64,000 nucleotides of DNA, from contig NZ_SMKA01000014.1 of assembly GCF_004348455.1 (NCBI RefSeq), positions 1-64,000 of the forward strand. Direction: 5' to 3'. Under the pieces are notes generated by a model, which saw nothing but the letters and a program-made list of their open reading frames with translations, did not search any database and was not told where the DNA came from. Shown one piece after another: positions 1 to 64,000 of this stretch. Each line of letters starts with the position of its first letter. The first letter of the stretch is position 1. The stretch comes from Kribbella albertanoniae (GTDB lineage Bacteria; Actinomycetota; Actinomycetes; Propionibacteriales; Kribbellaceae). The position numbers were made by a program, and so were the translations under genes.

Positions 1-1116
1 GTCCAGCCGCAGCTGGGTGTCGGGGTGGATGGTCAGGCGGTTGCCGGTGACAACGATGTTCTCGATCTCCTCCAGCACGAGATCGGTCCGGGCTCTCGCC
101 AGCTCCGCGGAGGTCGGCTCCCAGGGGTGTTCGAGTACGTCGAGGCCGGCAACCCCGCCGTACCGCCACGCCTGGACACCCGTCCCGAGGTCGCCCGACC
201 GCCCAGTCGCCTCGGCAAGGGGTGCGAGCAGCTCGGGGAAATCAGCTGCGAGCCGTACGGCGTCCTGCCACTCGTCGAGCGGTTGGGGCTCCGGCGTGCC
301 GTTGAGCAGGGCGATGAGCAACGCGCGTGCGCGCCGGGACGCATCCAGTACAAGCAGAGGCAGTACGCCGGCCGTCATCCCCGGCGGCGGTTCGATCCCG
401 CTGACCGCCAGCTCCTCGGCCAGCACCTTCCGCGGCACCGACGGGAGCTCGGGCAGCGCCCCGACCGCACGGTCATCCGCGCCAGCCGAGCGGACCTCAC
501 CCCTAACCCTCGACCCGGCTCTGACCTCACCCTCAACTTCAGCCTGAGCCTCCGGACCGGCCGTGCGAGCGACCAGCTGATCAAGGAGCAGCTCGCGCGA
601 TCGCCCCCGCAGATGCAGCAGCACGAACGGATCGGAGTCGAGCAACCAAGCAACCTGGTACGCCAATCCCGCAGCGTGCTGGCACGGCAGCTCCCACTCA
701 TCACAGGTGCAGCTCGGGTCGAGGTCGCCGATTCCAGGCAGCAATGCGATCCCGACGGCCTCAGCCGCCTCGACCAAGTCGTGCGGCATCTCCCCGTCGA
801 GCAGCGCCGCGATGTGACCGGCCCTCGCCACGACCTGCTCCAGGAACTCCGCCCACTCCGCATCGCTCAGCTCATCCACCCGAACGACGACCTCATAGGT
901 GTCGTCGGGCGAGTAGACCGTCGCACCGATCCGGCCCGGGCTGATCGTGATCGTCCCGACGTGGCCGGAGTTCGCGTACCGCCGCCCCTTCCGCAGCTGC
1001 ATCGTGTCCAGCGACGTGTCCTCGAGCGCCTGCACCCAAGCCCGCGCCCACCACGAACGCCCGCGCGTACTCCGCCGCTGCGCCGGGAAGGCCGGATAAC
1101 CCTGTGCCGTGCTCAT
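1..1116 (-). CDS. SWIM zinc-finger protein, C-terminus beyond the window
   Basis: The frame is open for 372 codons from an ATG at 1116 to the window edge, so the C-terminus is not seen. A canonical SWIM zinc-binding motif is present: Cys-Thr-Cys, about eight residues, then Cys-Gln-His (sequence around CTCDEWELPCQH, near residue 130). Its start overlaps the stop of the upstream SNF2 helicase gene by 4 bp (ATGA), so translation is probably coupled, and GGAGG lies about 7 nt before the ATG. SWIM proteins paired with SNF2 helicases are common in actinobacteria; the SWIM partner probably binds DNA or protein while the helicase drives remodelling. That role is inferred. Confidence 0.88.
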   Translation of the reverse strand, partial: MSTAQGYPAFPAQRRSTRGRSWWARAWVQALEDTSLDTMQLRKGRRYANSGHVGTITISPGRIGATVYSPDDTYEVVVRVDELSDAEWAEFLEQVVARAGHIAALLDGEMPHDLVEAAEAVGIALLPGIGDLDPSCTCDEWELPCQHAAGLAYQVAWLLDSDPFVLLHLRGRSRELLLDQLVARTAGPEAQAEVEGEVRAGSRVRGEVRSAGADDRAVGALPELPSVPRKVLAEELAVSGIEPPPGMTAGVLPLLVLDASRRARALLIALLNGTPEPQPLDEWQDAVRLAADFPELLAPLAEATGRSGDLGTGVQAWRYGGVAGLDVLEHPWEPTSAELARARTDLVLEEIENIVVTGNRLTIHPDTQLRLD

Positions 1117-3863
1117 CGCAGACCTCCCCGCAGCTCGACGAGATCAGCCAGTTCGGTGTCCGAAAGCTCGGTGAGCGCCGCCTCACCACCGGCGAGCACG
1201 GCATCGGCCAGCTCGCGTTTGGCGGCGAGCATCGCTGCGATCCGATCCTCGATGGTGCCTTCGGCAATGAAGCGGTGCACCTGCACCGGCTTGGTCTGGC
1301 CGATGCGGTACGCCCGGTCGGTCGCCTGGTCCTCGACGGCCGGATTCCACCACCGGTCGTAGTGCACGACATGATCGGCCCGCGTGAGGTTGAGCCCCGT
1401 CCCGGCCGCCTTCAACGACAGCAAGAACACCGGTACGTCGCCGGCCTGGAACCGCTCGACCATCTCCTCACGCTTCCGCACCGGTGTCCCACCGTGCAGC
1501 AACTGGGTGCCGATCCCGCGCCCGGCAAGATGACGTTCGAGCAGGCGCGCCATCGCGACGTACTGGGTGAAGACGAGCACGGCGCCGTCCTCCGCGACGA
1601 TCGTCTCGAGTAGTTCGTCGAGCAGTTCGAGTTTGCCGGAACGCCCGGTCAGCCGTGCGTCCTCGCCTTCCTTCAGATACTGCGCCGGGTGGTTGCAGAT
1701 CTGCTTGAGTCCGGTCAGCAGCTTCACGATCGCGCCGCGGCGTGCCATCTGGTCGCTGGCCGCGATCGCCGCCATCAGCTCGCGCACGGTCGCCTCGTAG
1801 AGGACAGCCTGCTCCCGCGTCAGCGAAACGGTCTGATCCGTCTCGGTCTTCGGTGGCAGCTCCGGCGCGATCCCCGGATCGGACTTCTTCCGCCGGAGCA
1901 GGAACGGCCGGACGAGCTTCGCCAGCCGGTCCGCGACCTCCTCGTCCTTGTCGGCCTCGATCGGCGTCGCCCATTGGGTCCGGAAGGTGCTCAGCCGCCC
2001 GAGCAGCCCGGGCGTCGTCCAGTCGAGGATCGCCCAGAGCTCGGACAGGTTGTTCTCGACCGGTGTACCGGTGAGAGCGACGCGCGCCTGCGATGGAACG
2101 GTCCGCAGCGCCTTCGCCGTACCGGACGAGGGGTTCTTCACATGCTGTGCTTCGTCAGCGACCACGAGACCCCATCGATGTGCGCCCAGCCGGGCCGCAT
2201 CGCGCCGCAGGGTCCCGTACGTCGTCAGCACGAACCCGTCCTCGGCCCCTTCAAGCGATCGCGCCGACCCGTGGAAGCGCCGCACCGCAGTCCCGGGCGC
2301 GAACCGGTTGACCTCGCGCTCCCAGTTCCCGAGCAGTGACGCCGGGCAGACGACGAGGGTCGGACCGGCGGTCCCGGTGGACTCTTGTCGATGCAGGTGC
2401 AGCGAGATCAGCGTGATCGTCTTGCCGAGGCCCATGTCGTCGGCAAGGCAGCCGCCGAGGCCGAGTGACGTCATCCGCGCGAGCCAGCGCAGACCGCGCA
2501 GCTGGTAGTCGCGCAGCGTTGCCTGCAACCCGGCCGGTACGTCGATCAGCTCGTCGGCGCGCTCGGGATCAGCGATCCGGGTCCGCAGCTCGGACAGCCA
2601 GGCGGTCGGCTCGACCTTGATCTGCTGGCCGTCCACCTCGGTGGTGCCGGTGAGTGCGGCGCTGAGCGCGTCGATCGGAGTGACCGGTTTGAGAATGCGC
2701 TCCCGAGCCTTGCGGGCCAGCTCGGGGTCGATCAGCATCCACTGGTCGCGCAACCGCACGACAGGCCGGGTCGCCTCGGCGAGCTTGTCGAGCTCGTCCT
2801 CGGTCAGCGGATCATCGCCCAGGGCAACCTGCCACCGGAAGTCCAGGGTTGCGTCGCCGCCGAAGAAGCTCGGCAGATCGCTCGGCCGGCGCTCCGGCGC
2901 GGTAATTGCCGCCCGCGCCTTGAGATCGCGGCCGAGACTGCGCGGCCAGTGCAGGTCGATCCCGGCGGCGGTCAACCGCTGCCCGGAACCGGCCAGCAAA
3001 TCTGCAACCTCTTCGTCGGCCAGCTCGAGTTGATCCGGTACGGCGGTGTCCAGCAACCGTGCGAGCGGCAACCAGACCCGCCCGGCCCGGCGGATCGCCA
3101 GGGTCGCGTCGATCCGTGCCCGCGGCCCGAATCCAGGCACCTCGGTCGCCCAGACGTCGTCCGCATCGCGCACGAGCGTCGGATCCTTGAGGCTGTGCAG
3201 CTGGACGACGGCGTGGAAGGCCTGCGACTCCGACATCTCGATCCGCAGGGAGACTCGCACGCCGCTGTCGAGCCCGACTGACACCTCATCGGCCCAGCGC
3301 CGCAGACCTTCGGCGCGCTGCGGTGCCTTCGCCGCGAACAGTCCGCCGCCCTGTGCCTTCGCGGCAGCGGGGGAGCGTGGCATCCCATCCGCCACCGCAT
3401 CCCAGAATGCCCGCACCAGTCCTTCGGCCGCGAGGTCGCCGGGGAGCTCGGTCAGTGGCATTGCCTCGGCGAGCGCGACGAGCCGGGTGACGTCGGCCGG
3501 CTCCAGCGGTCCCATCCGCCAGGCGTCGTACCCATCGGGTGAGACCCCGGGCAACAACTTGCCCCGGGCAACCAACTGCAGCGCGGCCACGGCCGCCGAG
3601 CCCCAGAACGCCGCCGACGGATGCGCGCCAGGCTCACGCCGCATCCGTCCGAGCATCGGTACGGCGTCCGCCACCCGCACGCTGATCGCACGCACCGAAC
3701 GTTCACTCGACCCGCCTGTTACGTCGAGCCGGACCTGCTCACCGATCCCGAGTGGCAGCTCGCCGCCCTCGGGATCCCAGAACACCACCCGCCCGTCCCG
3801 CGGTGGATCCGCAGGCTCGAACCCGACCGCACACCCCGACAGCTCAGACAACCGCACTCCCAA
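1113..3863 (-). CDS. SNF2/SWI2-family DEAD-like helicase (HepA/RapA type)
   Basis: A 916-aa protein. The N-terminal half matches the bacterial SNF2-associated region (DUF3670-like, about residues 250-400). The ATPase core has Walker A in LADDMGLGKT (about 473-482), the DEAQ box (570-573), and near the C-terminus the motif V/VI region with GTGLNLT and DRAYRIGQ. It is expected to be an ATP-dependent double-stranded DNA translocase rather than a strand-separating helicase. It is followed with a 4-bp overlap by the SWIM gene. The start is uncertain: TTG at 3863 and GTG at 3857 are both in frame, neither has a strong ribosome-binding site, and an in-frame stop lies about 24 nt upstream. Confidence 0.93.
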   Translation of the reverse strand: MGVRLSELSGCAVGFEPADPPRDGRVVFWDPEGGELPLGIGEQVRLDVTGGSSERSVRAISVRVADAVPMLGRMRREPGAHPSAAFWGSAAVAALQLVARGKLLPGVSPDGYDAWRMGPLEPADVTRLVALAEAMPLTELPGDLAAEGLVRAFWDAVADGMPRSPAAAKAQGGGLFAAKAPQRAEGLRRWADEVSVGLDSGVRVSLRIEMSESQAFHAVVQLHSLKDPTLVRDADDVWATEVPGFGPRARIDATLAIRRAGRVWLPLARLLDTAVPDQLELADEEVADLLAGSGQRLTAAGIDLHWPRSLGRDLKARAAITAPERRPSDLPSFFGGDATLDFRWQVALGDDPLTEDELDKLAEATRPVVRLRDQWMLIDPELARKARERILKPVTPIDALSAALTGTTEVDGQQIKVEPTAWLSELRTRIADPERADELIDVPAGLQATLRDYQLRGLRWLARMTSLGLGGCLADDMGLGKTITLISLHLHRQESTGTAGPTLVVCPASLLGNWEREVNRFAPGTAVRRFHGSARSLEGAEDGFVLTTYGTLRRDAARLGAHRWGLVVADEAQHVKNPSSGTAKALRTVPSQARVALTGTPVENNLSELWAILDWTTPGLLGRLSTFRTQWATPIEADKDEEVADRLAKLVRPFLLRRKKSDPGIAPELPPKTETDQTVSLTREQAVLYEATVRELMAAIAASDQMARRGAIVKLLTGLKQICNHPAQYLKEGEDARLTGRSGKLELLDELLETIVAEDGAVLVFTQYVAMARLLERHLAGRGIGTQLLHGGTPVRKREEMVERFQAGDVPVFLLSLKAAGTGLNLTRADHVVHYDRWWNPAVEDQATDRAYRIGQTKPVQVHRFIAEGTIEDRIAAMLAAKRELADAVLAGGEAALTELSDTELADLVELRGGLR

Positions 3864-3901
3864 CAGTCCCGACCGACCTCGACCCCGTCACCGCAGCTAC
3901 G

Positions 3902-5800
3902 TCAGACCGTGAGCACCTCCGCGTCGGTCGGCCCGGCGCCCGGGTCGGCGAACTGAGTTCGGTAGAGCTCTTCGTACCGGCCGCTGGCTGCCAGCAGGCT
4001 CGTGTGCGTGCCCTGCTCGACGATGCGGCCGTCCTCGATGACGAGGATCTGGTCGGCGGCGCGGATGGTCGACAGGCGGTGCGCGATGACAACCGCCGTC
4101 CGGCCGGCAAGTGCCTCGGTCAGTGCAGCCTGCACAGCCGCTTCGTTGGTGGAGTCCAGCGCGGCGGTCGCCTCGTCGAGGATGACGACCCGCGGTTGAG
4201 CTAGCAGCAGGCGCGCGATCGTCAACCGCTGCCGCTCACCACCGGACAGCCGGTAGCCACGCTCACCCACAACGGTGTCGAGGTCATCCGGTAGTGACCG
4301 GATCAGATCCTCGAGCCGGGCCCGCCGCAGCGAATCCCACAGCTCGTCCTCGGTCGCCTCGGGCCGCGCGAGCAGCAGGTTCTCCCGGATCGAGTCGTGG
4401 AACAGGTGGCCGTCCTGGGTGACCATGCCGAGGGTCTCCCGCAACGACTCGGCCGTGACATCTCGTACGTCGACGCCCGCGAGCTGCACCGACCCCGAAT
4501 CCACGTCGTACAGGCGGGGGATGAGCTGGGCGATCGTCGACTTCCCAGCCCCGGAGGAACCGACCAGTGCGACCATCTGACCAGGCTCGGCCCGGAACGT
4601 CATGTCGTGCAGGACCTCGACCCCGCCGCGCGTGTCGAGCTTCGCGACCTCCTCCAGGGAGGCGAGCGAGACCTTGTCGGCGGACGGGTAGGCGAAGTGC
4701 ACGTTCTTGAACTCGACCGAGACCGGGCCCTCGGGGACCTTGCCGGCGTCCGGCTTGTCCTCGATGAGCGGTTTGAGGTCGAGCACCTCGAAGACCCGCT
4801 CGAAGCTGACCAGCGCGGTCATCACCTCGAGTCGCGCGCTCGCCAGTGCGGTGAGCGGCGCGTAGAGGCGGGTGAGCAGGAGGGCCATCGAGACGACGGC
4901 GCCGGCGTCCAACTGGTCGCGCAGCGCGTAGAAGCCGCCGAGTCCGTAGACGACGGCCAGCGCAAGCGCCGACACCAGGGTCAACGAGGTGACGAAGATC
5001 CACTGCACCATCGCGGTCCGCACACCGATGTCGCGCACCCGGCGAGCTCGCGACGCGAACTCCGCCGACTCCCGCGCCGGTCGCCCGAAGAGCTTCACCA
5101 GTGTCGCGCCGGGCGCCGAGAATCGCTCGGTCATCTGGGTGCTCATGGTGGCGTTGTAGTTGGCCGCCTCACGCTCGAGCGCAGCCAGTCGGCTCCCCAC
5201 TCGGCGGGCGGGGATGACGAAGATCGGCAGGATCACCAGCGCGAGGAGCGTGATCTGCCACGAGACACGCAGCATCACGACGAGGGTCAGCGCCAGCATC
5301 ACCAGGTTGCTCACCACTCCGGAGAGGGTGTCGCTGAACGCGCGCTGCGCGCCGATGACGTCGTTGTTCAGCCGGGAGACGAGCGCGCCCGTCCGGGTCC
5401 GGGTGAAGAAGGCGATCGGCATCTTCTGGATGTGGTCGAAGACCGCCGTCCGCAGGTCGAGGATCAGCCCTTCGCCGATCCGCGACGAGAGCCACCGGGT
5501 GAGCATGCTGATCCCGGCCTCCGCGACCGCGATCACCGCGATCAGCACGGCCAGGCGCAGCACGGTCTCGACGGCCTTGTTGCCGACGATGGCGTCGACG
5601 ACGCGGCCGGCCAGCACCGGGGTCGCCACCGCCAGCACCGCCGCGGCGATGCTGAGCACGAGGAAAGCGATCAGTTGTCGTTTGTGCGGGCGCGCGAACG
5701 CGAGGATGCGTAGCAGGGTCGCCTTGGAGAACGGGCGTCTGTCGTCTGAGGCGTGCATCGCGTGGTACAGCGAGTTCCACGCGGTCATTTCCATACTCAC
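3902..5800 (-). CDS. ABC exporter, fused permease and ATPase (MsbA/LmrA-like)
   Basis: About 632 aa. The N-terminal membrane domain has six predicted helices (first near IAFLVLSIAAAVLAVATPVLAG). The C-terminal ATPase has Walker A GSSGAGKST, signature LSGGERQR, Walker B VVILDEA and the H-loop IAHRLSTI, so all catalytic elements are intact and it can work as a homodimer. Substrate is unknown; multidrug or lipid export is usual for the family. GTG at 5800 is chosen because GGAG lies 6 nt upstream; GTG at 5812 and ATGs at 5794 and 5788 are alternatives. It diverges from a TetR gene at 5954, the usual layout of a repressor controlling an exporter. Confidence 0.92.
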   Translation of the reverse strand: MSMEMTAWNSLYHAMHASDDRRPFSKATLLRILAFARPHKRQLIAFLVLSIAAAVLAVATPVLAGRVVDAIVGNKAVETVLRLAVLIAVIAVAEAGISMLTRWLSSRIGEGLILDLRTAVFDHIQKMPIAFFTRTRTGALVSRLNNDVIGAQRAFSDTLSGVVSNLVMLALTLVVMLRVSWQITLLALVILPIFVIPARRVGSRLAALEREAANYNATMSTQMTERFSAPGATLVKLFGRPARESAEFASRARRVRDIGVRTAMVQWIFVTSLTLVSALALAVVYGLGGFYALRDQLDAGAVVSMALLLTRLYAPLTALASARLEVMTALVSFERVFEVLDLKPLIEDKPDAGKVPEGPVSVEFKNVHFAYPSADKVSLASLEEVAKLDTRGGVEVLHDMTFRAEPGQMVALVGSSGAGKSTIAQLIPRLYDVDSGSVQLAGVDVRDVTAESLRETLGMVTQDGHLFHDSIRENLLLARPEATEDELWDSLRRARLEDLIRSLPDDLDTVVGERGYRLSGGERQRLTIARLLLAQPRVVILDEATAALDSTNEAAVQAALTEALAGRTAVVIAHRLSTIRAADQILVIEDGRIVEQGTHTSLLAASGRYEELYRTQFADPGAGPTDAEVLTV

Positions 5801-5911
5801 AGCGGGCTCCACGGCGTCGGTCGATCGGGAAGTCGATGATTCCTTACCTCACCGACAATTTCCGACCGTAAGACCTCAAGGAAACTTCAGGTCAAGCGAC
5901 GATCGAACTGG

Positions 5912-5953
5912 GTACAGTGTACGAAGAATATCCGATCCGGCAGAATCGCGCAC
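5912..5953 (+). promoter_or_regulatory. Candidate TetR operator and leaderless promoter between exporter and regulator
   Basis: A perfect 11-bp palindrome GTACAGTGTAC lies at 5912-5922. CAGAAT at 5941-5946 sits 7 nt before the ATG at 5954, which is the -10 position expected for a leaderless transcript. The palindrome then falls near the -35 region of the tetR gene and upstream of the divergent exporter. Its role as an operator is inferred from position and symmetry. Confidence 0.45.
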
Positions 5954-6718
5954 ATGACCCAGGAGTACAGCGGCAGCGGAGACCCGGCCAAGAGCCTCGA
6001 GCTGCTCTGGCGCAAACGGCCGCAGCCCACCCGCGGCCCGAAGCCGGCGCTGACCGTCGAGGGCATCGTCGAGGCCGCGCTCCGGGTCGCCGACACGGAG
6101 GGGATCACCGCGATGTCGATGCGCCGGGTCGCCGATGAGCTCGGCTCGGGCGCGATGACGCTGTACCGCTACGTCCCCGGCAAGGCCGAGCTCCTCGACG
6201 TCATGCTCGACACCGTGTACGGCGAGCTGCCGAAGCGCGTCGTACCGGGGGACTGGCGAGCCAAGCTCGACGAGGTGGCTCGGGAGAATCGCGAGCTCTA
6301 TCTGAAGCACCCGTGGATGCTGCATGTGGCTGTCAGCCGGCCGCCGCTGGGTCCGCAGGTGATGGCGAAGTACGAGTACGAGCTGGCCGCGGTCGAGGGG
6401 ATCGGGCTGACCGATGTCGAGATGGATGCGACGGTCACGCTGGTCAACGGTTACGTCCACGGCGCGGTCCGGGCGGCGGTGGAGGCTCGGCAGGTCATTC
6501 AGCACTCGGGGATGACCGACAAGCAGTGGTGGCTGGCTCATGTGCCTCATCTGGACCGGATCGCGGATATCGATAGCTTCCCGCTGTCGACGCGGGTCGG
6601 TACGACGGTCGGGCAGGAGTTCGACGCGCCGTACGACTCCGATCACGCCTTCGAGTACGGACTCGGGCGGCTGCTGGACGGGGTTGCCGCACTCGTGAAG
6701 GATCGCGCGGAAATATAG
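5954..6718 (+). CDS. TetR-family regulator with TetR_C-type ligand domain
   Basis: 254 aa. The N-terminal helix-turn-helix spans about residues 36-82 (LTVEGIVEAALRVADTEG, then MSMRRVADELG and GAMTLYRYVPGKAELLD), preceded by a basic, proline-rich arm. The long C-terminal domain resembles the tetracycline-repressor class. It is divergent from the ABC exporter at 3902-5800 and probably represses it together with itself. No ribosome-binding site is visible, and a -10-like CAGAAT ends 7 nt before the ATG, so the mRNA is probably leaderless. The ligand is unknown. Confidence 0.9.
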   Translation: MTQEYSGSGDPAKSLELLWRKRPQPTRGPKPALTVEGIVEAALRVADTEGITAMSMRRVADELGSGAMTLYRYVPGKAELLDVMLDTVYGELPKRVVPGDWRAKLDEVARENRELYLKHPWMLHVAVSRPPLGPQVMAKYEYELAAVEGIGLTDVEMDATVTLVNGYVHGAVRAAVEARQVIQHSGMTDKQWWLAHVPHLDRIADIDSFPLSTRVGTTVGQEFDAPYDSDHAFEYGLGRLLDGVAALVKDRAEI

Positions 6719-6754
6719 TTGTGAGTGAGTACTCACTCAGTTAGCCTCGGTCGC
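6719..6754 (+). promoter_or_regulatory. Leaderless promoter with an 18-bp perfect operator in its spacer
   Basis: The -35 box TTGTGA (6719-6724), a 17-bp spacer and the -10 box TAGCCT (6742-6747) are followed by 7 nt and the GTG start at 6755. A perfect 18-bp palindrome TGAGTGAGTACTCACTCA occupies 6722-6739, so a bound dimer would block RNA polymerase directly. The next gene is a TetR regulator, so autoregulation of the whole tetR-exporter operon is the obvious reading. Confidence 0.8.
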
Positions 6755-7357
6755 GTGACACCACGAGCCACGCCACTACCGCCGGACGAACGGCGCGCCG
6801 CGATCATCGCGGCCGCGCTGCCGTTGTTCGAGGAGCACGGGCCGGAGGTGAGTACCAAGCAGATCGCCGAGGCGGCCGGGATCGCCGAGGGGACGATCTT
6901 CCGGGCCTTCGGCAGCAAGGAGGCGTTGATCGACGCCGCGCTGGCCAAGGCCTTCGACGCCAGCGACCTGCTGACCGAGCTGCTGGCGGTCGATCCGGCG
7001 CTGCCGCTGCGCGAGCGCACGATCGCCGCGGTCGAGGTCGGCCAGCGCCGCCTCCGGGGCGTCTTCCGGCTGTTGTTCGCGATGCGGGTGCCGCGGCCGC
7101 CGGACCTGAAGAACCAGACTGCGATGGACGAAGCCCGGCGGAAGCGCCAGTCGGACGAGGTCAACTCGGCGTTCGCCGATCTGCTGCGTCCGGATGCCGA
7201 CAAGTTGCGGTTCTCGCCCGAAGAGGTCGTGCGGCGGCTGCAGATGGTCACGTTCTCCGCGACCCACCCAATGATTTCCGGCGGCCAGGTGCTGACCGCC
7301 GAGGAGATCGTCGACTTCGCCTTCGACGGTGTCCGCACACACCCAGGGGATGATTGA
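6755..7357 (+). CDS. TetR-family regulator of the heterodimeric exporter operon
   Basis: 200 aa from GTG at 6755. The helix-turn-helix is at about residues 10-55 (ERRAAIIAAALPLFEEHG, then STKQIAEAAGIAEGTIFRAFGSKEAL). GTG 6755 is chosen because it lies 7 nt after the -10 box and because the in-frame codons upstream fall inside the 18-bp operator. It is the first gene of an operon: its TGA overlaps the ATG of the next exporter gene by 1 nt. It most likely senses an exporter substrate and releases the operator at 6722-6739. Confidence 0.9.
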   Translation: MTPRATPLPPDERRAAIIAAALPLFEEHGPEVSTKQIAEAAGIAEGTIFRAFGSKEALIDAALAKAFDASDLLTELLAVDPALPLRERTIAAVEVGQRRLRGVFRLLFAMRVPRPPDLKNQTAMDEARRKRQSDEVNSAFADLLRPDADKLRFSPEEVVRRLQMVTFSATHPMISGGQVLTAEEIVDFAFDGVRTHPGDD

Positions 7358-9090
7358 TGTTAGTTCGACTCTTGCGTACGCACCTGCGTCCGTACGCGGG
7401 ATACCTGACCCTGGTGGTCGTCCTGCAACTGGTCGGGACGATCGCCTCCCTCTACCTTCCCAGCCTCAACGCCGACATCATCGACAACGGCGTGGCCAAG
7501 GGCGACACCGGTTACATCATGAGCACCGGCGGCTGGATGCTCGGTGTCAGCCTGGTTCAGATTCTGTGCACGGTCGTCGCGGTGTACTACGGCGCCACGA
7601 CGGCCGCCCTGTTCGGGCGTGACGTGCGGGCCGCGGTGTTCCACCGGGTCGGCGAGTTCTCGGCCCGTGAGGTGAACCAGTTCGGCGCGCCGACACTGAT
7701 CTCGCGCAGCACGAACGACGTCACCCAGGTGCAGATGCTCGTCGTCACCACGTGCACCATGCTGGTCGCCGCCCCGATCACGATGGTCGGTGGACTGTTC
7801 ATGGCCATCCGTGAGGAGGCCGGTCTGGCTTGGCTGGTCGCTGTCGCGGTGCCGCTGCTGGCCGCGTCGATCGGGCTGATCGCGGGCCGGATGGTGCCGC
7901 AGTTCCAGCGGATGCAGAAGTACGTCGACAACGTGAACCGGGTGCTGCGTGAGCAGATCACCGGTATCCGGGTGGTCCGGGCGTTCGTCCGCGAACCGCA
8001 CGAGACCAAGCGGTTCGCCGGCGCCAACGCCGATCTGACCGACTCCGCGACACGGGCCGGGCGGCTGATGGCGCTGGTCTTCCCGGTGGTGATGCTGATC
8101 CTGAACGTCTCAAGCATCGCGGTGCTGTGGTTCGGCGCCTCCCGCGTGGAGAGCGGTGCGATGGAGGTCGGCGAACTGACGGCCTTCCTGAGCTACCTGA
8201 TCCAGATCTTGTTCTCGGTGATGATGGCGACCTTCGTGATGATCATGGTCCCGCGGGCCGCGGTCTGCGCGGACCGGATCAGCGAGGTGCTGAACACCGA
8301 CTCGTCGGTGCGGCCGCCGGCCACGCCGATCAAGTCCTTCACCGGGCGCGGTCAGCTGAGTCTCGAGCACGCCTCGTTCAAGTTCCCGGGAGCTGCCGAG
8401 CCGGTACTGCGCGACGTCAGCTTCGTGGCGTCGCCGGGGCAGACGACCGCGATCATCGGGAGCACCGGTGCCGGTAAGACGACGCTGCTCTCGCTGGTGC
8501 CGCGGTTGATGGATGCCACCGAAGGGCGCGTGCTGGTCGACGGGATCGACGTACGGGAGATCGAGCCGGAGGCGCTCTGGGAGCGCATCGGTCTGGTTCC
8601 CCAGCGTCCGTACCTGTTCTCCGGGACCGTGGCGAGCAACCTGCGCTACGGCAATCCGGAGGCGACCGACGAGGAGCTGTGGACCGCGCTGGAGATTGCC
8701 CAGGGCAAGGACTTCGTCGAGGCGATGCCGGAGGGACTGGAGTCCCCGATCTCCCAGGGCGGGACGAACGTGTCCGGCGGTCAGCGGCAGCGGCTCGCGA
8801 TCGCGCGGGCGCTGGTCCGAAAACCCGAGATCTATCTGTTCGACGACTCGTTCTCGGCACTCGACCTGGCCACCGATGCCCGGCTGCGGGCGGCGCTGCG
8901 GCCGGTGACGCGCGAGGCGTGTGTGGTGATCGTGGCGCAACGCGTCTCCACGATCATCGACGCCGACCAGATCATCGTGATCGAGGACGGCGCGATCGTC
9001 GGCAAGGGGCGGCATGACGAGCTGCTCGAGAACTGCCCGACGTACGTCGAGATCGTCGAGTCCCAGCGTTCTGCGGAGGAGGCAGCATGA
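7357..9090 (+). CDS. ABC exporter half-transporter with degenerate ATPase site
   Basis: 577 aa, with six membrane helices followed by an ATPase domain. Walker A is GSTGAGKTT and the signature is VSGGQRQR. The Walker B glutamate is replaced by aspartate (LFDDS, D497) and the switch histidine by glutamine (AQRVSTI, Q528). This is the pattern of the non-catalytic chain in heterodimeric exporters such as TM287/288 and BmrCD. ATG 7357 has GGGGA 6 nt upstream. It overlaps the next half-transporter by 4 bp, so the two chains are made together. Drug or metabolite export is likely; the substrate is unknown. Confidence 0.93.
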   Translation: MLVRLLRTHLRPYAGYLTLVVVLQLVGTIASLYLPSLNADIIDNGVAKGDTGYIMSTGGWMLGVSLVQILCTVVAVYYGATTAALFGRDVRAAVFHRVGEFSAREVNQFGAPTLISRSTNDVTQVQMLVVTTCTMLVAAPITMVGGLFMAIREEAGLAWLVAVAVPLLAASIGLIAGRMVPQFQRMQKYVDNVNRVLREQITGIRVVRAFVREPHETKRFAGANADLTDSATRAGRLMALVFPVVMLILNVSSIAVLWFGASRVESGAMEVGELTAFLSYLIQILFSVMMATFVMIMVPRAAVCADRISEVLNTDSSVRPPATPIKSFTGRGQLSLEHASFKFPGAAEPVLRDVSFVASPGQTTAIIGSTGAGKTTLLSLVPRLMDATEGRVLVDGIDVREIEPEALWERIGLVPQRPYLFSGTVASNLRYGNPEATDEELWTALEIAQGKDFVEAMPEGLESPISQGGTNVSGGQRQRLAIARALVRKPEIYLFDDSFSALDLATDARLRAALRPVTREACVVIVAQRVSTIIDADQIIVIEDGAIVGKGRHDELLENCPTYVEIVESQRSAEEAA

Positions 9091-11117
9091 GTGAGGAAGT
9101 GGCTGCTCCTGAGGGCGAGCAGACGGTGAAGGCGACCGACCGGCCGAACACGGGCCGGGCGTTCGGGCCTCCGGGTGGTATTCCGGGGGACAAGTCGATG
9201 AACTTCGGTCCGTCGGCCAAGCGGCTGCTGAAGCGGCTGCGTCCGCACCGCGTGAAGGTGTCGGGCGTGATCGTACTGGCGATCTTCAGCGTCGGTCTGT
9301 CGGTGCTGGGGCCGAAGATCCTCGGTCGGGCGACCGACATCATCTTCGCCGGCTACATCGGCAAGAGGTTCCCGAGCGGACTGTCCAAGGAGCAGGTCAT
9401 CGAGCAGACCCGCGCCTCCGGCAACGGCCGGCTCGCCGACCTGTTGCAGGGTGTCGACCTGATCCCGGGGACGGGGATCGACTTCGATGCCCTGCGTAAC
9501 GTGTTGATGCTGGTGTTCGCGCTGTACATCGGTGCCTTCTTCCTGTCCTGGATGCAGGGCTACATCCTGAACGGCGTCGTCCAGCGAACCGTGTACGACC
9601 TGCGGTCCGAGGTCGAGGACAAGCTCAACCGGCTACCGCTTAGGTACTTCGACGGTGCGCCGCGCGGTGAGCTGCTGAGCCGGGTCACCAACGACATCGA
9701 CAACATCTCGACCAGCCTGCAGCAGACACTGAGCCAGTTGCTCACCTCGCTGCTGACGGTGATCGGCGTACTGACCATGATGTTCGTGGTCTCGCCGTTG
9801 CTGGCGCTGATCGCGCTGGTGTCGATCCCGATCTCGATGATCGTGACCGCGGTGATCGCGAAGCGGTCGCAGGCGAAGTTCGTGGCCCAGTGGCGGCACA
9901 CGGGTGCGCTGAACGGTCAGATCGAGGAGGCGTTCACCGGGCACGAGCTGGTGAAGGTCTTCGGCCGGCAGAAGGAGATCGAGGCGTCGTTCGCGAAGAA
10001 GAACGACGAGCTGTACCAGGCCGCGTTCGGGGCGCAGTTCATCTCCGGGCTGATCATGCCGCTGATGATGTTCGTCGGGAACCTGAACTACGTGGTGATC
10101 GCGGTCGTCGGTGGTCTGCGGGTCGCCTCCGGCCAGCTGTCGCTGGGTGACGTGCAGGCGTTCATCCAGTACTCGCGCCAGTTCACCCAGCCGCTTACCC
10201 AGGTCGCCTCGATGGCGAACCTGCTGCAGTCGGGTGTGGCCTCGGCCGAGCGGGTCTTCGAGGTACTGGATGCCGAGGAGCAGGTGCCGGAGGACGCGAC
10301 CCCGGAGACCGTCACGCAGGCCCGGGGCCGGGTCGAGTTCGAGCACGTCTCGTTCTCGTACAACCCGGACAAGCCGTTGATCACCGACCTGAGCCTGGTC
10401 GCCGAACCCGGGATGACGGTCGCGATCGTCGGCCCGACCGGCGCCGGCAAGACCACCCTGGTCAACCTGATCATGCGCTTCTACGAGCTGAACGGCGGCC
10501 GGATCACGCTCGACGGTGTCGACATCACCGAGCTGACCCGGTACGACCTGCGCTCGCGGATCGGCATGGTCCTGCAGGACACCTGGCTGTTCGGCGGCAC
10601 CATCCGCGACAACATCCTCTACGGCAACCTGAACGCGACCGAGGAAGACATGCTGGCCGCGGCCAAGGCGACGTACGTCGATCGCTTCGTGCACAGCCTG
10701 CCCGACGGGTACGACACGGTCATCGACGAGGAAGGCAGCAACGTCAGTGCCGGTGAGAAGCAGCTCCTCACCATCGCCCGTGCGTTCCTGGCCGACCCTC
10801 AGCTGCTGATCCTCGACGAGGCCACCAGCTCGGTCGACACTCGCACCGAGGTCCTGGTCCAACGAGCCATGGCCGCGCTGCGCTCCGACCGAACCAGCTT
10901 CGTCATCGCCCACCGCCTCTCCACTATCCGGGACGCGAACCTGATCCTGGTGATGGAGAACGGCGCCATCGTCGAACAGGGCAACCACCGCGAGCTCCTG
11001 GCCATCGACGGCGCCTACGCCCGCCTCTACAACGCGCAGTTCAGCGGCGCCGTAGCCGACATCGACGCCGAGCCGGTCGTTGCCGGCCCGGCCGGAGCCC
11101 CAGCCCTGCGCAGCTGA
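9087..11117 (+). CDS. ABC exporter half-transporter, catalytic partner
   Basis: 676 aa. About 40 N-terminal residues precede the membrane domain, and a soluble-looking insert (about residues 85-135, between helices 1 and 2) is probably extracytoplasmic. Walker A is GPTGAGKTT, Walker B LLILDEATSSVD and the switch AHRLSTI, all canonical. The signature is degenerate (VSAGEKQ instead of LSGGQ). Together with the Asp/Gln changes in the 7357-9090 chain this gives one dead and one active ATP site, because the altered signature faces the altered Walker site of the partner. The ATGA overlap couples the pair. Confidence 0.93.
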   Translation: MSEEVAAPEGEQTVKATDRPNTGRAFGPPGGIPGDKSMNFGPSAKRLLKRLRPHRVKVSGVIVLAIFSVGLSVLGPKILGRATDIIFAGYIGKRFPSGLSKEQVIEQTRASGNGRLADLLQGVDLIPGTGIDFDALRNVLMLVFALYIGAFFLSWMQGYILNGVVQRTVYDLRSEVEDKLNRLPLRYFDGAPRGELLSRVTNDIDNISTSLQQTLSQLLTSLLTVIGVLTMMFVVSPLLALIALVSIPISMIVTAVIAKRSQAKFVAQWRHTGALNGQIEEAFTGHELVKVFGRQKEIEASFAKKNDELYQAAFGAQFISGLIMPLMMFVGNLNYVVIAVVGGLRVASGQLSLGDVQAFIQYSRQFTQPLTQVASMANLLQSGVASAERVFEVLDAEEQVPEDATPETVTQARGRVEFEHVSFSYNPDKPLITDLSLVAEPGMTVAIVGPTGAGKTTLVNLIMRFYELNGGRITLDGVDITELTRYDLRSRIGMVLQDTWLFGGTIRDNILYGNLNATEEDMLAAAKATYVDRFVHSLPDGYDTVIDEEGSNVSAGEKQLLTIARAFLADPQLLILDEATSSVDTRTEVLVQRAMAALRSDRTSFVIAHRLSTIRDANLILVMENGAIVEQGNHRELLAIDGAYARLYNAQFSGAVADIDAEPVVAGPAGAPALRS

Positions 11118-11139
11118 AACAGCACTTCGCAGCTGAAAC

Positions 11140-11181
11140 GCTTCGCCGTTCATGACCAACCGGAGTCATGAACGGCGAAGC
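11140..11181 (+). terminator. Strong hairpin terminator after the exporter operon
   Basis: A perfect 17-bp inverted repeat (11140-11156 with 11165-11181, arm GCTTCGCCGTTCATGAC) with an 8-nt loop lies 23 nt after the exporter stop. There is no U-tract, which is common for actinobacterial terminators. A direct repeat CAGCTGAAAC (11111-11120 and 11130-11139) precedes it. Confidence 0.75.
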
Positions 11182-11217
11182 ACCTGCGGTGGCTCGGTCG
11201 TCTGGTTGACTCGGTGG

Positions 11218-12060
11218 ATGCGCAACAGACTTCTCGTCGTACTGGTCGGCGTTCTGTTGGTCGCGGGGTGCGGGGCGCAGCCGGCTCCAGCTGGGCATCC
11301 CACCGATACGGCCTGCGAGACGCAGCCCGGTGGAGAGAAGGCGGAGTCCGGAGTCAGGATCATCGGTGTGAACCTCGTCGCCAAACACTGCGCTGAGTTC
11401 GAGGTGACCAACTCCGGGAGTCGAGCTGCCGTCTACACCGTCACCTTCGCTTTCCTGGCGAGTTCCGGGGAGGCGTTGGTGACCCCGCAGCGGACAGTGC
11501 CGGTAGTCGGACCTGGCCGGACCGTGAAGGACATCGTCCGGGTGGGCGAGCTTCGGTCGGAGCTTGCGCGGGTGAAGATCGTCAAGGTGCGGAGCGTGCC
11601 GGCCGCTGAGGCTCCCAGCGCCGAGTGTCCGAGCTCCGGGCTACGCCTGTACGCCGATGACGATGCCGAGGCAGCCATGGGACTCCGCGTCCTGGGTATC
11701 CACCTCGAGAACTGCGGCCCGCGAGCCCGCCAGCTCAAGGGCTATCCGAAGCTTGAGCTCCTGGACGAGAAGCACAAGGCGATCCGCACGGTGAAGATCC
11801 TTCACGGCGGCAACGCAATCACCAGCTCACCGACCGGCGCGGACGGCCCGGCTCGCCCAGTGGTCTTGAAACCGGGCGAACGCGCCTCAGCCCACCTGGT
11901 CTGGCGGAACACCGTCGAGGCCGGCGGCGCCAACATCAGCAGCCCCTACGTCAGAGTCTGGGCCGAGCCCGGCGCCGCTCCGATCATGCTGACACCCGAG
12001 CTCGACCTGGGCACCACCGGCAAGCTCGGCGTCGGCCCCTGGAAGAAGGATCAGCCGTAG
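11218..12060 (+). CDS. Lipoprotein with a C-terminal DUF4232-like domain
   Basis: 280 aa. A lipoprotein signal peptide ends in the lipobox LVAGC, with Cys18 as the predicted lipid anchor, so the protein sits on the outer face of the membrane. The C-terminal half (from about CPSSGLRL) resembles DUF4232 (a GLRV-type start, a conserved Cys, then LKGYPKLELLD). The N-terminal half looks like a second beta-sandwich. Function is unknown. ATG 11218 is preferred to the in-frame ATG at 11152 because the latter lies inside the terminator hairpin and would bury the signal peptide. Its last 10 bp overlap the convergent hydrolase gene. Confidence 0.8.
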   Translation: MRNRLLVVLVGVLLVAGCGAQPAPAGHPTDTACETQPGGEKAESGVRIIGVNLVAKHCAEFEVTNSGSRAAVYTVTFAFLASSGEALVTPQRTVPVVGPGRTVKDIVRVGELRSELARVKIVKVRSVPAAEAPSAECPSSGLRLYADDDAEAAMGLRVLGIHLENCGPRARQLKGYPKLELLDEKHKAIRTVKILHGGNAITSSPTGADGPARPVVLKPGERASAHLVWRNTVEAGGANISSPYVRVWAEPGAAPIMLTPELDLGTTGKLGVGPWKKDQP

Positions 12061-12881
12061 CTCACAGCCTGGTACGACGCAGCCTGCGCATGGTGAGTCA
12101 ACCACTCGCGGAATGCCGCAGGAGCGGAGAACATCGGCATGTGATCCGCATGGGGGAGCACGGACAAGGTGGTGGTCGGAGCCTGGTCGGCGATGCGGCG
12201 GGCCCACAGCTGTGTGCCTTGGAAGTCATGTTTGCCGACGATGACGTGGATCGGTGGTTCGAGTTCGGCGAAGCGGGTCTTGACGGGTGGGTCGAGTTCC
12301 TGGCCGTGGGCTTCGGGCATGGTCAGGATGCGCGAGTTCGCGACAGCCAGCCCGGTCAGTAGACGGCGGTCGGCTTCGGTGACCTGAGGACACCAGCCGT
12401 CGACGTCGTGGCCGGCCGCGGCGGGGATGCCTTCGGTCTCGAGGAGGTCGGCGATCTCGGCGAAGTGGGTTCGCATGACGACGCGCGCAGCCTCCTCCTC
12501 CGGTGTCGGGTCGGGGAACTCGCCGAACGAACCCGCGACGACACACACGCTCGCCACCCGATCAGGGTGCCGATGGGCGAAGCCGAGCGCGCGGCGGCCG
12601 CCGTCGGACGAGCCAACCAGGACAGCACGCGAGACGCCGGCCGCGTCCAGTACGGCGAGCAGGTCCGCGATCTCGTCGTACGGGCCGAAGGACGCCGACG
12701 ACAGGCCGTTGTCGCGGTAGTCCCAGGTGGTGACCCGGGCGAACTTGGCCAGCCAGGCGACGGTCGAATCCCACATCCGGGTGTCGGCCAGGCCGCCGTT
12801 CAGGAGGACGACGTCGGGTCCGTCGCCGTGCTGTTCGAAGTAGAGGTACCCCTCAGGTACGTCGACGAAGTGTCCGCGCAT
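12051..12881 (-). CDS. Alpha/beta-hydrolase family protein
   Basis: 276 aa with the alpha/beta-hydrolase layout: an oxyanion-region NGG (LLNGGLADTRMWD), nucleophile elbow VGSSDGG with the serine in the middle of G-S-S-D-G, an acid in IVGKHD, and a catalytic histidine in HADHMP near the C-terminus. The cap region lies between them. Substrate cannot be told from sequence; small esters or lactones are typical. It lies downstream of the M20 amidohydrolase on the same strand (gap about 50 bp) and may be its last operon partner. Confidence 0.88.
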   Translation of the reverse strand: MRGHFVDVPEGYLYFEQHGDGPDVVLLNGGLADTRMWDSTVAWLAKFARVTTWDYRDNGLSSASFGPYDEIADLLAVLDAAGVSRAVLVGSSDGGRRALGFAHRHPDRVASVCVVAGSFGEFPDPTPEEEAARVVMRTHFAEIADLLETEGIPAAAGHDVDGWCPQVTEADRRLLTGLAVANSRILTMPEAHGQELDPPVKTRFAELEPPIHVIVGKHDFQGTQLWARRIADQAPTTTLSVLPHADHMPMFSAPAAFREWLTHHAQAASYQAVSYG

Positions 12882-12930
12882 GCCCCGCAGTGTGGACGAC
12901 CGCAGGGCATGCGCGCATCGGGAAGATTCC

Positions 12931-14130
12931 CTAGATCCCGCGGGCCAGACGCCGTACGGCGAGCTCTGCCAGCAGGGCGGCCGCGTCGGGGAGGACGGAG
13001 TCGTCGAAGTCGGCCAAGGGGGAGTGGTTGTCGGCGGCCTTCTCGGGGTCGGCGGCCCGGCAGGCGCTGAGGTTGAGATAGACGCCGGGGACCTCGTTCA
13101 GCACGTACGACATGTCCTCCGCGCCGCAGCGTGGGTTGGCGCGTTCGCGGAACCGGTCGGCGCCGAAGAGGTCGATGATCGTGTCCCGGGCGAAGACGAA
13201 CTCGTCGGGGTTGTTCACGGTGACGGGGTAGCCGATCAGGTACTCGACCTCGGCGACCAGCCCGTGCGCGGCCGCCATCGCCTCGACCAGCTGGACCGAA
13301 GTCTGCTGGACCTTGGCCCGGGTCTCCTCCGAGAACGTCCGCACGGTCGCGTCGAAGAACGCGTCGTCCGGGATGATGTTCTCCTTGGTGCCACCCGCGA
13401 TCCGCCCAACGGTCAGCACAACCGGGTCGAACACGTCGAACTGCCGCGTGATCATCGTCTGCAGAGCGGTCACCATCTCGCAGGCGACCGGGATCGGGTC
13501 CTTGCCGCGGAACGGCGTCGACCCGTGCGTTCCGGCGCCGATGACGCGCACATGGAGTTGATCGGCCGCGGCCATGAACGAACCGGGCCGGCTGCTCCAC
13601 ATCCCGAGTGGCTGCACGGCGGAACCGACATGCAGACCGTACGCGGCATCCGCCCGGCGTCCCGCGGCATCGAGGACGCCCTCACGGATCATGATCGGCG
13701 CGCCGCCGGTCGTCTCCTCACCCGGCTGGAACATGAAGACCACGTCACCGGGCAGCTCGGCCTGCATCGCCGACAAAACCTTCGCGGCGCCGACCAGGCC
13801 GGCCACATGCAGGTCGTGGCCGCAGGCATGCATCATGCCGGGGTGCTGCGATGCATACGGTACGTCGACGCGCTCGGTGACCGGCAACGCGTCCATGTCA
13901 CCGCGGAGCAGGACGACCGGCCCCGGTCCGCCGCCTCCCCGCAGTACGGCGGTGACCGAGGAGAGCTCCTTGCCGAGCGTGATCTCCAGCGGCAGACCGA
14001 CGAGCGCGTCGAGGATGAGCTGCTGGGACTTGGGCAGGTCGAGGTCGAATTCGGGGACCTGGTGCAGGGCCCTCCGCAGCGTGATGATGTCCTCCCCGAA
14101 CTTCCGGGCAAGATCGATCGTGGCGCTCAT
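12931..14130 (-). CDS. M20-family amidohydrolase (N-acyl-amino-acid hydrolase type)
   Basis: 399 aa. Metal-binding elements of the M20D family are visible: HACGHDLHVAGLVGAAK, the glutamate pair in PGEETTGG, and GAEDMSYVL near the C-terminus. The dimerisation domain lies between. Such enzymes remove acyl groups from N-acyl amino acids or related amides in the cytoplasm. Its ATG overlaps the stop of the upstream exonuclease gene by 4 bp (ATGA), so they are co-translated, although no functional link is evident. Confidence 0.92.
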   Translation of the reverse strand: MSATIDLARKFGEDIITLRRALHQVPEFDLDLPKSQQLILDALVGLPLEITLGKELSSVTAVLRGGGGPGPVVLLRGDMDALPVTERVDVPYASQHPGMMHACGHDLHVAGLVGAAKVLSAMQAELPGDVVFMFQPGEETTGGAPIMIREGVLDAAGRRADAAYGLHVGSAVQPLGMWSSRPGSFMAAADQLHVRVIGAGTHGSTPFRGKDPIPVACEMVTALQTMITRQFDVFDPVVLTVGRIAGGTKENIIPDDAFFDATVRTFSEETRAKVQQTSVQLVEAMAAAHGLVAEVEYLIGYPVTVNNPDEFVFARDTIIDLFGADRFRERANPRCGAEDMSYVLNEVPGVYLNLSACRAADPEKAADNHSPLADFDDSVLPDAAALLAELAVRRLARGI

Positions 14131-15083
14131 GCCTTGGGTCCGAGGTTCAGGGCGGTCATCACCCGCTGGGCGCTGCTGCCGAGCTCGAGCAGCTCGACCA
14201 GGTCCAGCCAGCGCTCGGGATCCAGCACCTGCCGCGGCATCGCGAAGTTGGCCACGGTGACCGGCGCGTCCTTCGCAACCGCGACCACCTTCGGGGCGAC
14301 ATCGAGGTAGTCGGACGCATCCAGGATCTTCCGCTTCACCGACGCCGACATCGGCGTACTGGCGTCGGCCGCGGCCGCGCGGATGCTGGCCAGATCGCCG
14401 TACGCCGTGATGAGGGAGGCGGCCGTCTTGTCGCCGACCCCCTTCACGCCGGGCAGGCCGTCGGAGGCATCCCCGCGCAGGGTGGCGAAATCGGCGTACC
14501 GGTTCGCGGGGATCTCGTACTTCGCGAGCAGCGCCTTTTCGTCGTACACCTCGGCCCGGCCGACGCCCTTGGCCGCGGTGTAGATGACCCGGACAGCGCG
14601 GCTGTCGTCGATGAGCTGGAACAGGTCCCGGTCGCCGGTCACGACATCGACCGGCATCTGCGCCTGGTGCGACAGCGTGCCGATCACGTCGTCCGCCTCG
14701 TGGTCGGCCGCGCCCACGATCGCGATCCCGAGCGCGTCCAGGCAGGCGCGGATGTACGGCACCTGCACCTCGAGCCGGTCCGGCACCTCCTCCACCTGCT
14801 CACCCTTCGGTGTCACGTACTCCACCCGCTGCGCCTTGTACGACGGGATCAGCGCGACCCGCCAGGACGGACGCCAGTTGTCGTCCCAGCAGGCGACCAG
14901 ATGGGTCGGCCGGTGGTTCTCGACCAGGCGGGCGATGAAGTCCAGCAGCCCGCGGATCGCGTTGGTCGGCGTACCGTCGGCGGCCTTCATCGTGTCCGGC
15001 ACGCCGAAGAACGCGCGGAAGTACAACGACGCGGTGTCGAGCAGCATCAGCCGCTGTCCTGTCCCAGGATCCATCTCAGCCAT
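14127..15083 (-). CDS. 5'-3' exonuclease (flap-nuclease/Pol I N-terminal type)
   Basis: 318 aa, matching the stand-alone 5'-nuclease domain of DNA polymerase I. The N-terminus has LLDTASLYFRAFFG and NAIRGLLDF. Acidic metal ligands are in WDD and in the DHEADDVIGTL region (about residue 130), followed by TGDRDLFQL. The helix-hairpin-helix segment GLPGVKGVGDKTAASLI binds DNA. It likely removes RNA primers or flaps in replication and repair. It is divergent from the Lrp gene and leads the M20 gene. Confidence 0.93.
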   Translation of the reverse strand: MAEMDPGTGQRLMLLDTASLYFRAFFGVPDTMKAADGTPTNAIRGLLDFIARLVENHRPTHLVACWDDNWRPSWRVALIPSYKAQRVEYVTPKGEQVEEVPDRLEVQVPYIRACLDALGIAIVGAADHEADDVIGTLSHQAQMPVDVVTGDRDLFQLIDDSRAVRVIYTAAKGVGRAEVYDEKALLAKYEIPANRYADFATLRGDASDGLPGVKGVGDKTAASLITAYGDLASIRAAAADASTPMSASVKRKILDASDYLDVAPKVVAVAKDAPVTVANFAMPRQVLDPERWLDLVELLELGSSAQRVMTALNLGPKA

Positions 15084-15117
15084 GAGGGGATGCTTTCATG
15101 CCGGGGTCTCGCGGCAG

Positions 15118-15130
15118 TAGGGTCACCAGG
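15118..15130 (+). promoter_or_regulatory. Leaderless -10 element of the Lrp gene
   Basis: TAGGGT at 15118-15123 ends 7 nt before ATG 15131, placing transcription start at or next to the A of the ATG. No ribosome-binding site precedes this ATG. The same TAGGGT box lies 6 nt before the HAD gene start at 16792 (16780-16785). Confidence 0.55.
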
Positions 15131-15571
15131 ATGGAGGACCTGGACCGCAAGATCGTCGGCCTGCTCGCATCCGACGGCAGGATGAGTTTCACCGACCTGG
15201 GCAAGGCCACCGGCCTGTCCACTTCCGCGGTGCACCAGCGGGTGAAACGCCTCGAGCAGCGCGGCATCATCCAGGGGTACGCCGCCCTGATCGACCACAC
15301 CGCCCTCGACCTCCCGCTCAGCGCCCTGATCGCGGTCCGCCCGATCGACCCCTCTCAGCCCGACGACTACCCCGAGCGGCTCCGCGACGTCCGCGAGATC
15401 GAGTCCTGCTACTCCGTCGCCGGCGACTCCAGCTACGTCCTGATCGTCCGGGTCGCCTCACCTGCCGCCCTGGAGAACCTCCTGGCCGTCATCCGCGCCC
15501 GAGCCAACGTCTCGACCACCACAACCATCGTCCTCAGCACCCCCTACGAACACCGCCCCCCAGCTCTGTAG
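15131..15571 (+). CDS. Lrp/AsnC-family regulator
   Basis: 146 aa, the standard Lrp length. The N-terminal winged helix-turn-helix is at about residues 4-60 (LDRKIVGLLASDGR, then STSAVHQRVKRLEQRGII), and the C-terminal RAM (ligand and oligomer) domain at about 65-140. Lrp proteins form octamer-like assemblies and respond to amino acids. It is divergent from the exonuclease gene. An upstream in-frame ATG at 15098 is less likely because the -10 box is placed for ATG 15131. Confidence 0.92.
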   Translation: MEDLDRKIVGLLASDGRMSFTDLGKATGLSTSAVHQRVKRLEQRGIIQGYAALIDHTALDLPLSALIAVRPIDPSQPDDYPERLRDVREIESCYSVAGDSSYVLIVRVASPAALENLLAVIRARANVSTTTTIVLSTPYEHRPPAL

Positions 15572-15577
15572 CGCGAG

Positions 15578-15683
15578 GGCGGACCTGCGCCACTGACCAA
15601 CCTTCCTGTGACACGGTCCGGCAGCAGGTGCTGAGCGTGAACGGCACCCCGCGCGCAGAGTTGGTCAGTGGGGGCGGTCCGCC
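15578..15683 (+). repeat. 107-bp-class palindromic element, copy A
   Basis: 106 bp with near-perfect terminal inverted repeats of about 24 nt: the left end starts GGCGGACC and contains CCACTGACCAAC, and the right end is GTTGGTCAGTGG...GGTCCGCC. The inner core TGCTGAGCGTGAA is at 15629-15641. It lies between the 3' end of the Lrp gene and the 3' end of the APH-like gene. Copies B, C and E share ends and core. Confidence 0.8.
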
Positions 15684-15691
15684 TGTCGCGG

Positions 15692-15797
15692 GGCGGACGT
15701 GCATCACCCACCAACCCCGCTGCGGCCTGGCCCGACATCGGGTGCTGAGCGTGAATCGTGGGCGCCGCGCCCCGTTAATGGGTGGTGGCGGTCCGGC
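15692..15797 (+). repeat. 107-bp-class palindromic element, copy B
   Basis: 106 bp, head-to-tail with copy A. The ends are GGCGGACGTG...CACCCACCAAC and GTTAATGGGTGG...GGTCCGGC; the core TGCTGAGCGTGAA is at 15743-15755, the same distance (51 nt) from the left end as in copy A. The last base coincides with the stop codon of the APH-like gene. Confidence 0.75.
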
Positions 15798-16705
15798 TAC
15801 GGGGTGATGCCGAGGGCGGTGAAGCGGTTGGTGAGGTCGTCCACCCACGCCTCGGGGGTTCGGTGGTCGGGGAGCGGGACGCCGGCTTCGGAGCGCCAGA
15901 GGGCGTCGGCGAGGGCCGTGCGGACGTGCCACGCCATGATGCGGTCGAGGTCAAGCGGGGGACCGGGGTAGTGGCGAAGGGTTGCGGTCAGCAGTTCGAC
16001 GCCTGGGCCGGTGCTCGGGAACAGGCGCAGGTCGTATTCAGGCTCGGCCAAACCAGCCGTCTCGAAGTCGACGATCACGCTCAGCTGACCATCGGCCCAG
16101 ACCTGGTTCCCACCGTGCAGATCGCCGTGCACCAGCACACCCCGGCGCGGGGCCGTCAGTACGTCGTCCGCCCAGTCACACCACCGCCGTACGGCGTCCT
16201 GCTGGTCCGCGCGAATCCACCTTGGGAAGCGATCACGCAGTACGTTGGTCGAAGCTGGCTGCATCGACGCCGACGGGAGCCCACCGAGCGCAGCTTCGAC
16301 CCGCCGCGCCGTCCCGGGATCATGCAACGCACCCAGGAACTCCGCGAGCTGCCGGCCCACCTCGTCCTGGTCCAGCGTGTCCACGACGTCGAACAACGCC
16401 TGCCCCGGCGCGAGCGCGGTCACCAGCAGCAGCGGATCGGTGCTACTCGCAACGACCTCGGGAAGATGCGGAATCTCCAGCGCCTCGAGTACGGCGATCT
16501 CGTGCGCCAACCGGGACGCCGCCGGCTCCGACCACGCGAACTTCACCACGAACCGCTCCCCAGCAACCCCGCTGGCCATCCACCACACGGGGTCTTCCTC
16601 AACCCGCCCCGCCCGAAACGCGATCGCCTGATCACCCAGCTCAGGCGCAACCTCCCGCAACGCCGCGGCGACCGCCGCAGGCGAACCGTCCTCCAACCAC
16701 CGCAC
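15797..16705 (-). CDS. Aminoglycoside-phosphotransferase-like kinase
   Basis: 302 aa. APH-fold features are visible: a lysine-containing strand FVVKFAW, the catalytic loop VHGDLHGGN, and VDFETAG as the metal-binding motif (DFE in place of DFG/DWE). Members phosphorylate small molecules such as aminoglycosides, macrolides, choline or sugars; the substrate is unknown. GTG 16705 is chosen because AGGAGGT lies 6 nt upstream; the frame is also open to a GTG at 16741. Its stop codon touches repeat copy B. Confidence 0.85.
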   Translation of the reverse strand: MRWLEDGSPAAVAAALREVAPELGDQAIAFRAGRVEEDPVWWMASGVAGERFVVKFAWSEPAASRLAHEIAVLEALEIPHLPEVVASSTDPLLLVTALAPGQALFDVVDTLDQDEVGRQLAEFLGALHDPGTARRVEAALGGLPSASMQPASTNVLRDRFPRWIRADQQDAVRRWCDWADDVLTAPRRGVLVHGDLHGGNQVWADGQLSVIVDFETAGLAEPEYDLRLFPSTGPGVELLTATLRHYPGPPLDLDRIMAWHVRTALADALWRSEAGVPLPDHRTPEAWVDDLTNRFTALGITP

Positions 16706-16791
16706 AACCGCACCTCCTGAGCGCGAGGCTACTTCGTCCACGCCGCACCTTTCCCAGCACCCGAACGAGCGGCGTGACGTAGGGTCTTGAG

Positions 16792-17454
16792 ATGCGTCGA
16801 GTGCTCCTGAGTGACCTGTTCAGCACGTTGATCCCCGGCGGCGACGCCGAACGCGGACTGCTGAACGAGGCGATGGCCCGCCTCCTCGGCGTCGACACCG
16901 CGCGCTTCATCCGGGAATTCGACGACGCGGCCTACGAGCGATTCACCGGCGTGTACGGCGACCTGCAGACCACCGTGCGCCTGATCGCCGAGCGGGCCGG
17001 CGGTAACCCGACCGACGACCAGGTGCTCGAGGCAACCAACCTCCGCCGTGCGCTCGCCCGCCGTCTGCTGCAAGCACCCCCCGCCGCAACTCTCGGGACG
17101 CTGGCCAAACTCCGTGCCGACGGCTGGCGGATCGGCCTGGTCAGCAACATCACCACCGAGACCCAGCTCCAGTGGCGAGACAGCCCGCTCTCGCCGTACT
17201 TCGACACCACAGCCTTCTCCTCCGAGCTCGGTGCCGCGAAACCCGAGGCGGCCATCTACCTCGCCGCCTGCTCCGCCCTGGGCGTCACCCCGTCCGAATG
17301 CGTCTACATCGGCGACGGTCACGACAACGAACTCCCCGCCGCAGCCGCCCTCGGCATGCACACCATCCGCACCCTTGAGCACTCCAACAGCCACCCCGCC
17401 TGGCCCGGCGCCTCCATCAACACCTTCGCCGAACTACCAGGCCTGCTCGTGTAG
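16792..17454 (+). CDS. HAD-superfamily hydrolase
   Basis: 220 aa. Motif I is DLFSTL (Asp8 as nucleophile), motif II SNIT, motif III lysine in AAKPEAAIY, and motif IV GDGHDNE. The second aspartate of the usual DxD is Phe, as in many dehalogenase-like HAD proteins, so phosphatase activity is likely but not certain. TAGGGT ends 6 nt before ATG 16792 and there is no ribosome-binding site, so the mRNA is probably leaderless. Confidence 0.88.
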   Translation: MRRVLLSDLFSTLIPGGDAERGLLNEAMARLLGVDTARFIREFDDAAYERFTGVYGDLQTTVRLIAERAGGNPTDDQVLEATNLRRALARRLLQAPPAATLGTLAKLRADGWRIGLVSNITTETQLQWRDSPLSPYFDTTAFSSELGAAKPEAAIYLAACSALGVTPSECVYIGDGHDNELPAAAALGMHTIRTLEHSNSHPAWPGASINTFAELPGLLV

Positions 17455-17492
17455 CGCAGTCTGCGGGCTTTCGCGGTACTGCGGTCAGGTGA

Positions 17493-17532
17493 TGGGGAGT
17501 GCGGACACCTGATGGCATGTCCGCAGTCCCCA
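17493..17532 (+). terminator. Hairpin between two converging genes
   Basis: TGGGGAGTGCGGAC (17493-17506) pairs with GTCCGCAGTCCCCA (17519-17532) with one mismatch and a 12-nt loop. It lies between the 3' ends of the HAD gene and the YfhO-like gene and can act in both directions. Confidence 0.6.
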
Positions 17533-17569
17533 GTTGGTGTACGCGCATCGCTCGAATGCGGCCGGAAAC

Positions 17570-20035
17570 CTACGGCAGCAGTCGTCGGTGCCAGGTGAGG
17601 AGCGAGGTCAGGAGTAGGAGGGCGGCGAGGGAAGCGGCGCCGGCGGCCAGGCCGAGGCGGGTGCCGGGTGGTTGGTAGGTGCAGGCGACCGTGGACGCGT
17701 TGGGTCCGACCGCGATGCTGAGGAGACCGGCGTGGTCGATCGGGACGGTTGGTGTGCCGTCCACCGCGCAGCGCCAGCCCTCGATGTTGATGACTGCGAC
17801 GGTGACCGTTGCGGCGCGTCCCGGGAGGCGCTGGATGCGGATGCTGTGACCGCCGACCTTCACCACGGCCGGCGCGGATTCGGTGAGGTCGCGGACGGCG
17901 GCGGCCAGGCGAGTGCGATCCAGGCAGGCCAGGGCACCGCTCCTGATCGTGATCTGCCGATGAGCCCGGATCTCGACGCGGACGTTGCCGTCGGCGTCGG
18001 CGGTACCGACTCGGGTCAGGGGAGCGTTGCTGTAGATCCCCGGACGCTTGTCGCGCAGAGTCGGCGTCCATTCGCCGTCGATGAGCAGATCGACGTACTG
18101 GGGGACAGTGAGGTAGACCTCGGACCCGGGCCGGCAGGAGGCGACGACACTCCCGGTGGCATCCGTTGCAATCATCACGGGGGAAAGCTTCGGCACGGTG
18201 TAGACGTCGGCTCCAAGAGCGGTCTCCTGCACGCCGTACGGTCCTGGATCGGACGATCTCCATGGAATGGCAGGGCGGATGGTGACCAGCGGCGCGACAG
18301 CGTCATGCGTCACGAGCTTCGGCCCGCCGCTCAGGGGCACGCCATCCCGGGCCGCACTGTCCCGGGTCACCCGACCGCGGATCGCGAACACGGCGTCCAC
18401 GACGGGATTCTCGGGATCGTAAAGAGCGCGCCCGAACGACGTGTAGCCGAATCCGAGCCCGATCAGCGCTCGGGAGGTCGTCTCCGGGATGGTGCTCGAG
18501 TAGTACTGAGGTCCCTGCCCACCCAGCAGCATCGGATCGTTGAACGTGACCAGTTGGCCCGGTGCGGTCCGGTACCGCGGCCAGTCGTCCATCGACTGCA
18601 CCAGCGACCGCACCTGCTCATGCTCGGCGCCCCAGTACGCCGTGTTCGACAGGCTCTCGTATCGAGCCGCGTCGATGGCCACGGAGGACGCCGTCACCTC
18701 AGCCAGTGCGGCGCTGATCAGGACCGCAACCGCGCCTCGACGTACCCGGCCGGGTGAGCGAGTGAACGCCCAGGCAAGCAGTGCGACACCGATCAGCACC
18801 GGTACGGCGATGCGCGTGGTCGGCGTGATGTGCGGGACATCTCGCGTCCACAGATACAGCCCGAGAACGAGCAGCACTGGAGAGAGCGCGATCAGGAGAG
18901 AGCGCGATCTCGGGAACGCGCTCACCGACATCCAGCCGAGGATCACGAGCATCCCCGCGATCACGAAGGCCTGCCGGTACGAACTGCCTTGGGGCGTGTC
19001 GAACCCGTGCCAGGCCCGGTGCGTGAACGTCACCTGCATGCTGACCACGGTCAGTCCCACCGTCAGCGTCCAGATCAGCCGCTGCCGCGCTGCGATCGCG
19101 CGGTTGAACGGGAAGCTCAACGCCAGGAGCAGCAGCAGAGTGCCGACAGCGAAACTCGGACTCGTGCCGACGCCCTCGCTGCCGGCCAGCAGCCGGGACA
19201 AGAACTCCCGCGTCCCGGTCCGCTGGAACTCCTGCGGCGGACTCGGAGTCGCGGCCTTCACCAGAGCGAACGTCGGAACCAGCAACGGCGCCGTCAGACC
19301 GATGCCGAGAGCAACGGCCAGAACGCACCGCAGCCCACCGCTCAGCCGCTGTCGCCAAGGCTCGGTCGCATCAGCCGTCAGGATCCGGGCCACCGTGACG
19401 ATTCCGGCCCCGATCGTTGCCATGTACACCGTGTAGAAGTGCGAGGTCCACAGCAGCGCGACAACGATCGGCGTCACGACCATCGCGGTGATCGATCGCT
19501 TCTGCAGGATCCACTCGCAGAGCAGGCACAGCACCGGGAACGCGACCATCCCACTCAGCCAGATGGTCATGTACGCCGCATCGTCGATCGACCACGAACA
19601 GGCGCCGTACGACGTTCCGGCCGTGACGGCGATCCAGACCGGCCCGCTCGGCCGGATCATCCGCAGGTACGCCGTCATGGTGCCGGCCCCGAGGCCGATC
19701 GCGGCCGTGGCGATCAGGAACAGGGCGAGGTCGATCCGGTCCCGCGGCAGGACGAACGCGATCCAGGACAGCGTGGAGCCGACGTACGCCATGAAGTCGC
19801 CGAGGAACGGGACGCCGAAACCGCTCTGCCAGTTGAACACCAGATCGCCCGCGGCCTGGCCGGTGCCGACGTCGCGCAGATGTGCGGCCATCGGGATGAA
19901 CTGCTGACCGAGGTCGTTGGTGCTGCGGGTCCGGTCACCGAACGGGTAGGTGCCGCGGATGATCCCGCTGAGGACGAAGGCGGCGGAAGCGGCCATACCC
20001 GCAACCATGGCTGGCCAGTAGCGCCGGGCCTGCAT
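17570..20035 (-). CDS. Large polytopic membrane protein, YfhO-like
   Basis: 821 aa. The first about 470 residues hold a dozen or more predicted membrane helices. An external loop after helix 1 carries conserved-looking GTYPFGDRT and NDLGQQF, as in YfhO/GT-C-fold proteins. The C-terminal third is a soluble extracytoplasmic domain ending in one last membrane helix (LGLAAGAASLAALLLLTSLL). YfhO-like proteins are implicated in adding sugars to lipid-linked cell-wall polymers. ATG 20035 has a good GAGGGGGA site. It stands alone on this strand. Confidence 0.8.
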   Translation of the reverse strand: MQARRYWPAMVAGMAASAAFVLSGIIRGTYPFGDRTRSTNDLGQQFIPMAAHLRDVGTGQAAGDLVFNWQSGFGVPFLGDFMAYVGSTLSWIAFVLPRDRIDLALFLIATAAIGLGAGTMTAYLRMIRPSGPVWIAVTAGTSYGACSWSIDDAAYMTIWLSGMVAFPVLCLLCEWILQKRSITAMVVTPIVVALLWTSHFYTVYMATIGAGIVTVARILTADATEPWRQRLSGGLRCVLAVALGIGLTAPLLVPTFALVKAATPSPPQEFQRTGTREFLSRLLAGSEGVGTSPSFAVGTLLLLLALSFPFNRAIAARQRLIWTLTVGLTVVSMQVTFTHRAWHGFDTPQGSSYRQAFVIAGMLVILGWMSVSAFPRSRSLLIALSPVLLVLGLYLWTRDVPHITPTTRIAVPVLIGVALLAWAFTRSPGRVRRGAVAVLISAALAEVTASSVAIDAARYESLSNTAYWGAEHEQVRSLVQSMDDWPRYRTAPGQLVTFNDPMLLGGQGPQYYSSTIPETTSRALIGLGFGYTSFGRALYDPENPVVDAVFAIRGRVTRDSAARDGVPLSGGPKLVTHDAVAPLVTIRPAIPWRSSDPGPYGVQETALGADVYTVPKLSPVMIATDATGSVVASCRPGSEVYLTVPQYVDLLIDGEWTPTLRDKRPGIYSNAPLTRVGTADADGNVRVEIRAHRQITIRSGALACLDRTRLAAAVRDLTESAPAVVKVGGHSIRIQRLPGRAATVTVAVINIEGWRCAVDGTPTVPIDHAGLLSIAVGPNASTVACTYQPPGTRLGLAAGAASLAALLLLTSLLTWHRRLLP

Positions 20036-20062
20036 CCTGAAAGGTCCCCCTCGTTCGGCCGC

Positions 20063-20128
20063 GGTTGCGTTCCTGCGAGATCAACGCACTGCACTGCATT
20101 GCATGGCACTGCGATTGGTTGCGTTCCT
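20063..20128. repeat. Direct repeat upstream of the YfhO-like gene
   Basis: GGTTGCGTTCCT occurs at 20063-20074 and 20117-20128, 54 bp apart, each followed by a related GCGAGAT/AGCAGAT. Between them lies a GCACTGCACTGCATTGCATGG stretch. The spacing is about five helical turns, so paired sites for a regulator are possible. No repressor gene for it is evident. Confidence 0.4.
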
Positions 20129-20249
20129 AGCAGATAAAGGCGCTCGGAGGGCCGCGAGGTTGCGCGGGCTGCGGAAGTGAGAGCGACGACTCGGTTGAGG
20201 GTGTCGTGCGGTGCGGGGGAGATCGCTCTGCGTGAGCTTGGGAAGTTGC

Positions 20250-20302
20250 TTGTCAGGACGAGCGGTCGTCGACTAGCGTGGTTATTAAAGCCGGTTGGAT
20301 AA
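20250..20302 (+). promoter_or_regulatory. Promoter and candidate ROK operator
   Basis: TTGTCA (20250-20255), an 18-bp spacer and TAGCGT (20274-20279) form a good housekeeping promoter. Just downstream, TTATTAAAG...TTGGATAA (20282-20302) is an imperfect AT-rich inverted repeat of the type bound by ROK regulators, placed over the transcription start. Autorepression by the following gene is inferred. Confidence 0.55.
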
Positions 20303-20315
20303 TTGGTTGGGGTCG

Positions 20316-21491
20316 ATGGAGACTGCTCCTGGGGCTGCTCATGCAGAGCGGTCCGCGAACCAGGTCGCCTGCCTGCGGTGGCTGGCTGAGGCCGGGGTCG
20401 CGCAGACGGTCGGCGTGATCGCCGCCGAGACGGGGTTGTCCCGTCCGACGGTGCACGCCGTACTCGACGATCTGGTCGAGGCGGGCCTCGTCGAGCCGAG
20501 CAATGCCGCGTCGGCCGGGCCCGGGCGGCCGGCGAGGTCGTTCCGGTTCGTGCGCGAAGCCGGTCTGGTCGCCGGCGTGGACATCGGCCCGCGGGGCGTG
20601 CGCGCGGTGCTCTGCGATCTGGCAGGGGAGCGACTCGGGTACGCCGAACTCGCCCGCGACGGCAGCACAGTCGACGTCGTGCGGAACGCGGTCGAGGCCG
20701 CGGCCAAGGAGGCCGGGACCGATCTCGAGCGCCTACGGGCGGTCGGAGTCGCGCTGCCCGGTGTCGTCGAGGAGAGCGGCCGGCTGCGAGCGAGCCTGGT
20801 GCTGCCCGAGGTGGTCGGTGAGCCGATCGCCGAGACCGTCGCGGCGGAGCTCGGCTGCCTGGTCACCGTGGACAACGACATCAAGCTCGCGGCGCTGGCC
20901 GAGCAGCGCGGTGGCGCCGGCCGCGGGCACTCCGACGTTCTCTATCTGCAGGTCGGCAACCGCCTCTCACTGTCGATCGTTCTCGACGAGGAGATCCGGC
21001 AAGGAAGCCATCGCCTGGCCGGCGAGCTCGGCGCCCAGCGCGGCATGCGCTGGACCCGCAACGCGCAACGCGGCCAACTCGTCTGGACGTCGCACCCGAC
21101 CGGAGAGGCCGTGCTGCAGGCAGCCGCCGCCGGTGATGCGGAGGCCAAGGCCGAGATCAAAGATTTCTGCGGGCAGATCGCGGGCCGGATCGCGACCGTT
21201 CTCCTGGTCGTCGACCCCGATGTCGTCGTCGTGCGCTGCGGCGGCGCAGCCGAGAGTACGGCGCTGCTCCGCCCGCTGGAAGCAGCCGTCGCGAAGGAAC
21301 TCGTCGTTCCGGAGCGATCGCCTTTCGTTGCCGCTGCCTTGGGGCGTGAGGCAGCGGTTCTGGGGGCGGCCGGTCATGCGTTCGACCGGTTCGGTCCCAC
21401 CGTGTACGGCGTCCGGAACTACCCGAGTCCCTGGCACAAGCTCACGCATGACACTGCGCCAACCGTCACCCTAGGGAGGAACTACCAGTGA
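20316..21491 (+). CDS. ROK-family transcriptional regulator
   Basis: 391 aa. An N-terminal winged helix-turn-helix (TGLSRPTVHAVLDDLVEAGLVE) precedes a ROK sugar-kinase-fold domain with VDND and GELG segments. The CxCGxxGC zinc motif of active ROK kinases is absent (after GELG comes AQRGMRW), so it is probably a pure sensor. ATG 20316 follows the promoter; an in-frame TTG at 20295 lies within the candidate operator. It overlaps the next gene by 3 bp (GTGA), forming an operon with an isomerase and a dehydrogenase, so its ligand is probably a sugar or polyol. Confidence 0.9.
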   Translation: METAPGAAHAERSANQVACLRWLAEAGVAQTVGVIAAETGLSRPTVHAVLDDLVEAGLVEPSNAASAGPGRPARSFRFVREAGLVAGVDIGPRGVRAVLCDLAGERLGYAELARDGSTVDVVRNAVEAAAKEAGTDLERLRAVGVALPGVVEESGRLRASLVLPEVVGEPIAETVAAELGCLVTVDNDIKLAALAEQRGGAGRGHSDVLYLQVGNRLSLSIVLDEEIRQGSHRLAGELGAQRGMRWTRNAQRGQLVWTSHPTGEAVLQAAAAGDAEAKAEIKDFCGQIAGRIATVLLVVDPDVVVVRCGGAAESTALLRPLEAAVAKELVVPERSPFVAAALGREAAVLGAAGHAFDRFGPTVYGVRNYPSPWHKLTHDTAPTVTLGRNYQ

Positions 21492-22333
21492 AACTGGGAG
21501 TCAGTTCGTACAGCTTCAGCAAGCTCATGGCCCGCGGCGAGATGGACCTGGTCGGGGTCGTGGACTGGGTGGCGGACTCACCGGCCGAGCACCTGGAGAT
21601 CGCCGCGCTCGGCGACGACCTGCTGACCGACGACAAGCTGGTCGAGACCGTGGTGAAGGCCGCGGGCGACCGCGGCGTGCCGATCCTGAACTACCTGATC
21701 GGCGCCGACTTCCGCGAAGGCAGCACCGAGGAAATCGACCGCGTCCGCCGGCACGTGGACGTCGGGCACCGGCTCGGCGCCCGGCTGTTCCGCCACGACG
21801 TGCTGCCGTGGGGCTGGCGCGAGGCGAACCAGGCTGAGTTCGAGGCGGTCTTCCCGCGCTTGGTCGAGGGCGCGCAGGTGGTCGCGGACCACGCCGCCGA
21901 GCTCGGCATCACGACCACGGTCGAGAACCACGGCATGTCCATGAACGGTCACGAGCGGGTCGCCCGCCTGGTCCACGCCGTCGACCGCCCGAACTTCCGC
22001 GTCACCCTCGACCTCGGCAACGGCCTCTGCGTCGGCGAGGTCCCGGGTCGCACGGTGTCCGGTCTCCTCGACGTCGCGGCCGCCGCGCACGTCAAGGACT
22101 TCCACATCCGCCGCTCGATCCCCAGCGACGGATGGCTGAAGACGCTGGCCGGTGACTACCTGCTCGGCACGATCCCAGGCCACGGCGACCTCGACCTGCG
22201 GGCACTGCTCGCGCTCGTCGCCACCAAGCCCGACCTGCCCGTGACGCTCGAGTTCGAGGGGCTCGAAGCGGCTCCCGGCGCGGTCGAGCTCGGCCTCAAG
22301 AACGTTCTCGCACTGGCCGAAGGAGCCTCCTGA
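21488..22333 (+). CDS. Sugar phosphate isomerase/epimerase (TIM barrel)
   Basis: 281 aa, AP-endonuclease-2/xylose-isomerase-like fold. Metal-site candidates are the glutamate in TVENHG (about residue 140), the aspartate in TLDLGNG, HVKDFH, and the C-terminal glutamate in LEFEG. Such enzymes act on keto-sugars or inosose-type cyclitols. GTG 21488 overlaps the ROK stop, with GGGAGGA 7 nt upstream. Followed by a Gfo/Idh dehydrogenase with a 1-nt gap, a pairing typical of catabolism of a sugar acid or inositol-like compound. Confidence 0.9.
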   Translation: MKLGVSSYSFSKLMARGEMDLVGVVDWVADSPAEHLEIAALGDDLLTDDKLVETVVKAAGDRGVPILNYLIGADFREGSTEEIDRVRRHVDVGHRLGARLFRHDVLPWGWREANQAEFEAVFPRLVEGAQVVADHAAELGITTTVENHGMSMNGHERVARLVHAVDRPNFRVTLDLGNGLCVGEVPGRTVSGLLDVAAAAHVKDFHIRRSIPSDGWLKTLAGDYLLGTIPGHGDLDLRALLALVATKPDLPVTLEFEGLEAAPGAVELGLKNVLALAEGAS

Positions 22334-22334
22334 C

Positions 22335-23390
22335 ATGACCACCAGAATTGCCGTGATCGGCGTGGGCACGATCGCCCAGGAACACATCAAGGCCTACCAG
22401 CAGAACCCCGGCGCCGAGGTGGTCGCGCTCTGCGACATCGACATCGAGCGGGTCAAGCAGCGCGCCGAACAGTTCGGCGTCCAGCGGGCGACCGGTGACG
22501 TCGCGGAGATCCTGTCGGACTCCGAGATCGATGCCGTCAGCATCTGTGTCCCGAACAACCTGCACGCCGAGATCGCCGAGGCGGCCCTGCGCGCAGGCAA
22601 GGACGTGCTCGTCGAGAAGCCGATGAGCACGTCGGTCGCCGAGGCCGAGGCGCTGGTCAAGGCCACCACCGAGACCGGGCAGGCGCTCCAGATCGGCTAC
22701 GTACGGCGGTACGCGCCGAACGCCCTGGTCGCGAAGCGGTTCCTGGACGAGGACGAGTTCGGCCGGATCTACGCCGCCCGTACGACGATCCTGCGCACTG
22801 CCGGTAACCCCGGCGGCTGGTTCGGGGACAAGGACGTCGCCGGCGGCGGACCGCTCATCGACCTGGGCGTGCACGTCGTCGACCTCTGCTGGTACCTGAT
22901 GGGCCAGCCGGCCGCTGTCGCCGTCTCCGGCGCGACCTTCGACCCGATCGGTGCCCGGGACAACATCCAGAACCTGTCCCGCTACCGCGCCGCCTCGCCC
23001 ACCCGGGTCAACAACGTCGAGGACTACGCCACCGCCCAGATCCGGTTCGACGGCGGCGCCGTACTGAACGTCGACGTCTCCTACTCGCTGCACACCCGCA
23101 ACGAGACCGCGGTCCAGCTGTTCGGCGAGAAGGGCGGCGTGGAGATCGAGCCGGCCCTGCACATGGTCACCGAACGCCACGACACCCTGCTGCACATCGA
23201 GCCGCAGATCGACTCCCTCGGCTTCGACTTCACCGTCGGTTTCGCCAACCAGATCGAGAACTTCCTCCGCATCTGCCGCCGCGAGATCCCCGCCGACGCC
23301 CCCGCCGAACACGGCCTCGAAATGGCCCGCATGCTCACCGCCATCTACGAATCCGCCACCACCGGCTCAGAGGTGAAGATCACCCACTAG
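22335..23390 (+). CDS. Gfo/Idh/MocA-family oxidoreductase
   Basis: 351 aa. The N-terminal Rossmann fold has GVGTIAQEH for the dinucleotide, and VEKPMS carries the conserved lysine (about residue 95). The substrate domain has GGGPLIDLGVHVVDLCWYLMG, with the usual catalytic Asp-Gly-His pattern seen as DLGVHVVD. It likely oxidises a sugar or cyclitol with NAD(P). It ends the ROK operon; its stop overlaps the stop of the converging gene by 4 bp. Confidence 0.92.
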   Translation: MTTRIAVIGVGTIAQEHIKAYQQNPGAEVVALCDIDIERVKQRAEQFGVQRATGDVAEILSDSEIDAVSICVPNNLHAEIAEAALRAGKDVLVEKPMSTSVAEAEALVKATTETGQALQIGYVRRYAPNALVAKRFLDEDEFGRIYAARTTILRTAGNPGGWFGDKDVAGGGPLIDLGVHVVDLCWYLMGQPAAVAVSGATFDPIGARDNIQNLSRYRAASPTRVNNVEDYATAQIRFDGGAVLNVDVSYSLHTRNETAVQLFGEKGGVEIEPALHMVTERHDTLLHIEPQIDSLGFDFTVGFANQIENFLRICRREIPADAPAEHGLEMARMLTAIYESATTGSEVKITH

Positions 23391-25030
23391 TAGCCGCCGG
23401 CGCTGACCAGCTGCGACCCGAAGGCGAGGATCTTGATCTTGTCGTTGCCCTTGCGGGGCACGACCAGAACGACGTCGTGAAGTCTGGTGGAGGTCAGCGT
23501 CGACTCGTAGTGGGCTTCCTTCGGACTGAACGCGGTCTCCGCGCCGCCGTCCCAGTAGAAGTAGCGGTTCGGCCCGACGACCAGGTCGTACTGGTTGTTG
23601 ATCGTGGCGAGCACCACCGCCTCACCGGTGCTCGTCACGAACGCCGTAGGCGGACTGGCCAGGCTGTAGGAGCGGCCGAGCGACCGGACCGACCCGGCGG
23701 CGCCCTTGTGGTACTCCTGCCGCCAGCGGGCAAGGGTCTTGAAGCCCTCGGCGAACTGCGGCAGGACGGCGAACGAGGCACCGTGCGGGGACTTGCCTTC
23801 CGCGGTGAGGTACTTGGTCAGTGCCTCGACGGCCGCCTGTGGCGCCACCTTCAGGTTCTTGGCGTCGGCCGCGGTCGCCGGGCGCAGTCCTTTGAGGTCC
23901 GGCAGCTTGGCCGACTTCACGAGCGTGGTCCCGTAGGTCTGCAGCCACGGGCTCCCGGCAGTTTCGCGCTGCCACAGCCCGACATTCGGTCCGGCCGTGG
24001 CCACGAACCGCATCGGATAGCCGCCGTACTCCGGTACGGCGAAGGTGGGCTTGTCGTAGGTCAGCGGCTTGGGGATCGCCAGCTTGAACTCGCGACCGAT
24101 GATGTAGCCGGCCCTGGTCTGCCGCAGCAGGTCGCCGCTCTCCACCTGACCGATCTGGACCGAGTTGCGCGCACGGCCGGCCGCGGTACTCACCTCGTTG
24201 TAGCGCTTGACCACCGCCAGCGCGGCCTCGTTGCTGATCGCCGGGCGGGTGAGCGTGGTGACGGTGTCGGGCTGAGGCACCGCGGAACACCCCGTCAACA
24301 GCCCCAGCACCACCGTCCCCGCCACGACCCGCTGCGCGGTACCACCCCACGGCGAAGGCGGTGCAGACGGTGCAGGTGGCGTGACCTGTACGACGGGCGC
24401 CGGGGTGGCCGGACGCCGCCGCAGCACGATCAGGAGGATGCCGAGAGCAAGGATCAGCAGTCCGGCAGCCAAGATGCCGAGGGCAACGACGAACGCGTGC
24501 GGGACCTCGATCCCGAGCCGCACCTGCACATCGGGAGGCGTCTTGCCGTCGGCCGACATGACGACCACGTCGTACGGCCCGTCGGCGATCGGCCAACGGA
24601 TCGCCTGCGACCCGGCCCCGGCCGACTTCACCACCCACCAGTCGAGACCGTCCGGCGCCGCCAGAGGCTTGGGAACTCCGGCCGCGCCTTCCACCTCCTG
24701 TGTGACCAGGGCGATCGGATACGTCACCTGCACAAGGGACGTGTGCGCTGTCTCCTTCAGATAGCTGGCAACGTCGAAGTCGCGCCCGACACCGACGAAC
24801 ACCGGCTTCCCGCTGCTCGTGCGCGCCTGGACATGCAGGATCGGTCCGTGCCGATCGAGCATCTCCGGCGGACTGGCGAACGCCAGTCCCTTGCTCACCA
24901 GGTGTTGCTCGCCGGACGTGACGGTGTTGTCCGGCCCGATCACGAAGAACGCGGCGACTCCACCACCGATCGCCAGCAACAGACCGACAAGGCCCAGCAG
25001 AACACCAACAGACACCCGAACAACCCGCAC
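23387..25030 (-). CDS. Membrane protein with an internal lipobox, apparent fusion
   Basis: 547 aa, family not recognised with confidence. Order: N-terminal membrane helix (about residues 1-35), extracytoplasmic domain of about 150 aa, second helix (VVALGILAAGLLILALGILLIVL) ending in RRR, a Pro-rich linker, a third hydrophobic segment ending LLTGCSA, then an about 300-aa soluble domain. The third segment looks exactly like a lipoprotein signal peptide with lipobox LTGC, so two proteins seem joined in one frame. GTG 25030 is chosen for its GGGGAG site 6 nt upstream; an in-frame TTG at 25069 has none. Confidence 0.7.
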   Translation of the reverse strand: MRVVRVSVGVLLGLVGLLLAIGGGVAAFFVIGPDNTVTSGEQHLVSKGLAFASPPEMLDRHGPILHVQARTSSGKPVFVGVGRDFDVASYLKETAHTSLVQVTYPIALVTQEVEGAAGVPKPLAAPDGLDWWVVKSAGAGSQAIRWPIADGPYDVVVMSADGKTPPDVQVRLGIEVPHAFVVALGILAAGLLILALGILLIVLRRRPATPAPVVQVTPPAPSAPPSPWGGTAQRVVAGTVVLGLLTGCSAVPQPDTVTTLTRPAISNEAALAVVKRYNEVSTAAGRARNSVQIGQVESGDLLRQTRAGYIIGREFKLAIPKPLTYDKPTFAVPEYGGYPMRFVATAGPNVGLWQRETAGSPWLQTYGTTLVKSAKLPDLKGLRPATAADAKNLKVAPQAAVEALTKYLTAEGKSPHGASFAVLPQFAEGFKTLARWRQEYHKGAAGSVRSLGRSYSLASPPTAFVTSTGEAVVLATINNQYDLVVGPNRYFYWDGGAETAFSPKEAHYESTLTSTRLHDVVLVVPRKGNDKIKILAFGSQLVSAGGY

Positions 25031-25148
25031 GAACAACTCCCCGAGACCCGAGACCGAAACCGCAACCAACCGGTCCCAGATCGTAACGGCCGACCACGGC
25101 TCAACAGACCCGAAAACCGGGTGATTGCACGAAGCTGCAAACGGAACG

Positions 25149-25185
25149 CCTCCGGTGCCACCCCCTGCATTGGTGGCACCGAAGG
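25149..25185 (-). terminator. Terminator of kamA
   Basis: CCTCCGGTGCCACC (25149-25162) pairs with GGTGGCACCGAAGG (25172-25185) with one mismatch and a 9-nt loop. It lies 18 nt beyond the kamA stop. Confidence 0.7.
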
Positions 25186-25202
25186 CTGATTGGGGGAAGC
25201 GG

Positions 25203-26681
25203 TCAGATCAGGGGGAGGAGTTTCTGGGCTTCGGCGGCTTGGCGGGAGGCGGCGGCTCGGGACTCGGCTTCGGCCAGGGAGTTGCCGGCGTGCTGGGTCC
25301 ACCAGGCCTGGCCCTCGGCGGGGAGGCTGTCGATCGGGTCGTAGTACTCGTAGGTGCGGTTCAACGCTTCCGGGTCCTGCTGCTCGATGCCGGTGCGGTA
25401 GTTCTTCTTCCAGTACGAGATGCCGCGGACCTCGTCGTACTCCGACAGCTGGTGCACCCAGCGCTTGCCGACGTACGGGACGTCGCAGACGATGCGCGGG
25501 GTGGCGAAGCCGGGGAGGTAGCCGAGGATGCCGTGCTGCAGGTGCTGGGCTTCCTTGACCGAGACCCGCCAGTGCTCGGAGAACGGGATCATGTCGCACA
25601 TGTAGAAGTAGTACGGCGTGATGGTGGCTCCGTCGAGCAGTGCGAAGCAGAGGTCCAGCAGCTCGGGGATGGAGTCGTTCACGCCCCGCATCAGGACGCC
25701 CTGGTTGCGGACGTCGCGCAGACCGGCCTCGAACATCGCCTTGGTCGCCTCGGCCACCAGCGGGGTGACGGACTGGGCCGCGTTCACGTGGGTGTGCATC
25801 GCGATCATGACGCCGCGCTGGCGGCCCAGCTGGGCGACACGCTCGACGCCGGCCCGGACGTCGTCGGACAGCCAGTGCTGCGGCATGCCCATCAGCGCCT
25901 TGGTGGCCAGCCGGATGTCGCGGATGTTCTCGATCTCGAGCAGGCTGGTCAGGAACGACTCCAGCCGCGGCCAGGGCATGTTCGCCACGTCGCCGCCGGA
26001 GACCACGACGTCCCGCACACCCGGCGTACGGCGCAGGTAGTCGAGCATGTCCTCGACCCGGGCGTTCGGCTTGGTGACGAACTTCAGCTTCTCGATGACC
26101 GGCGTCGAGTTCCCGACCAGGTCCATCCGGGTGCAGTGGCCGCAGTACTGCGGACAGGTCGGCAGCAGCTCGGCCAGCACCTTGGTCGGGTAGCGGTGGG
26201 TCAACCCCTCCGTGGCCCACATCTCGTGCTCGTGCAGTGAGTCCCGCGTCGCGTGCGGGTGCGACGGCCAGTCGCTGCGGCGGTCGGTGAAGACCGGCAG
26301 CATGTAGCGACGCACGGGGTCGGCGTAGAAAGCCTCGGTGTAGTCGGCGGCACCGTGCGGGACGATCGTGTTCAGCATCTGCGGCGGGAGTAGCATCGAC
26401 ATCGTCGCGCGCTCGGCCTGGTCCCGGGTGAGGTCCTCGTAGAACCGCTCGTCGACCAGGTCGCCCATCACGTCGCGCAGTTGCTTGACGTTCTTCACGC
26501 AGTGCGAACGCTGCCACTGGACCGAGCGCCATTCCTCGGCCGTCACGTCCTTCCAGCCGGGGATCCTGGTCCAGTCCGGCTCCACGAGCTCGGTCCGCCG
26601 GTAGGCGTACGGCTGACCCGCAGCGCTGCCAGCGCCCTCAGTGGGGTCGATCAGGTCAGCCGGGCTGATCAGGTCGGTCAC
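25203..26681 (-). CDS. kamA: L-lysine 2,3-aminomutase
   Basis: 492 aa radical-SAM enzyme converting L-lysine to L-beta-lysine. The iron-sulfur motif is C176-x3-C180-x2-C183 (CPQYCGHC). The PLP lysine is most likely K406 in VPYVGK. D363 (YMCD) and D400 (IVCD) are 37 residues apart, as are the two lysine-binding aspartates (D293, D330) of clostridial lysine 2,3-aminomutase, which argues against glutamate 2,3-aminomutase. GTG 26681 has GGAGG 4 nt upstream. It diverges from kdd-kamDE-kal, the rest of the pathway, sharing a 142-bp promoter gap. Confidence 0.93.
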   Translation of the reverse strand: MTDLISPADLIDPTEGAGSAAGQPYAYRRTELVEPDWTRIPGWKDVTAEEWRSVQWQRSHCVKNVKQLRDVMGDLVDERFYEDLTRDQAERATMSMLLPPQMLNTIVPHGAADYTEAFYADPVRRYMLPVFTDRRSDWPSHPHATRDSLHEHEMWATEGLTHRYPTKVLAELLPTCPQYCGHCTRMDLVGNSTPVIEKLKFVTKPNARVEDMLDYLRRTPGVRDVVVSGGDVANMPWPRLESFLTSLLEIENIRDIRLATKALMGMPQHWLSDDVRAGVERVAQLGRQRGVMIAMHTHVNAAQSVTPLVAEATKAMFEAGLRDVRNQGVLMRGVNDSIPELLDLCFALLDGATITPYYFYMCDMIPFSEHWRVSVKEAQHLQHGILGYLPGFATPRIVCDVPYVGKRWVHQLSEYDEVRGISYWKKNYRTGIEQQDPEALNRTYEYYDPIDSLPAEGQAWWTQHAGNSLAEAESRAAASRQAAEAQKLLPLI

Positions 26682-26823
26682 GAGTCCTCCGGGGGTTTCC
26701 GTGCGATGTGGTCAGATGTGAGGATAGCGATAGAACTTCCCCTAGATCCAACAGTACGCCGCAAGAATTCTCGTCACACTGATCTTTCAGTAGTATTTTG
26801 CCCGACCGTTCAGAGGAGGACAG
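26682..26823. promoter_or_regulatory. Divergent promoter region kamA/kdd
   Basis: The 142-bp AT-richer gap holds TAGTAT (26791-26796) as a -10 candidate for kdd, with GAGGAGGA (26813-26820) as its ribosome-binding site, and TATCCT on the minus strand (26721-26726) as a -10 candidate for kamA. Both arms of the lysine pathway can be controlled here. I saw no convincing long palindrome. Confidence 0.5.
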
Positions 26824-27867
26824 GTGCCGTCGAGCCCGGTAGGACTACACCGCGTGATCACGCCGTCGGGCGTGTTGCCGCAGGCCGCGGAGCGGTTGGA
26901 CGCCCGCGCCGAGATCTGGCCGGACGAGGTCCGGATCGCGATCGAGCGGCTGAATCTGGACGCAGCGTCGTACCGGCAGCTGGCCGGTGTCCATGGCGGT
27001 GACGGCGACGCCATCCGCCGCGAGGTGCTGGAGATCGTCGCGACGCGCGGCAAGATGCAGAACCCGGTGACCGGCTCCGGCGGAATGCTGGTCGGCGTCG
27101 TCGACGAGGTCGGCCCGGAATCACCGCTCGGGCTCACGGTCGGTGATCGGGTCGCGACGCTGGTCTCACTGACGCTGACCCCGCTGGAGATCACCGACGG
27201 GCTGCAGAGCTGGGATGGGCAGGGCGAGCAGGTCCCGGCCGCCGGCCACGCGATTCTTTTCGCTCGCTCGATCGTCGCGAAGCTGCCGGACGACCTGCGG
27301 CCGGAGCTGTCGCTGGCCGTGATGGACGTGTGCGGAGCGCCCGCGCTGACCGCTCGCGTGGTCCGCTCATATGTCGACAAAGGCATTAAGCCTGTCGTGT
27401 CAGTAATTGGCGGCGCAGGTAAATCCGGCTCGCTGTCACTGGCTGCTGCTCGCGACGCCGGTGCCGCCCGGACCATCGGCATCGTCCCGGTCCAGCACGA
27501 GGCCGACACCCTGAACGCGGCCGGTTTGGCCGACATCGTCGCCCTCGCCGATGCCCGCGATCCGGTCGCGCTCAACGCGGCGGTCGAGCAGGCTGGGGGA
27601 CCGGCCGACATCACCGTCGTCTGCGTCGACGTGCCTGGTTGCGAGCATGGCGCCGTACTGTCGACCGCTGCCGGTGGCACGGTGATCTTCTTCTCGATGG
27701 CGACCTCGTTCTCGGCCGCCGCGCTCGGCGCGGAGGGGCTCGCCGCGGACGTGACAATGCTCGTCGGGAACGGGTACGTGCCCGGTCACGCGGACTACGC
27801 CATCCAGCTGTTGCGGAACGAGCCGGGTGTCCGCGGTCTGTTCGAGAGCAGGCTGGCGGAGGATTAG
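26824..27867 (+). CDS. kdd: L-erythro-3,5-diaminohexanoate dehydrogenase
   Basis: 347 aa. It oxidises and deaminates 3,5-diaminohexanoate to 5-amino-3-oxohexanoate with NAD(P). The nucleotide-binding segment is VIGGAGKSGSLSLAAA (about residue 200), and the N-terminal region contains KMQNPVTGSGGMLVG, characteristic of the Kdd family. GTG 26824 is preceded by a strong GAGGAGGA site. It heads the operon that includes kamD, kamE and kal. Confidence 0.92.
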   Translation: MPSSPVGLHRVITPSGVLPQAAERLDARAEIWPDEVRIAIERLNLDAASYRQLAGVHGGDGDAIRREVLEIVATRGKMQNPVTGSGGMLVGVVDEVGPESPLGLTVGDRVATLVSLTLTPLEITDGLQSWDGQGEQVPAAGHAILFARSIVAKLPDDLRPELSLAVMDVCGAPALTARVVRSYVDKGIKPVVSVIGGAGKSGSLSLAAARDAGAARTIGIVPVQHEADTLNAAGLADIVALADARDPVALNAAVEQAGGPADITVVCVDVPGCEHGAVLSTAAGGTVIFFSMATSFSAAALGAEGLAADVTMLVGNGYVPGHADYAIQLLRNEPGVRGLFESRLAED

Positions 27868-27870
27868 GCC

Positions 27871-29490
27871 GTGCGCACACTTCTGACGAACGGTTCCGTC
27901 TACTCACCCGCCGACCCGCATGCCACCGCGATCGCCTTCGACGACGGGGTGGTGACGTGGCTCGGCGACGACACCGGAGCCACCTTGTACGCCGACGGCG
28001 CGGACGAGGTGATCGACCTCGACGGGAAGCTCGTCACCCCGGCCTTCGTCGACGCCCACGTCCACACGATCGGGACGGGCCTCCTGCTCAACGGCCTCGA
28101 CCTGACCGGTACCCGCACGCTCAACGAGGCGCTCGACCGGCTCGCGGCTCACGCTGCTGATCTTCCGGCCGGCGCGGTGATCGAGGGGTCGAACTGGGAC
28201 GAGACCCGCTGGCCCGAGCACCGCCCGCCAACCGCTGCCGAGTTGGACCGGGCCTCTGGTGGCCGGCCGGTCTACCTGTCCCGCGTCGACGGTCACTCCG
28301 GTGTGGTGTCGTCAGCGCTGGTCGCGGCGGTGCCGGGGCTGACCTCGCGGGAGGGGTACGACGAGAGCGGTCGCGTGGAACGGGCTGCGAATCACGCGGT
28401 CCGGGACGCGTTGTCGGACGACCTGGCCGCTGCGGGCGGTGCCGCGCAGAGTCGCGCGCTCGAGAACGCGCGGACCGCCGTACAGGCAATGGCTTCCCGG
28501 GGGATCGGGGCGTTCCACGAGATGGCAGCGCCGCATATCGGGCCGCGCTGGGAGCTGTCGATCGTCCGGCAGGCCGCGGAGGAGTTCGGACTGCACTCCA
28601 CTCTGTACTGGGGTGAGCCCGGCGTCTTCGAGGTCCTCGACGAGTACGGCGTGGCCGGGCTGGCCGGTGACTTGAACGCCGACGGGGCCCTCGGTTCCCG
28701 GACTGCAGCTCTGCGCGAGGCGTACGCAGACCAGACCGACCACCGCGGGCACGCCTACCTGACACCCGAGCAGATCGCCGAACACGTCATCGCCTGCACC
28801 GAGCGCGACATCCAGGCCGGTTTCCACTGCATCGGCGACCAGGCGCTCGACAACATCGCGCGCGGCTTCGAGCTGGCGGCTGAGAAGGTCGGCGCCCAGG
28901 CACTCGTCGCCGTCCGGCACCGCCTGGAGCACGTGGAGATGCCGAGCCCAGAAGCGATCGCGACCTTCGCCCGGTACGGCGTCGCTGCCAGCGTGCAGCC
29001 GATGTTCGACGGACTGTGGGGCGGCCCGGACGACATGTACGCCGAACGTCTCGGCGACCGTTGGCAGGGGATGAACCCGTTCGCGTCGCTGGCCCGGGCG
29101 GGCGTCGTACTGGCGTTCGGTTCGGACGCGCCGGTGACCGAGCTCGGTCCGTGGGAAGCGGTGCGGGCGGCGGCGTTCCACCGCAATCCCGATGAGCGCA
29201 TCACGGTCCGGGCCGCGTTCCAGGCGCATACCCGTGGCGGTTGGCGGGCAGCCGGGATCGACGATGCGGGCGTGCTCGCGCCGAACCTGCCAGCGACGTA
29301 CGCGATCTGGCAGAGCGAGGCCGACCTCGTCGTCCAGACCCCGGATCAGCGGGTCGCGGCCTGGTCGACCGACCCGCGGGCCGGCGTACCGGTGCTGCCT
29401 GACCTGTCCGAGGGCTCGCCGGTGCCCACTTGTTTGCGGACCGCCGTTGGCGGTCGCATCGTGTACGACTCCGAAGGATGGTCGCAGTGA
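27871..29490 (+). CDS. Amidohydrolase family protein (YtcJ-like)
   Basis: 539 aa. The metal-dependent amidohydrolase pattern is present: VDAHVH (HxH), later histidines in FHCIGDQA and RHRLEHVE, and the aspartate in FGSDAPVT. YtcJ-like enzymes hydrolyse amides or cyclic amides such as hydantoin- or lactam-like compounds. It lies inside the lysine operon, 3 nt after kdd and overlapping kamD by 4 bp (GTGA), so it is made together with the pathway. It is not a known step; it may feed in an acylated or cyclised lysine derivative. That idea is inference only. Confidence 0.88.
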   Translation: MRTLLTNGSVYSPADPHATAIAFDDGVVTWLGDDTGATLYADGADEVIDLDGKLVTPAFVDAHVHTIGTGLLLNGLDLTGTRTLNEALDRLAAHAADLPAGAVIEGSNWDETRWPEHRPPTAAELDRASGGRPVYLSRVDGHSGVVSSALVAAVPGLTSREGYDESGRVERAANHAVRDALSDDLAAAGGAAQSRALENARTAVQAMASRGIGAFHEMAAPHIGPRWELSIVRQAAEEFGLHSTLYWGEPGVFEVLDEYGVAGLAGDLNADGALGSRTAALREAYADQTDHRGHAYLTPEQIAEHVIACTERDIQAGFHCIGDQALDNIARGFELAAEKVGAQALVAVRHRLEHVEMPSPEAIATFARYGVAASVQPMFDGLWGGPDDMYAERLGDRWQGMNPFASLARAGVVLAFGSDAPVTELGPWEAVRAAAFHRNPDERITVRAAFQAHTRGGWRAAGIDDAGVLAPNLPATYAIWQSEADLVVQTPDQRVAAWSTDPRAGVPVLPDLSEGSPVPTCLRTAVGGRIVYDSEGWSQ

Positions 29491-31055
29491 CTCGTGCGGT
29501 GAAGAAGCTCGACCTCGATCCGGTCACCGTCCGGAAGGCGCGCAGCCTGGCCCGCAAGGCCGGGCGGCCGATCGTCAACCTGGCCAAGCAGCACACGACG
29601 GTCTCGGTCGAGCGCGCCGTACTGCGACTGGCCGGATTGGCCGGCGCGGACTCGGAAGGCATCCCCTGGGTGAACCGGCTGGCGGACACCGTCCGGGCCG
29701 ATGTCGGGCTGGAGCACGGGTTCGCGCTGCCCGTCTGGGACGCGCTGCTACGCGGCGAGGCCGAGGACCTGAACGTGCTCGCGCAGAAGGCCGCCTCGGG
29801 CTCGGTCACCTTCCGGCTCCCCGAAGGACGCGACGCACAACGAGCCCGTACGGCGGCTCGCAAGGCCGCGGCGGGCGGTCTGAAACTGATCGACGGCAGA
29901 CGGCGTGAGCGCGACCGGCTGATCAAGAAGCACGGTGATCCCGAGCAGCGGCCGTGGATCTACCTGATCGTTGCCACCGGCGACATCTACGAAGACATCC
30001 CGCAGGCCCAGGCCGCAGCCCGGGCCGGCGCGGACATCATCGCCGTGATCCGCTCGACCGGGCAGTCGCTGCTGGACTACGTACCCGAGGGCGCGACCCG
30101 GGAAGGGTTCGCCGGGACGTACGCGACCCAGGAGAACTTCCGGCTGATGCGGGCCGCACTCGACGAGTCGTCACGCGAACTCGGCCGCTACATCCGGCTG
30201 ACCAACTACGCCTCCGGTCTCTGCATGCCGGAGATCGCGACGCTGGCCGGTCTGCAGCGGCTCGACATGATGCTGAACGACTCGATGTACGGGATCCTGT
30301 TCCGCGACATCAACCCGATCCGCACCTTCGTCGACCAGCGGTTCAGCCGGCAGATCCACGCCCGCGCCGGGATCATCATCAACACCGGCGAGGACAACTA
30401 CCTGACCACCGCCGACGCGGTCGACGCCGCGCACACAGTGACGGTCTCGCAGTTGCTGAACGAGTACTTCGCCAAGGAGGCCGGGCTCGAGGACTGGCAG
30501 CTCGGCCTCGGGCACGCGTTCGAGATCACGCCCGAGATCCCGGACTCCTTCCGGATGGAGCTCGCGCACGCGATGCTCGCCCGGCAGCTGTTCCCGGACG
30601 CGCCGCTGAAGTGGATGCCGCCGACCCGGCACATGACCGGCGACGTGTTCCGCGGCTACCTGCTCGACGGCTTCTTCAACCTGGTCGGCGCGATGACCGG
30701 ACAGGGCATCCTGCTGGTCGGCATGATGACCGAGGCGGTCGTGACGCCGTGGATCTCCGACCGCGACCTGGCCCTGCAGAATGTTCGTTACGTATTGGGT
30801 GCCGCAGGCAACCTTCATGAGGACTTCCACCCGGCGCCGGACGGCTTCATCGCCAACCGTGCACGGCAGGTGCTGGGGGAGTCGATCGACCTGCTGGACC
30901 GGATCGTCGACGAGGGCCTGCTGAACGCGATCGGCGACGGGACCTTCGGGCTGATGAAGCGCCCGCAGGACGCCGGTCGCGGCCTCGAAGGTGTCGCACG
31001 CCGCTCGGGCGAGTACTACAACCCAGCCATCGAACTGCTCGAGGAGGCACAGTGA
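29487..31055 (+). CDS. kamD: D-lysine/L-beta-lysine 5,6-aminomutase, alpha subunit
   Basis: 522 aa. It matches the large, barrel-forming subunit of the adenosylcobalamin- and PLP-dependent 5,6-aminomutase, with the family segments STGQSLLDYVPEGAT, GTYATQENFR, LTNYASGLCMPEIA and DINPIRTFVDQ. It moves the terminal amino group of beta-lysine from C6 to C5. GTG 29487 is chosen because it overlaps the previous stop (GTGA) and has GAAGGA 8 nt upstream; an in-frame ATG at 29478 abuts that site. kamE follows with a GTGA overlap, as expected for two chains of one enzyme. Confidence 0.95.
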   Translation: MTRAVKKLDLDPVTVRKARSLARKAGRPIVNLAKQHTTVSVERAVLRLAGLAGADSEGIPWVNRLADTVRADVGLEHGFALPVWDALLRGEAEDLNVLAQKAASGSVTFRLPEGRDAQRARTAARKAAAGGLKLIDGRRRERDRLIKKHGDPEQRPWIYLIVATGDIYEDIPQAQAAARAGADIIAVIRSTGQSLLDYVPEGATREGFAGTYATQENFRLMRAALDESSRELGRYIRLTNYASGLCMPEIATLAGLQRLDMMLNDSMYGILFRDINPIRTFVDQRFSRQIHARAGIIINTGEDNYLTTADAVDAAHTVTVSQLLNEYFAKEAGLEDWQLGLGHAFEITPEIPDSFRMELAHAMLARQLFPDAPLKWMPPTRHMTGDVFRGYLLDGFFNLVGAMTGQGILLVGMMTEAVVTPWISDRDLALQNVRYVLGAAGNLHEDFHPAPDGFIANRARQVLGESIDLLDRIVDEGLLNAIGDGTFGLMKRPQDAGRGLEGVARRSGEYYNPAIELLEEAQ

Positions 31056-31804
31056 GCATCATCCGGCCGTACGGAGACACCACCGGCGACGGGATGGTGC
31101 AGATGTCGTTCACGCTCCCGATCGCGCACGACAAACGCGCCGAGGGCGCGGCGATCCAGCTCGCGAACAAGATGGGCATGGACCCGGCGCTCGTCGTACA
31201 CGCCAAGCCGATGGGACCGGACTTCACCTTCTTCGTCGTCTACGGCCCGGTGAACCACCTGGTCGACACCGACAAGGTCGAGGTGATCGAGCGCGACTAC
31301 CCGCTGCTCACGCCCAAGGAAGTGAACCTGTCGGTCCGCAAACACCTGCGCCGGCGGCTCACCATCGTCGGCGCCTGCATCGGTACCGACGCGCACACGG
31401 TCGGCATCGACGCGATCATGAACATCAAAGGGTTCGCGGGGGAGAAGGGCCTGGAGTACTACCGCGAGCTGAAGGTGGTCAACCTCGGCGCCCAGGTCGC
31501 CGTACCGGAACTGGTCCGGCGGGCCAAGGCCGAGAAGGCCGACGCGATCCTGGTCTCGCAGGTCGTCACCCAGCGCGAGGCGCACGTGCTGAACACCAAG
31601 GAGATGTCCGCGGCGTTCCGGGAGGCGTACGCCGAGAACGCGCGACCGGTGTTGGTTGCCGGAGGCCCCCGTTTCACCGAGCAGATGGCCGACGAACTCG
31701 GCGTCGACCGGGTGTTCGGACGCGGCACCACCCCGGGCGAGGTGGCCAGCTACCTGGTCGACGCTCTCGTCACCAAACGTCAACCTGTGAAGCGGAGTGC
31801 ATAA
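31052..31804 (+). CDS. kamE: D-lysine/L-beta-lysine 5,6-aminomutase, beta subunit
   Basis: 250 aa. The cobalamin-binding motif DxHxxG is D113-A-H115-T-V-G118, with His115 as the cobalt ligand. K126 in NIKGFAG lies 11 residues after the histidine, the same spacing as His133 and the PLP-binding Lys144 in the clostridial beta subunit, so K126 is the predicted PLP lysine. The N-terminal 90 residues form the dimerisation domain. GTG 31052 overlaps the kamD stop. Confidence 0.95.
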   Translation: MSIIRPYGDTTGDGMVQMSFTLPIAHDKRAEGAAIQLANKMGMDPALVVHAKPMGPDFTFFVVYGPVNHLVDTDKVEVIERDYPLLTPKEVNLSVRKHLRRRLTIVGACIGTDAHTVGIDAIMNIKGFAGEKGLEYYRELKVVNLGAQVAVPELVRRAKAEKADAILVSQVVTQREAHVLNTKEMSAAFREAYAENARPVLVAGGPRFTEQMADELGVDRVFGRGTTPGEVASYLVDALVTKRQPVKRSA

Positions 31805-31806
31805 AG

Positions 31807-32196
31807 GTGTCAAAGGCAACTATCGGTCTGAGTGTCACGCATCGCCGTTACGTGCCGTACAGCCACGCGCACTATGCGGGGAACCTGGTCGATGGCGCCT
31901 ACGTGCTCGCTCTCTTCGGTGATGTGGCGACCGAGGTGTGCATCCAGGCCGACGGCGACGAAGGCCTGTTCGCGTCGTACTCCGACGTCCAGTTCCTGCA
32001 GCCGCTGCGGGCCGGTGACGTGGTCGAGGTGAAGGCAACGATCACCCGGGTCGGCAACCGCAGCCGCGAGCTCGACTTCAGCGCGTACGTCGTCTGCCGC
32101 GGCCGGCCGGACCAGTCCGAATCGGCGGCCGAGGTCCTCGCCGAACCCCTTGTGATCACACGCGCGAAGGGCACTGTCGTCGTACCGGTTGGGTGA
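31807..32196 (+). CDS. kal: 3-aminobutyryl-CoA ammonia lyase
   Basis: 129 aa hotdog-fold protein, the usual Kal size. It removes ammonia from 3-aminobutyryl-CoA to give crotonyl-CoA, the last nitrogen-releasing step of lysine fermentation. The segments YSHAHYAGNLVDGAYVLALFGD and LRAGDVVEVKATITRVGNRS match the thioesterase/dehydratase fold. GTG 31807 starts 2 nt after the kamE stop, with AAAGG just upstream. The enzyme that makes its substrate (Kce) is not in the window. Confidence 0.88.
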   Translation: MSKATIGLSVTHRRYVPYSHAHYAGNLVDGAYVLALFGDVATEVCIQADGDEGLFASYSDVQFLQPLRAGDVVEVKATITRVGNRSRELDFSAYVVCRGRPDQSESAAEVLAEPLVITRAKGTVVVPVG

Positions 32197-32298
32197 CGAA
32201 TAGTTGCCCTAGGTAACAGTCACATGGAGTGACACAGGTGTAACTTCTGGTAGCACAGACGAAAGTGTTACAACGACCCTAAGAGGCCGATGGAGAGG
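32197..32298. other. Gap downstream of kal with nested palindromes
   Basis: No gene is seen here. GTGACAC-AG-GTGTAAC (32229-32244) is a near-perfect 16-bp palindrome, overlapped by GTCAC-ATGGA-GTGAC (32219-32233). TGTAAC (32239-32244) is also mirrored by GTTACA (32267-32272). These look like regulator-binding sites for the transcript that starts near 32335. Confidence 0.45.
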
Positions 32299-32560
32299 TT
32301 GACACCGTCGTCGGCAGCGAGCATCGTTTTGGGAGTCGTCAGAACGTGTTTGACCAACGGTCACACAGAGTTCGGCCACCGGATGATCCCGCGACGCTGA
32401 CCAGGCCAGTGCCAGGCTTGAGTCGACGGGGGCTGAGATCGCCGGTGGTTAGCCCCCCGCGGGGCAGAGGTGAAGAGGCTCGGCGCCCAGTAGACAACAG
32501 CCGCGCGGTTCGCATCCAGTGATCCGGCGGTTGGTCCGAAGGGCGCCGAGCCCCTTTCCG
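32299..32560 (+). ncRNA. Candidate structured small RNA or long leader of lnt
   Basis: TTGACA (32299-32304), 17 bp and CATCGT (32322-32327) suggest a promoter. Downstream lie TGACC-AAC-GGTCA (32351-32363), a 7-bp stem GGGGGCT/AGCCCCC (32428-32434 with 32451-32457), and a perfect 12-bp stem GGCTCGGCGCCC/GGGCGCCGAGCC (32477-32488 with 32541-32552) enclosing 52 nt and followed by CCTTTCC. There is no credible coding frame. It could be an RNA of about 220 nt ending at the last stem, or an attenuator of lnt. It matches no RNA family I can name. Confidence 0.35.
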
Positions 32561-32635
32561 TTCACACGACCTTCTTCGCTGCCCGATAGAGTTGTCACGG
32601 CCGGTGGTGCCGGTGGTGAGGACTAGGGAGACGGC

Positions 32636-34198
32636 GTGGACCGGTTGAAGGCTCTGGGGCGGCTGCTGCCGCGTGTCGTGGTGGCTGTGGCGGCGGGTAT
32701 CGCGCTCGGGTACGCCTTCGAACCCCACACATATCCCTGGCTCGCATTCATCGCCCTGCCGCTCTTCTTCGCGGCCCTGAACGGCACGACTCTCTCCTCG
32801 AAGGCAGGCTTCCTGATCGGAGCCGGCTTCGGGATCGCGTACTACGCGACGCTGGTGCCCTGGCTGAGCGTGATCGGCGGCGACGCCGCGATCGCGCTGG
32901 CGATCCTGGAGGGCCTGTTCTACGCGGTCTTCGGAGCCTTCGCCGTACGCGTGTTCCGGCACAAGCTGTGGGCGCTGTGGATCCCGTGCCTGTGGGTAGC
33001 GACCGAGTTCGCGACCGCCTCGGTCCCGTTCGGCGGCTTCCCCTGGGGCCGGCTCGCCTGGGCCTTCTCGGATTCCCCCTTGGGCAGACTCGCGGCGTAC
33101 GTCGGAATCCCCGGCCTGAGCTTCGTCATCGCCGTACTGGGTGTTCTTGTGTACGTCGTATTCCGGCAGGCCTCGCGGTTCCGGATGCGGGTCCTGGCCG
33201 TGGTCGCCGGGGTGGCGATCTTCGGTGGCAGCGCGTTGATCAACCTGTCCACCGACGGCAACGGCAAGACCGTGACCGCGGCGATGGTCCAGGGCAACGT
33301 CCCCGGGAAGGGACTCGAGTTCCTCGGCCGGGCCCGGACCGTGACCAAGAACCACCTGACCGCGACCCTCGACCTGGAGAAGCGCGTCCAGGCCGGCACC
33401 GAGGCGAAGCCCGATGTCGTCATCTGGCCGGAGAACTCGACCGACATCGACCCGTTCAAGGACGACGAGACCCGCGCGGACATCGAGCAGGCCGTGAAGG
33501 CCGTCGGCGTACCGATCCTGGTCGGCGCGGTCCTCGAAGGGCCCGGCCCGAACGAGCGGCAGACCACCGGCGTCGTCTGGGACCCGCAGACCGGCCCTGG
33601 CCAGGTCTACGCCAAGCGGCACCCGGTGCCGTTCGGTGAGTACATCCCGTTCCGCGAGCAGTTGCTGCCCTACATCAAGCGGCTGGAGATGGTCGGCCGG
33701 CAGACCGCACCCGGGAAGGTCCCCGGCATCGTGCCGATCCGCGGCGTCACCTACGGCGACGTGATCTGCTTCGAGCTCGCCTACGACAACGTCATCGCCG
33801 ACGTCCTCAACGGCGGTGCCCAGATCCTGGTCGTGCAGACGAACAACGCGACGTACGGCGGCACCGGTCAGCCCGAACAGCAGTTCGCCATCACGCGGAT
33901 GCGCGCGATCGAGACCGGCCGTACCGTGCTGATCGCCTCGACCAGCGGTATCTCCGGCGTCATCCAGCCGAACGGCAAGGTCGAGCACAAGTCCGGCCAG
34001 TTCGTGGCGGATGTCTACGTGGCGAAGGTCCCCGTCCGCGACGGCAAGACCCTGGCCATTCGCCTCGGCGCGTGGCCGCAGTGGATCCTCACAGGCCTCG
34101 GCCTGCTCGGCATCGTGCTCGCCCTGGCGACGCGACGTCCGGCCCGCCCGCAGGAGCCGCCGGCCGCTAAGCCCGTGCGGCAGAAGGTTCCCGTCTAG
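32636..34198 (+). CDS. lnt: Apolipoprotein N-acyltransferase
   Basis: 520 aa integral membrane enzyme that adds a third acyl chain to lipoproteins. About six N-terminal helices are followed by an external nitrilase-like domain with the catalytic triad E266 (VIWPEN), K327 (VYAKRHPVPFG) and C378 (GDVICFE), and a final membrane helix (WILTGLGLLGIVLALAT). GTG 32636 has GGGAG 5 nt upstream. It is followed by fxsA. Actinobacterial homologues may be Ppm1-linked, but no dolichol-phosphate mannose synthase domain or gene is seen here. Confidence 0.93.
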   Translation: MDRLKALGRLLPRVVVAVAAGIALGYAFEPHTYPWLAFIALPLFFAALNGTTLSSKAGFLIGAGFGIAYYATLVPWLSVIGGDAAIALAILEGLFYAVFGAFAVRVFRHKLWALWIPCLWVATEFATASVPFGGFPWGRLAWAFSDSPLGRLAAYVGIPGLSFVIAVLGVLVYVVFRQASRFRMRVLAVVAGVAIFGGSALINLSTDGNGKTVTAAMVQGNVPGKGLEFLGRARTVTKNHLTATLDLEKRVQAGTEAKPDVVIWPENSTDIDPFKDDETRADIEQAVKAVGVPILVGAVLEGPGPNERQTTGVVWDPQTGPGQVYAKRHPVPFGEYIPFREQLLPYIKRLEMVGRQTAPGKVPGIVPIRGVTYGDVICFELAYDNVIADVLNGGAQILVVQTNNATYGGTGQPEQQFAITRMRAIETGRTVLIASTSGISGVIQPNGKVEHKSGQFVADVYVAKVPVRDGKTLAIRLGAWPQWILTGLGLLGIVLALATRRPARPQEPPAAKPVRQKVPV

Positions 34199-34243
34199 AG
34201 CTTGGCCGACTCCGTATCCTGGGCTGAAGGAGAGGGGTACGAC

Positions 34244-34798
34244 ATGGGCTGGTTGGTAGCGCTCGCGCTGCTCTTGGTGCCGATCGTGGAGATCTACGTG
34301 ATCATCCAGGTCGGCCAGGTGATCGGTGGCTGGCCCACCGTCGCCCTCCTCATCGCCGAGAGCGCCTTCGGCGCCTGGCTCATCAAGCGGGAGGGCCGCC
34401 GCGCCTGGGCCGCCCTCCAGTCCTCCTTCGAGACCGGCAAGATGCCCGGCCGCGAGCTGGCCGACGGTGCCCTCGTCCTGATCGGCGGCACCCTGCTGCT
34501 CACCCCAGGCTTCGTCACCGACATCTTCGGCTTCTTCTTCGTCCTCCCCTTCACCCGCCCGCTGGCCCGCCGAACCCTCACCGCCTTCCTAGGCCGCCGA
34601 GTAACCCAGCTCAGCACCAACGGCCTAGGCGGCTCGGGCCTGGGTGGTGGTCTTGGCGGAGGCTTCGGCCCCGGAACCCCCGGCTCCAACGGCCCAGGCT
34701 TCACCGGCTTCGGCCCCACCTCCGGCCCCACCGGACCACGCTCGTCGGCCGACAACGTCGTACAAGGCGAAGTCATCGACCCCGAGCCCCCCAAATAA
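34244..34798 (+). CDS. fxsA: FxsA-family membrane protein
   Basis: 184 aa. The conserved FxsA core is seen at residues 1-110: two N-terminal helices with VPIVEIYVIIQVGQVIGGWPT, then GALVLIGGTLLLTPGFVTDIFGFFFVLPFTRP. The C-terminal tail is Gly/Pro-rich and low-complexity, ending in a short acidic VQGEVIDPEPP. In E. coli FxsA relieves phage T7 exclusion by F plasmids; the normal role is unknown. ATG 34244 has a GGAGAGGGG site. It probably shares the lnt transcript (gap 45 bp). Confidence 0.9.
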   Translation: MGWLVALALLLVPIVEIYVIIQVGQVIGGWPTVALLIAESAFGAWLIKREGRRAWAALQSSFETGKMPGRELADGALVLIGGTLLLTPGFVTDIFGFFFVLPFTRPLARRTLTAFLGRRVTQLSTNGLGGSGLGGGLGGGFGPGTPGSNGPGFTGFGPTSGPTGPRSSADNVVQGEVIDPEPPK

Positions 34799-34834
34799 CC
34801 AGCTCCCCAGGGACGCACCCCGGCGAGCGGGGCA

Positions 34835-34942
34835 GGGCGGACCGCCAGCACTGTCCAACTGCGCGCGGCTGCCGAGGTTCACGCTCAGCAGGTCCTGCCG
34901 GGACGGCTCGGCGGCAGGTTAATCAGTGGCGCAGGTCCGCCC
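34835..34942 (-). repeat. 107-bp-class palindromic element, copy C (inverted)
   Basis: 108 bp in the opposite orientation. Its ends are GGGCGGACC...CACTGTCCAAC and GTTAATCAGTGG...GGTCCGCCC. The core TGCTGAGCGTGAA reads on the minus strand at 34876-34888. It lies between the 3' ends of fxsA and the Uma2 gene. Confidence 0.78.
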
Positions 34943-34952
34943 CGCCAGTCAC

Positions 34953-35039
34953 CCAACCCCGCGCGACTGAACCCACTGTGCAGCATGAGGCCGCGCGAAA
35001 GCGCACCGTTAGGGGCAGACCCACCTGGCGCGGGGTTGG
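34953..35039. repeat. Palindrome next to copy C, possible diverged relative (D)
   Basis: A perfect 12-bp inverted repeat CCAACCCCGCGC (34953-34964) with GCGCGGGGTTGG (35028-35039) encloses 63 nt. It resembles the CACCCACCAACCCCGC start of copy B but lacks the 13-nt core. It ends at the Uma2 stop codon. Confidence 0.5.
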
Positions 35040-35040
35040 T

Positions 35041-35607
35041 TCAGAGGACGGCGAGGTCGACCGAGATGTGGAAGGGTACGGCGGCTTTGACTTCGCCGGC
35101 GAAGACTTCGGTGTCTCGGTAGGTCTGGCTTGCCGGGTCCAGCACGTAGGTGTAGACGATCGGGAGGCCGGTGGCTGCCTGCTCGATCCGCCAGTAGAAG
35201 CCGATGCCGGCCTTCGCGTACTGGTCGACCTTGACGATCCGGTCAGTGGTTTCGGAGCCGGGGGAGACGACCTCGACGACCAGCAGGACGTGCTCGGGGC
35301 GGGTGGGGGAGATGTCGATCGTGTCGGCCCGGTAGACGACGACGTCGGGGCGGCGGTTCGTCAGCGGGCTGTCGCGGAGGCGGACGTCGAAGTCGGTGTC
35401 GGCGTTCCACTCCGGGCCGGCTGCCTGGTCCAGTGCGTTGGCCAGCAGCCGAGCGATCCGGTTGTGACGTTTGGAGGCACTCGGCGCCACAGCGACTATC
35501 CCGTCCACGATCTCGATGCCGGCGCACTGCTCGGCGGTCCACGAGTCGTACTGCTCGGCTGTGATCTGCGTGTGCATCCACGCCGGAGCGACCATGTCCA
35601 AAGCCAC
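35041..35607 (-). CDS. Uma2-family (DUF820) restriction-endonuclease-like protein
   Basis: 188 aa. The PD-(D/E)xK-like core of Uma2 proteins is seen: RPDVVVY (about residues 85-91), VVEVVSPGSETTDRIVKVDQYAKAGI (about 109-135, with E and the distal K), then a Tyr-rich C-terminal strand set. These proteins are frequent in actinobacteria and cyanobacteria; nuclease activity is predicted from the fold, and the biological role is unknown. The start is ATG 35607 or ATG 35595. It is monocistronic. Confidence 0.88.
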   Translation of the reverse strand: MALDMVAPAWMHTQITAEQYDSWTAEQCAGIEIVDGIVAVAPSASKRHNRIARLLANALDQAAGPEWNADTDFDVRLRDSPLTNRRPDVVVYRADTIDISPTRPEHVLLVVEVVSPGSETTDRIVKVDQYAKAGIGFYWRIEQAATGLPIVYTYVLDPASQTYRDTEVFAGEVKAAVPFHISVDLAVL

Positions 35608-35651
35608 GGCGCACCTCCCTCAGATCCGCGACGGAAACAGCACTACCGCTC

Positions 35652-36830
35652 TTAGCGTACCTGGGGCGGTGCCGCGAAGGGGCCTTTCCCGGTGAAGGCG
35701 AGGGTGCTGAAACGCTCGGCCATCAGTCGGTGGGAGTCGGCGTCAGGGTGCAGGTCGTCAGGGAGCGGATGCGCCGGACTGTCCGCCTCACCGTAGAGCG
35801 CTCGGCCATCGAGGTAGTGCAGATTGGGGTCGAGAGCAGCGCGCTGAGCCGTGAGCTGAGCCAGGGCGGTGCGGATGGTGGTGAGCGTGAGCTTGCCGGC
35901 CGGTACGTCGGCCGGGTCGCCGTCTGCGATGAACGACAACCGGCCTTCGGCGAGCGCAGCGAGATCCCAACCGGTAGGCCCGGGCGTGTCCTCATGGATC
36001 GGGCAGAGGATCGGCGAGATCACCAGGATCGGCGTGGTCGGGTGCCCGTCGCGGATGGTGTCCAGGAAGCCGTGCACGGCCGGGACGAAGGTACGCAGCC
36101 GCAGCGAGTCACTGTTCACGACGTTGATACCGAGCTTCACGCTGATCAGGTCGGCAGGCAGATCGCGGATCGTGCGCGCGACGAACGGCTGGACAACCGC
36201 ACTGCCACTGAACCCGAGATTGATCAGCTCGACGTCACCCTGCGCGGCGGCCAGCGCCGGCCAGGTCCCGGTCGGACTGAGCGCGTTCGAGCCGTGGCTG
36301 ATCGAGCTGCCGTGATGAACCCAGGTACGGCGGCCGCCAGTCGCGACGGGTGCGATCGGAGCGTCGGTGCGCAGCGCGACCAGCTCGGTGCTCTCGTCAT
36401 GCGGCAGCCAGATCTCGACCACCCTCTCCCCGGAGCCGCCACCCAGATCGGCGAAGCGGACGGTCGTAGACGCACCACGCCGTACGTCGGCAGTCCCCGC
36501 CATCAGGTCGATCGTCATCACGTCGCCCGCCGTGGTGGTCGCCTGCCCCGCGAGCACGCCGTCCACCACGAGGTCGTAGACGCCGTCCGGTCGCGGCGGA
36601 GCGCCCAGGTAGTCGCGCTTGGTGGCGACCACGTCGAGCTCGACGACACTCGCACGACTGCGGAAGACCAGCCGTACGCCCGATGGCTGCGCCTCCGCGC
36701 CGGCGAGCTGGGCGTCGTCGTACTGGCGGCGGGCCCAGGCGGGAAGCCGGTGCGGCACCAGACCACGCTCTGTGGGCTCCAGCTCCAGCGCGCCGCGAAC
36801 GAGGTCGATGGTGATGGGTGTGGTGATCAT
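35652..36830 (-). CDS. SGNH/GDSL-family hydrolase
   Basis: 392 aa. An N-terminal beta-sandwich region of about 150 residues precedes the SGNH core: catalytic Ser in HHGSSISHGSN (about residue 175), block III KLGINVVN with Asn, and the Asp-His pair in DDLHPD near the C-terminus. No signal peptide is visible, so it should act in the cytoplasm, probably as an esterase or deacetylase on a carbohydrate. Its ATG overlaps the stop of the upstream tetR gene (ATGA), so that repressor likely controls it. Confidence 0.88.
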   Translation of the reverse strand: MITTPITIDLVRGALELEPTERGLVPHRLPAWARRQYDDAQLAGAEAQPSGVRLVFRSRASVVELDVVATKRDYLGAPPRPDGVYDLVVDGVLAGQATTTAGDVMTIDLMAGTADVRRGASTTVRFADLGGGSGERVVEIWLPHDESTELVALRTDAPIAPVATGGRRTWVHHGSSISHGSNALSPTGTWPALAAAQGDVELINLGFSGSAVVQPFVARTIRDLPADLISVKLGINVVNSDSLRLRTFVPAVHGFLDTIRDGHPTTPILVISPILCPIHEDTPGPTGWDLAALAEGRLSFIADGDPADVPAGKLTLTTIRTALAQLTAQRAALDPNLHYLDGRALYGEADSPAHPLPDDLHPDADSHRLMAERFSTLAFTGKGPFAAPPQVR

Positions 36831-37396
36831 GACTTGGTCCAGCTCCGGAGTAGTGAGTCGAGGGCGTCGAGGATGCGCGGCCAGCTCTCGTCGCTGGCAG
36901 GGGAGGAGTGGGCGAACGAGCCGCCGAGCTCGAGGCCGATGTAGCCGTTGAAGACGCTGCCGAGCAGCCGGATCGCATCCGTCTGAGCCGGCTCGTCCAG
37001 GTTGTAGCCACGCAGAACCGCCCGGGTCAGCTCCGTATGCCGCCGCCCGGCGTCCACGGCAGGCGAGCCGGGATCGACCCGGTACTGCGAAGCGGCGTAC
37101 CGACCGGGGTGTTCACGCGCGTAGTCGCGGTAGACCGTGGCCAGCGCCACGAGCGCATCGTGGCCAGCCCGCCCGGCCAGCGCTTCGGCGGCCCGATCGG
37201 CCATCTCGTCGAGGGCAACCTGAGCGATCCGCGACCTGAGGTCGTGCGCGCCGCGAACGTGCGCATACAGGCTGGCGACCTGTACGCCGAAGCGCCGGGC
37301 CAGCGCCGACGCGCTGACCTGGTCGAAGCCGATCTCATCGGCGAGTTCAGCACCGGCCCGGGCCAGCCGGTCCGGAGTCAATCCCACTCGTGCCAT
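36827..37396 (-). CDS. TetR-family regulator (TetR_C WHG-type)
   Basis: 189 aa. The helix-turn-helix is at about residues 8-55 (LARAGAELADEIG, then SASALARRFGVQVASLYAHVRGAHDLRS). The C-terminal domain resembles the WHG-type TetR group (GYNLDEP...LGSVFNGYIGLELGGSF). It starts a two-gene operon with the SGNH hydrolase and has its own operator-bearing leaderless promoter at 37397-37431, so it is probably autoregulated. Confidence 0.9.
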   Translation of the reverse strand: MARVGLTPDRLARAGAELADEIGFDQVSASALARRFGVQVASLYAHVRGAHDLRSRIAQVALDEMADRAAEALAGRAGHDALVALATVYRDYAREHPGRYAASQYRVDPGSPAVDAGRRHTELTRAVLRGYNLDEPAQTDAIRLLGSVFNGYIGLELGGSFAHSSPASDESWPRILDALDSLLRSWTKS

Positions 37397-37431
37397 AACT
37401 TATTATGCACAAACCTAAAGGCTTTAGGCAA
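37397..37431 (-). promoter_or_regulatory. Leaderless promoter with 15-bp operator in its spacer
   Basis: On the minus strand TTGCCT (37426-37431), an 18-bp spacer and CATAAT (37402-37407) lie 5 nt before ATG 37396. A perfect 15-bp palindrome CCTAAAGCCTTTAGG fills 37414-37428. This is the same architecture as at 6719-6754 but with an unrelated operator sequence. Confidence 0.75.
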
Positions 37432-37448
37432 CCGAGCACATGAAGAAA

Positions 37449-37474
37449 CCCGGATCGCGCCATTGCGATCCGGG
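37449..37474 (-). terminator. Terminator of rbpA
   Basis: A perfect 10-bp stem CCCGGATCGC (37449-37458) with GCGATCCGGG (37465-37474) and a 6-nt loop. On the minus strand it is followed by a T-containing stretch (TTTCTTC), as in a factor-independent terminator, 14 nt past the rbpA stop. Confidence 0.85.
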
Positions 37475-37488
37475 CTCCAGAAATTACG

Positions 37489-37860
37489 TCAGGCGGGGCG
37501 CTTGGTCCGGTGCAGGTGCGCTGGGCCGATCTGACCCTTGCGGAGCAGGTCCACGCGCTCGGCGAGCAGCTCCTCGAGCTCCGAGATGCTCCGGCGCTCA
37601 CGCAGCATGTCCCAGTGCGTCCGGGCCGGCTTCTCCTGCTTCGGCTCCGGCTTCTCACCGGTCGAGCGAGCGGCCTCGCTGCCGCAGTGCGGGCACTCCC
37701 AGATTGCGGGCACCTCGGCGTCGTGCGCCATCGTCACCTCGACCACGTGACCGCGGGGGCAGTCGTACGTGATCATCTGGCGCGGCGCGAACTCGACACC
37801 ACGGTCATCCTCGAAGCTGACCCCACCCAGCCCCGAACCACGCAGTACGCGATTAGACAT
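37489..37860 (-). CDS. rbpA: RNA polymerase-binding protein RbpA
   Basis: 123 aa. It binds RNA polymerase and the housekeeping sigma factor and helps form the open complex in actinobacteria. The N-terminal zinc-ribbon-like core has C34, H38, C56 and C59 (YDCPRGH and WECPHCG). The basic linker with KPARTHWDMLRERR and the C-terminal sigma-interaction helix SISELEELLAERVDLLR are typical. ATG 37860 has GGAGG 7 nt upstream. The gene stands alone with its own terminator. Confidence 0.96.
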   Translation of the reverse strand: MSNRVLRGSGLGGVSFEDDRGVEFAPRQMITYDCPRGHVVEVTMAHDAEVPAIWECPHCGSEAARSTGEKPEPKQEKPARTHWDMLRERRSISELEELLAERVDLLRKGQIGPAHLHRTKRPA

Positions 37861-37948
37861 GTCAAACCTCCGAGATCGTCATCCGTGCCAACGGTCGGTC
37901 GGCCCGGATCATTCCCATTTTGGCATGCCCGAGCGATATGTACGCACC

Positions 37949-37975
37949 TGACAGCACCGTCATGACGCCCTGTCA
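37949..37975. promoter_or_regulatory. Inverted repeat upstream of the MacAB-like operon
   Basis: TGACAG (37949-37954) and CTGTCA (37970-37975) form an interrupted inverted repeat 15 nt apart in the 246-bp gap between rbpA and the efflux operon. It may be a regulator site for either gene. TAGCTT (38093-38098), 8 nt before ATG 38107, is a possible -10 box for the efflux operon. Confidence 0.35.
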
Positions 37976-38106
37976 TCAGGCGTACACAGATCACGGTGTG
38001 TCGCGGATCGCTCAACAGCAGCCGTACTACAGACGCGCGAAGTTCACAGTCAGTTGCCAGGAATCAGGCACCACTTCCTCAGCAACCGTCTCTAGCTTCA
38101 GGTCCC

Positions 38107-39444
38107 ATGGTGCTACCCCGCCACAAACTCCGTGGCCTCAGTCTGCTCAACGTGTCCCTGGTGGCCGTCGTCGCCGCGATCGCCGTGACGGCGTACTTCC
38201 TGTTCTTCCGGGCGGATGAACCATCCGCCGCGGCGACCCGTCCAAGTGTCGCGGTGACCCGCGGCGACGTGGTCGCGAGCGTCAGCTCCAGTGGGACGCT
38301 GGCCAGCTCCCAGACAGCCTCGCCACAGTTCGAGACCTCCGGCACAGTCACCCAGATCCTGGTCAAGGTCGGCCAGGTGGTCGCCAAGGGCGCCGCGATC
38401 GCCAAGGTCGACCCGGCCGCGGCCGAGCGGCAACTGCGGATCGCCGAACAGAACCAGATCGCCGCGGCGAACTCCGTGACGGCGGCCGATGAGTCGCTCG
38501 ACGACGCCGTGGACGCGAGGGAGGCGGCCGAGGAGGCTTCAGCCTCGCCCACGCCGACAGGTCAAGCTCAGGCACAGGGTCAGACTCAAACGCAGAACCC
38601 GGAAGTTGCCGTCAGCAACGCCGAGGCGTCGCTGGCCCGGGCGAAGGCGGACAAGGAGCAGGCTGACCAGGATGTCGTAGCCGCCAAGTCGGCGGTCGCC
38701 GCGACCACGCTGAAGGCGCCGATCGCCGGAACTATCACCGCGATCAACGGCTCGGTCGGCTCGGTCGCGGGGTCGAGCAGCAGTACAGGCTCAGGGACCA
38801 GCAGTGGTTCCGGCTCGACCTCAGCTCAAGGGTCAACCTCCACCAGTACGACGTCCGCCGCCGGCACGGGCTTTGCCGACATCTCCGACCTGAAGGCACT
38901 CCAGGTCTCGGCCGCCTTCCCCGAGGCCGACGCGATCAAGATCAAGGCCGGCCAGTCCGCCACCGTCACCCTGAACGCCGAGCCCGGCGCCAACCTCACC
39001 GCGACCCTGGCCTCGGTCTCGCCGACCCCGACCACCACCAACGGGGTGGTGTCGTACTCGGCCACCTTCTCGCTGGCCAAACTCCCGGCGAACGCCCGGA
39101 TGGGCCAGACCGCGAACGTCACGGTTCAGACCGCCAAGGCGGCCAACGTCCTCTACGTCCCGAGTACGGCGGTCGTCACGACCGGTACGACGAACACCGT
39201 GACGATGGCCGACGGAACCAGCCGCGAGGTCGAGATCGGCATCAAGGGCGGCAGCTTCACCCAGATCAAGACCGGGCTGAACGAGGGCGACCAGGTCGAA
39301 CTCCTGCAGGGCGCGATCGGTGGCACCGGCGCAGGCCAGACCGGCCAGGGCCGCACCGGGCAGGCGCCAGGTGGCGGCCAGTTCCCTGCCGGTGGCGGTG
39401 GCGGTCAGCTTCCGGTTCAGCGCAATGCCGGTGGCAACCGGTGA
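38107..39444 (+). CDS. HlyD/MacA-like efflux adaptor
   Basis: 445 aa. One N-terminal membrane helix (LSLLNVSLVAVVAAIAVTAYFLFF) is followed by a lipoyl half (GTVTQILVKVGQVVAKGAAIAKVD), a coiled-coil hairpin (about residues 105-195), the second lipoyl half (LKAPIAGTITAINGSVG) and beta-barrel domains. A Ser/Gly/Thr-rich insert (about 215-250) and a Gly/Gln-rich tail are low-complexity. In a one-membrane bacterium the adaptor works outside the membrane with a MacB-type transporter, encoded next with a GTGA overlap. ATG 38107 is chosen; the frame is open further upstream but without a signal. Confidence 0.9.
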   Translation: MVLPRHKLRGLSLLNVSLVAVVAAIAVTAYFLFFRADEPSAAATRPSVAVTRGDVVASVSSSGTLASSQTASPQFETSGTVTQILVKVGQVVAKGAAIAKVDPAAAERQLRIAEQNQIAAANSVTAADESLDDAVDAREAAEEASASPTPTGQAQAQGQTQTQNPEVAVSNAEASLARAKADKEQADQDVVAAKSAVAATTLKAPIAGTITAINGSVGSVAGSSSSTGSGTSSGSGSTSAQGSTSTSTTSAAGTGFADISDLKALQVSAAFPEADAIKIKAGQSATVTLNAEPGANLTATLASVSPTPTTTNGVVSYSATFSLAKLPANARMGQTANVTVQTAKAANVLYVPSTAVVTTGTTNTVTMADGTSREVEIGIKGGSFTQIKTGLNEGDQVELLQGAIGGTGAGQTGQGRTGQAPGGGQFPAGGGGGQLPVQRNAGGNR

Positions 39445-40133
39445 GCGCTGACGCCCTGATCGACATCCGCGGTGTCACCAAGACGTACGGCGCGGGGGAG
39501 ACCGCCGTACACGCGCTTCGGGGTGTCTCGCTGCGGGTCGAGGCCGGCGAGTACGTCGCCGTGATGGGCTCGTCCGGTTCCGGCAAGTCGACGTTGATGA
39601 ACATCCTCGGCTGCCTCGACGTACCGACCCGCGGTGAGTACTTCCTGGACGGCAGCAATGTCGCCGGGCTGTCCGAGGACCAGCAGGCCCTCGTGCGCGG
39701 CCGCAAGATCGGCTTCATCTTCCAGTCCTTCAACCTCATCCCGCGCACCACCGCATTGGCCAACGTCGAGCTCCCGCTGACGTATGCCCACCTGCGCCGC
39801 GCTGAACGCCGTACTCGAGCGAATCGTGCTCTCGAGCTGGTCGGCCTCTCGGACCGAGCCGACCACCGGCCCAACCAGCTGTCCGGCGGTCAGCAGCAAC
39901 GGGTCGCGATCGCCCGTGCCCTGGCCACCGGCCCGCGGATCCTGCTGGCCGACGAGCCGACCGGCAACCTCGACGTGCACTCGACCGACGAGGTTCTCGG
40001 CATGTTCGACGAGCTGAACGCCGAAGGCCGGACGGTCGTGGTGATCACCCACGAGAACGACGTGGCCGCGCGGGCCCGCCGGCTGATCCAGGTGGCCGAC
40101 GGCCGGATCGTTCTCGACGAGGTGACGCGCTGA
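39441..40133 (+). CDS. MacB-like ABC transporter ATPase
   Basis: 230 aa, LolD/MacB class. Walker A is GSSGSGKST, signature LSGGQQQR, Walker B ILLADEPTGNLD and the switch VITHEND, all intact. It drives the permease encoded next. Its GTG overlaps the adaptor stop and its TGA overlaps the permease ATG (TGATG), so all three genes are tightly coupled. Confidence 0.95.
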   Translation: MSADALIDIRGVTKTYGAGETAVHALRGVSLRVEAGEYVAVMGSSGSGKSTLMNILGCLDVPTRGEYFLDGSNVAGLSEDQQALVRGRKIGFIFQSFNLIPRTTALANVELPLTYAHLRRAERRTRANRALELVGLSDRADHRPNQLSGGQQQRVAIARALATGPRILLADEPTGNLDVHSTDEVLGMFDELNAEGRTVVVITHENDVAARARRLIQVADGRIVLDEVTR

Positions 40134-41362
40134 TGTCACCCCGCGATCTGTTCGGGGCCGCCTTGCGCGGGCTCAGTGCCAACAAGCTGCGATCCCTGCT
40201 CACTGTGCTCGGAGTCTCGATCGGAGTCGGCGCGGTCATCGTGCTGGTTGCGGTGGGCAACGGCTCTGGGAAGGCCGTGCAGAGCCGTCTGGAGGCGATG
40301 GGCACAAACCTGCTCACGGTCTCGACCACCGGTGGCGGCGGCGGGTTCGCCCGCGGCCAGGCCGGACCGTCGGCGCAGCAGTACGCGCTCACCCTCGACG
40401 ACGTGGCCGCGCTCGCCGACCGCCGTCTCGCGCCGGACGTGGCCTCGGTCGCCCCGGTCATGACAAGCTCCGGTACGGCGACCAACGGCGACACGAGTTA
40501 CACGATCAACCAGGTGATTGGTACGACGCCGGCGTACCTCCCGGCCACCAATACCCCGGTCGGAACCGGGCAGTCGTTCACCCAGCAGGACGTCGACTCG
40601 GCCGAGCGTGTGATCGTGCTCGGACAGACCACCGCGACTGAACTGTTCGGCCGCGCCCAGACCGCGGTCGGGCAGACGGTCAAGCTCGGCGCGGTCGATT
40701 TCGTCGTACGAGGCGTCCTTGCCAGTAAGGACAGCACCGGGTTCAACGACCCGAATGCGACCGCGATCGTGCCGATCAGCACGCTGCGCGCCACTCAGGC
40801 CGGGTACGGCGCTCTGAGTCAGATCGTCGTCCAGGCCGCCGACAAGGATCGGGTCGACCTGGCCCAGGCCGAGGTCACCCAGTTGCTGACCGCACGGCAT
40901 CAGGTGCCGGCCACCACGACCTCGCCGTTCCGGATCACCAACTCGGCCCAGATTCTGCAGACCAGCCAGGACACCGCAGCGACCTTCACCGCACTGCTGG
41001 CCACGGTTGCCGCGATCAGTCTCGTGGTCGGCGGGATCGGGGTCACGAACATCATGCTCGTCACGGTCACCGAGCGGACCCGCGAGATCGGAATCCGGAA
41101 GGCACTCGGAGCCCGGCGGCGGACGATCCTCGGCCAGTTCCTGATCGAGGCGACCCTCCTCAGCCTGATCGGCGGTGCCGTCGGAGTCGCGGCTGCGCTG
41201 ATCATGACCCAGTTCCAGCTGGCCGGGGTCACACCGGTCCTGGTCCCGTCGTCGATCGCGCTCGCCCTCGGGGTGTCCGCCGCGGTCGGCCTGTTCTTCG
41301 GCAGCATGCCGGCGCACCGAGCCGCCGGTCTTCGTCCCATCGACGCCCTACGTCACGAGTGA
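40133..41362 (+). CDS. MacB-like ABC transporter permease (FtsX/MacB fold)
   Basis: 409 aa. An N-terminal helix (LRSLLTVLGVSIGVGAVIVLVAVG) is followed by a MacB periplasmic-core-like domain of about 220 residues. Three C-terminal helices include VAAISLVVGGIGVTNIMLVTVTERTREIGIRKALGAR, the FtsX-family signature. MacAB-type pumps are mechanotransmitters that expel peptides, lipids or drugs from the outer leaflet. Substrate unknown. Confidence 0.93.
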   Translation: MSPRDLFGAALRGLSANKLRSLLTVLGVSIGVGAVIVLVAVGNGSGKAVQSRLEAMGTNLLTVSTTGGGGGFARGQAGPSAQQYALTLDDVAALADRRLAPDVASVAPVMTSSGTATNGDTSYTINQVIGTTPAYLPATNTPVGTGQSFTQQDVDSAERVIVLGQTTATELFGRAQTAVGQTVKLGAVDFVVRGVLASKDSTGFNDPNATAIVPISTLRATQAGYGALSQIVVQAADKDRVDLAQAEVTQLLTARHQVPATTTSPFRITNSAQILQTSQDTAATFTALLATVAAISLVVGGIGVTNIMLVTVTERTREIGIRKALGARRRTILGQFLIEATLLSLIGGAVGVAAALIMTQFQLAGVTPVLVPSSIALALGVSAAVGLFFGSMPAHRAAGLRPIDALRHE

Positions 41363-41375
41363 AAGGCAACACCCG

Positions 41376-41912
41376 ATGAGTAACCAAACGCCCGATGAGT
41401 TCGCCCAGATCGGGTCCGATGACGAGGTCGACGAGGCATTGAAGCCGAAGAAGACACTCAGCCTGCCGACCGCGACCGCCGTACTGGCTGGTGTGGTGGT
41501 TCTCGCGATCGGCCTGGCCGGTGGCGCAGGTCTGCATGCGGCCTTCGCGTCGGACAGCACGCCGCAGCAGACCGCGGCGGGTCGCGGGCCTGCTGGTGGG
41601 TACAACGGCGGGTTCCGTGGCCAAGGTGGTCAGGGAACCGGGGGAGCTGCGGCCACGGTCGGCACTGTGGTGTCCGCGACCGACTCTCAGCTGGTCGTGA
41701 AGACGCAGAGCGGCGACGTCACCGTGAAGCTCACCGGTGAGACATCTTTCGAGATCACGGCCAAGGGCACGGCCGGCGACCTCAAAGCCGGTGAGCAGGT
41801 GGTCGTCACCGGACAGAACACCGACGGCTCGGTGACGGCCAGCAGCGTCCGTCAGGGCGGCACTTTCCCGGCTGGCGGCGGCCGCACCCCAGGCGCGACC
41901 CCTTCGCGCTAA
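41376..41912 (+). CDS. Membrane-anchored DUF5666-like protein
   Basis: 178 aa. An acidic cytoplasmic N-terminus is followed by one membrane helix (TAVLAGVVVLAIGLAGGAGLHAAF), a Gly-rich spacer, and a small beta-barrel-like domain (VGTVVSATDSQLVVKTQSGDVTVKL, then LKAGEQVVVTGQNTDGSVTA) resembling DUF5666. It follows the permease by 13 bp with a GAAAGG site and ends the operon. It is probably an external accessory of the pump; that role is inferred from position. Confidence 0.75.
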   Translation: MSNQTPDEFAQIGSDDEVDEALKPKKTLSLPTATAVLAGVVVLAIGLAGGAGLHAAFASDSTPQQTAAGRGPAGGYNGGFRGQGGQGTGGAAATVGTVVSATDSQLVVKTQSGDVTVKLTGETSFEITAKGTAGDLKAGEQVVVTGQNTDGSVTASSVRQGGTFPAGGGRTPGATPSR

Positions 41913-41932
41913 CCGCCAGCTGCGCACATTCC

Positions 41933-41964
41933 GAGCGCCCGGCCTGCACCCCGGCCGGGCGCTC
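41933..41964 (+). terminator. Terminator of the MacAB-like operon
   Basis: A perfect 12-bp stem GAGCGCCCGGCC (41933-41944) with GGCCGGGCGCTC (41953-41964) and an 8-nt loop lies 20 nt past the last gene. Confidence 0.85.
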
Positions 41965-42003
41965 ACCCATGTCACGGCCCGGCAACAGACATCGGATGAA
42001 TCA

Positions 42004-42041
42004 TTGACCGCCCAGCCGGGAAAGCGCTATCTTCCGACGAA
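42004..42041 (+). promoter_or_regulatory. Promoter of the PL6 operon with a LacI-type operator
   Basis: TTGACC (42004-42009), 18 bp and TATCTT (42028-42033) form a strong promoter. AAAGCGCTAT (42021-42030) overlaps the -10 box and differs by one base from the common LacI-family site AAAGCGCTTT. No LacI gene is nearby, so the regulator would be encoded elsewhere. Confidence 0.6.
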
Positions 42042-42077
42042 ATGAGGTCCAAAAAGTACAAATCTGAGGTGGGCGGG

Positions 42078-43406
42078 ATGGCGAAGTCGTCGTTGAAGTG
42101 GGTTGCGGTCGGGCTTGGGGCAGCCTTGGCCGTCGGGGGTTGCGGGAGCACCGGAGCGGCGAAGGCCGAGCAGGATCCGAAGGCCACGCTGGAGCTGTGG
42201 ACGCGGACGACGCCCGGTGGTGACGGCGAGAAGGGGATGAAGAAGCTGGCCGCCGCGTTCGAGCAGGCGACCGGCCAGAAGATCGAGGTGACCGCGATCT
42301 TCGACGACTTCGAGACCAAGCTGTCCCAGCGAGCCGCGCAGAAGGATCTGCCGGACATCGTCATGAACGACTCCTCGCAGCTCGGCACGATGGTCACCCA
42401 GGGAATCGTCCGCGAGGTCGACCCGGCCGCCGTCAAGCACAGCGATCAGCTCCTCGAGTCCGCCCTCGCGGCGGCCAAGTCCGGCGACGGCAAGATGTAC
42501 GGCGTTCCGTACTCCGCGCAGGCCTCGGCCCTGCTGATCCGCAAGGACTGGCGCGCGAAGGTCGGTCTGCCGGCTCCGACCGACCGCGAGCAGTTCGTCG
42601 CGCTGGCCAAGGCGTTCACCACGAAGGACCCCGACGGCAACGGCAAGAACGACACCGCCGGCCTCGCCGTACCGGGGTCGACCAAGCGTGGTTACGCGTC
42701 CTGGTACTTCTCGAACTTCCTCTGGGGCGCCGGCGGCGACTTCATCACCAAGCAGGCCGACGGCAAGTACAAGCCGTCCATGTCCACGCCGGAATCGGTG
42801 GCCGCGACGAAGTGGTTCCGCGATCTCGCGTGCACGGAGAAGGTCGTCCAGCCGGGCGCGGCGACGATGGACACGCCACCCACCAACGAGACCTTCGAGG
42901 CCGGCAAAGCCGGGATGTACGTCGTCGGTCCGTACCTGATGCCCCGCTTCGACGGGAGTCTCGGCAAGGACAAGTACGAGGTGGTCCCGCTGCCGAAGGG
43001 TGCGAAGGACGCGACCGTGCTCGCGGAGGGCGGTAGCGCGTACCTGATGGCCGGGTCGGCGAACGAGGCCGGGCAGAACGCGTGGGCGTCGTACATCATC
43101 TCGCCGGAGGCGCAGAAGCTCGGGATGGAAGGCGAGAAGGCCTTCAACGTGCAGCTGCCGGTGAACAAGACCGTCGACGTCACCTCGGTGCGCAAGGACC
43201 CGCGCTGGAAGGTGTACGCCGATGTCTACCGCGAGCACAGCCGGTACGCGCCGAGCATCCCGAACTGGACGCCGGTCCGGCAGGCGAGCGCCGACACTGT
43301 CAACGCGCTGATCGCCGACTGCAGCCTGGATGTCGCTGCCGAGCTGACCAAGCTCGACGGCAAGCTCGCCGAGTCCCTCAAGCAGCAGGGCATCGGCGCG
43401 TCGTGA
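42078..43406 (+). CDS. Sugar ABC transporter binding lipoprotein
   Basis: 442 aa from ATG 42078. The lipoprotein signal MAKSSLKWVAVGLGAALAVGGC has Cys22 as lipid anchor. The mature part is a family-1 solute-binding protein (LELWTRTTPGGDGEKGMKKLAAAFEQATG; DIVMND; YGVPYSAQASALLIRKD). ATG 42078 has GAGGTGGG just upstream; an in-frame ATG at 42042 lies 8 nt after the -10 box and could be used in a leaderless message. It starts the operon with two permeases and two PL6 lyases, so the ligand is likely a uronic-acid-containing oligosaccharide. Confidence 0.9.
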   Translation: MAKSSLKWVAVGLGAALAVGGCGSTGAAKAEQDPKATLELWTRTTPGGDGEKGMKKLAAAFEQATGQKIEVTAIFDDFETKLSQRAAQKDLPDIVMNDSSQLGTMVTQGIVREVDPAAVKHSDQLLESALAAAKSGDGKMYGVPYSAQASALLIRKDWRAKVGLPAPTDREQFVALAKAFTTKDPDGNGKNDTAGLAVPGSTKRGYASWYFSNFLWGAGGDFITKQADGKYKPSMSTPESVAATKWFRDLACTEKVVQPGAATMDTPPTNETFEAGKAGMYVVGPYLMPRFDGSLGKDKYEVVPLPKGAKDATVLAEGGSAYLMAGSANEAGQNAWASYIISPEAQKLGMEGEKAFNVQLPVNKTVDVTSVRKDPRWKVYADVYREHSRYAPSIPNWTPVRQASADTVNALIADCSLDVAAELTKLDGKLAESLKQQGIGAS

Positions 43407-44371
43407 GTGTCCGTGAGGCGGAGGCCCGACCGGCGGGGCGGGAACCGCGCGCGGCAGGTGAGGTGGCGCGGCGGACCCCGTCGCGCCGCCTCGGCCGCAA
43501 TCGCCGTACGGCGGGCTCCTGGTGGATCCCGTGGTTGTTCCTGGCGCCGGCGCTCATCCTGTTCCTGTACTTCAAGTTCATCCCGATGGCGCAGGCCATC
43601 TCGATGTCGGTGCAGGAGGTGCGGCCCTACCTCGGCAACCTGTGGGTCGGTACGGCGAACTACAGCGAGATCCTGTCGTCGGAGGGCTTCCGGTCGGCGA
43701 CCTGGAACACGATCGTGCTGGCCGTCGGGCAGACCGCCGGTTCGATGCTGCTCGGGTTCGTACTGGCACTGCTGGTGGAGGGCCAGACCCGCAAGCTGAC
43801 GTTTATCCGGTCGGCCGCGTTCCTGCCGGTCGTCGTACCGATCGCCGTGGTCGCCGAGCTCTGGCGGATCATGTACCACCCGACCGCCGATGGTCTGCTG
43901 AACCAGGTGCTCGGTCTGATCGGGCTCGGTCCGTCGGGGTTCATCAACGACCCTGACACGTCGCTGGCGTCGATCGTGGTGACGGGGATCTGGCGGGGAG
44001 CGCCGTACGACATGATGATCTTCCTCGCCGGACTGGCCGGGATCGACCGTGGTCTGTACGAGGCGGCGGTTGTCGACGGCGCCTCGACCAAACAGCGCAT
44101 CCTGCATGTCACGCTGCCGGGGTTGCGTCCGGTGTTCGCGATCTTGTTCATCCTTGCGGCCGTGCGTGGGTTCCGGGCGTTCACCGAGGTCTTCCTGCTG
44201 ACCAACGGCGGGCCGAACGGCTCGACCGAAGTACTGATGACGCTGATCTACAAGCTCGGCTTCGAGCAGAACCGGCTCGGGATCGCGTCGGCGGGCGCCG
44301 TACTGCTATTCCTCGCGACCCTCGTTCTGACGGTCTGCGTCCAAATGCTCCGAAGGAGGCGAGTCGCGTGA
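43403..44371 (+). CDS. Sugar ABC transporter permease (MalF/UgpA-like)
   Basis: 322 aa. A basic, Arg-rich N-terminal tail of about 35 residues precedes six membrane helices. The EAA loop that contacts the ATPase is EAAVVDGASTKQRILHVTLPG. GTG 43403 overlaps the binding-protein stop. No ATPase gene is in the cluster, so a shared MsiK-type ATPase is likely used. Confidence 0.92.
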   Translation: MSVREAEARPAGREPRAAGEVARRTPSRRLGRNRRTAGSWWIPWLFLAPALILFLYFKFIPMAQAISMSVQEVRPYLGNLWVGTANYSEILSSEGFRSATWNTIVLAVGQTAGSMLLGFVLALLVEGQTRKLTFIRSAAFLPVVVPIAVVAELWRIMYHPTADGLLNQVLGLIGLGPSGFINDPDTSLASIVVTGIWRGAPYDMMIFLAGLAGIDRGLYEAAVVDGASTKQRILHVTLPGLRPVFAILFILAAVRGFRAFTEVFLLTNGGPNGSTEVLMTLIYKLGFEQNRLGIASAGAVLLFLATLVLTVCVQMLRRRRVA

Positions 44372-45234
44372 GCGCCGCCACTGAGACCGCATTAGGTCTC
44401 ACTGAAAGCAAGAGTCCTGCCGCGCGGGTGGCGCGGACCGTGATCTACGCCGGGCTATTCGTCGTGTTCGCCGGACCGTTGCTCGCGCTGCTGGTCAGTT
44501 CGTTCAACCACGTGTCAGATCCGACTCAGCTGAGCGTGATCCCGAAGAGCCCGACGCTCGAGAACTTCAAGATCGCGTTCGATCACGGCGTTCTCAAGTA
44601 TCTGCTGAACTCGTTCTTCGTGGTCGGCTTCGGGCTGCTGCTCCAGGTCGCGGTCTCTGTGCTGGCCGGGTATGCACTGGCCCGGAAGATCTTTCCCGGG
44701 ATGACGCTGGTGATGGTCGCGATCCTGGCCACGATGATGCTGCCCGAGGAGATCCTGGCGCTGCCGCTGACCTTGGTACTGGCCGACGTACCGCTGCTGC
44801 ATCTCAACCTGATGGGCACGCTGGCCGGGATGATCGTGCCGCTCGGGGCCTGGGCGTTCTCGATCCTGGTGATGACCGAGTTCATGAAGGATGTGCCGCG
44901 CGAGCTGGAGGAGGCGGCCCGGATCGACGGGGCCGGTGAGTTCCGGATCTTCGGGCAGATCATCCTTCCGCTGTGCAAGCCGGCCCTCGGCGTGATCGGG
45001 GTGTTCGGTTTCACGATGATCTGGGACCAGTACCTGCTGCCGTTGCTGGTGGCAACGAACTCCGACTCGTACACGCTGCCGCTGGCACTGCGGACGCTGC
45101 GGATCGACCCGGTGGTCACCCCGGGGGTGGTGATGGCCGCCTCGCTGCTGGCGTTGCTGCCGTCGGTGACGGTCTTCCTGTTCTTCCAGCGTTCCTTCGC
45201 CCGCGGCCTGACCGCGGGCGCGTTGAAAGGGTGA
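44368..45234 (+). CDS. Sugar ABC transporter permease (MalG/UgpE-like)
   Basis: 288 aa, six membrane helices, with the EAA loop EEAARIDGAGEFRIFGQIILP. It pairs with the 43403-44371 permease. GTG 44368 overlaps that stop (GTGA). The next gene, a PL6 lyase, starts 7 nt after its stop. Confidence 0.92.
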   Translation: MSAATETALGLTESKSPAARVARTVIYAGLFVVFAGPLLALLVSSFNHVSDPTQLSVIPKSPTLENFKIAFDHGVLKYLLNSFFVVGFGLLLQVAVSVLAGYALARKIFPGMTLVMVAILATMMLPEEILALPLTLVLADVPLLHLNLMGTLAGMIVPLGAWAFSILVMTEFMKDVPRELEEAARIDGAGEFRIFGQIILPLCKPALGVIGVFGFTMIWDQYLLPLLVATNSDSYTLPLALRTLRIDPVVTPGVVMAASLLALLPSVTVFLFFQRSFARGLTAGALKG

Positions 45235-45241
45235 GGCTCCA

Positions 45242-46699
45242 ATGAACCGCCGTACATTTCTGGCCACTGCCACTGCTGGAGTTGCTGTGAGCACCGTCGC
45301 TGCCCGTCCCGCCACTGCCCGCACCGCCGCTGACCGCCCTGACGCGGCGTTGAGCCTGGACCGCCGGCACGTCCGCTCGCTCGACGAACTACGCCGAGCC
45401 CTCGGTACGGCGGGTCCGGGCACCGTGATCACCGTTGCCGACGGCATCTACCAGGTGCCGGCCGGGCAGCCGATCGCGATCACCGGCCTGCGCGGCCGCC
45501 CGCACCGGCCGATCGTGATCCGCTCGGAGTCGACCGGTGGCGCCGTACTGACCGGTGAGCAGAGCTTCGTGCTCACGGGATCGTCGGACATCACGCTCGA
45601 AGGGTTTGCTTTCCGGCAGAGTAAAGGCTTCGAGGTGCCGGCGGACTGCCGCCGGATCCGGCTCACCCGCAACGACTTCCAGCTGGCCGATATCGCCGGT
45701 GTGCATTGGGTGATGGTCCGGGCCGATCACACGACGCTGGACCACAACGCCTTCCACGGGAAGACGACGCTCGGGATCTACCTCGGCATCGAAGGCGCCG
45801 GGACCGACCAGATGGCGCAGGGTGTCCATGTCTACCGCAATCATTTCAGCGACCACAGCTTTCCTGGTGACAATGGCGGTGAGCCGATTCGGCTGGGGGT
45901 TAGTCCGCGCGCGCTCTCGACGGCGGGTGCGGTGATCGAGTCGAACCTGTTCGAGCGGGCGAACGGCGATCCCGAGGCGATCTCGGTGAAGTCGTCGGGC
46001 AACCTGATCCGGCACAACACGATCCGGAACAGCTTCGGCGGGATCGTGCTGCGGCACGGGAACGGGAACCGGGTCGAAGGCAACTACCTGCTCTCCGGAA
46101 AGAACGGGATCCGGATCTACGGCAACGATCACCAGATCGTGAACAACTATCTGGAGAACATCGCCGGGACTGGCGTGGTGCTCGGGAGCGGGAACGTCCG
46201 CGACCACTACCCGGGTGAGCCGCCGACGTCGCGGACCGGGAACGACGCGCCCGACGGCGTCCAGATCGCGCTGAACACGGTTCTGGACTGCGACAACGCG
46301 GTGAGCGGCGAGAGTCACCGGACCCTCCCGCCGCTCGGTTGCACGATCACCGACAATCTCCTGATGGGCGATCGTGGGCAACTGATGAACATGCCGTTCC
46401 AGGACGGGATCACCTGGTCGGGCAACCTGCACTGGGGCGCGGCCACGGACGGGAATGCGCCTGCCGGTGGGTTCCGACGCGCCGATCCGCGGCTGGTGGC
46501 CGGTCCGGACGGGGTCCGGCGGTTGGCGAAGGGGAGCCCGGCGATCAACGCGGCCACCCGCAGCTACCCCGATATCGACACCGACCTCGACGGCGACCGC
46601 CGTACCGGGCGGGTCGATGTCGGCGCCGACGAGTACTCGCGGCGGCCGAACTGCCGACGGCCGTTGACCGCGAGCGACGTCGGACCGCACTCCGCATGA
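45242..46699 (+). CDS. PL6-family polysaccharide lyase (alginate lyase/chondroitinase-B type), first
   Basis: 485 aa. A Tat signal (MNRRTFLATA, hydrophobic to about residue 21) predicts export of the folded enzyme. The rest is a right-handed parallel beta-helix. The PL6 catalytic pair is visible as K250 (EAISVKSSGN) and R271 (GGIVLRHGN), with acidic Ca-site candidates D243 and E245 just before the lysine. PL6 enzymes cleave alginate or dermatan sulfate by beta-elimination; alginate or another polyuronate is the likelier substrate for an environmental bacterium. It is followed by an AraC gene with an ATGA overlap. Confidence 0.9.
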   Translation: MNRRTFLATATAGVAVSTVAARPATARTAADRPDAALSLDRRHVRSLDELRRALGTAGPGTVITVADGIYQVPAGQPIAITGLRGRPHRPIVIRSESTGGAVLTGEQSFVLTGSSDITLEGFAFRQSKGFEVPADCRRIRLTRNDFQLADIAGVHWVMVRADHTTLDHNAFHGKTTLGIYLGIEGAGTDQMAQGVHVYRNHFSDHSFPGDNGGEPIRLGVSPRALSTAGAVIESNLFERANGDPEAISVKSSGNLIRHNTIRNSFGGIVLRHGNGNRVEGNYLLSGKNGIRIYGNDHQIVNNYLENIAGTGVVLGSGNVRDHYPGEPPTSRTGNDAPDGVQIALNTVLDCDNAVSGESHRTLPPLGCTITDNLLMGDRGQLMNMPFQDGITWSGNLHWGAATDGNAPAGGFRRADPRLVAGPDGVRRLAKGSPAINAATRSYPDIDTDLDGDRRTGRVDVGADEYSRRPNCRRPLTASDVGPHSA

Positions 46700-47574
46700 G
46701 TACGGCGCCCGACATGAGTACGGCGCCTGATGTCGTGGCGACGTCGCAGCGGGAGGAGGAGCTGATCCGGACCCACCTGGATCGGCTCCGGCTCGACCTC
46801 GTCGTCGCGGCCCGGATCACCAAGGTGCATCGGGAATGGTCCCGGGCGTTGCTGCCGGATCCGTTCTCGCGGCTCTACCTGATCCTCGAGGGCGAAGGCC
46901 GGCTCGTGGTGGGGGACCAGGAGCTGTTCCCGAAGCCGGGGGAGCTGTGCTACCTCCCGGCCGACGTACCGGTGTCGTACGAGACGATCAGCGACAACGT
47001 CTTCCGTAAGCACTGGCTGCACTTCTCGGCGCTGATCGGGGACCGCGACATCGGCGAGGTGCTGACACTGCCGAACATCGTGCGGAGCAAGTCACCGGAC
47101 GAGGCCGCGCTCCTGTTCGAGCAGGTCGGCGCAGCGGACCGGGATCCGCCAGGTCTCGCGACGCCGCTGCGGGTGCGGTCGGCTCTGACCGCGCTGTTCG
47201 CGCACTACCTGGACAGTGCGCCAGCTGGGTCCGTGCGGCTGTCACATCAGCAGTCGAGTGAGACCAGCGTCGTGCAGTACATCCAGCAGAACCTCAGCAA
47301 CCCGCTGACGGTCGAGGTGCTGGCTGCCCATTTCGGGCAGGACCTGGCGACGTTCGTCCGGCGGTTCCGGACCGAGTTCGGCCTGTCGCCCAAGCAGTAC
47401 ATCAAGCGCACCCGGATCGAATGGGCCCAGCGCGAACTCACCACCACGAACCGCCCGATGGAGGAGATCGCCGCCGCCGTCGGGATGGACCAGTCGTACT
47501 TCTCCAAGGTCTTCCGTCAAGTCAGCTCGGTCACCCCGAGTGCGTACCGAAAGCTGTACCGCCCACGCAGTTGA
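46696..47574 (+). CDS. AraC-family regulator of the PL6 operon
   Basis: 292 aa. The N-terminal cupin-like sensing domain spans about residues 20-140 (LYLILEGEGRLVVGDQELFPKPGELCYLPADVP). The C-terminal double helix-turn-helix is at about 195-290 (LTVEVLAAHFGQDLATFVRRFRTEFG, then MEEIAAAVGMDQSYFSKVFRQ). Position inside the operon, between the two PL6 genes, suggests it activates these genes when the sugar is present. ATG 46696 overlaps the previous stop; a second in-frame ATG lies at 46714. Confidence 0.92.
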   Translation: MSTAPDMSTAPDVVATSQREEELIRTHLDRLRLDLVVAARITKVHREWSRALLPDPFSRLYLILEGEGRLVVGDQELFPKPGELCYLPADVPVSYETISDNVFRKHWLHFSALIGDRDIGEVLTLPNIVRSKSPDEAALLFEQVGAADRDPPGLATPLRVRSALTALFAHYLDSAPAGSVRLSHQQSSETSVVQYIQQNLSNPLTVEVLAAHFGQDLATFVRRFRTEFGLSPKQYIKRTRIEWAQRELTTTNRPMEEIAAAVGMDQSYFSKVFRQVSSVTPSAYRKLYRPRS

Positions 47575-47585
47575 GGAGAATCGTC

Positions 47586-49019
47586 ATGAAACGTCGCACT
47601 TTGCTGGCCGGCGCCGTAGGCGCGATCGGCGCTACGGCCATCGCGGTCAGATCCGCCGAAGCCGCCACAGTGACCTCGCTGGCCGCCCTGCAGTCGGCCA
47701 TCAACTCGGCCACCGCCGGGACCACGATCACACTGGCCAACGGCTCGTACGCCGTCGGGTCCAGCGGCATCACGATCTCCGGCCGCAACGGCACCACCAG
47801 TTCGCCGATCACGATCCAGGCCGAGACCAAGGGCGGGGTGACGCTGACCGGCACGAAGAGCTTCGTCTTCTCGAACTCGTCGAACATCACCATCAGCGGC
47901 TTCGTGTTCAAACAGACCAGCTCGCTGGACCTGGTGGCCAACTCGAGCCGGATCCGGTTGACCCGCAACGAGTTCGCCCTCGGCTCGGCGGCGAGCCACT
48001 CGGTCGTCGTACGGGGTAACGACGTCAAGATCGACCGGAACATCTTCCGGGACAAGACCTCCGTCGGCTGTTACCTGGTGATCGACGGTCCGGCCAACAA
48101 CGACCCGGAGAACGAGACCATCGCGCTGCGCACCTACATCCTGCGCAACCACTTCCGCGACCACACCTTCAGCGGCGAGAACGGCGGCGAGGCGATCCGG
48201 CTCGGCGTCAGCAGCCGCGCGCTCGCGGACGCCGACGCGACGGTCGAGTACAACCTGTTCGAGCGCGCGAACGGCGACCCCGAGGCGATCTCGGTGAAGT
48301 CGTCCGGCAACACGATCCGCTACAACACCATCCGCAACAGCCTCGGCGGCATCGTGCTGCGGCACGGCAACGGCAGCCGGGTCGAGAGCAACTACGTGCT
48401 GTCCGGCCGCAACGGCATCCGGATCTACGGCAACGACCACCTGATCGTGAACAACTACGTCGACGGCGTCGACGGCTCCAGCAGTGCCGGCATCGTCCTC
48501 GGTAGCGGCAGCTCGCGCGACCACGTCCCCGGCGAGTCCGAGACCGCCCGCAAAGGCAACGACGCCCCCGACCGGGTCGTCATCGTCCTCAACACCCTGC
48601 GCAACAACACCAAGGGCATCGCCGGCGAAAGCAACCGCACCATCCCACCGCTGGCCTGCCAGATCCGCGACAACCTCATCGTCGGCACCAGCGGCAACCT
48701 GACCGACCTGCCCTACCAGTCCGGCGTCACCTTCTCCGGCAACATCCTCTGGGGCTCCGCCTCCAACGGCACCATCCCGTCCTCCGGCTTCACCCGAGCC
48801 GACCCGAAACTCACCGCCGCCTCCGACGGCATCTACCGCCTCGGTTCCGGCAGCGCAGCCATCAACGCCGCCACCACCAACCACTCCACCCGCGCAACCG
48901 ACGACATCGACGGCCACCCCCGCACCGCGCCATACGACACAGGCGCCGACGAGTACTCCACCACCACCCCAGTACGCCGCCCCCTGACCGCCGCAGACGT
49001 AGGCCCCAACGCCACCTGA
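47586..49019 (+). CDS. PL6-family polysaccharide lyase, second
   Basis: 477 aa, paralogous to the PL6 protein at 45242-46699 over its whole length. A Tat signal (MKRRTLLAGA) is followed by the beta-helix, with catalytic K238 (EAISVKSSGN) and R259 (GGIVLRHGN). ATG 47586 has GAGGAGA 6 nt upstream. The two enzymes differ most near the N-terminus and between residues 150 and 200, where substrate loops lie, so they may prefer different linkages (G-G versus M-G, for example). The downstream gap is interrupted by an insertion sequence. Confidence 0.9.
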   Translation: MKRRTLLAGAVGAIGATAIAVRSAEAATVTSLAALQSAINSATAGTTITLANGSYAVGSSGITISGRNGTTSSPITIQAETKGGVTLTGTKSFVFSNSSNITISGFVFKQTSSLDLVANSSRIRLTRNEFALGSAASHSVVVRGNDVKIDRNIFRDKTSVGCYLVIDGPANNDPENETIALRTYILRNHFRDHTFSGENGGEAIRLGVSSRALADADATVEYNLFERANGDPEAISVKSSGNTIRYNTIRNSLGGIVLRHGNGSRVESNYVLSGRNGIRIYGNDHLIVNNYVDGVDGSSSAGIVLGSGSSRDHVPGESETARKGNDAPDRVVIVLNTLRNNTKGIAGESNRTIPPLACQIRDNLIVGTSGNLTDLPYQSGVTFSGNILWGSASNGTIPSSGFTRADPKLTAASDGIYRLGSGSAAINAATTNHSTRATDDIDGHPRTAPYDTGADEYSTTTPVRRPLTAADVGPNAT

Positions 49020-49097
49020 CCCCCGACGGCAACTTGAACGGATAACCCCTGAATGTGCCCCTCCTCCCCTCGAAAAATGACCAGAGAACGGGCGTTG

Positions 49098-50102
49098 TCA
49101 AGCTGCTTGGAGTCGTTGGGTGGTTTTTGCTGGGTGGTTGGTTTGGGGGAGGTTGATGCCGACGGTCTGTGCGGGTGCTGGGGTGTGGGGCCGGTTCCGG
49201 AATCGTTCGGGGTGGGCGGTGTAGTAGGCCTGGTGGGTCTGGTCGCGTTGGTGCCACAGGTGGCGCCAGGTGCCGTTGTGGACCTGGTCGGGTGAGAACA
49301 GCGCGATCCCGGAGTGCTTGTGCTGGCTGTTGTACCAAGGCACGTAGGTCGCCAGGTGAGCACGAGCGTGCTCGAGGTCGGTGAAGGTGCCGGGGTAGTT
49401 CGGCCGGTATTTCATGGTGCGGAACTCTGATTCGGAGAACGGGTTGTCGTTGGACACCCGGGGCCGGTTGTGGGTCTGCGCGACGCCGGCCTCGGCGAGG
49501 AGCTCCTTGAGCACGTTGGAGCGCATCGAGGATCCGGAATCGGCGTGCACGGCCCGCGGTGTCCCGTGCATGGCGAACGCGTGCTGGAACATTTCCACGG
49601 CCAGGTCGTCGACCTCGCGTTCCTCGACTCTCCAGCCGACGATCTTGCGCGAATAGATGTCGATGATCGAGTAGCCCTTGAACGCTTTGCCGCGCCAGGG
49701 GGACCGCAGGTCGGTGATGTCCCAGGACCAGACCTGCCCGGGCCCGGTCGCTTCCAGTACCGGTGTTTCACGCGGTGTCTTGCTGCCCTTGCGGGTGGGC
49801 GCGACCGGCCGCTGGGACTGGTCAGGGATACCGGCTGCGATCCGCCACCACGACCGCCGCGACGCCAGCATCACACCGGCGTCCCACGCGGTCGCGAACG
49901 CGTGATCGACAGAGTTCCCACCCGCCCAGGCCAGCGTGATCTTGTCCGCGATCAGGCCACGATCAGCCGCCGAGATCCGCGACCGGTAAGCCCGGTCCTT
50001 ATGCAGCACAGGATCAGCCACCGGCTCCCGCGGGCAGGTCCGGTAATGCCACGTCGACCGCGACACCCCGGCCAGCTCCAACGCGCTGCGCTGAGACCCC
50101 AA
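49098..50102 (-). CDS. IS3-type transposase, orfB (DDE integrase domain)
   Basis: 334 aa counted from a TTG at 50102. The rve-type catalytic domain shows the DDE triad: D in WSWDITDL, D in HADSGSS, and E in FSESEFRTMKY, with the usual spacing to a final K/R helix. The N-terminal HTH_21-like region is RSALELAGVSRSTWHY. The frame is open upstream to a slippery site at 50219-50225 in orfA, so the active product is probably an OrfAB fusion of about 480 aa made by -1 frameshifting. No stop or frame damage is seen, so it may be active. Confidence 0.88.
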   Translation of the reverse strand: MGSQRSALELAGVSRSTWHYRTCPREPVADPVLHKDRAYRSRISAADRGLIADKITLAWAGGNSVDHAFATAWDAGVMLASRRSWWRIAAGIPDQSQRPVAPTRKGSKTPRETPVLEATGPGQVWSWDITDLRSPWRGKAFKGYSIIDIYSRKIVGWRVEEREVDDLAVEMFQHAFAMHGTPRAVHADSGSSMRSNVLKELLAEAGVAQTHNRPRVSNDNPFSESEFRTMKYRPNYPGTFTDLEHARAHLATYVPWYNSQHKHSGIALFSPDQVHNGTWRHLWHQRDQTHQAYYTAHPERFRNRPHTPAPAQTVGINLPQTNHPAKTTQRLQAA

Positions 50103-50140
50103 CTGGCCGGTCAGGTCGAGGATCAGCTCGTTCTCGGCGA

Positions 50141-50545
50141 TCAGGAAGTCGACGGATCGCTGCTCGCCGGGGCATCGCCGGGCTCTTGCTCGTTCATCGC
50201 ATGCAAGAGCCCGATAGCTTTTCCCAGCGTGTCGTTGGTGCCCTCCAGCTCACGGATCCGCTCGGTCAGTTTCGCGACCTCAGCCGCATGCGCCGCGGCC
50301 TCAGCCGCCCGCGCTTTCTCCAACGCGGTCCGTTTGGGCGATGGCACAGTCATAGGACTACCTTCTCGCGGGACCAGACGCCGGTCCAGATCACCCTCGA
50401 ACACCGTCGCCCGCCAATCCCGGAACCGCACATACGACACACCCTGCGCAGCCAGCCACGCCATCTTCTGCCCATGCGGCTGCACGTAATACCCATGCAC
50501 CAACTCCCGAATCTCCACCGCCGTAAACCCCACACTGACCGTCAT
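50141..50545 (-). CDS. IS3-type transposase, orfA
   Basis: 134 aa. An N-terminal DNA-binding-like region (about residues 5-60) is followed by an Ala-rich coiled coil (ALEKARAAEAAAHAAEVAKLTERIRELEGTND in two heptad blocks) typical of the OrfA leucine-zipper that mediates multimers. ATG 50545 has GGAG 7 nt upstream. The slippery heptamer GGGAAAA (50219-50225, minus strand) lies in frame as G-GGA-AAA near codon 108. Confidence 0.82.
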   Translation of the reverse strand: MTVSVGFTAVEIRELVHGYYVQPHGQKMAWLAAQGVSYVRFRDWRATVFEGDLDRRLVPREGSPMTVPSPKRTALEKARAAEAAAHAAEVAKLTERIRELEGTNDTLGKAIGLLHAMNEQEPGDAPASSDPSTS

Positions 50546-50658
50546 CACCCTGCTCCTTCGCCAATCGCCAACCGACTCACGACCAGCCTGGCGCAGAGGG
50601 GAAGGGGCAACACCAACGGATATCCGTCGAAATTGTGGGTGGCTGTGCGCAGCGCGAT

Positions 50659-50792
50659 CACCTTGAGCACGGTTCAGTCACGCGTGCCGGTCGGATGTGG
50701 TTGATGCGTGCTCAAGGTGCCGCGTAGCGGTGACTTTGGGCACGGTTCGGTCATGCGTGCCGGTGGGATGTGGTTGATGGGCGCTCAAGGTG
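50659..50792. repeat. Two-copy tandem palindromic repeat, 73-bp period
   Basis: Unit 1 (50659-50719) begins CACCTTGAGCACG and ends CGTGCTCAAGGTG, a perfect 13-bp inverted repeat around 35 nt. Unit 2 (about 50732-50792) is the same sequence with several changes, starting 73 bp later. Shared blocks include GCGTGCCGGT and GGATGTGGTTGATG. No coding frame is credible. The unit lies just outside the insertion sequence. Confidence 0.7.
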
Positions 50793-50876
50793 GGTTCGAC
50801 CATCGCGGCAACGGCGGGCGGCCCGGGCGGAAGGTCCCACGGGGTGTGCGCCGGGGGATCGGGCGACTGGACTCCA

Positions 50877-50984
50877 GGGCGGATCTCCACCACTGTGCAA
50901 CCTCGCGCGCGGGCACTCGCGGAGGTCGTGCTGAGCGTGAATTGGCCGAGCTGCACAGCGTTGGGCAGTGCTGGCGGTCCGCCC
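50877..50984 (+). repeat. 107-bp-class palindromic element, copy E
   Basis: 108 bp. Its ends are GGGCGGATC...CACTGTGCAAC and GTTGGGCAGTG...GGCGGTCCGCCC, and the core TGCTGAGCGTGAA is at 50929-50941, 52 nt from the left end. Without the insertion sequence this gap would separate the converging PL6 and MFS genes, as for copies A to C. Confidence 0.78.
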
Positions 50985-51065
50985 CTTCCCGCATCCCGTG
51001 CATTCCCGCACCGGCGCGCACGGTGGCTCCGGTCGCCGTGGGGGAACAGCGGCCGGGGCGTCGAG

Positions 51066-51115
51066 TGGAAGGACTGTGTCGTCAGAAATCGATGTCCGGC
51101 GACACGGTGCTTCCA
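51066..51115 (-). terminator. Probable terminator of the MFS gene
   Basis: TGGAAGGACTGTGTCG (51066-51081) pairs with CGACACGGTGCTTCCA (51100-51115) with two mismatches and an 18-nt loop, directly beyond the MFS stop codon. Between 50985 and 51065 I see nothing else. Confidence 0.55.
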
Positions 51116-51123
51116 GTCGGTGG

Positions 51124-52497
51124 TCAGACGACGGTGGGTTGGGGGTTGCCGGCTTCGGTGATTCCTCGGCGCATGTCTACTCGGCTGAGGAGGATGAGGC
51201 CGATCAGGAAGAAGAGACCGAGGGCGACGATGGCGGGGCGGTAGGAGCCGGTGATCTGGTGGACGAGGCCGAAGACGAGGGTGCCCAGCCAGGAGGTGCC
51301 GCGTTCGCCGGCTTGGTAGAGGGAGAAGTATTCGGCTTCGCGGCCCTTCGGGATCAGTTGGCTGAAGGCTGAGCGGGACAGTGCCTGGGTGCCGCCGAGG
51401 ACGATGCCGATGGCGACGCCCATGGCGAGGAACGGCACGACCTGGCGCTCGGGGAGCATGAAGCCGGCGACCACGATGACCATCCAGAGCACGAGGCCGC
51501 CCATGATCGTGCGCTGGGTGCCGAAGCGCCGGGCGAAGCGGCCGAAGGCGAGTGCTCCGAAGAAGGCGACGAACTGGACCAGCAGGATGGTCATGATCAG
51601 GATCTGCGTCTCGAACCCCAACTGCTTCTCGCCGTACGTCGAGGAGACCGAGATGACGGTCTGGATGCCGTCGTTGAAGAACAGGTAGGCGACCAGGAAC
51701 AGCAGCGTCATCGGATAGGCGCGCATGTGCGTGATCGTCGCGGCGAGCTGTCCGAAGCTCTGCTTCATCAGGCTGCCGCTACGAACCGGTACGACGTTCG
51801 TCGGCGGCCGGTTGCGCAGCTTGAGGAACGGGAAGAACGTGAACGCGCCCCACCACAGGCCGGCACTCAGCAGACTGAGCCGGACCGCTGTGCCCTGGCT
51901 GAGGCCGAGCGCCTCGTGGGCGGTGACGACGCCGAGGTTGATGGCGAGCAGGATGAAGCCACCGAGGTACCCAAACGCCCAGGCCCGCGACGAGACGTCG
52001 TCACGATCGTCCGGCGGCGCGATGTCGATCAGGATCGAGTCGTACACCACCATCGACGACCCCAGACACAGATTGCCGATGAACAGCAGCAGCGCGCCGA
52101 GCTGCCAGCGACCACCGTCGACGAAGACCATGCAGCACGCCGCCAGCGCGCCCGCCCACGCGAATCCGCACATCAGCAGCTTCTTGCGCTCGAGCCGGTC
52201 CGCGATCGCGCCGACCACCGGCAGGAACAACGCCGAGATCAGTGTCGCGACCGTGACCACGTAGAAGGCGAGTGATCCGGGGGAGATACCGAGCCCGAGT
52301 ACGTCGAGATTGGTGTGACACGGCTTGTCCGCCGTACCGACGTACCCGCACGCCGCGGTTTCCGCGACCGACGTCAGGTACGGCGCGAACAGCACCGTGC
52401 CGACCGTGGTGACGTAACCGGAGTTGGCCCAGTCGTAGAGGCTGAAGCCCCAGTACTCCCGCTTGTCGACACCGGCGGGGGCGGAGAGAAGTCCCAT
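51124..52497 (-). CDS. MFS transporter, UMF1/Atg22-like
   Basis: 457 aa with about twelve membrane helices. The N-terminal YWGFSLYDWANSGYVTTVGTVLFAPYL is the hallmark of the UMF1 (Atg22-like) group. The cytoplasmic loop after helix 3 carries GAIADRLERKK, the MFS motif A equivalent. Amino-acid or drug transport is typical; substrate unknown. No clear ribosome-binding site precedes ATG 52497. The gene is monocistronic. Confidence 0.9.
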   Translation of the reverse strand: MGLLSAPAGVDKREYWGFSLYDWANSGYVTTVGTVLFAPYLTSVAETAACGYVGTADKPCHTNLDVLGLGISPGSLAFYVVTVATLISALFLPVVGAIADRLERKKLLMCGFAWAGALAACCMVFVDGGRWQLGALLLFIGNLCLGSSMVVYDSILIDIAPPDDRDDVSSRAWAFGYLGGFILLAINLGVVTAHEALGLSQGTAVRLSLLSAGLWWGAFTFFPFLKLRNRPPTNVVPVRSGSLMKQSFGQLAATITHMRAYPMTLLFLVAYLFFNDGIQTVISVSSTYGEKQLGFETQILIMTILLVQFVAFFGALAFGRFARRFGTQRTIMGGLVLWMVIVVAGFMLPERQVVPFLAMGVAIGIVLGGTQALSRSAFSQLIPKGREAEYFSLYQAGERGTSWLGTLVFGLVHQITGSYRPAIVALGLFFLIGLILLSRVDMRRGITEAGNPQPTVV

Positions 52498-52540
52498 GCG
52501 CAGAGTGTGTCAGTTCCGCGGGACCAAGAAGCGCGTCTTG

Positions 52541-53218
52541 TCAGGAACGTGACCGTGCCGCGTCCGCCGCGGCGAGCCCGGCCCGCAGCTTCTCCTGCGC
52601 TCCGGGTTCCCACGGCCCCGAAGACGTCAACGGAATCTCCACCATGAACCGTCGCTCCCACTCCGGGATCCGAGCTGCCACGAGCGCGGGATCGTCGGCG
52701 GCGGTCCGGTACAGCTCGGGTCCGGCCGCCGAGAACAGGTCTGCGATCACGAGCCGGCCGTCGGCAGCTCGCATCACGTTGTCCGGGTTCACGTCGATCG
52801 GTCCGCACCACGGCAACTCCACCTGCGCGCGCTCGTGGACTCGGCGGATCACGTCCGCGAGCTCGGCAACCTCGGGCGCGGCTTCGGCGATCGCCCGGTG
52901 GAACGCAACCGCCTCCACCTCCGGTACGGCGGCCAGCCACTCCATCACCGACAAATCCCCACCACCGGCCAACCGCCGATGGACGAACAACCGCGGCACC
53001 TGCCGAGTGTGCGCGGCCTCCCGATAGATCTCCGCCACATACGGCCCCGCCGGATCGAACGGACTGATCCGTACGGCGAGATCCCCGCCCGGCGACCGTA
53101 ACGCCGACGCCCAATCACCAGCCCCGCAGGGCGTCCACCCCTCGGCAAGGAACACCCGCTCAGCCACCCGATGATCCGCCTCAGGCCCCAGCAGCGCGTC
53201 GACCTCGTCCAGCGTCAT
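52541..53218 (-). CDS. Degenerate APH/protein-kinase-like protein
   Basis: 225 aa, no firm family. IDVNPDNVMRAADGRLVIADL resembles the kinase/APH catalytic loop (usually HxDxxxxN) and metal motif (DFG/DxD), but the first catalytic residue pair is replaced by Ile-Asp and the metal motif is ADLF. LAVRIS has Arg where APH kinases carry the ATP-anchoring lysine, and no Gly-rich loop is clear. It may bind ATP weakly or be a pseudo-kinase. ATG 53218 lies about 50 bp before the 62-bp hairpin array. Confidence 0.7.
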   Translation of the reverse strand: MTLDEVDALLGPEADHRVAERVFLAEGWTPCGAGDWASALRSPGGDLAVRISPFDPAGPYVAEIYREAAHTRQVPRLFVHRRLAGGGDLSVMEWLAAVPEVEAVAFHRAIAEAAPEVAELADVIRRVHERAQVELPWCGPIDVNPDNVMRAADGRLVIADLFSAAGPELYRTAADDPALVAARIPEWERRFMVEIPLTSSGPWEPGAQEKLRAGLAAADAARSRS

Positions 53219-53267
53219 ACCGCCGGACCCTACCCACCCACCCCCGCATGCCGCCGTCCGTTTTCAC

Positions 53268-53498
53268 AACGTCCGAAGAACCGGAGGGCCCGCCTCCGAT
53301 CGTTCGGACGTTAGCGGGGAGGCGGACGCAACGTCCGAAGAACCGGAGGCGGGCCCTCCGATCGTTCGGACGTTAGCGGGGAGGCGGACGCAACGTCCGA
53401 AGAACCGGAGGCGGGCCCTCCGATCGTTCGGACGTTAGCGGGGAGGCGGACGCAACGTCCGAAGAACCGGAGGCGGGCCCTCCGATCGTTCGGACGTT
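53268..53498. repeat. Four-copy array of 62-bp hairpin units
   Basis: Four 45-bp palindromes at 53268-53312, 53330-53374, 53392-53436 and 53454-53498 are separated by an identical 17-nt linker. Each has an outer stem AACGTCCGAA/TTCGGACGTT and an inner stem CGGAGG/CCTCCG. The loop is CGGGC in copies 2-4 but its reverse complement GCCCG in copy 1. The GDPD stop codon (TAA on the minus strand) is inside copy 4, so a transcript of GDPD runs straight into the array. Confidence 0.93.
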
Positions 53499-54249
53499 AG
53501 GGCCATTGGCCGCGTTCGGTGAGTACGTCGCGGAGGTGGTCGGTGCGGTCGGTGATGATGCCGTTGATGCCGGCGTCGAGGAGGCGGTGCATGGTGGTGG
53601 GGTCGTCGACGGTCCAGACGTGGACCTGTTTGCCGGCGGACTGGGCGCGGTCGATCAGGCCGGGGGTGAGGACTCGGAGGGACCGGTACTTCTCGGGGAT
53701 CTGGAGGCATGCGCCTGCTGAGGGGAGGGCGATCGGCAGGAAACGGAGGAGCGCGATCTCGAGGTCGCCGTACCCGGTGCACAGCCTCGGACCCAGCAGC
53801 TTGCGGATCCGGCGGACGCGGGACTGGGAGAACGAGGACACACAGACGCGGTCGATCGCGTTCGCGGCGCGCAGTACGTCGGCCGCCGGGATGAGACCGT
53901 TCTCCGCTTTGATGTCCAGGTTGAACCGGGTGTCGGGGAAATGTTCGAGCAGGTCGTCGAGGCGCGGGATCGGTTCGTGACCGTTGATCTTGGCCTGGCT
54001 GACTTCCGACCACGGCAGCTCGGCGATCACGCCGGTCCGGTCGGTGACCCGGTCGAGGACGTGGTCGTGGAACGCGATCACGACGCCGTCGCTGGTGGCG
54101 TGCAGGTCGGTTTCGAGGTAGCGGTAGCCGAGGCCGACCGCGTGCTCGAAGGCGTACAGCGAGTTCTCGTAGCCGATCAGGTCCGGGTGCAGCGCGCCGC
54201 CACGGTGGGCCATCGCGATCGGACCGTCGTGGTCGAGGTAGGGGTACAC
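53497..54249 (-). CDS. Glycerophosphodiester phosphodiesterase
   Basis: 250 aa GDPD TIM barrel. The catalytic signature is complete: AHRGG with His, YENSLYAF with Glu-Asn, LETDLHATSDGVVIAFHDHVLDR with Glu, Asp and the second His, and LDIKAE with Lys/Glu. It releases glycerol-3-phosphate from deacylated phospholipids. No signal peptide is seen, so it is cytoplasmic. GTG 54249 follows CATAAT by 7 nt, with no ribosome-binding site, so the transcript is leaderless. Confidence 0.93.
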   Translation of the reverse strand: MYPYLDHDGPIAMAHRGGALHPDLIGYENSLYAFEHAVGLGYRYLETDLHATSDGVVIAFHDHVLDRVTDRTGVIAELPWSEVSQAKINGHEPIPRLDDLLEHFPDTRFNLDIKAENGLIPAADVLRAANAIDRVCVSSFSQSRVRRIRKLLGPRLCTGYGDLEIALLRFLPIALPSAGACLQIPEKYRSLRVLTPGLIDRAQSAGKQVHVWTVDDPTTMHRLLDAGINGIITDRTDHLRDVLTERGQWP

Positions 54250-54275
54250 GTCAGGAATTATGTACCGTTTGGCTG
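54250..54275. promoter_or_regulatory. Back-to-back leaderless promoters in 26 bp
   Basis: The two start codons (GTG 54249 minus, GTG 54276 plus) are only 26 bp apart. The minus -10 is CATAAT (54257-54262) and the plus -10 is TACCGT (54263-54268). Each ends 7 nt from its start codon and they abut directly. Each -35 region must therefore lie inside the coding sequence of the other gene. Confidence 0.65.
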
Positions 54276-55403
54276 GTGACGGTACTCAGCCCCCGCCCAG
54301 ACCTGTGGACCCTCGATCCGGATGTGGTGCACCTCAACCACGGCTCGTGGGGTGCAGTTCCGCGCCGTACCCAAGAGGTCCTGAGCGCACTGCGCGCCGA
54401 GGCCGAGGCGAACCCGATGGTGTGGTTCCGCTCCGTCCCGGCCCGGCTGACCGCCGCCCGCCTGGAACTCGCCGCGTTCCTGGAAGCCGATCCGGAAGGC
54501 TTCGCCCTGGTACCGAACGCGAGTGCGGGCATCACCGCCGCCTTCGCCACGGTGCCCATCCCGAGCGGCAGCCGGATCGTCACGACCAACCATGTGTACG
54601 GCGCCTCCCGGTTCGCCGCGGAGCGCGTGGCGCGGGCCCGGGGTGCGGAGCTACTGGTGGTCGAGCTGCCGATGCAGGCGGACGACGACACCGTGGTCGC
54701 GCTGATCGAACCCGCCCTGGTGGGCGCTTCGGTGCTGCTCCTCGACCACATCAGCGCCGCGACCGGCACGATCCTGCCGATCGCACGACTGGTCGAGCTC
54801 GCGCACGATCGCGACGTACCGGTCATCGTGGACGGTGCCCACGCGCCCGCGCTGATCGATGCACCGACCGGTGATGGCGCCGACTTCTGGACCGGCAACT
54901 TCCACAAATGGCCGGCGGCCCCGCGGGCGACGGCCGGGCTGGTGGTGGCCGAGCGGTGGCGGCAGGCGTCGTACCCGCTGATCACTTCGTGGTCGGAGTA
55001 TGACGAACGCCTGCCGGAGCGGTTCGACATGCAGGGCACGCAGGACTACGCGACCTGGATCGCGGCGCCGGAATCGCTCCGGGTGCTAGCGGATCTCGAG
55101 TGGTCGGTACGGCGGCCGCAGGTCACCGCGATGCTCGAAGAGGGTGCTCGTCTGGTGGCCAAGGCTCTCGGTACCTCGGTCGGTGAGGTGGCGAACCCGG
55201 CCCCGACTCTGCGGCTGGTCGAGCTGCCGATGGTCGTTGCTGACGCAGAGCCCTTCAAGGAACACGTGTCCAACGAGCTGCAGATCGAGATCACGCTGAC
55301 GGGTTTCGAGGGCCGCAGCTACATCCGGCTGTCGGCGCACGCCTACAACCAGCCGTCGGACTACGAGAAACTGTCGGAGGGCCTGCCTAGAGTCCTGGCG
55401 TGA
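54276..55403 (+). CDS. Aminotransferase class V, isopenicillin-N-epimerase-like
   Basis: 375 aa PLP enzyme. The N-terminus LNHGSWGAVPR and the PLP lysine in GNFHKWPAAPR (about residue 211), with DGAHAP as the PLP-ring aspartate, are typical of the isopenicillin-N epimerase-like branch. Members act as epimerases, desulfurases or lyases; the substrate is unknown and no beta-lactam genes are nearby. A methyltransferase gene follows with a 4-bp overlap. Confidence 0.9.
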   Translation: MTVLSPRPDLWTLDPDVVHLNHGSWGAVPRRTQEVLSALRAEAEANPMVWFRSVPARLTAARLELAAFLEADPEGFALVPNASAGITAAFATVPIPSGSRIVTTNHVYGASRFAAERVARARGAELLVVELPMQADDDTVVALIEPALVGASVLLLDHISAATGTILPIARLVELAHDRDVPVIVDGAHAPALIDAPTGDGADFWTGNFHKWPAAPRATAGLVVAERWRQASYPLITSWSEYDERLPERFDMQGTQDYATWIAAPESLRVLADLEWSVRRPQVTAMLEEGARLVAKALGTSVGEVANPAPTLRLVELPMVVADAEPFKEHVSNELQIEITLTGFEGRSYIRLSAHAYNQPSDYEKLSEGLPRVLA

Positions 55404-56026
55404 ACGATATCGAGGGCTCCTACAACACCGCCGCGGCCGACTACCACGCCATGCTGAAGGACCTGGTCGGCCAAGGCGTCGCCGAGCGGATGATGCTCAA
55501 CTACTTCACCGAGGTGGTCCAACCCGGGCCGATCGGCGACCTCGGCTGCGGTACTGGTCGCATCACGGCGTACCTGGCCGCGGCCGGTCTGGACGTGTTC
55601 GGCATCGACCTCACGCCCGGCATGATCGACGTCGCGCGCGAGGCCTACCCCCGTGTGCGTTTCGAGGTCGGCTCGATCTTCGACCTCGACCTGAAAGACG
55701 GCGAGCTGGCCGGCGCCCTGCTCTGGTACTCCCTCGTCCACACACCCCGAGAGCAACTGCCGGCCGCCTTCGCCGAGGTCCACCGCGTCCTCCAACCCGG
55801 CGGCCACCTCATCTACGGCTACAAAGCGGGGACCGGCACGTACCACCTCGACACCGGCTACGGGCATGACATCAACCTCGACGTCTATCTGCAGGAACCC
55901 ACAGAAGTGGCCGGCCTACTTGCAGATGCTGGTTTCGAGGAGGTCGCCGCCCTGACTCACGCACCGGAGTGGGGTGAGAAACAGCCGCAGGCCTACGCCC
56001 TCGTCCGCAAACCGCTCACGCCGTGA
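55400..56026 (+). CDS. Class I SAM-dependent methyltransferase
   Basis: 208 aa. SAM motif I is IGDLGCGTGR (about residues 45-54), the acidic motif II is GIDLTPGMI, and the post-motif region GALLWYSLVHT lies at the usual place for IV. Small-molecule methylation is likely. GTG 55400 overlaps the aminotransferase stop (GTGA). Its 3' end overlaps the convergent esterase gene by 11 bp. Confidence 0.92.
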   Translation: MNDIEGSYNTAAADYHAMLKDLVGQGVAERMMLNYFTEVVQPGPIGDLGCGTGRITAYLAAAGLDVFGIDLTPGMIDVAREAYPRVRFEVGSIFDLDLKDGELAGALLWYSLVHTPREQLPAAFAEVHRVLQPGGHLIYGYKAGTGTYHLDTGYGHDINLDVYLQEPTEVAGLLADAGFEEVAALTHAPEWGEKQPQAYALVRKPLTP

Positions 56027-57071
56027 CCAGGTCGATCGAGTCGAGTTCGGCGAAGCCTGTCCGGAAGCTGAACTTGAAGGTGTTCGCACCTGCCTTCAAA
56101 CTGACGTCGAGCGCCTGCTGAGTCCACGCCTCCCACCCGTACGCCGGGTATTCGATCACGCGCGCGGCTCCGCCGTTCACGGTGAGCGTGTGTGAGGACA
56201 GTGCGCCGGACCCGTTCCCACCCCGAACGAGCACCCGGAAGTTGCCGGCGTACGGAGCGTTGACGGTGATGGTCGCCGAACTGGTCGCGTCGTCGATCCA
56301 CCCAGCCTTCCCGTTGTTCGACGCCTGCGGCGTGACCGCACTGTGCGCCTTCCCGGCGAACACGGCCGTCTCCGCCTCGAACCGGACAATCGGTGAGCCC
56401 TGCAGAGCGGCGTACCACTGCGCAGCCAGCTTGGTGTTGCCGCTATGCGTGAGGTGGATCCCGTCAGTCATCACGTCGGTCGCGGCGAGCGCCGTGCGGC
56501 TGTCGACGAACCGGACCTTCTTGCCCTCGGCCGCGAGCTTGCCGACCACGAACGGGAGCTGGTTGTTGAACGAGGCCGCCCGCGCGTTCGCCGCGGCATC
56601 AGCCATCGGCCCGACGGTCGACACGTAGACGGCCAGATCCGGCCGTACGGCGTACATGGTCCGGATCAGGTTCTCCAGCCGCGCCGGTGCGCTCGCGAGG
56701 TTGAGGTTCTGCAGCACGTCGTTGGCGCCGGCGTGCAGCAGCACGGTGTCCGGCTGGAAGGTCTGCATCCGCTCGGTCGCGACCTGGGTGAGCTGGTCGA
56801 TCACCCAACCGCCGTGACCCTCGTGGTTGCGGTCCGGCAGATTCACGGGCGTGCTGTCGGTGACCGAGCCGACGAAGTCGACCGGCTGCCCCGAACTCGT
56901 GAGCATCCAGTACAGGTCGGTCCGGTAGCCGCCCGGGATGCTGCCCGCGGTCGTCGACGACCCCATCGGCATCACCTTGACTGGGTCAGCCGCGGCGGCA
57001 GTCTGCGGAGCGGCGGCAGTGAACGGGAGGAGTGCGGGCAGCATCAGCAGCCCGGCCAGGAAGCGTCGCAT
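56016..57071 (-). CDS. Secreted SGNH esterase with C-terminal CBM35-like domain
   Basis: 351 aa. A Sec signal peptide (about residues 1-28, ending TAAAAD) is followed by the SGNH core: Ser in MPMGSSTTAG, Gly in HEGHGGW, Asn in HAGANDVL and the Asp-His pair in DGIHLTHSG. Residues about 230-351 (VRFEAETAVFAGKAH to LDSIDLVTA) look like a CBM35/CBM6 beta-sandwich. It likely removes acetyl groups from plant polysaccharides. It lies next to the rhamnoside cluster on the same strand. Confidence 0.88.
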   Translation of the reverse strand: MRRFLAGLLMLPALLPFTAAAPQTAAAADPVKVMPMGSSTTAGSIPGGYRTDLYWMLTSSGQPVDFVGSVTDSTPVNLPDRNHEGHGGWVIDQLTQVATERMQTFQPDTVLLHAGANDVLQNLNLASAPARLENLIRTMYAVRPDLAVYVSTVGPMADAAANARAASFNNQLPFVVGKLAAEGKKVRFVDSRTALAATDVMTDGIHLTHSGNTKLAAQWYAALQGSPIVRFEAETAVFAGKAHSAVTPQASNNGKAGWIDDATSSATITVNAPYAGNFRVLVRGGNGSGALSSHTLTVNGGAARVIEYPAYGWEAWTQQALDVSLKAGANTFKFSFRTGFAELDSIDLVTA

Positions 57072-57131
57072 GCGAGCACTGTCCCAGCCGGGCGCTGGTC
57101 TCGGTACACCTTCGATCGACGTCGAAGGGAG

Positions 57132-57983
57132 TCAGCCCTTGACCGCCCCGGACGTCATCCCGGCGACGATCTGCCGGTTGAAGAAGAGGAACATGATCAG
57201 CGGCGGAATCGTGATCAGCAGGATGTTCATGAAGAGCAGGTTGTACTGCGTGGAGTACTGACTGGAGAAGTTGTAGAGCGTCAGCTGCACGGTCGCGTTC
57301 TTGTCGCCGGGCAGGAAGTACAGCGGGTTCACGAAGTCGTTGAACACCGCCACCGACTGAACCACCACGACCGTCACCACGACCGATCGCAGCAACGGGA
57401 AGATCACCCCGAAGAACAGCCGCAACGGTCCGGCGCCGTCGATGATCGCGGCCTCGTCGAGCTCCCGCGGGATGGTCGACACGAACGCCCGGAACAGCAG
57501 GATGCAGAACGACAACCCGTACGCGATCTCGATCAGGATCAGCCCCGGCATGGTCCGGAACAGCCCGAACTGCTGCAGTACCCAGATCGTCGGTACGACG
57601 GCCGGCGGGATGATGAGTCCGGCCAGCACCAGGAAGTTGATGAACGGGTTCCACCGGCTCTTCCGGCGCTGCAGGACGAACCCGGCCATCGCCGCCAGCA
57701 CGACCATCCCGGTCACACTCGCGACCGTCAGGATGGTCGAGTTGATGAACGCGATCACCAGCATGTAGTCGCGGGCCTCGACCACTTCGATGAAGTTCTG
57801 CACGAACCGGAACTGGTGCGGCCAGGAGAAGTCGAGCAGCGCCGACTGCTGCCGGTCCTTGACCGCGGTCAGCACGATGAACGCGAACGGCACCAGGAAG
57901 ACGACCACCGAGGCCACGATCGCGACCGCGCTGAGCGCGAGTTTGCGGCCCGGCCGGTGGTTGACGAGCTCCGCCGTACTCAT
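57132..57983 (-). CDS. Sugar ABC transporter permease (MalG-like), rhamnoside cluster
   Basis: 283 aa, six helices, with the EAA loop DEAAIIDGAGPLRLFFGVIFP. ATG 57983 overlaps the stop of its partner permease (ATGA). It is the last gene of the operon GH78 - binding protein - permease - permease. Confidence 0.92.
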   Translation of the reverse strand: MSTAELVNHRPGRKLALSAVAIVASVVVFLVPFAFIVLTAVKDRQQSALLDFSWPHQFRFVQNFIEVVEARDYMLVIAFINSTILTVASVTGMVVLAAMAGFVLQRRKSRWNPFINFLVLAGLIIPPAVVPTIWVLQQFGLFRTMPGLILIEIAYGLSFCILLFRAFVSTIPRELDEAAIIDGAGPLRLFFGVIFPLLRSVVVTVVVVQSVAVFNDFVNPLYFLPGDKNATVQLTLYNFSSQYSTQYNLLFMNILLITIPPLIMFLFFNRQIVAGMTSGAVKG

Positions 57984-58843
57984 AGCTCGACCTCCCGCCG
58001 GTTGAGGAACCACGACAGCGGCAGCACGACCGCGGTGACCACGACGAACAGAACGACGTTCCCGGCTGTCGACAGCCCGTAGAAGCCGGCCTGGTACTGC
58101 TTGTAGATCACCGATGCGATCACGTCCGAGGTGAACCCCGGACCGCCACGCGTCATCGCCCAGATCAGGTCGAACGACCGCAGCCCGCCGATGAGCGACA
58201 AGATGATCACGGTCACCGTCGCCGGCCGGGACAGCGGTAGCACGATCCGCCGGAACGTCTCCCACGAACCAGCCCCGTCGACGCGCGCAGCCTCGACGTA
58301 CTCGCGCGGGATGGAGACGATGCCGGCGATGTAGATCAGGGTGGCCAGGCCGACGCCCTTCCAGACGTCGACCGCGGCCACCGAGAGCAACGCCCACTTC
58401 GGATCGGTCAGCCAGCCCGGTCCGTCGATGCCGATCACGCTCAGGGCACCGTTGATCAGGCCGCGTTCCGGGTTCATCAGAACCGTGAAGGTCAGCCCGA
58501 TGCCGATCGTCGAGACCAGCACCGGGAAGAACACCACCGACCGAAGGTAGCCGCGGGCAACGATCTGCGAGGTGAGCAGCACCGCCAGCAGCAGCCCGAG
58601 CACCACCTTCGACCCGGACGTGACGACCGCGTAGATCAGCGTGTTGGTGAAGCCCTTGACCAGCGCCGGCTCCTGGAAGAACAGCTTGAAGTTGTCGAAC
58701 CCGATGAACTTCGACTCGAACAGACTCCACCGGGTCAGGCTGAAGTAGAGCGAAGCGAAGGTCGGGACCAGGAACAGCACCCCGTAGATCAGCGCGGTCG
58801 GCAGGTAGAACCAGTTCGAGTAGGGGCGGTACACCCTCACCAT
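57980..58843 (-). CDS. Sugar ABC transporter permease (MalF-like), rhamnoside cluster
   Basis: 287 aa, six helices, with the EAA loop VEAARVDGAGSWETFRRIVLP. It overlaps the binding-protein gene upstream by 7 bp and the second permease downstream by 4 bp. No ATPase is encoded in the cluster. Confidence 0.92.
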   Translation of the reverse strand: MVRVYRPYSNWFYLPTALIYGVLFLVPTFASLYFSLTRWSLFESKFIGFDNFKLFFQEPALVKGFTNTLIYAVVTSGSKVVLGLLLAVLLTSQIVARGYLRSVVFFPVLVSTIGIGLTFTVLMNPERGLINGALSVIGIDGPGWLTDPKWALLSVAAVDVWKGVGLATLIYIAGIVSIPREYVEAARVDGAGSWETFRRIVLPLSRPATVTVIILSLIGGLRSFDLIWAMTRGGPGFTSDVIASVIYKQYQAGFYGLSTAGNVVLFVVVTAVVLPLSWFLNRREVEL

Positions 58844-60174
58844 CCCGCCAGCCCCAACTGCTGCGCCTGCTTCTTCACGTCCTCGTCGTACCGGGCGGCA
58901 CCGTCCTTGGCCTTCCGGATGCCGGAGCCGACCTCGACCGTGATCTGCTCCAGCGACGGGCCCTTGACCGGTGAGAGGAACTCCAGCGCGAGGCTGGATC
59001 CACCCTCCTTGTCGAGGTAGGGCTGCATGTCTTTGATCGCCTGCGGTACGTCGTCAGGCAGCGTGCACCCCTTGACCGCGTACGGGCCGGTCGGGGCCGC
59101 GGCCTTGGACAGCGAGGCACACCCTTCGGGGCTGGCGAAGAAGGCGAGGAACTTCTTCGCAGCCTCGAGCTTGTCGCCGGTCGTCGTCTTCGGGATGTAG
59201 TTGGCGCCGGGCGTCCAGACGGTCAGGCCGTTCTTGCTCGCGTCGTCACCAGGCAACGCGAACAGACCGACGTTCTTGGCCGCCTCCGGATGGGTCGAGA
59301 CCATGTTCGCGACCACACCGGACAGGTTCGGATAGTGCGCACCCTTGCCCTGGGCAAGCATCCGCAGGCCGTCCGGAAGCTTGGCCGAGGCGAAGTCCTT
59401 GTTCTCGTAGCCGGCGTCGTGGACGGCCTGGGTGTGCTCGAAGCCCTTCAAGGCGGCCGGCGAGGTCGCGTACTTCGCCTGGTTCTTGGTGTAGCGGTCG
59501 GCGAAGTCGGGCTCGGCGGCGGCCACGTTGTGGAAGTCGCCGAGCACGAACAGCTGCGAGGTCCAGGTCTCGCCGTACGTCTGGATCACCGGCGCGACCC
59601 CACCGGCCGCCTTGATCTTGGCGTTGTTCGCCATGAACTCGGCCCACGTCGTCGGAGGCTTCAGACCGAGCTTGGTGTAGACCGGGATGCTGTAGAGCAC
59701 CCCGCCGCCCATGAAGCCGCCGCCCGGTACGCCGTACACCTGGCCGTCGGCGGTGACGGTCTTGGTGAAGTTCTCGTCGAGGTCCTTGAGATACGGCTGG
59801 TCGCTGAGCGGGACCAGGTTCTTCTGCGGCGCGATCGCCTGGAACAGCGAGCCGGTGTTGTAGTTGAACACGTCCGGCATGTCGCCGGTCGCGAGCCGCG
59901 TCTTGACGATGTTGTCGCCTTCGCTCCCGGCCGGACGGGTCTCGGTCTTGACCGTGATCGTGGGGTTCTTCGCGGTGAAGTCCTTGACGAGCTGATTGGC
60001 CGTCTTGATGTCCTGGTCCTGATTGCCGATCAGATAGGTGATCGTGACTGTGTTCGATCCTGGGCCCCCACCCGAGTCGTCGCTGGAACCGAGACTGCCC
60101 GCGCTGCACGCGGTCAGGGCGAGAGAACCAGCTGCCAGTACGGCGGCTCCTCGCATGCCTGGGCGGAACGTCAT
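58837..60174 (-). CDS. Sugar ABC transporter binding lipoprotein, rhamnoside cluster
   Basis: 445 aa from the second of two adjacent ATGs. ATG 60174 sits 5 nt after AGGAGGTC-type sequence, ATG 60177 only 2 nt. The lipoprotein signal ends LALTAC. The family-1 binding fold follows (ITYLIGNQDQDIKTANQLVKDFTAKNP; MPDVFNYNTGSLF; VYGVPGGGF). Directly downstream of the GH78 gene (gap about 30 bp), it likely binds rhamnose-containing oligosaccharides or rhamnose released by that enzyme. Confidence 0.9.
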   Translation of the reverse strand: MTFRPGMRGAAVLAAGSLALTACSAGSLGSSDDSGGGPGSNTVTITYLIGNQDQDIKTANQLVKDFTAKNPTITVKTETRPAGSEGDNIVKTRLATGDMPDVFNYNTGSLFQAIAPQKNLVPLSDQPYLKDLDENFTKTVTADGQVYGVPGGGFMGGGVLYSIPVYTKLGLKPPTTWAEFMANNAKIKAAGGVAPVIQTYGETWTSQLFVLGDFHNVAAAEPDFADRYTKNQAKYATSPAALKGFEHTQAVHDAGYENKDFASAKLPDGLRMLAQGKGAHYPNLSGVVANMVSTHPEAAKNVGLFALPGDDASKNGLTVWTPGANYIPKTTTGDKLEAAKKFLAFFASPEGCASLSKAAAPTGPYAVKGCTLPDDVPQAIKDMQPYLDKEGGSSLALEFLSPVKGPSLEQITVEVGSGIRKAKDGAARYDEDVKKQAQQLGLAGW

Positions 60175-60204
60175 CATGACCTCCTAGGGGATTGGTGCGA
60201 TGGG

Positions 60205-62964
60205 TCAGTGATTGAGAAGGGCCTCGAGAGCGGCTCTCACGGCGGCGGGATCACCTGCCGCTTCGGCGAGCCCGGTGGCGGGCTGATCGAGATACCGCTC
60301 CAGCCGGGCAGCCAGAGCGGCATCGTCTCCGGAGAAACCGCTCTCTCGTGATCCGGCGACCACGGCGTCCCAGGTCGCTTCGTGATCGATCAGTTGGCGC
60401 ACGGTCGGATCAGTCGCGAGATCCGCGTTCTCGCGGAACGGATCTTGGGCGGTCCACTCGTGTGTGCCGTGCCCGACCTCGACCGGCGCACTCGCCCCCG
60501 GTACGGCGACCTGGGCGCGAGCGCCGACCGGAACGGTCACGGAGAGCGCGATCTCGCCGTTGCTCCGGTTCCACGCGACCGCGGCCTCGCCGTACGGCGT
60601 GAGGTGCCTGGCCGACGCGTTCTCGAGCTGTCCTGTGATCAGTGGCCTGATCGCCAGAGAGCGGTATCCCGGTGCGGCCGGCGCGAGACCGGCGACCCGG
60701 CGGTGCATCCAGTCGGCGACCGCGCCGAGGGCGTAGTGGTTGAACGACGTCATCTCGCCGGGGTTGATGCTGCCGTCGGGCAGCATGCTGTCGTACCGCT
60801 CCCAGACCGTGGTCGCGCCCATCGTCACTGCGTACAGCCAAGACGGGCAGTGTGTCTGCAGCAGAAGGCGGTACGCGAGGTCGGGATGTCCGGTATCGGC
60901 CAAGGCGTCGGCGATCAGCGGCGTACCGACGAAACCGGTACTGATCCGGAAACTCGCCGTACGGACGAGGTCCGCGAGACGCTCACCGGCCCGCTGCCGC
61001 TGCCGCTCGGTCGGCAGCAGCGCCCATTGCAGGGCGAGCGCATAGTTGGTGGCCGCGTCGCTCAGGACGCGTCCGCCCTCGGTCGTGTACTCGGCGGCGA
61101 ACGCCTGCCGCACGCGCTCCGCGAGATCGGCGTACTGCGCGGCGATCTCGGCGTCGCCAACCACCTCGGCGGCCTTGGCAACGACCTCGGCCGACCGAGC
61201 CAGATGTGCGGTCGCGAGAACGTCGGGATCGGCCTTGGCGCGGAACGGGTTGTCCGGCGGCGCGGTCGGGTCGAGCCAGTCACCGAACTGGAAGCCGCCC
61301 GACCACAGCAGGTTGTTGCCGGCCAGCGCGGTGAGCTTGTCCACCCAGGCACGCATGCTCGGCAGCTGCCGAGCGAGCAGTCCGGCATCGCCGGTGCGGT
61401 TGTAGAGCACCCACGGCACGATCGTTGCCGCGTCACCCCATGCTGCGGTGGCCGGTTCCGGATTGCGCAGTACGTCGGGGATCACGAACGGCACCGAACC
61501 GTCCTTCATCTGCTCGGCCGCCAGATCCGCCAGCCAGTTCGTGAGGAACCCGGCGCTGTCGAACAAGAAGCTCGCGGTGGGGGAGAAGACCTGAATGTCC
61601 CCGGTCCAGCCCAACCGCTCGTCGCGCTGCGGGCAGTCGGTCGGGACATCGACGAAGTTGCCGCGCATACCCCACACGACGTTCTCGTGGAACTTGTTCA
61701 GCAGCTCGTTCGACGATTCGAACCATCCCGTCCGGCGCAGGTCGCTCCCGACGACGACCGCGGTCAGGTCTTCGAGACGAAGATCCGGTACGCCGGTCAC
61801 TTCGGCGTACCGGAAACCGTGGAATGTAAGCGGGGAGTCGAGCACGACCTCGTCCGTGCCGGCCAGCACGTACGTGTCGGTGGCCTTGGCCGTGCGCAGC
61901 GGCCGCACCCCGAGTTCGCCGTTCTCAAGAACCTCGGCATGCCGAACGACGATCTCGTCACCCGCCGCACCACCGCGGACGGTGAGCTGGACGCGGCCGA
62001 CGAGGTTCTGGCCGAAGTCGATCAGCGTCTTGCCGCTCGGCGACTCAGAGAGCGCTCTCGCCGGAATAGTGTCGGTGATCCGGACCGGCGGGCCGTCCGG
62101 AGCGACGAGGAGCCCGAGATCGGCGTCGAGAACATCGACGGGGGAGTCCGGTCCTGGTGACCGGCGCAGATCGGTGCGCTGACCATCGTACAGATCATCG
62201 GCCAAGATCGCGCTCTCTCGCGCGGTCCAGCTCTCGTCGGTGCCGTACGTGTAAACCTGGCCGTCGCCGGTGGTGACCTCGAGCTGAGCAAGGACCGCGA
62301 GCCGGGTGCCGTACACCTGGGCCTGGTCGCGGAAGCCGAGCCGGCCGCGGTACCAACCGTTGCCGAGCAGGAACTCGAGCTGGTTCTCACCAGGTTGGAC
62401 CAGCTCGGTCACGTCGTACGTCTGGTAACGCAGGCGATGCTGATAAGCCGTCCAGCCGGGAGCCAGCTCGTCGTCTCCGACCCGGCTGCCGTTCAGCTCG
62501 CCGAGGTAGATGCCGTGCGCAGTCACGTACAGCCGGGCCCGGGTGATGTCACTCGGCAGGTCGAGCGCGGCGTTCAGCAGGGGAGCGGGCGACCCGAGCG
62601 CGTTGTTGCGCGGGCTGATGAAACGAGCAGTCCAGTCATCCGGACCGAGCAGACCGGCTTCGGCGCTCGCGGGCTCACTCCACTCGCTCCACGAGTCGGC
62701 CCCGCGGACCCGGATCCGAACCGAGATCCGTTCTCGCGAAACGAGCGGCTCTCCAGGCCATGGCACCAGCACTTGCTCTGCAGACTCCACGACGTACGAC
62801 TGCGTCGTCGTACCAATGATCTCGACCTCGTACGCCGTTTGCGCGTAGTCGGCGGGCGCGGTCGCGATCTGCCAGGACAACCGTGGGGTGGCAGTCCCGA
62901 GGCCCAACGGAGTGTCGGTCCGGTGTTCGAAGCGGATGCTGCTCGGTGCGGCGAGGTTCGGCAT
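60205..62964 (-). CDS. Alpha-L-rhamnosidase (GH78)
   Basis: 919 aa, full-length GH78 layout: N-terminal beta-domains, then the concanavalin-like domain, the (alpha/alpha)6 barrel and a C-terminal beta-domain. The catalytic-region motif DCPQRDERLGWTGD contains the conserved acidic cluster with D448 and E449. No signal peptide is seen, so it works inside the cell on imported rhamnosides. ATG 62964 has GGAG 4 nt upstream. It is the first gene of the operon, divergent from an AraC regulator. The last about 100 residues form a helical extension beyond the C-terminal beta-domain. Confidence 0.94.
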   Translation of the reverse strand: MPNLAAPSSIRFEHRTDTPLGLGTATPRLSWQIATAPADYAQTAYEVEIIGTTTQSYVVESAEQVLVPWPGEPLVSRERISVRIRVRGADSWSEWSEPASAEAGLLGPDDWTARFISPRNNALGSPAPLLNAALDLPSDITRARLYVTAHGIYLGELNGSRVGDDELAPGWTAYQHRLRYQTYDVTELVQPGENQLEFLLGNGWYRGRLGFRDQAQVYGTRLAVLAQLEVTTGDGQVYTYGTDESWTARESAILADDLYDGQRTDLRRSPGPDSPVDVLDADLGLLVAPDGPPVRITDTIPARALSESPSGKTLIDFGQNLVGRVQLTVRGGAAGDEIVVRHAEVLENGELGVRPLRTAKATDTYVLAGTDEVVLDSPLTFHGFRYAEVTGVPDLRLEDLTAVVVGSDLRRTGWFESSNELLNKFHENVVWGMRGNFVDVPTDCPQRDERLGWTGDIQVFSPTASFLFDSAGFLTNWLADLAAEQMKDGSVPFVIPDVLRNPEPATAAWGDAATIVPWVLYNRTGDAGLLARQLPSMRAWVDKLTALAGNNLLWSGGFQFGDWLDPTAPPDNPFRAKADPDVLATAHLARSAEVVAKAAEVVGDAEIAAQYADLAERVRQAFAAEYTTEGGRVLSDAATNYALALQWALLPTERQRQRAGERLADLVRTASFRISTGFVGTPLIADALADTGHPDLAYRLLLQTHCPSWLYAVTMGATTVWERYDSMLPDGSINPGEMTSFNHYALGAVADWMHRRVAGLAPAAPGYRSLAIRPLITGQLENASARHLTPYGEAAVAWNRSNGEIALSVTVPVGARAQVAVPGASAPVEVGHGTHEWTAQDPFRENADLATDPTVRQLIDHEATWDAVVAGSRESGFSGDDAALAARLERYLDQPATGLAEAAGDPAAVRAALEALLNH

Positions 62965-62984
62965 AAGGCTCCAACCGTTGCGAA

Positions 62985-62996
62985 TGAAACGATTCA
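62985..62996. promoter_or_regulatory. LacI/AraC-type operator upstream of the GH78 operon
   Basis: TGAAACGATTCA, one mismatch from the common LacI-family site TGAAACGTTTCA, lies 21 bp before the GH78 start in the 120-bp divergent gap. No LacI gene is in the window. Confidence 0.5.
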
Positions 62997-63084
62997 GGGC
63001 CAGCTTGCTGCGGCGCGTCGCCGAGAAATAGTCCGGAGTGCACGAGTCCTAGCACGAAATGAACCTCGGCCCCTATCGTGAGGC

Positions 63085-63981
63085 ATGGCCGACGAGCCGG
63101 TACGGACCCGAGGAACCCTGCTGCACTTCGTCGAGGGGACGATCGTGCACGCAGGACCGCATCTGCACGTCGATTCGCACCCCTTGCACACGCACAGTTT
63201 CTTCGAGGTCGCGCTGGTGATCGGCGGCGAAGGTGTGCACCACAGCCAAGCCGGCCGGCAGCGTCTCGAGCCCGGCGACGCGATCCTGCTCAGGCCCGGG
63301 GTGTGGCACGAATACGAGCAGTGCGTAAACCTCGAGGTCTACAACTGCTGCTTCTCAGCAGACCTCGTACGGCGTGAGCTCGCCTGGACCCGGGAAGATC
63401 CGCTGCTCGGCTATCTGCTCTGGACCGGACCGTTCTCCGAGCAGCGCCGCGGCGTGCTGAGCACTCATCTGGACGGCGACACCTTCATCGAGGCGCGTCG
63501 GCACCTGGATGGACTCCGGTCGTTGCGGGGCCGGCCGCTCGGTCTGCATCGCGGCGATCTCATCGGCTGGCTCTCGCTGTACCTGAGCTGCCTGGCCCGG
63601 AAGGTTGCCGAGGGCGACGATCTCCGCGCCCAGACCCATCCCGCCGTACTGGATGCGATGCGGCTGCTGGAGGCCGACCCGGCGCGGCCGTGGACACTGA
63701 CCGATCTGGCCCAGGCGCTGCACCTGGCGCCCGGCTATCTGGTGCGATTGTTCAAGTCAGCGACGGGCATGCCGCCGATGGCTTATCTGTCTCGTCATCG
63801 CGTCGAACTGGCGGCCGTCCAGCTACTGCACACGGACCTGCCGGTGAGCCGGATTGGGGAGTCGGTCGGTTGGCCCGATCAGAACTACTTCGCCCGCCGT
63901 TTCAAGTCCCACTTCGGGCTGAGCGCCAGCACGTACCGGCAACGTTTCAATACGCCGAAGCTCAGCCCTTCCGGCTCGTGA
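63085..63981 (+). CDS. AraC-family regulator of the rhamnoside cluster
   Basis: 298 aa. An N-terminal cupin (HTHSFFEVALVIGGEGVHHSQAGRQRLEPGDAILLRPGVWHEY) probably binds rhamnose or a similar sugar. The C-terminal double helix-turn-helix is at about 200-290 (LTDLAQALHLAPGYLVRLFKSATG, then RIGESVGWPDQNYFARRFKSHFG). It is divergent from GH78, the usual position of an activator. TATCGT ends 5 nt before ATG 63085, hinting at a leaderless message. Confidence 0.92.
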   Translation: MADEPVRTRGTLLHFVEGTIVHAGPHLHVDSHPLHTHSFFEVALVIGGEGVHHSQAGRQRLEPGDAILLRPGVWHEYEQCVNLEVYNCCFSADLVRRELAWTREDPLLGYLLWTGPFSEQRRGVLSTHLDGDTFIEARRHLDGLRSLRGRPLGLHRGDLIGWLSLYLSCLARKVAEGDDLRAQTHPAVLDAMRLLEADPARPWTLTDLAQALHLAPGYLVRLFKSATGMPPMAYLSRHRVELAAVQLLHTDLPVSRIGESVGWPDQNYFARRFKSHFGLSASTYRQRFNTPKLSPSGS

Positions 63982-64000
63982 TCAGCATCTCCAGGCCGTC
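63962..64000 (-). CDS. Possible C-terminal end of a gene entering from the right edge
   Basis: The last 39 bases on the minus strand read DGLEMLITSRKG then stop, which looks like the end of a SAM-methyltransferase-type protein. It would overlap the AraC gene end by 20 bp. Only 12 codons are visible, so this is a guess. Confidence 0.3.
   Translation of the reverse strand, partial: DGLEMLITSRKG

Follow-up and report, generated by a model that had tools for sequence, protein, structure and literature searches.

How did four near-identical hairpins come to lie directly behind one gene of Kribbella albertanoniae, and why does one of them carry its loop in the opposite orientation? The window, that is, the whole 64,000-nucleotide stretch that we analysed, contains at 53268–53498 four 45-bp quasi-palindromes spaced by three identical 17-bp linkers, AGCGGGGAGGCGGACGC, with a period of 62 bp. 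Tandem Repeats Finder describes the array as period 62, 3.8 copies and 97% matches, and the arm pattern of the palindromes is found 4 times in the window against 0.03 expected from window shuffles. The locus comprises the following features (units and linkers are unstranded).

53268–53312: unit 1, 45-bp quasi-palindrome with loop GCCCG, the reverse complement of the other three loops
53313–53329: linker 1, 17 bp, AGCGGGGAGGCGGACGC
53330–53374: unit 2, 45-bp quasi-palindrome with loop CGGGC
53375–53391: linker 2, same sequence as linker 1
53392–53436: unit 3, same sequence as unit 2
53437–53453: linker 3, same sequence as linker 1
53454–53498: unit 4, same sequence as unit 2, read first by the GDPD transcript; its first two minus-strand bases complete the GDPD stop codon TAA
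53497–54249, minus strand: GDPD gene, glycerophosphodiester phosphodiesterase (PF03009, E 1.2e-38), its stop codon split by the array edge
52541–53218, minus strand: downstream 225-aa ORF, starting 49 bp past the array

Architecture of the GDPD array

An earlier note, made from the sequence of this stretch, had described four 62-bp units, almost identical including their linkers, that form double hairpins directly after the GDPD stop codon. The near-identity, the coordinates and the period are borne out. There are four palindromes but just three linkers, leaving the last 62-bp unit incomplete, and 'double hairpins' is a generous term: each palindrome folds strongly, whereas the linker alone gives a weak 3-bp stem. 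The stop codon, which had been placed inside the first transcribed unit, straddles the array edge, with two of its three bases inside unit 4. The 225-aa ORF beyond the array has no Pfam match at E 0.001; K. antibiotica has the same neighbour. Elsewhere in the window (49098–50548, minus strand), two adjacent ORFs encode 135 and 334 aa; the longer one contains an integrase core (rve) domain, and we take the pair to be an IS3-like element.

A dispersed family of paired palindromes

The array had been read as a local event. Local amplification did occur, but the array belongs to a family spread over the whole genome. Exact matches to the arm pattern ACGTCCGA N20-40 TCGGACGT stand at 207 places in the 9.73-Mb genome (reversed control, 0), and the 45-bp subtype (up to 3 mismatches) has 164 copies; BLAST with the array against its own genome gives at least 86 matches (40 of 127 candidates scored). 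These roughly two hundred dispersed palindromes stand mostly in pairs or longer arrays in our sample, many of them against gene 3′ ends. The sample comprises 58 arrays, collected by BLAST with this array or by the arm pattern in contig order and forming part of the whole set; 136 units were counted in the fetched stretches at first, and 135 under a stricter length rule. The 58 groups divide into 10 singles, 33 pairs, 6 triples, 6 quadruples, 2 fives and 1 seven. With nine groups holding at least four units, the GDPD array ranks among the larger local amplifications of the family. When the sample is enlarged to 68 arrays, 40 are pairs, and singles and pairs together make up 52.

The geometry of these arrays is rigid. 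Units follow one another head-to-tail, and all 77 linkers in the 58 arrays are 16 or 17 bp long; between exact arms, 82 linkers of 8–38 bp were found, and among the 50 listed, 5 are of 16 bp and 45 of 17 bp. At L032:2543-2833 the linker lengths alternate (17/16/17/16 bp), which points to duplication of a 123-bp dimer. The outer arms (10 bp) and the inner stem CGGAG/CTCCG hardly vary among 93 distinct 45-mers and enclose a 5-nt apical loop. Positions 11–14 and 32–35 form an internal loop, mostly mismatched, in which pairs are rarer within units than between random units, as fits GATC on one side and not the other.

Conservation differs sharply between the parts of the repeat. Between arrays, the outer arms are 0.990 and the inner stems 1.000 identical, against 0.473 for oriented linkers (shuffled linkers, 0.299), as measured on 45-mers with one-sided GATC, one per array (39 units, 36 linkers); part of the apparent conservation reflects how the sample was drawn, with the arm pattern or with this array as BLAST query. 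The linker is therefore homologous and evolves fast at a near-fixed length, with the palindrome conserved. Within arrays, identity rises to 0.953 for units (0.883 between arrays) and 0.863 for linkers (0.513 between), and copies 2–4 at GDPD are identical, all of which supports the recent amplification that had been proposed. In 16 other genomes, inner-stem pairs are kept through changes in 446 of 583 cases, against 366 ± 9 when shuffled (0/5000); this set holds 53 units of 44 bases among the matches listed, chosen by their outer arms, with other lengths and a duplicate dropped, and such covariation can equally come from copying one arm onto the other.

The edges of the units follow a simple rule. 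The preceding base is a pyrimidine and the following base a purine in all 135 sampled units, and one of the exact-arm ends genome-wide breaks the rule; YR steps make up 26% of the window. At the drawn edge the rule is looser elsewhere, holding for 10 of 11 units in genome G001, 9 of 10 in genome G017 and 15 of 16 in K. antibiotica.

Placement at gene ends

Gene context was assigned with a codon-bias caller trained on 13 window ORFs and not from annotation. Of the 38 classifiable arrays, 23 have convergent neighbours, 13 co-directional and 2 divergent ones, against 28, 122 and 45 among 195 control gene pairs (Fisher p 1e-8 for the excess of convergent positions); the controls come from the fetched loci together with the window, and both of these sources include the stretch around the GDPD array. 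A further 19 of the 58 arrays were left unclassified, with a neighbour beyond the fetched stretch or the contig end, and L076, the one sampled array flagged inside a gene, was dropped. Contacts with genes are strongly one-sided: 35 of 70 stop-side contacts lie within 20 bp, as opposed to 1 of 26 start-side contacts, the other 35 stop-side distances being 28–954 bp, many of them in multi-repeat islands. Of the 70, 13 are at exactly −2, where the AA of the palindrome completes a TAA stop, as at GDPD.

Other repeats share some of these places. Next to the arrays at L024, L026, L028, L030, L043, L044 and L061, a second palindrome (CCCCGAACCGGTTCGGGG-like) is seen repeatedly, as is a stretch that ends like CGTTCGCTGCGGGTTCCCT; these neighbourhoods are composite repeat islands. 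A similar palindrome also lies at a gene end in genome G021 (L123). A flank starting like GCGGGTACGGCG recurs at L024, L040, L051, L055, L064, L066 and L070, beside 45-bp and longer members, as if these were set inside a larger repeated element.

In other genomes, singles lie between convergent genes in 8 of 11 cases in G001 and 4 of 10 in G017 (9 of 10 listed places fetched, 48 in total), and a stop codon lies at most 15 bp away for all 11 members found in G001. The K. antibiotica copies sampled, 14 groups on 13 fetched stretches, are less tied to stops than those here: 5 are convergent, 3 lie at contig edges and 1 is flagged inside a gene.

Recent expansion and empty sites

Judged by the GDPD protein, the nearest named relatives are K. 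antibiotica (G003, 88% aa) and K. sindirgiensis (86%). The 45-bp subtype numbers 164 copies here, 13 in K. antibiotica and 0 in 36 other congeners, and counts of the arm pattern across 38 Kribbella genomes, which exclude members with changed arms, range from 0 in 17 genomes through 48 in G017 to 207 here. These counts indicate that the family expanded recently in this genome, as a lineage burst. Across the order, the pattern is found in 35 of 391 genomes, 21 in Kribbella and 14 outside; a single match is present in 11 of the 14, while G089, G293 and G326 (from another taxonomic family of the order) have 15, 13 and 8, possibly from an unrelated palindrome family.

We looked for empty sites at 21 loci and GDPD, of which 10 plus GDPD could be aligned on both flanks in K. 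antibiotica and 10 in G021. K. antibiotica, the nearest relative compared, is element-free between its flanks at every aligned locus, with no family member at 11 of 11. At GDPD the same two genes lie 45 bp apart there, against 280 bp here, without an array and with the stop codon at the same position (by eye); among the other ten loci, 7 have 0–27 bp between the aligned flanks and 3 have other sequence of 143–569 bp. At L053, L065 and L068, the point where the array splits in falls, in K. antibiotica, within a stop codon, T^AR (by eye). Flank identities of 82–91% in K. antibiotica blur the intergenic ends, and no clean target duplication is resolved. More widely, the family is absent from the GDPD locus in all 29 relatives fetched (37 matched). 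In G021, the family is represented at 1 of 10 loci (L068), by a member whose inner sequence differs; K. antibiotica has none there. Some G021 loci carry unrelated palindromes (by eye). Gene ends thus look like hot spots with turnover, and L068 shows that loss or reuse of hot spots occurs too.

The linker was considered as host DNA caught between two independent insertions, which is ruled out at L053, L058, L068 and L056, where the K. antibiotica flanks lie 0–7 bp apart; nor is it duplicated flanking DNA, since the flanks in the window do not repeat it (by eye).

Further palindromes occupy equivalent gene ends in relatives. The orthologues of L034 in K. antibiotica (L140) and G021 (L137) each have a different, larger palindrome at the same gene end (by eye). 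In K. sandramycini (G019) the 3′ end of GDPD is likewise followed by a tandem array, of 62 bp × 6.2, but an unrelated one (L090:2269-2651 and L195:1969-2351). This array belongs to its own dispersed family, with many periods besides 62, such as 83, 93 and 104, among the matches listed; given these varied periods, the 62 bp shared at GDPD is no evidence of a common rule, and we rejected a 62-bp rule common across species.

The inverted loop

Copy 1 carries GCCCG where copies 2–4 carry CGGGC, exact reverse complements within the 6-bp arms CGGAGG/CCTCCG. The earlier note had read this as a local inversion or template switch at a cruciform. As a relation between sequences the inversion is real; a fresh local event is not needed to explain it, both orientations being common in the family. 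Among 80 oriented, clearly asymmetric 45-mers, 28 have CGGGC and 7 have GCCCG between GGAGG/CCTCC arms. An exact flipped pair within one array is seen at GDPD and L041 only, among 58. The 45-mer of copy 1 is, moreover, identical to a unit on another contig (C144, locus L031), so that the flip may have come in with the inserted DNA. A fresh inversion at the GDPD array is thus possible but not needed; flipping is ordinary behaviour for hairpins of this kind, and this flip may be older than the array. The flip itself would have arisen by hairpin-mediated inversion or template switching, either here or at a donor locus.

Folding and a possible role at RNA 3′ ends

Single units folded as minus-strand RNA reach −29.4 and −30.9 kcal/mol (z −4.4 and −6.5), the whole array reaches −161 kcal/mol (z −12.7), and neighbouring units are able to fold together as one long hairpin. 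Intrinsic (rho-independent) terminators consist of a strong hairpin just 3′ of the stop codon, followed by a T-tract. The array shares with them the strong hairpin directly past a stop codon, but differs in having no T-tract, a hairpin on both strands and tandem copies, and in being absent from the compared relative. A search for hairpins followed by T-tracts gave no site at the array on either strand and one chance-level site inside GDPD, and in Rfam all matches to the array fall far under the gathering scores, mostly chance miRNA-like ones on the hairpin.

In 12 of 15 one-sided arrays (one adjacent stop) among the 68 sampled, the transcribed strand is the one that gives the stronger RNA hairpin, a bias noticed post hoc and with one tie excluded. 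At new loci, with 6 further arrays added to the sample, the same holds for 9 of 13 (1/1 here; 4/5, 2/4 and 2/3 in three other genomes), which alone is not significant, and we treat this strand bias as a lead and not as a result. A strong 3′ barrier, an RNA-stabilising tail and a protein-binding array had been put forward as roles; the location and the weak strand bias appear to favour a role at the RNA 3′ end.

Origin of the array and alternative explanations

Taken together, the data are best explained, with a probability that we put at about 0.7, if a REP/REPIN-like, non-autonomous hairpin element, perhaps with a role at RNA 3′ ends, was amplified locally to give the GDPD array. An enzyme would place the hairpin, single or as a pair, at a Y^R step. 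An element that starts with AA would be silent in a stop codon when inserted behind its T, and between convergent genes an insertion would be tolerated. Slippage or unequal exchange would then have duplicated the unit, 62 bp (or 123 bp) long, in tandem and so given the four copies seen here. In the step we hold weakest, hairpins of about −30 kcal/mol directly past the stop would form a two-way 3′ end in transcripts, which would slow or end transcription or block 3′ exonucleases. Counting against this reading are the missing RAYT, the lack of a clean target duplication, the G021 family member at L068, the looser tie to stops in K. antibiotica and the half of stop-side distances above 20 bp; for the RNA step, there is no T-tract, and K. 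antibiotica manages without the hairpins at the compared loci.

The known mobilisers of such elements do not account for this family. A RAYT-type Y1 transposase (PF01797, E 0.001) has no match in this genome and is found in 1 of 38 Kribbella genomes, with 5 of 14 control genomes positive; a RAYT association is therefore not supported here, and mobility is read only from copy number and empty sites. A 371-aa ORF between two arrays at L054 was considered as the mobiliser and set aside by eye alone. A more specific scheme, which we consider speculative and on balance improbable, has a RAYT-free mobilisation of hairpins in Actinobacteria, with a putative enzyme that would recognise AACGTCCGAA, insert a single unit or a 107-bp pair at Y^R steps without duplication, and set the 62-bp (six-turn) spacing; the AA start, silent in stop codons, would make gene ends safe harbours.

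Several other explanations deserve comparison with a mobile REP-like element. The most plausible, although we regard it only as a tentative possibility, is that the hairpins are immobile, functional bidirectional terminators or 3′-end protectors, maintained by selection and spread by gene conversion or duplication. Such a function would account for the convergent, stop-adjacent placement, for the uniformly close stops in G001, for hairpin pairing kept through two-sided changes in 16 genomes and for the lean of the stronger RNA strand towards the transcribed one (12/15, then 9/13). The gene ends of K. antibiotica tell against it: the family is missing at all 11 aligned loci, 7 of the ten besides GDPD having next to nothing between the flanks, so that these genes do not require it. 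Pattern counts that swing from 0 to 207 among congeners, and a near-invariant primary sequence that exceeds the needs of a hairpin alone, likewise count against it. A binding array for a nucleoid or supercoiling protein, in which 62 bp would amount to six helical turns and set the palindromes on one face, would fit the rigid 61–63-bp period and the near-invariant arms. We consider it quite doubtful, as singles and pairs dominate (52/68 arrays), the pattern is missing from 17 of 38 genomes and the period could descend from a single ancestral pair.

An unlikely alternative form of mobility is a classic MITE with terminal inverted repeats, a DDE transposase and TA duplication (TA-ACGTCC...GGACGT-TA). 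The empty site at L065 is consistent with TA duplication (by eye), 19 of 58 arrays have T before and A after, and if the unit is drawn one base longer, T/A flanks are present in 7 of 11 units in G001 and 7 of 10 in G017. Other Y/R flank pairs are nevertheless commoner in sum (39/58), and no full-length element with such ends was seen, without a dedicated search. As to target duplication itself, the empty sites come from a diverged species, the T^A junctions were read by eye and no repeated flank is resolved. Least probable is that tandem copies were collapsed or inflated in assembly. Family arrays do tend to break this 593-contig draft: 19 of 58 sampled arrays lie less than 300 bp from a contig end, against about 2 expected, and that the array exists is accordingly more certain than its copy number of four. 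Against an artefact, the array sits inside a 70-kb contig, dozens of loci show this same geometry, and another species too has pairs spaced at 62 bp.

Comparison with known systems

The nearest counterparts of this REP-like element are the short palindromic repeats of other bacteria. According to PMC3733652 (Di Nocera 2013), REPs lie near 3′ ends and between convergent ORFs and supply stop codons, and the CGTC REPs are left without a known transposase. The Kribbella family resembles these GTAG/CGTC REPs in consisting of short dispersed palindromes in tens to hundreds of copies at 3′ ends and in convergent gaps, often within 20 bp of stops, with termini that supply stops and with dimers; like the CGTC type, it has no obvious transposase. 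In its high copy number and its extragenic, mostly 3′ or convergent location it agrees with REPs in general. It differs from the tagged REPs described there, which are 20–40 bp long with an unpaired GTAG or CGTC tag and form mainly head-to-head dimers, whereas Kribbella units are 45 bp long, pair to the very end of their arms, with CGTC inside the paired arm, and stand head-to-tail with a 16–17-bp linker. The same text cites untagged REP-like families for M. tuberculosis, an actinobacterium, but does not contain the word Actinobacteria.

The REPIN/RAYT system combines palindrome pairs with a transposase, according to the accessible parts of PMC3116915 (Bertels and Rainey 2011) and PMC2817692. 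Two palindromes with a spacer are the commonest unit in both cases, and neighbours can form one long hairpin; the Kribbella pairs are head-to-tail instead of inverted doublets, though their units are near-symmetric. Unlike REPINs, which have a cognate RAYT (Y1 HUH) in the genome, the Kribbella family lives in a genome without a Y1_Tnp match. For the inverted loop, plastid genomes offer a parallel: PMC6342102 describes hairpin 'flip-flops' in which a 5-bp loop has been inverted between its long arms, recurrently and with homoplasy. There they sit at single intron sites, whereas here the flip affects one unit of a tandem array, in a family with both orientations.

Our literature search, which mostly covered papers outside subscription, found nothing relevant on such Kribbella repeats, and as far as it reaches the family is undescribed: of a known kind, but rigid in its tandem geometry and lacking both an unpaired tag and a RAYT. 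PMC3733652 leaves the CGTC REPs without a known transposase, and the REP-like Kribbella family is likewise without an obvious one. With its recent burst (164 against 13 against 0 copies among congeners), sites that stand empty in a sister species and an insertion rule that is simple (Y^R, stop kept), the family makes the question of the mobiliser testable in a cultivable soil genus.
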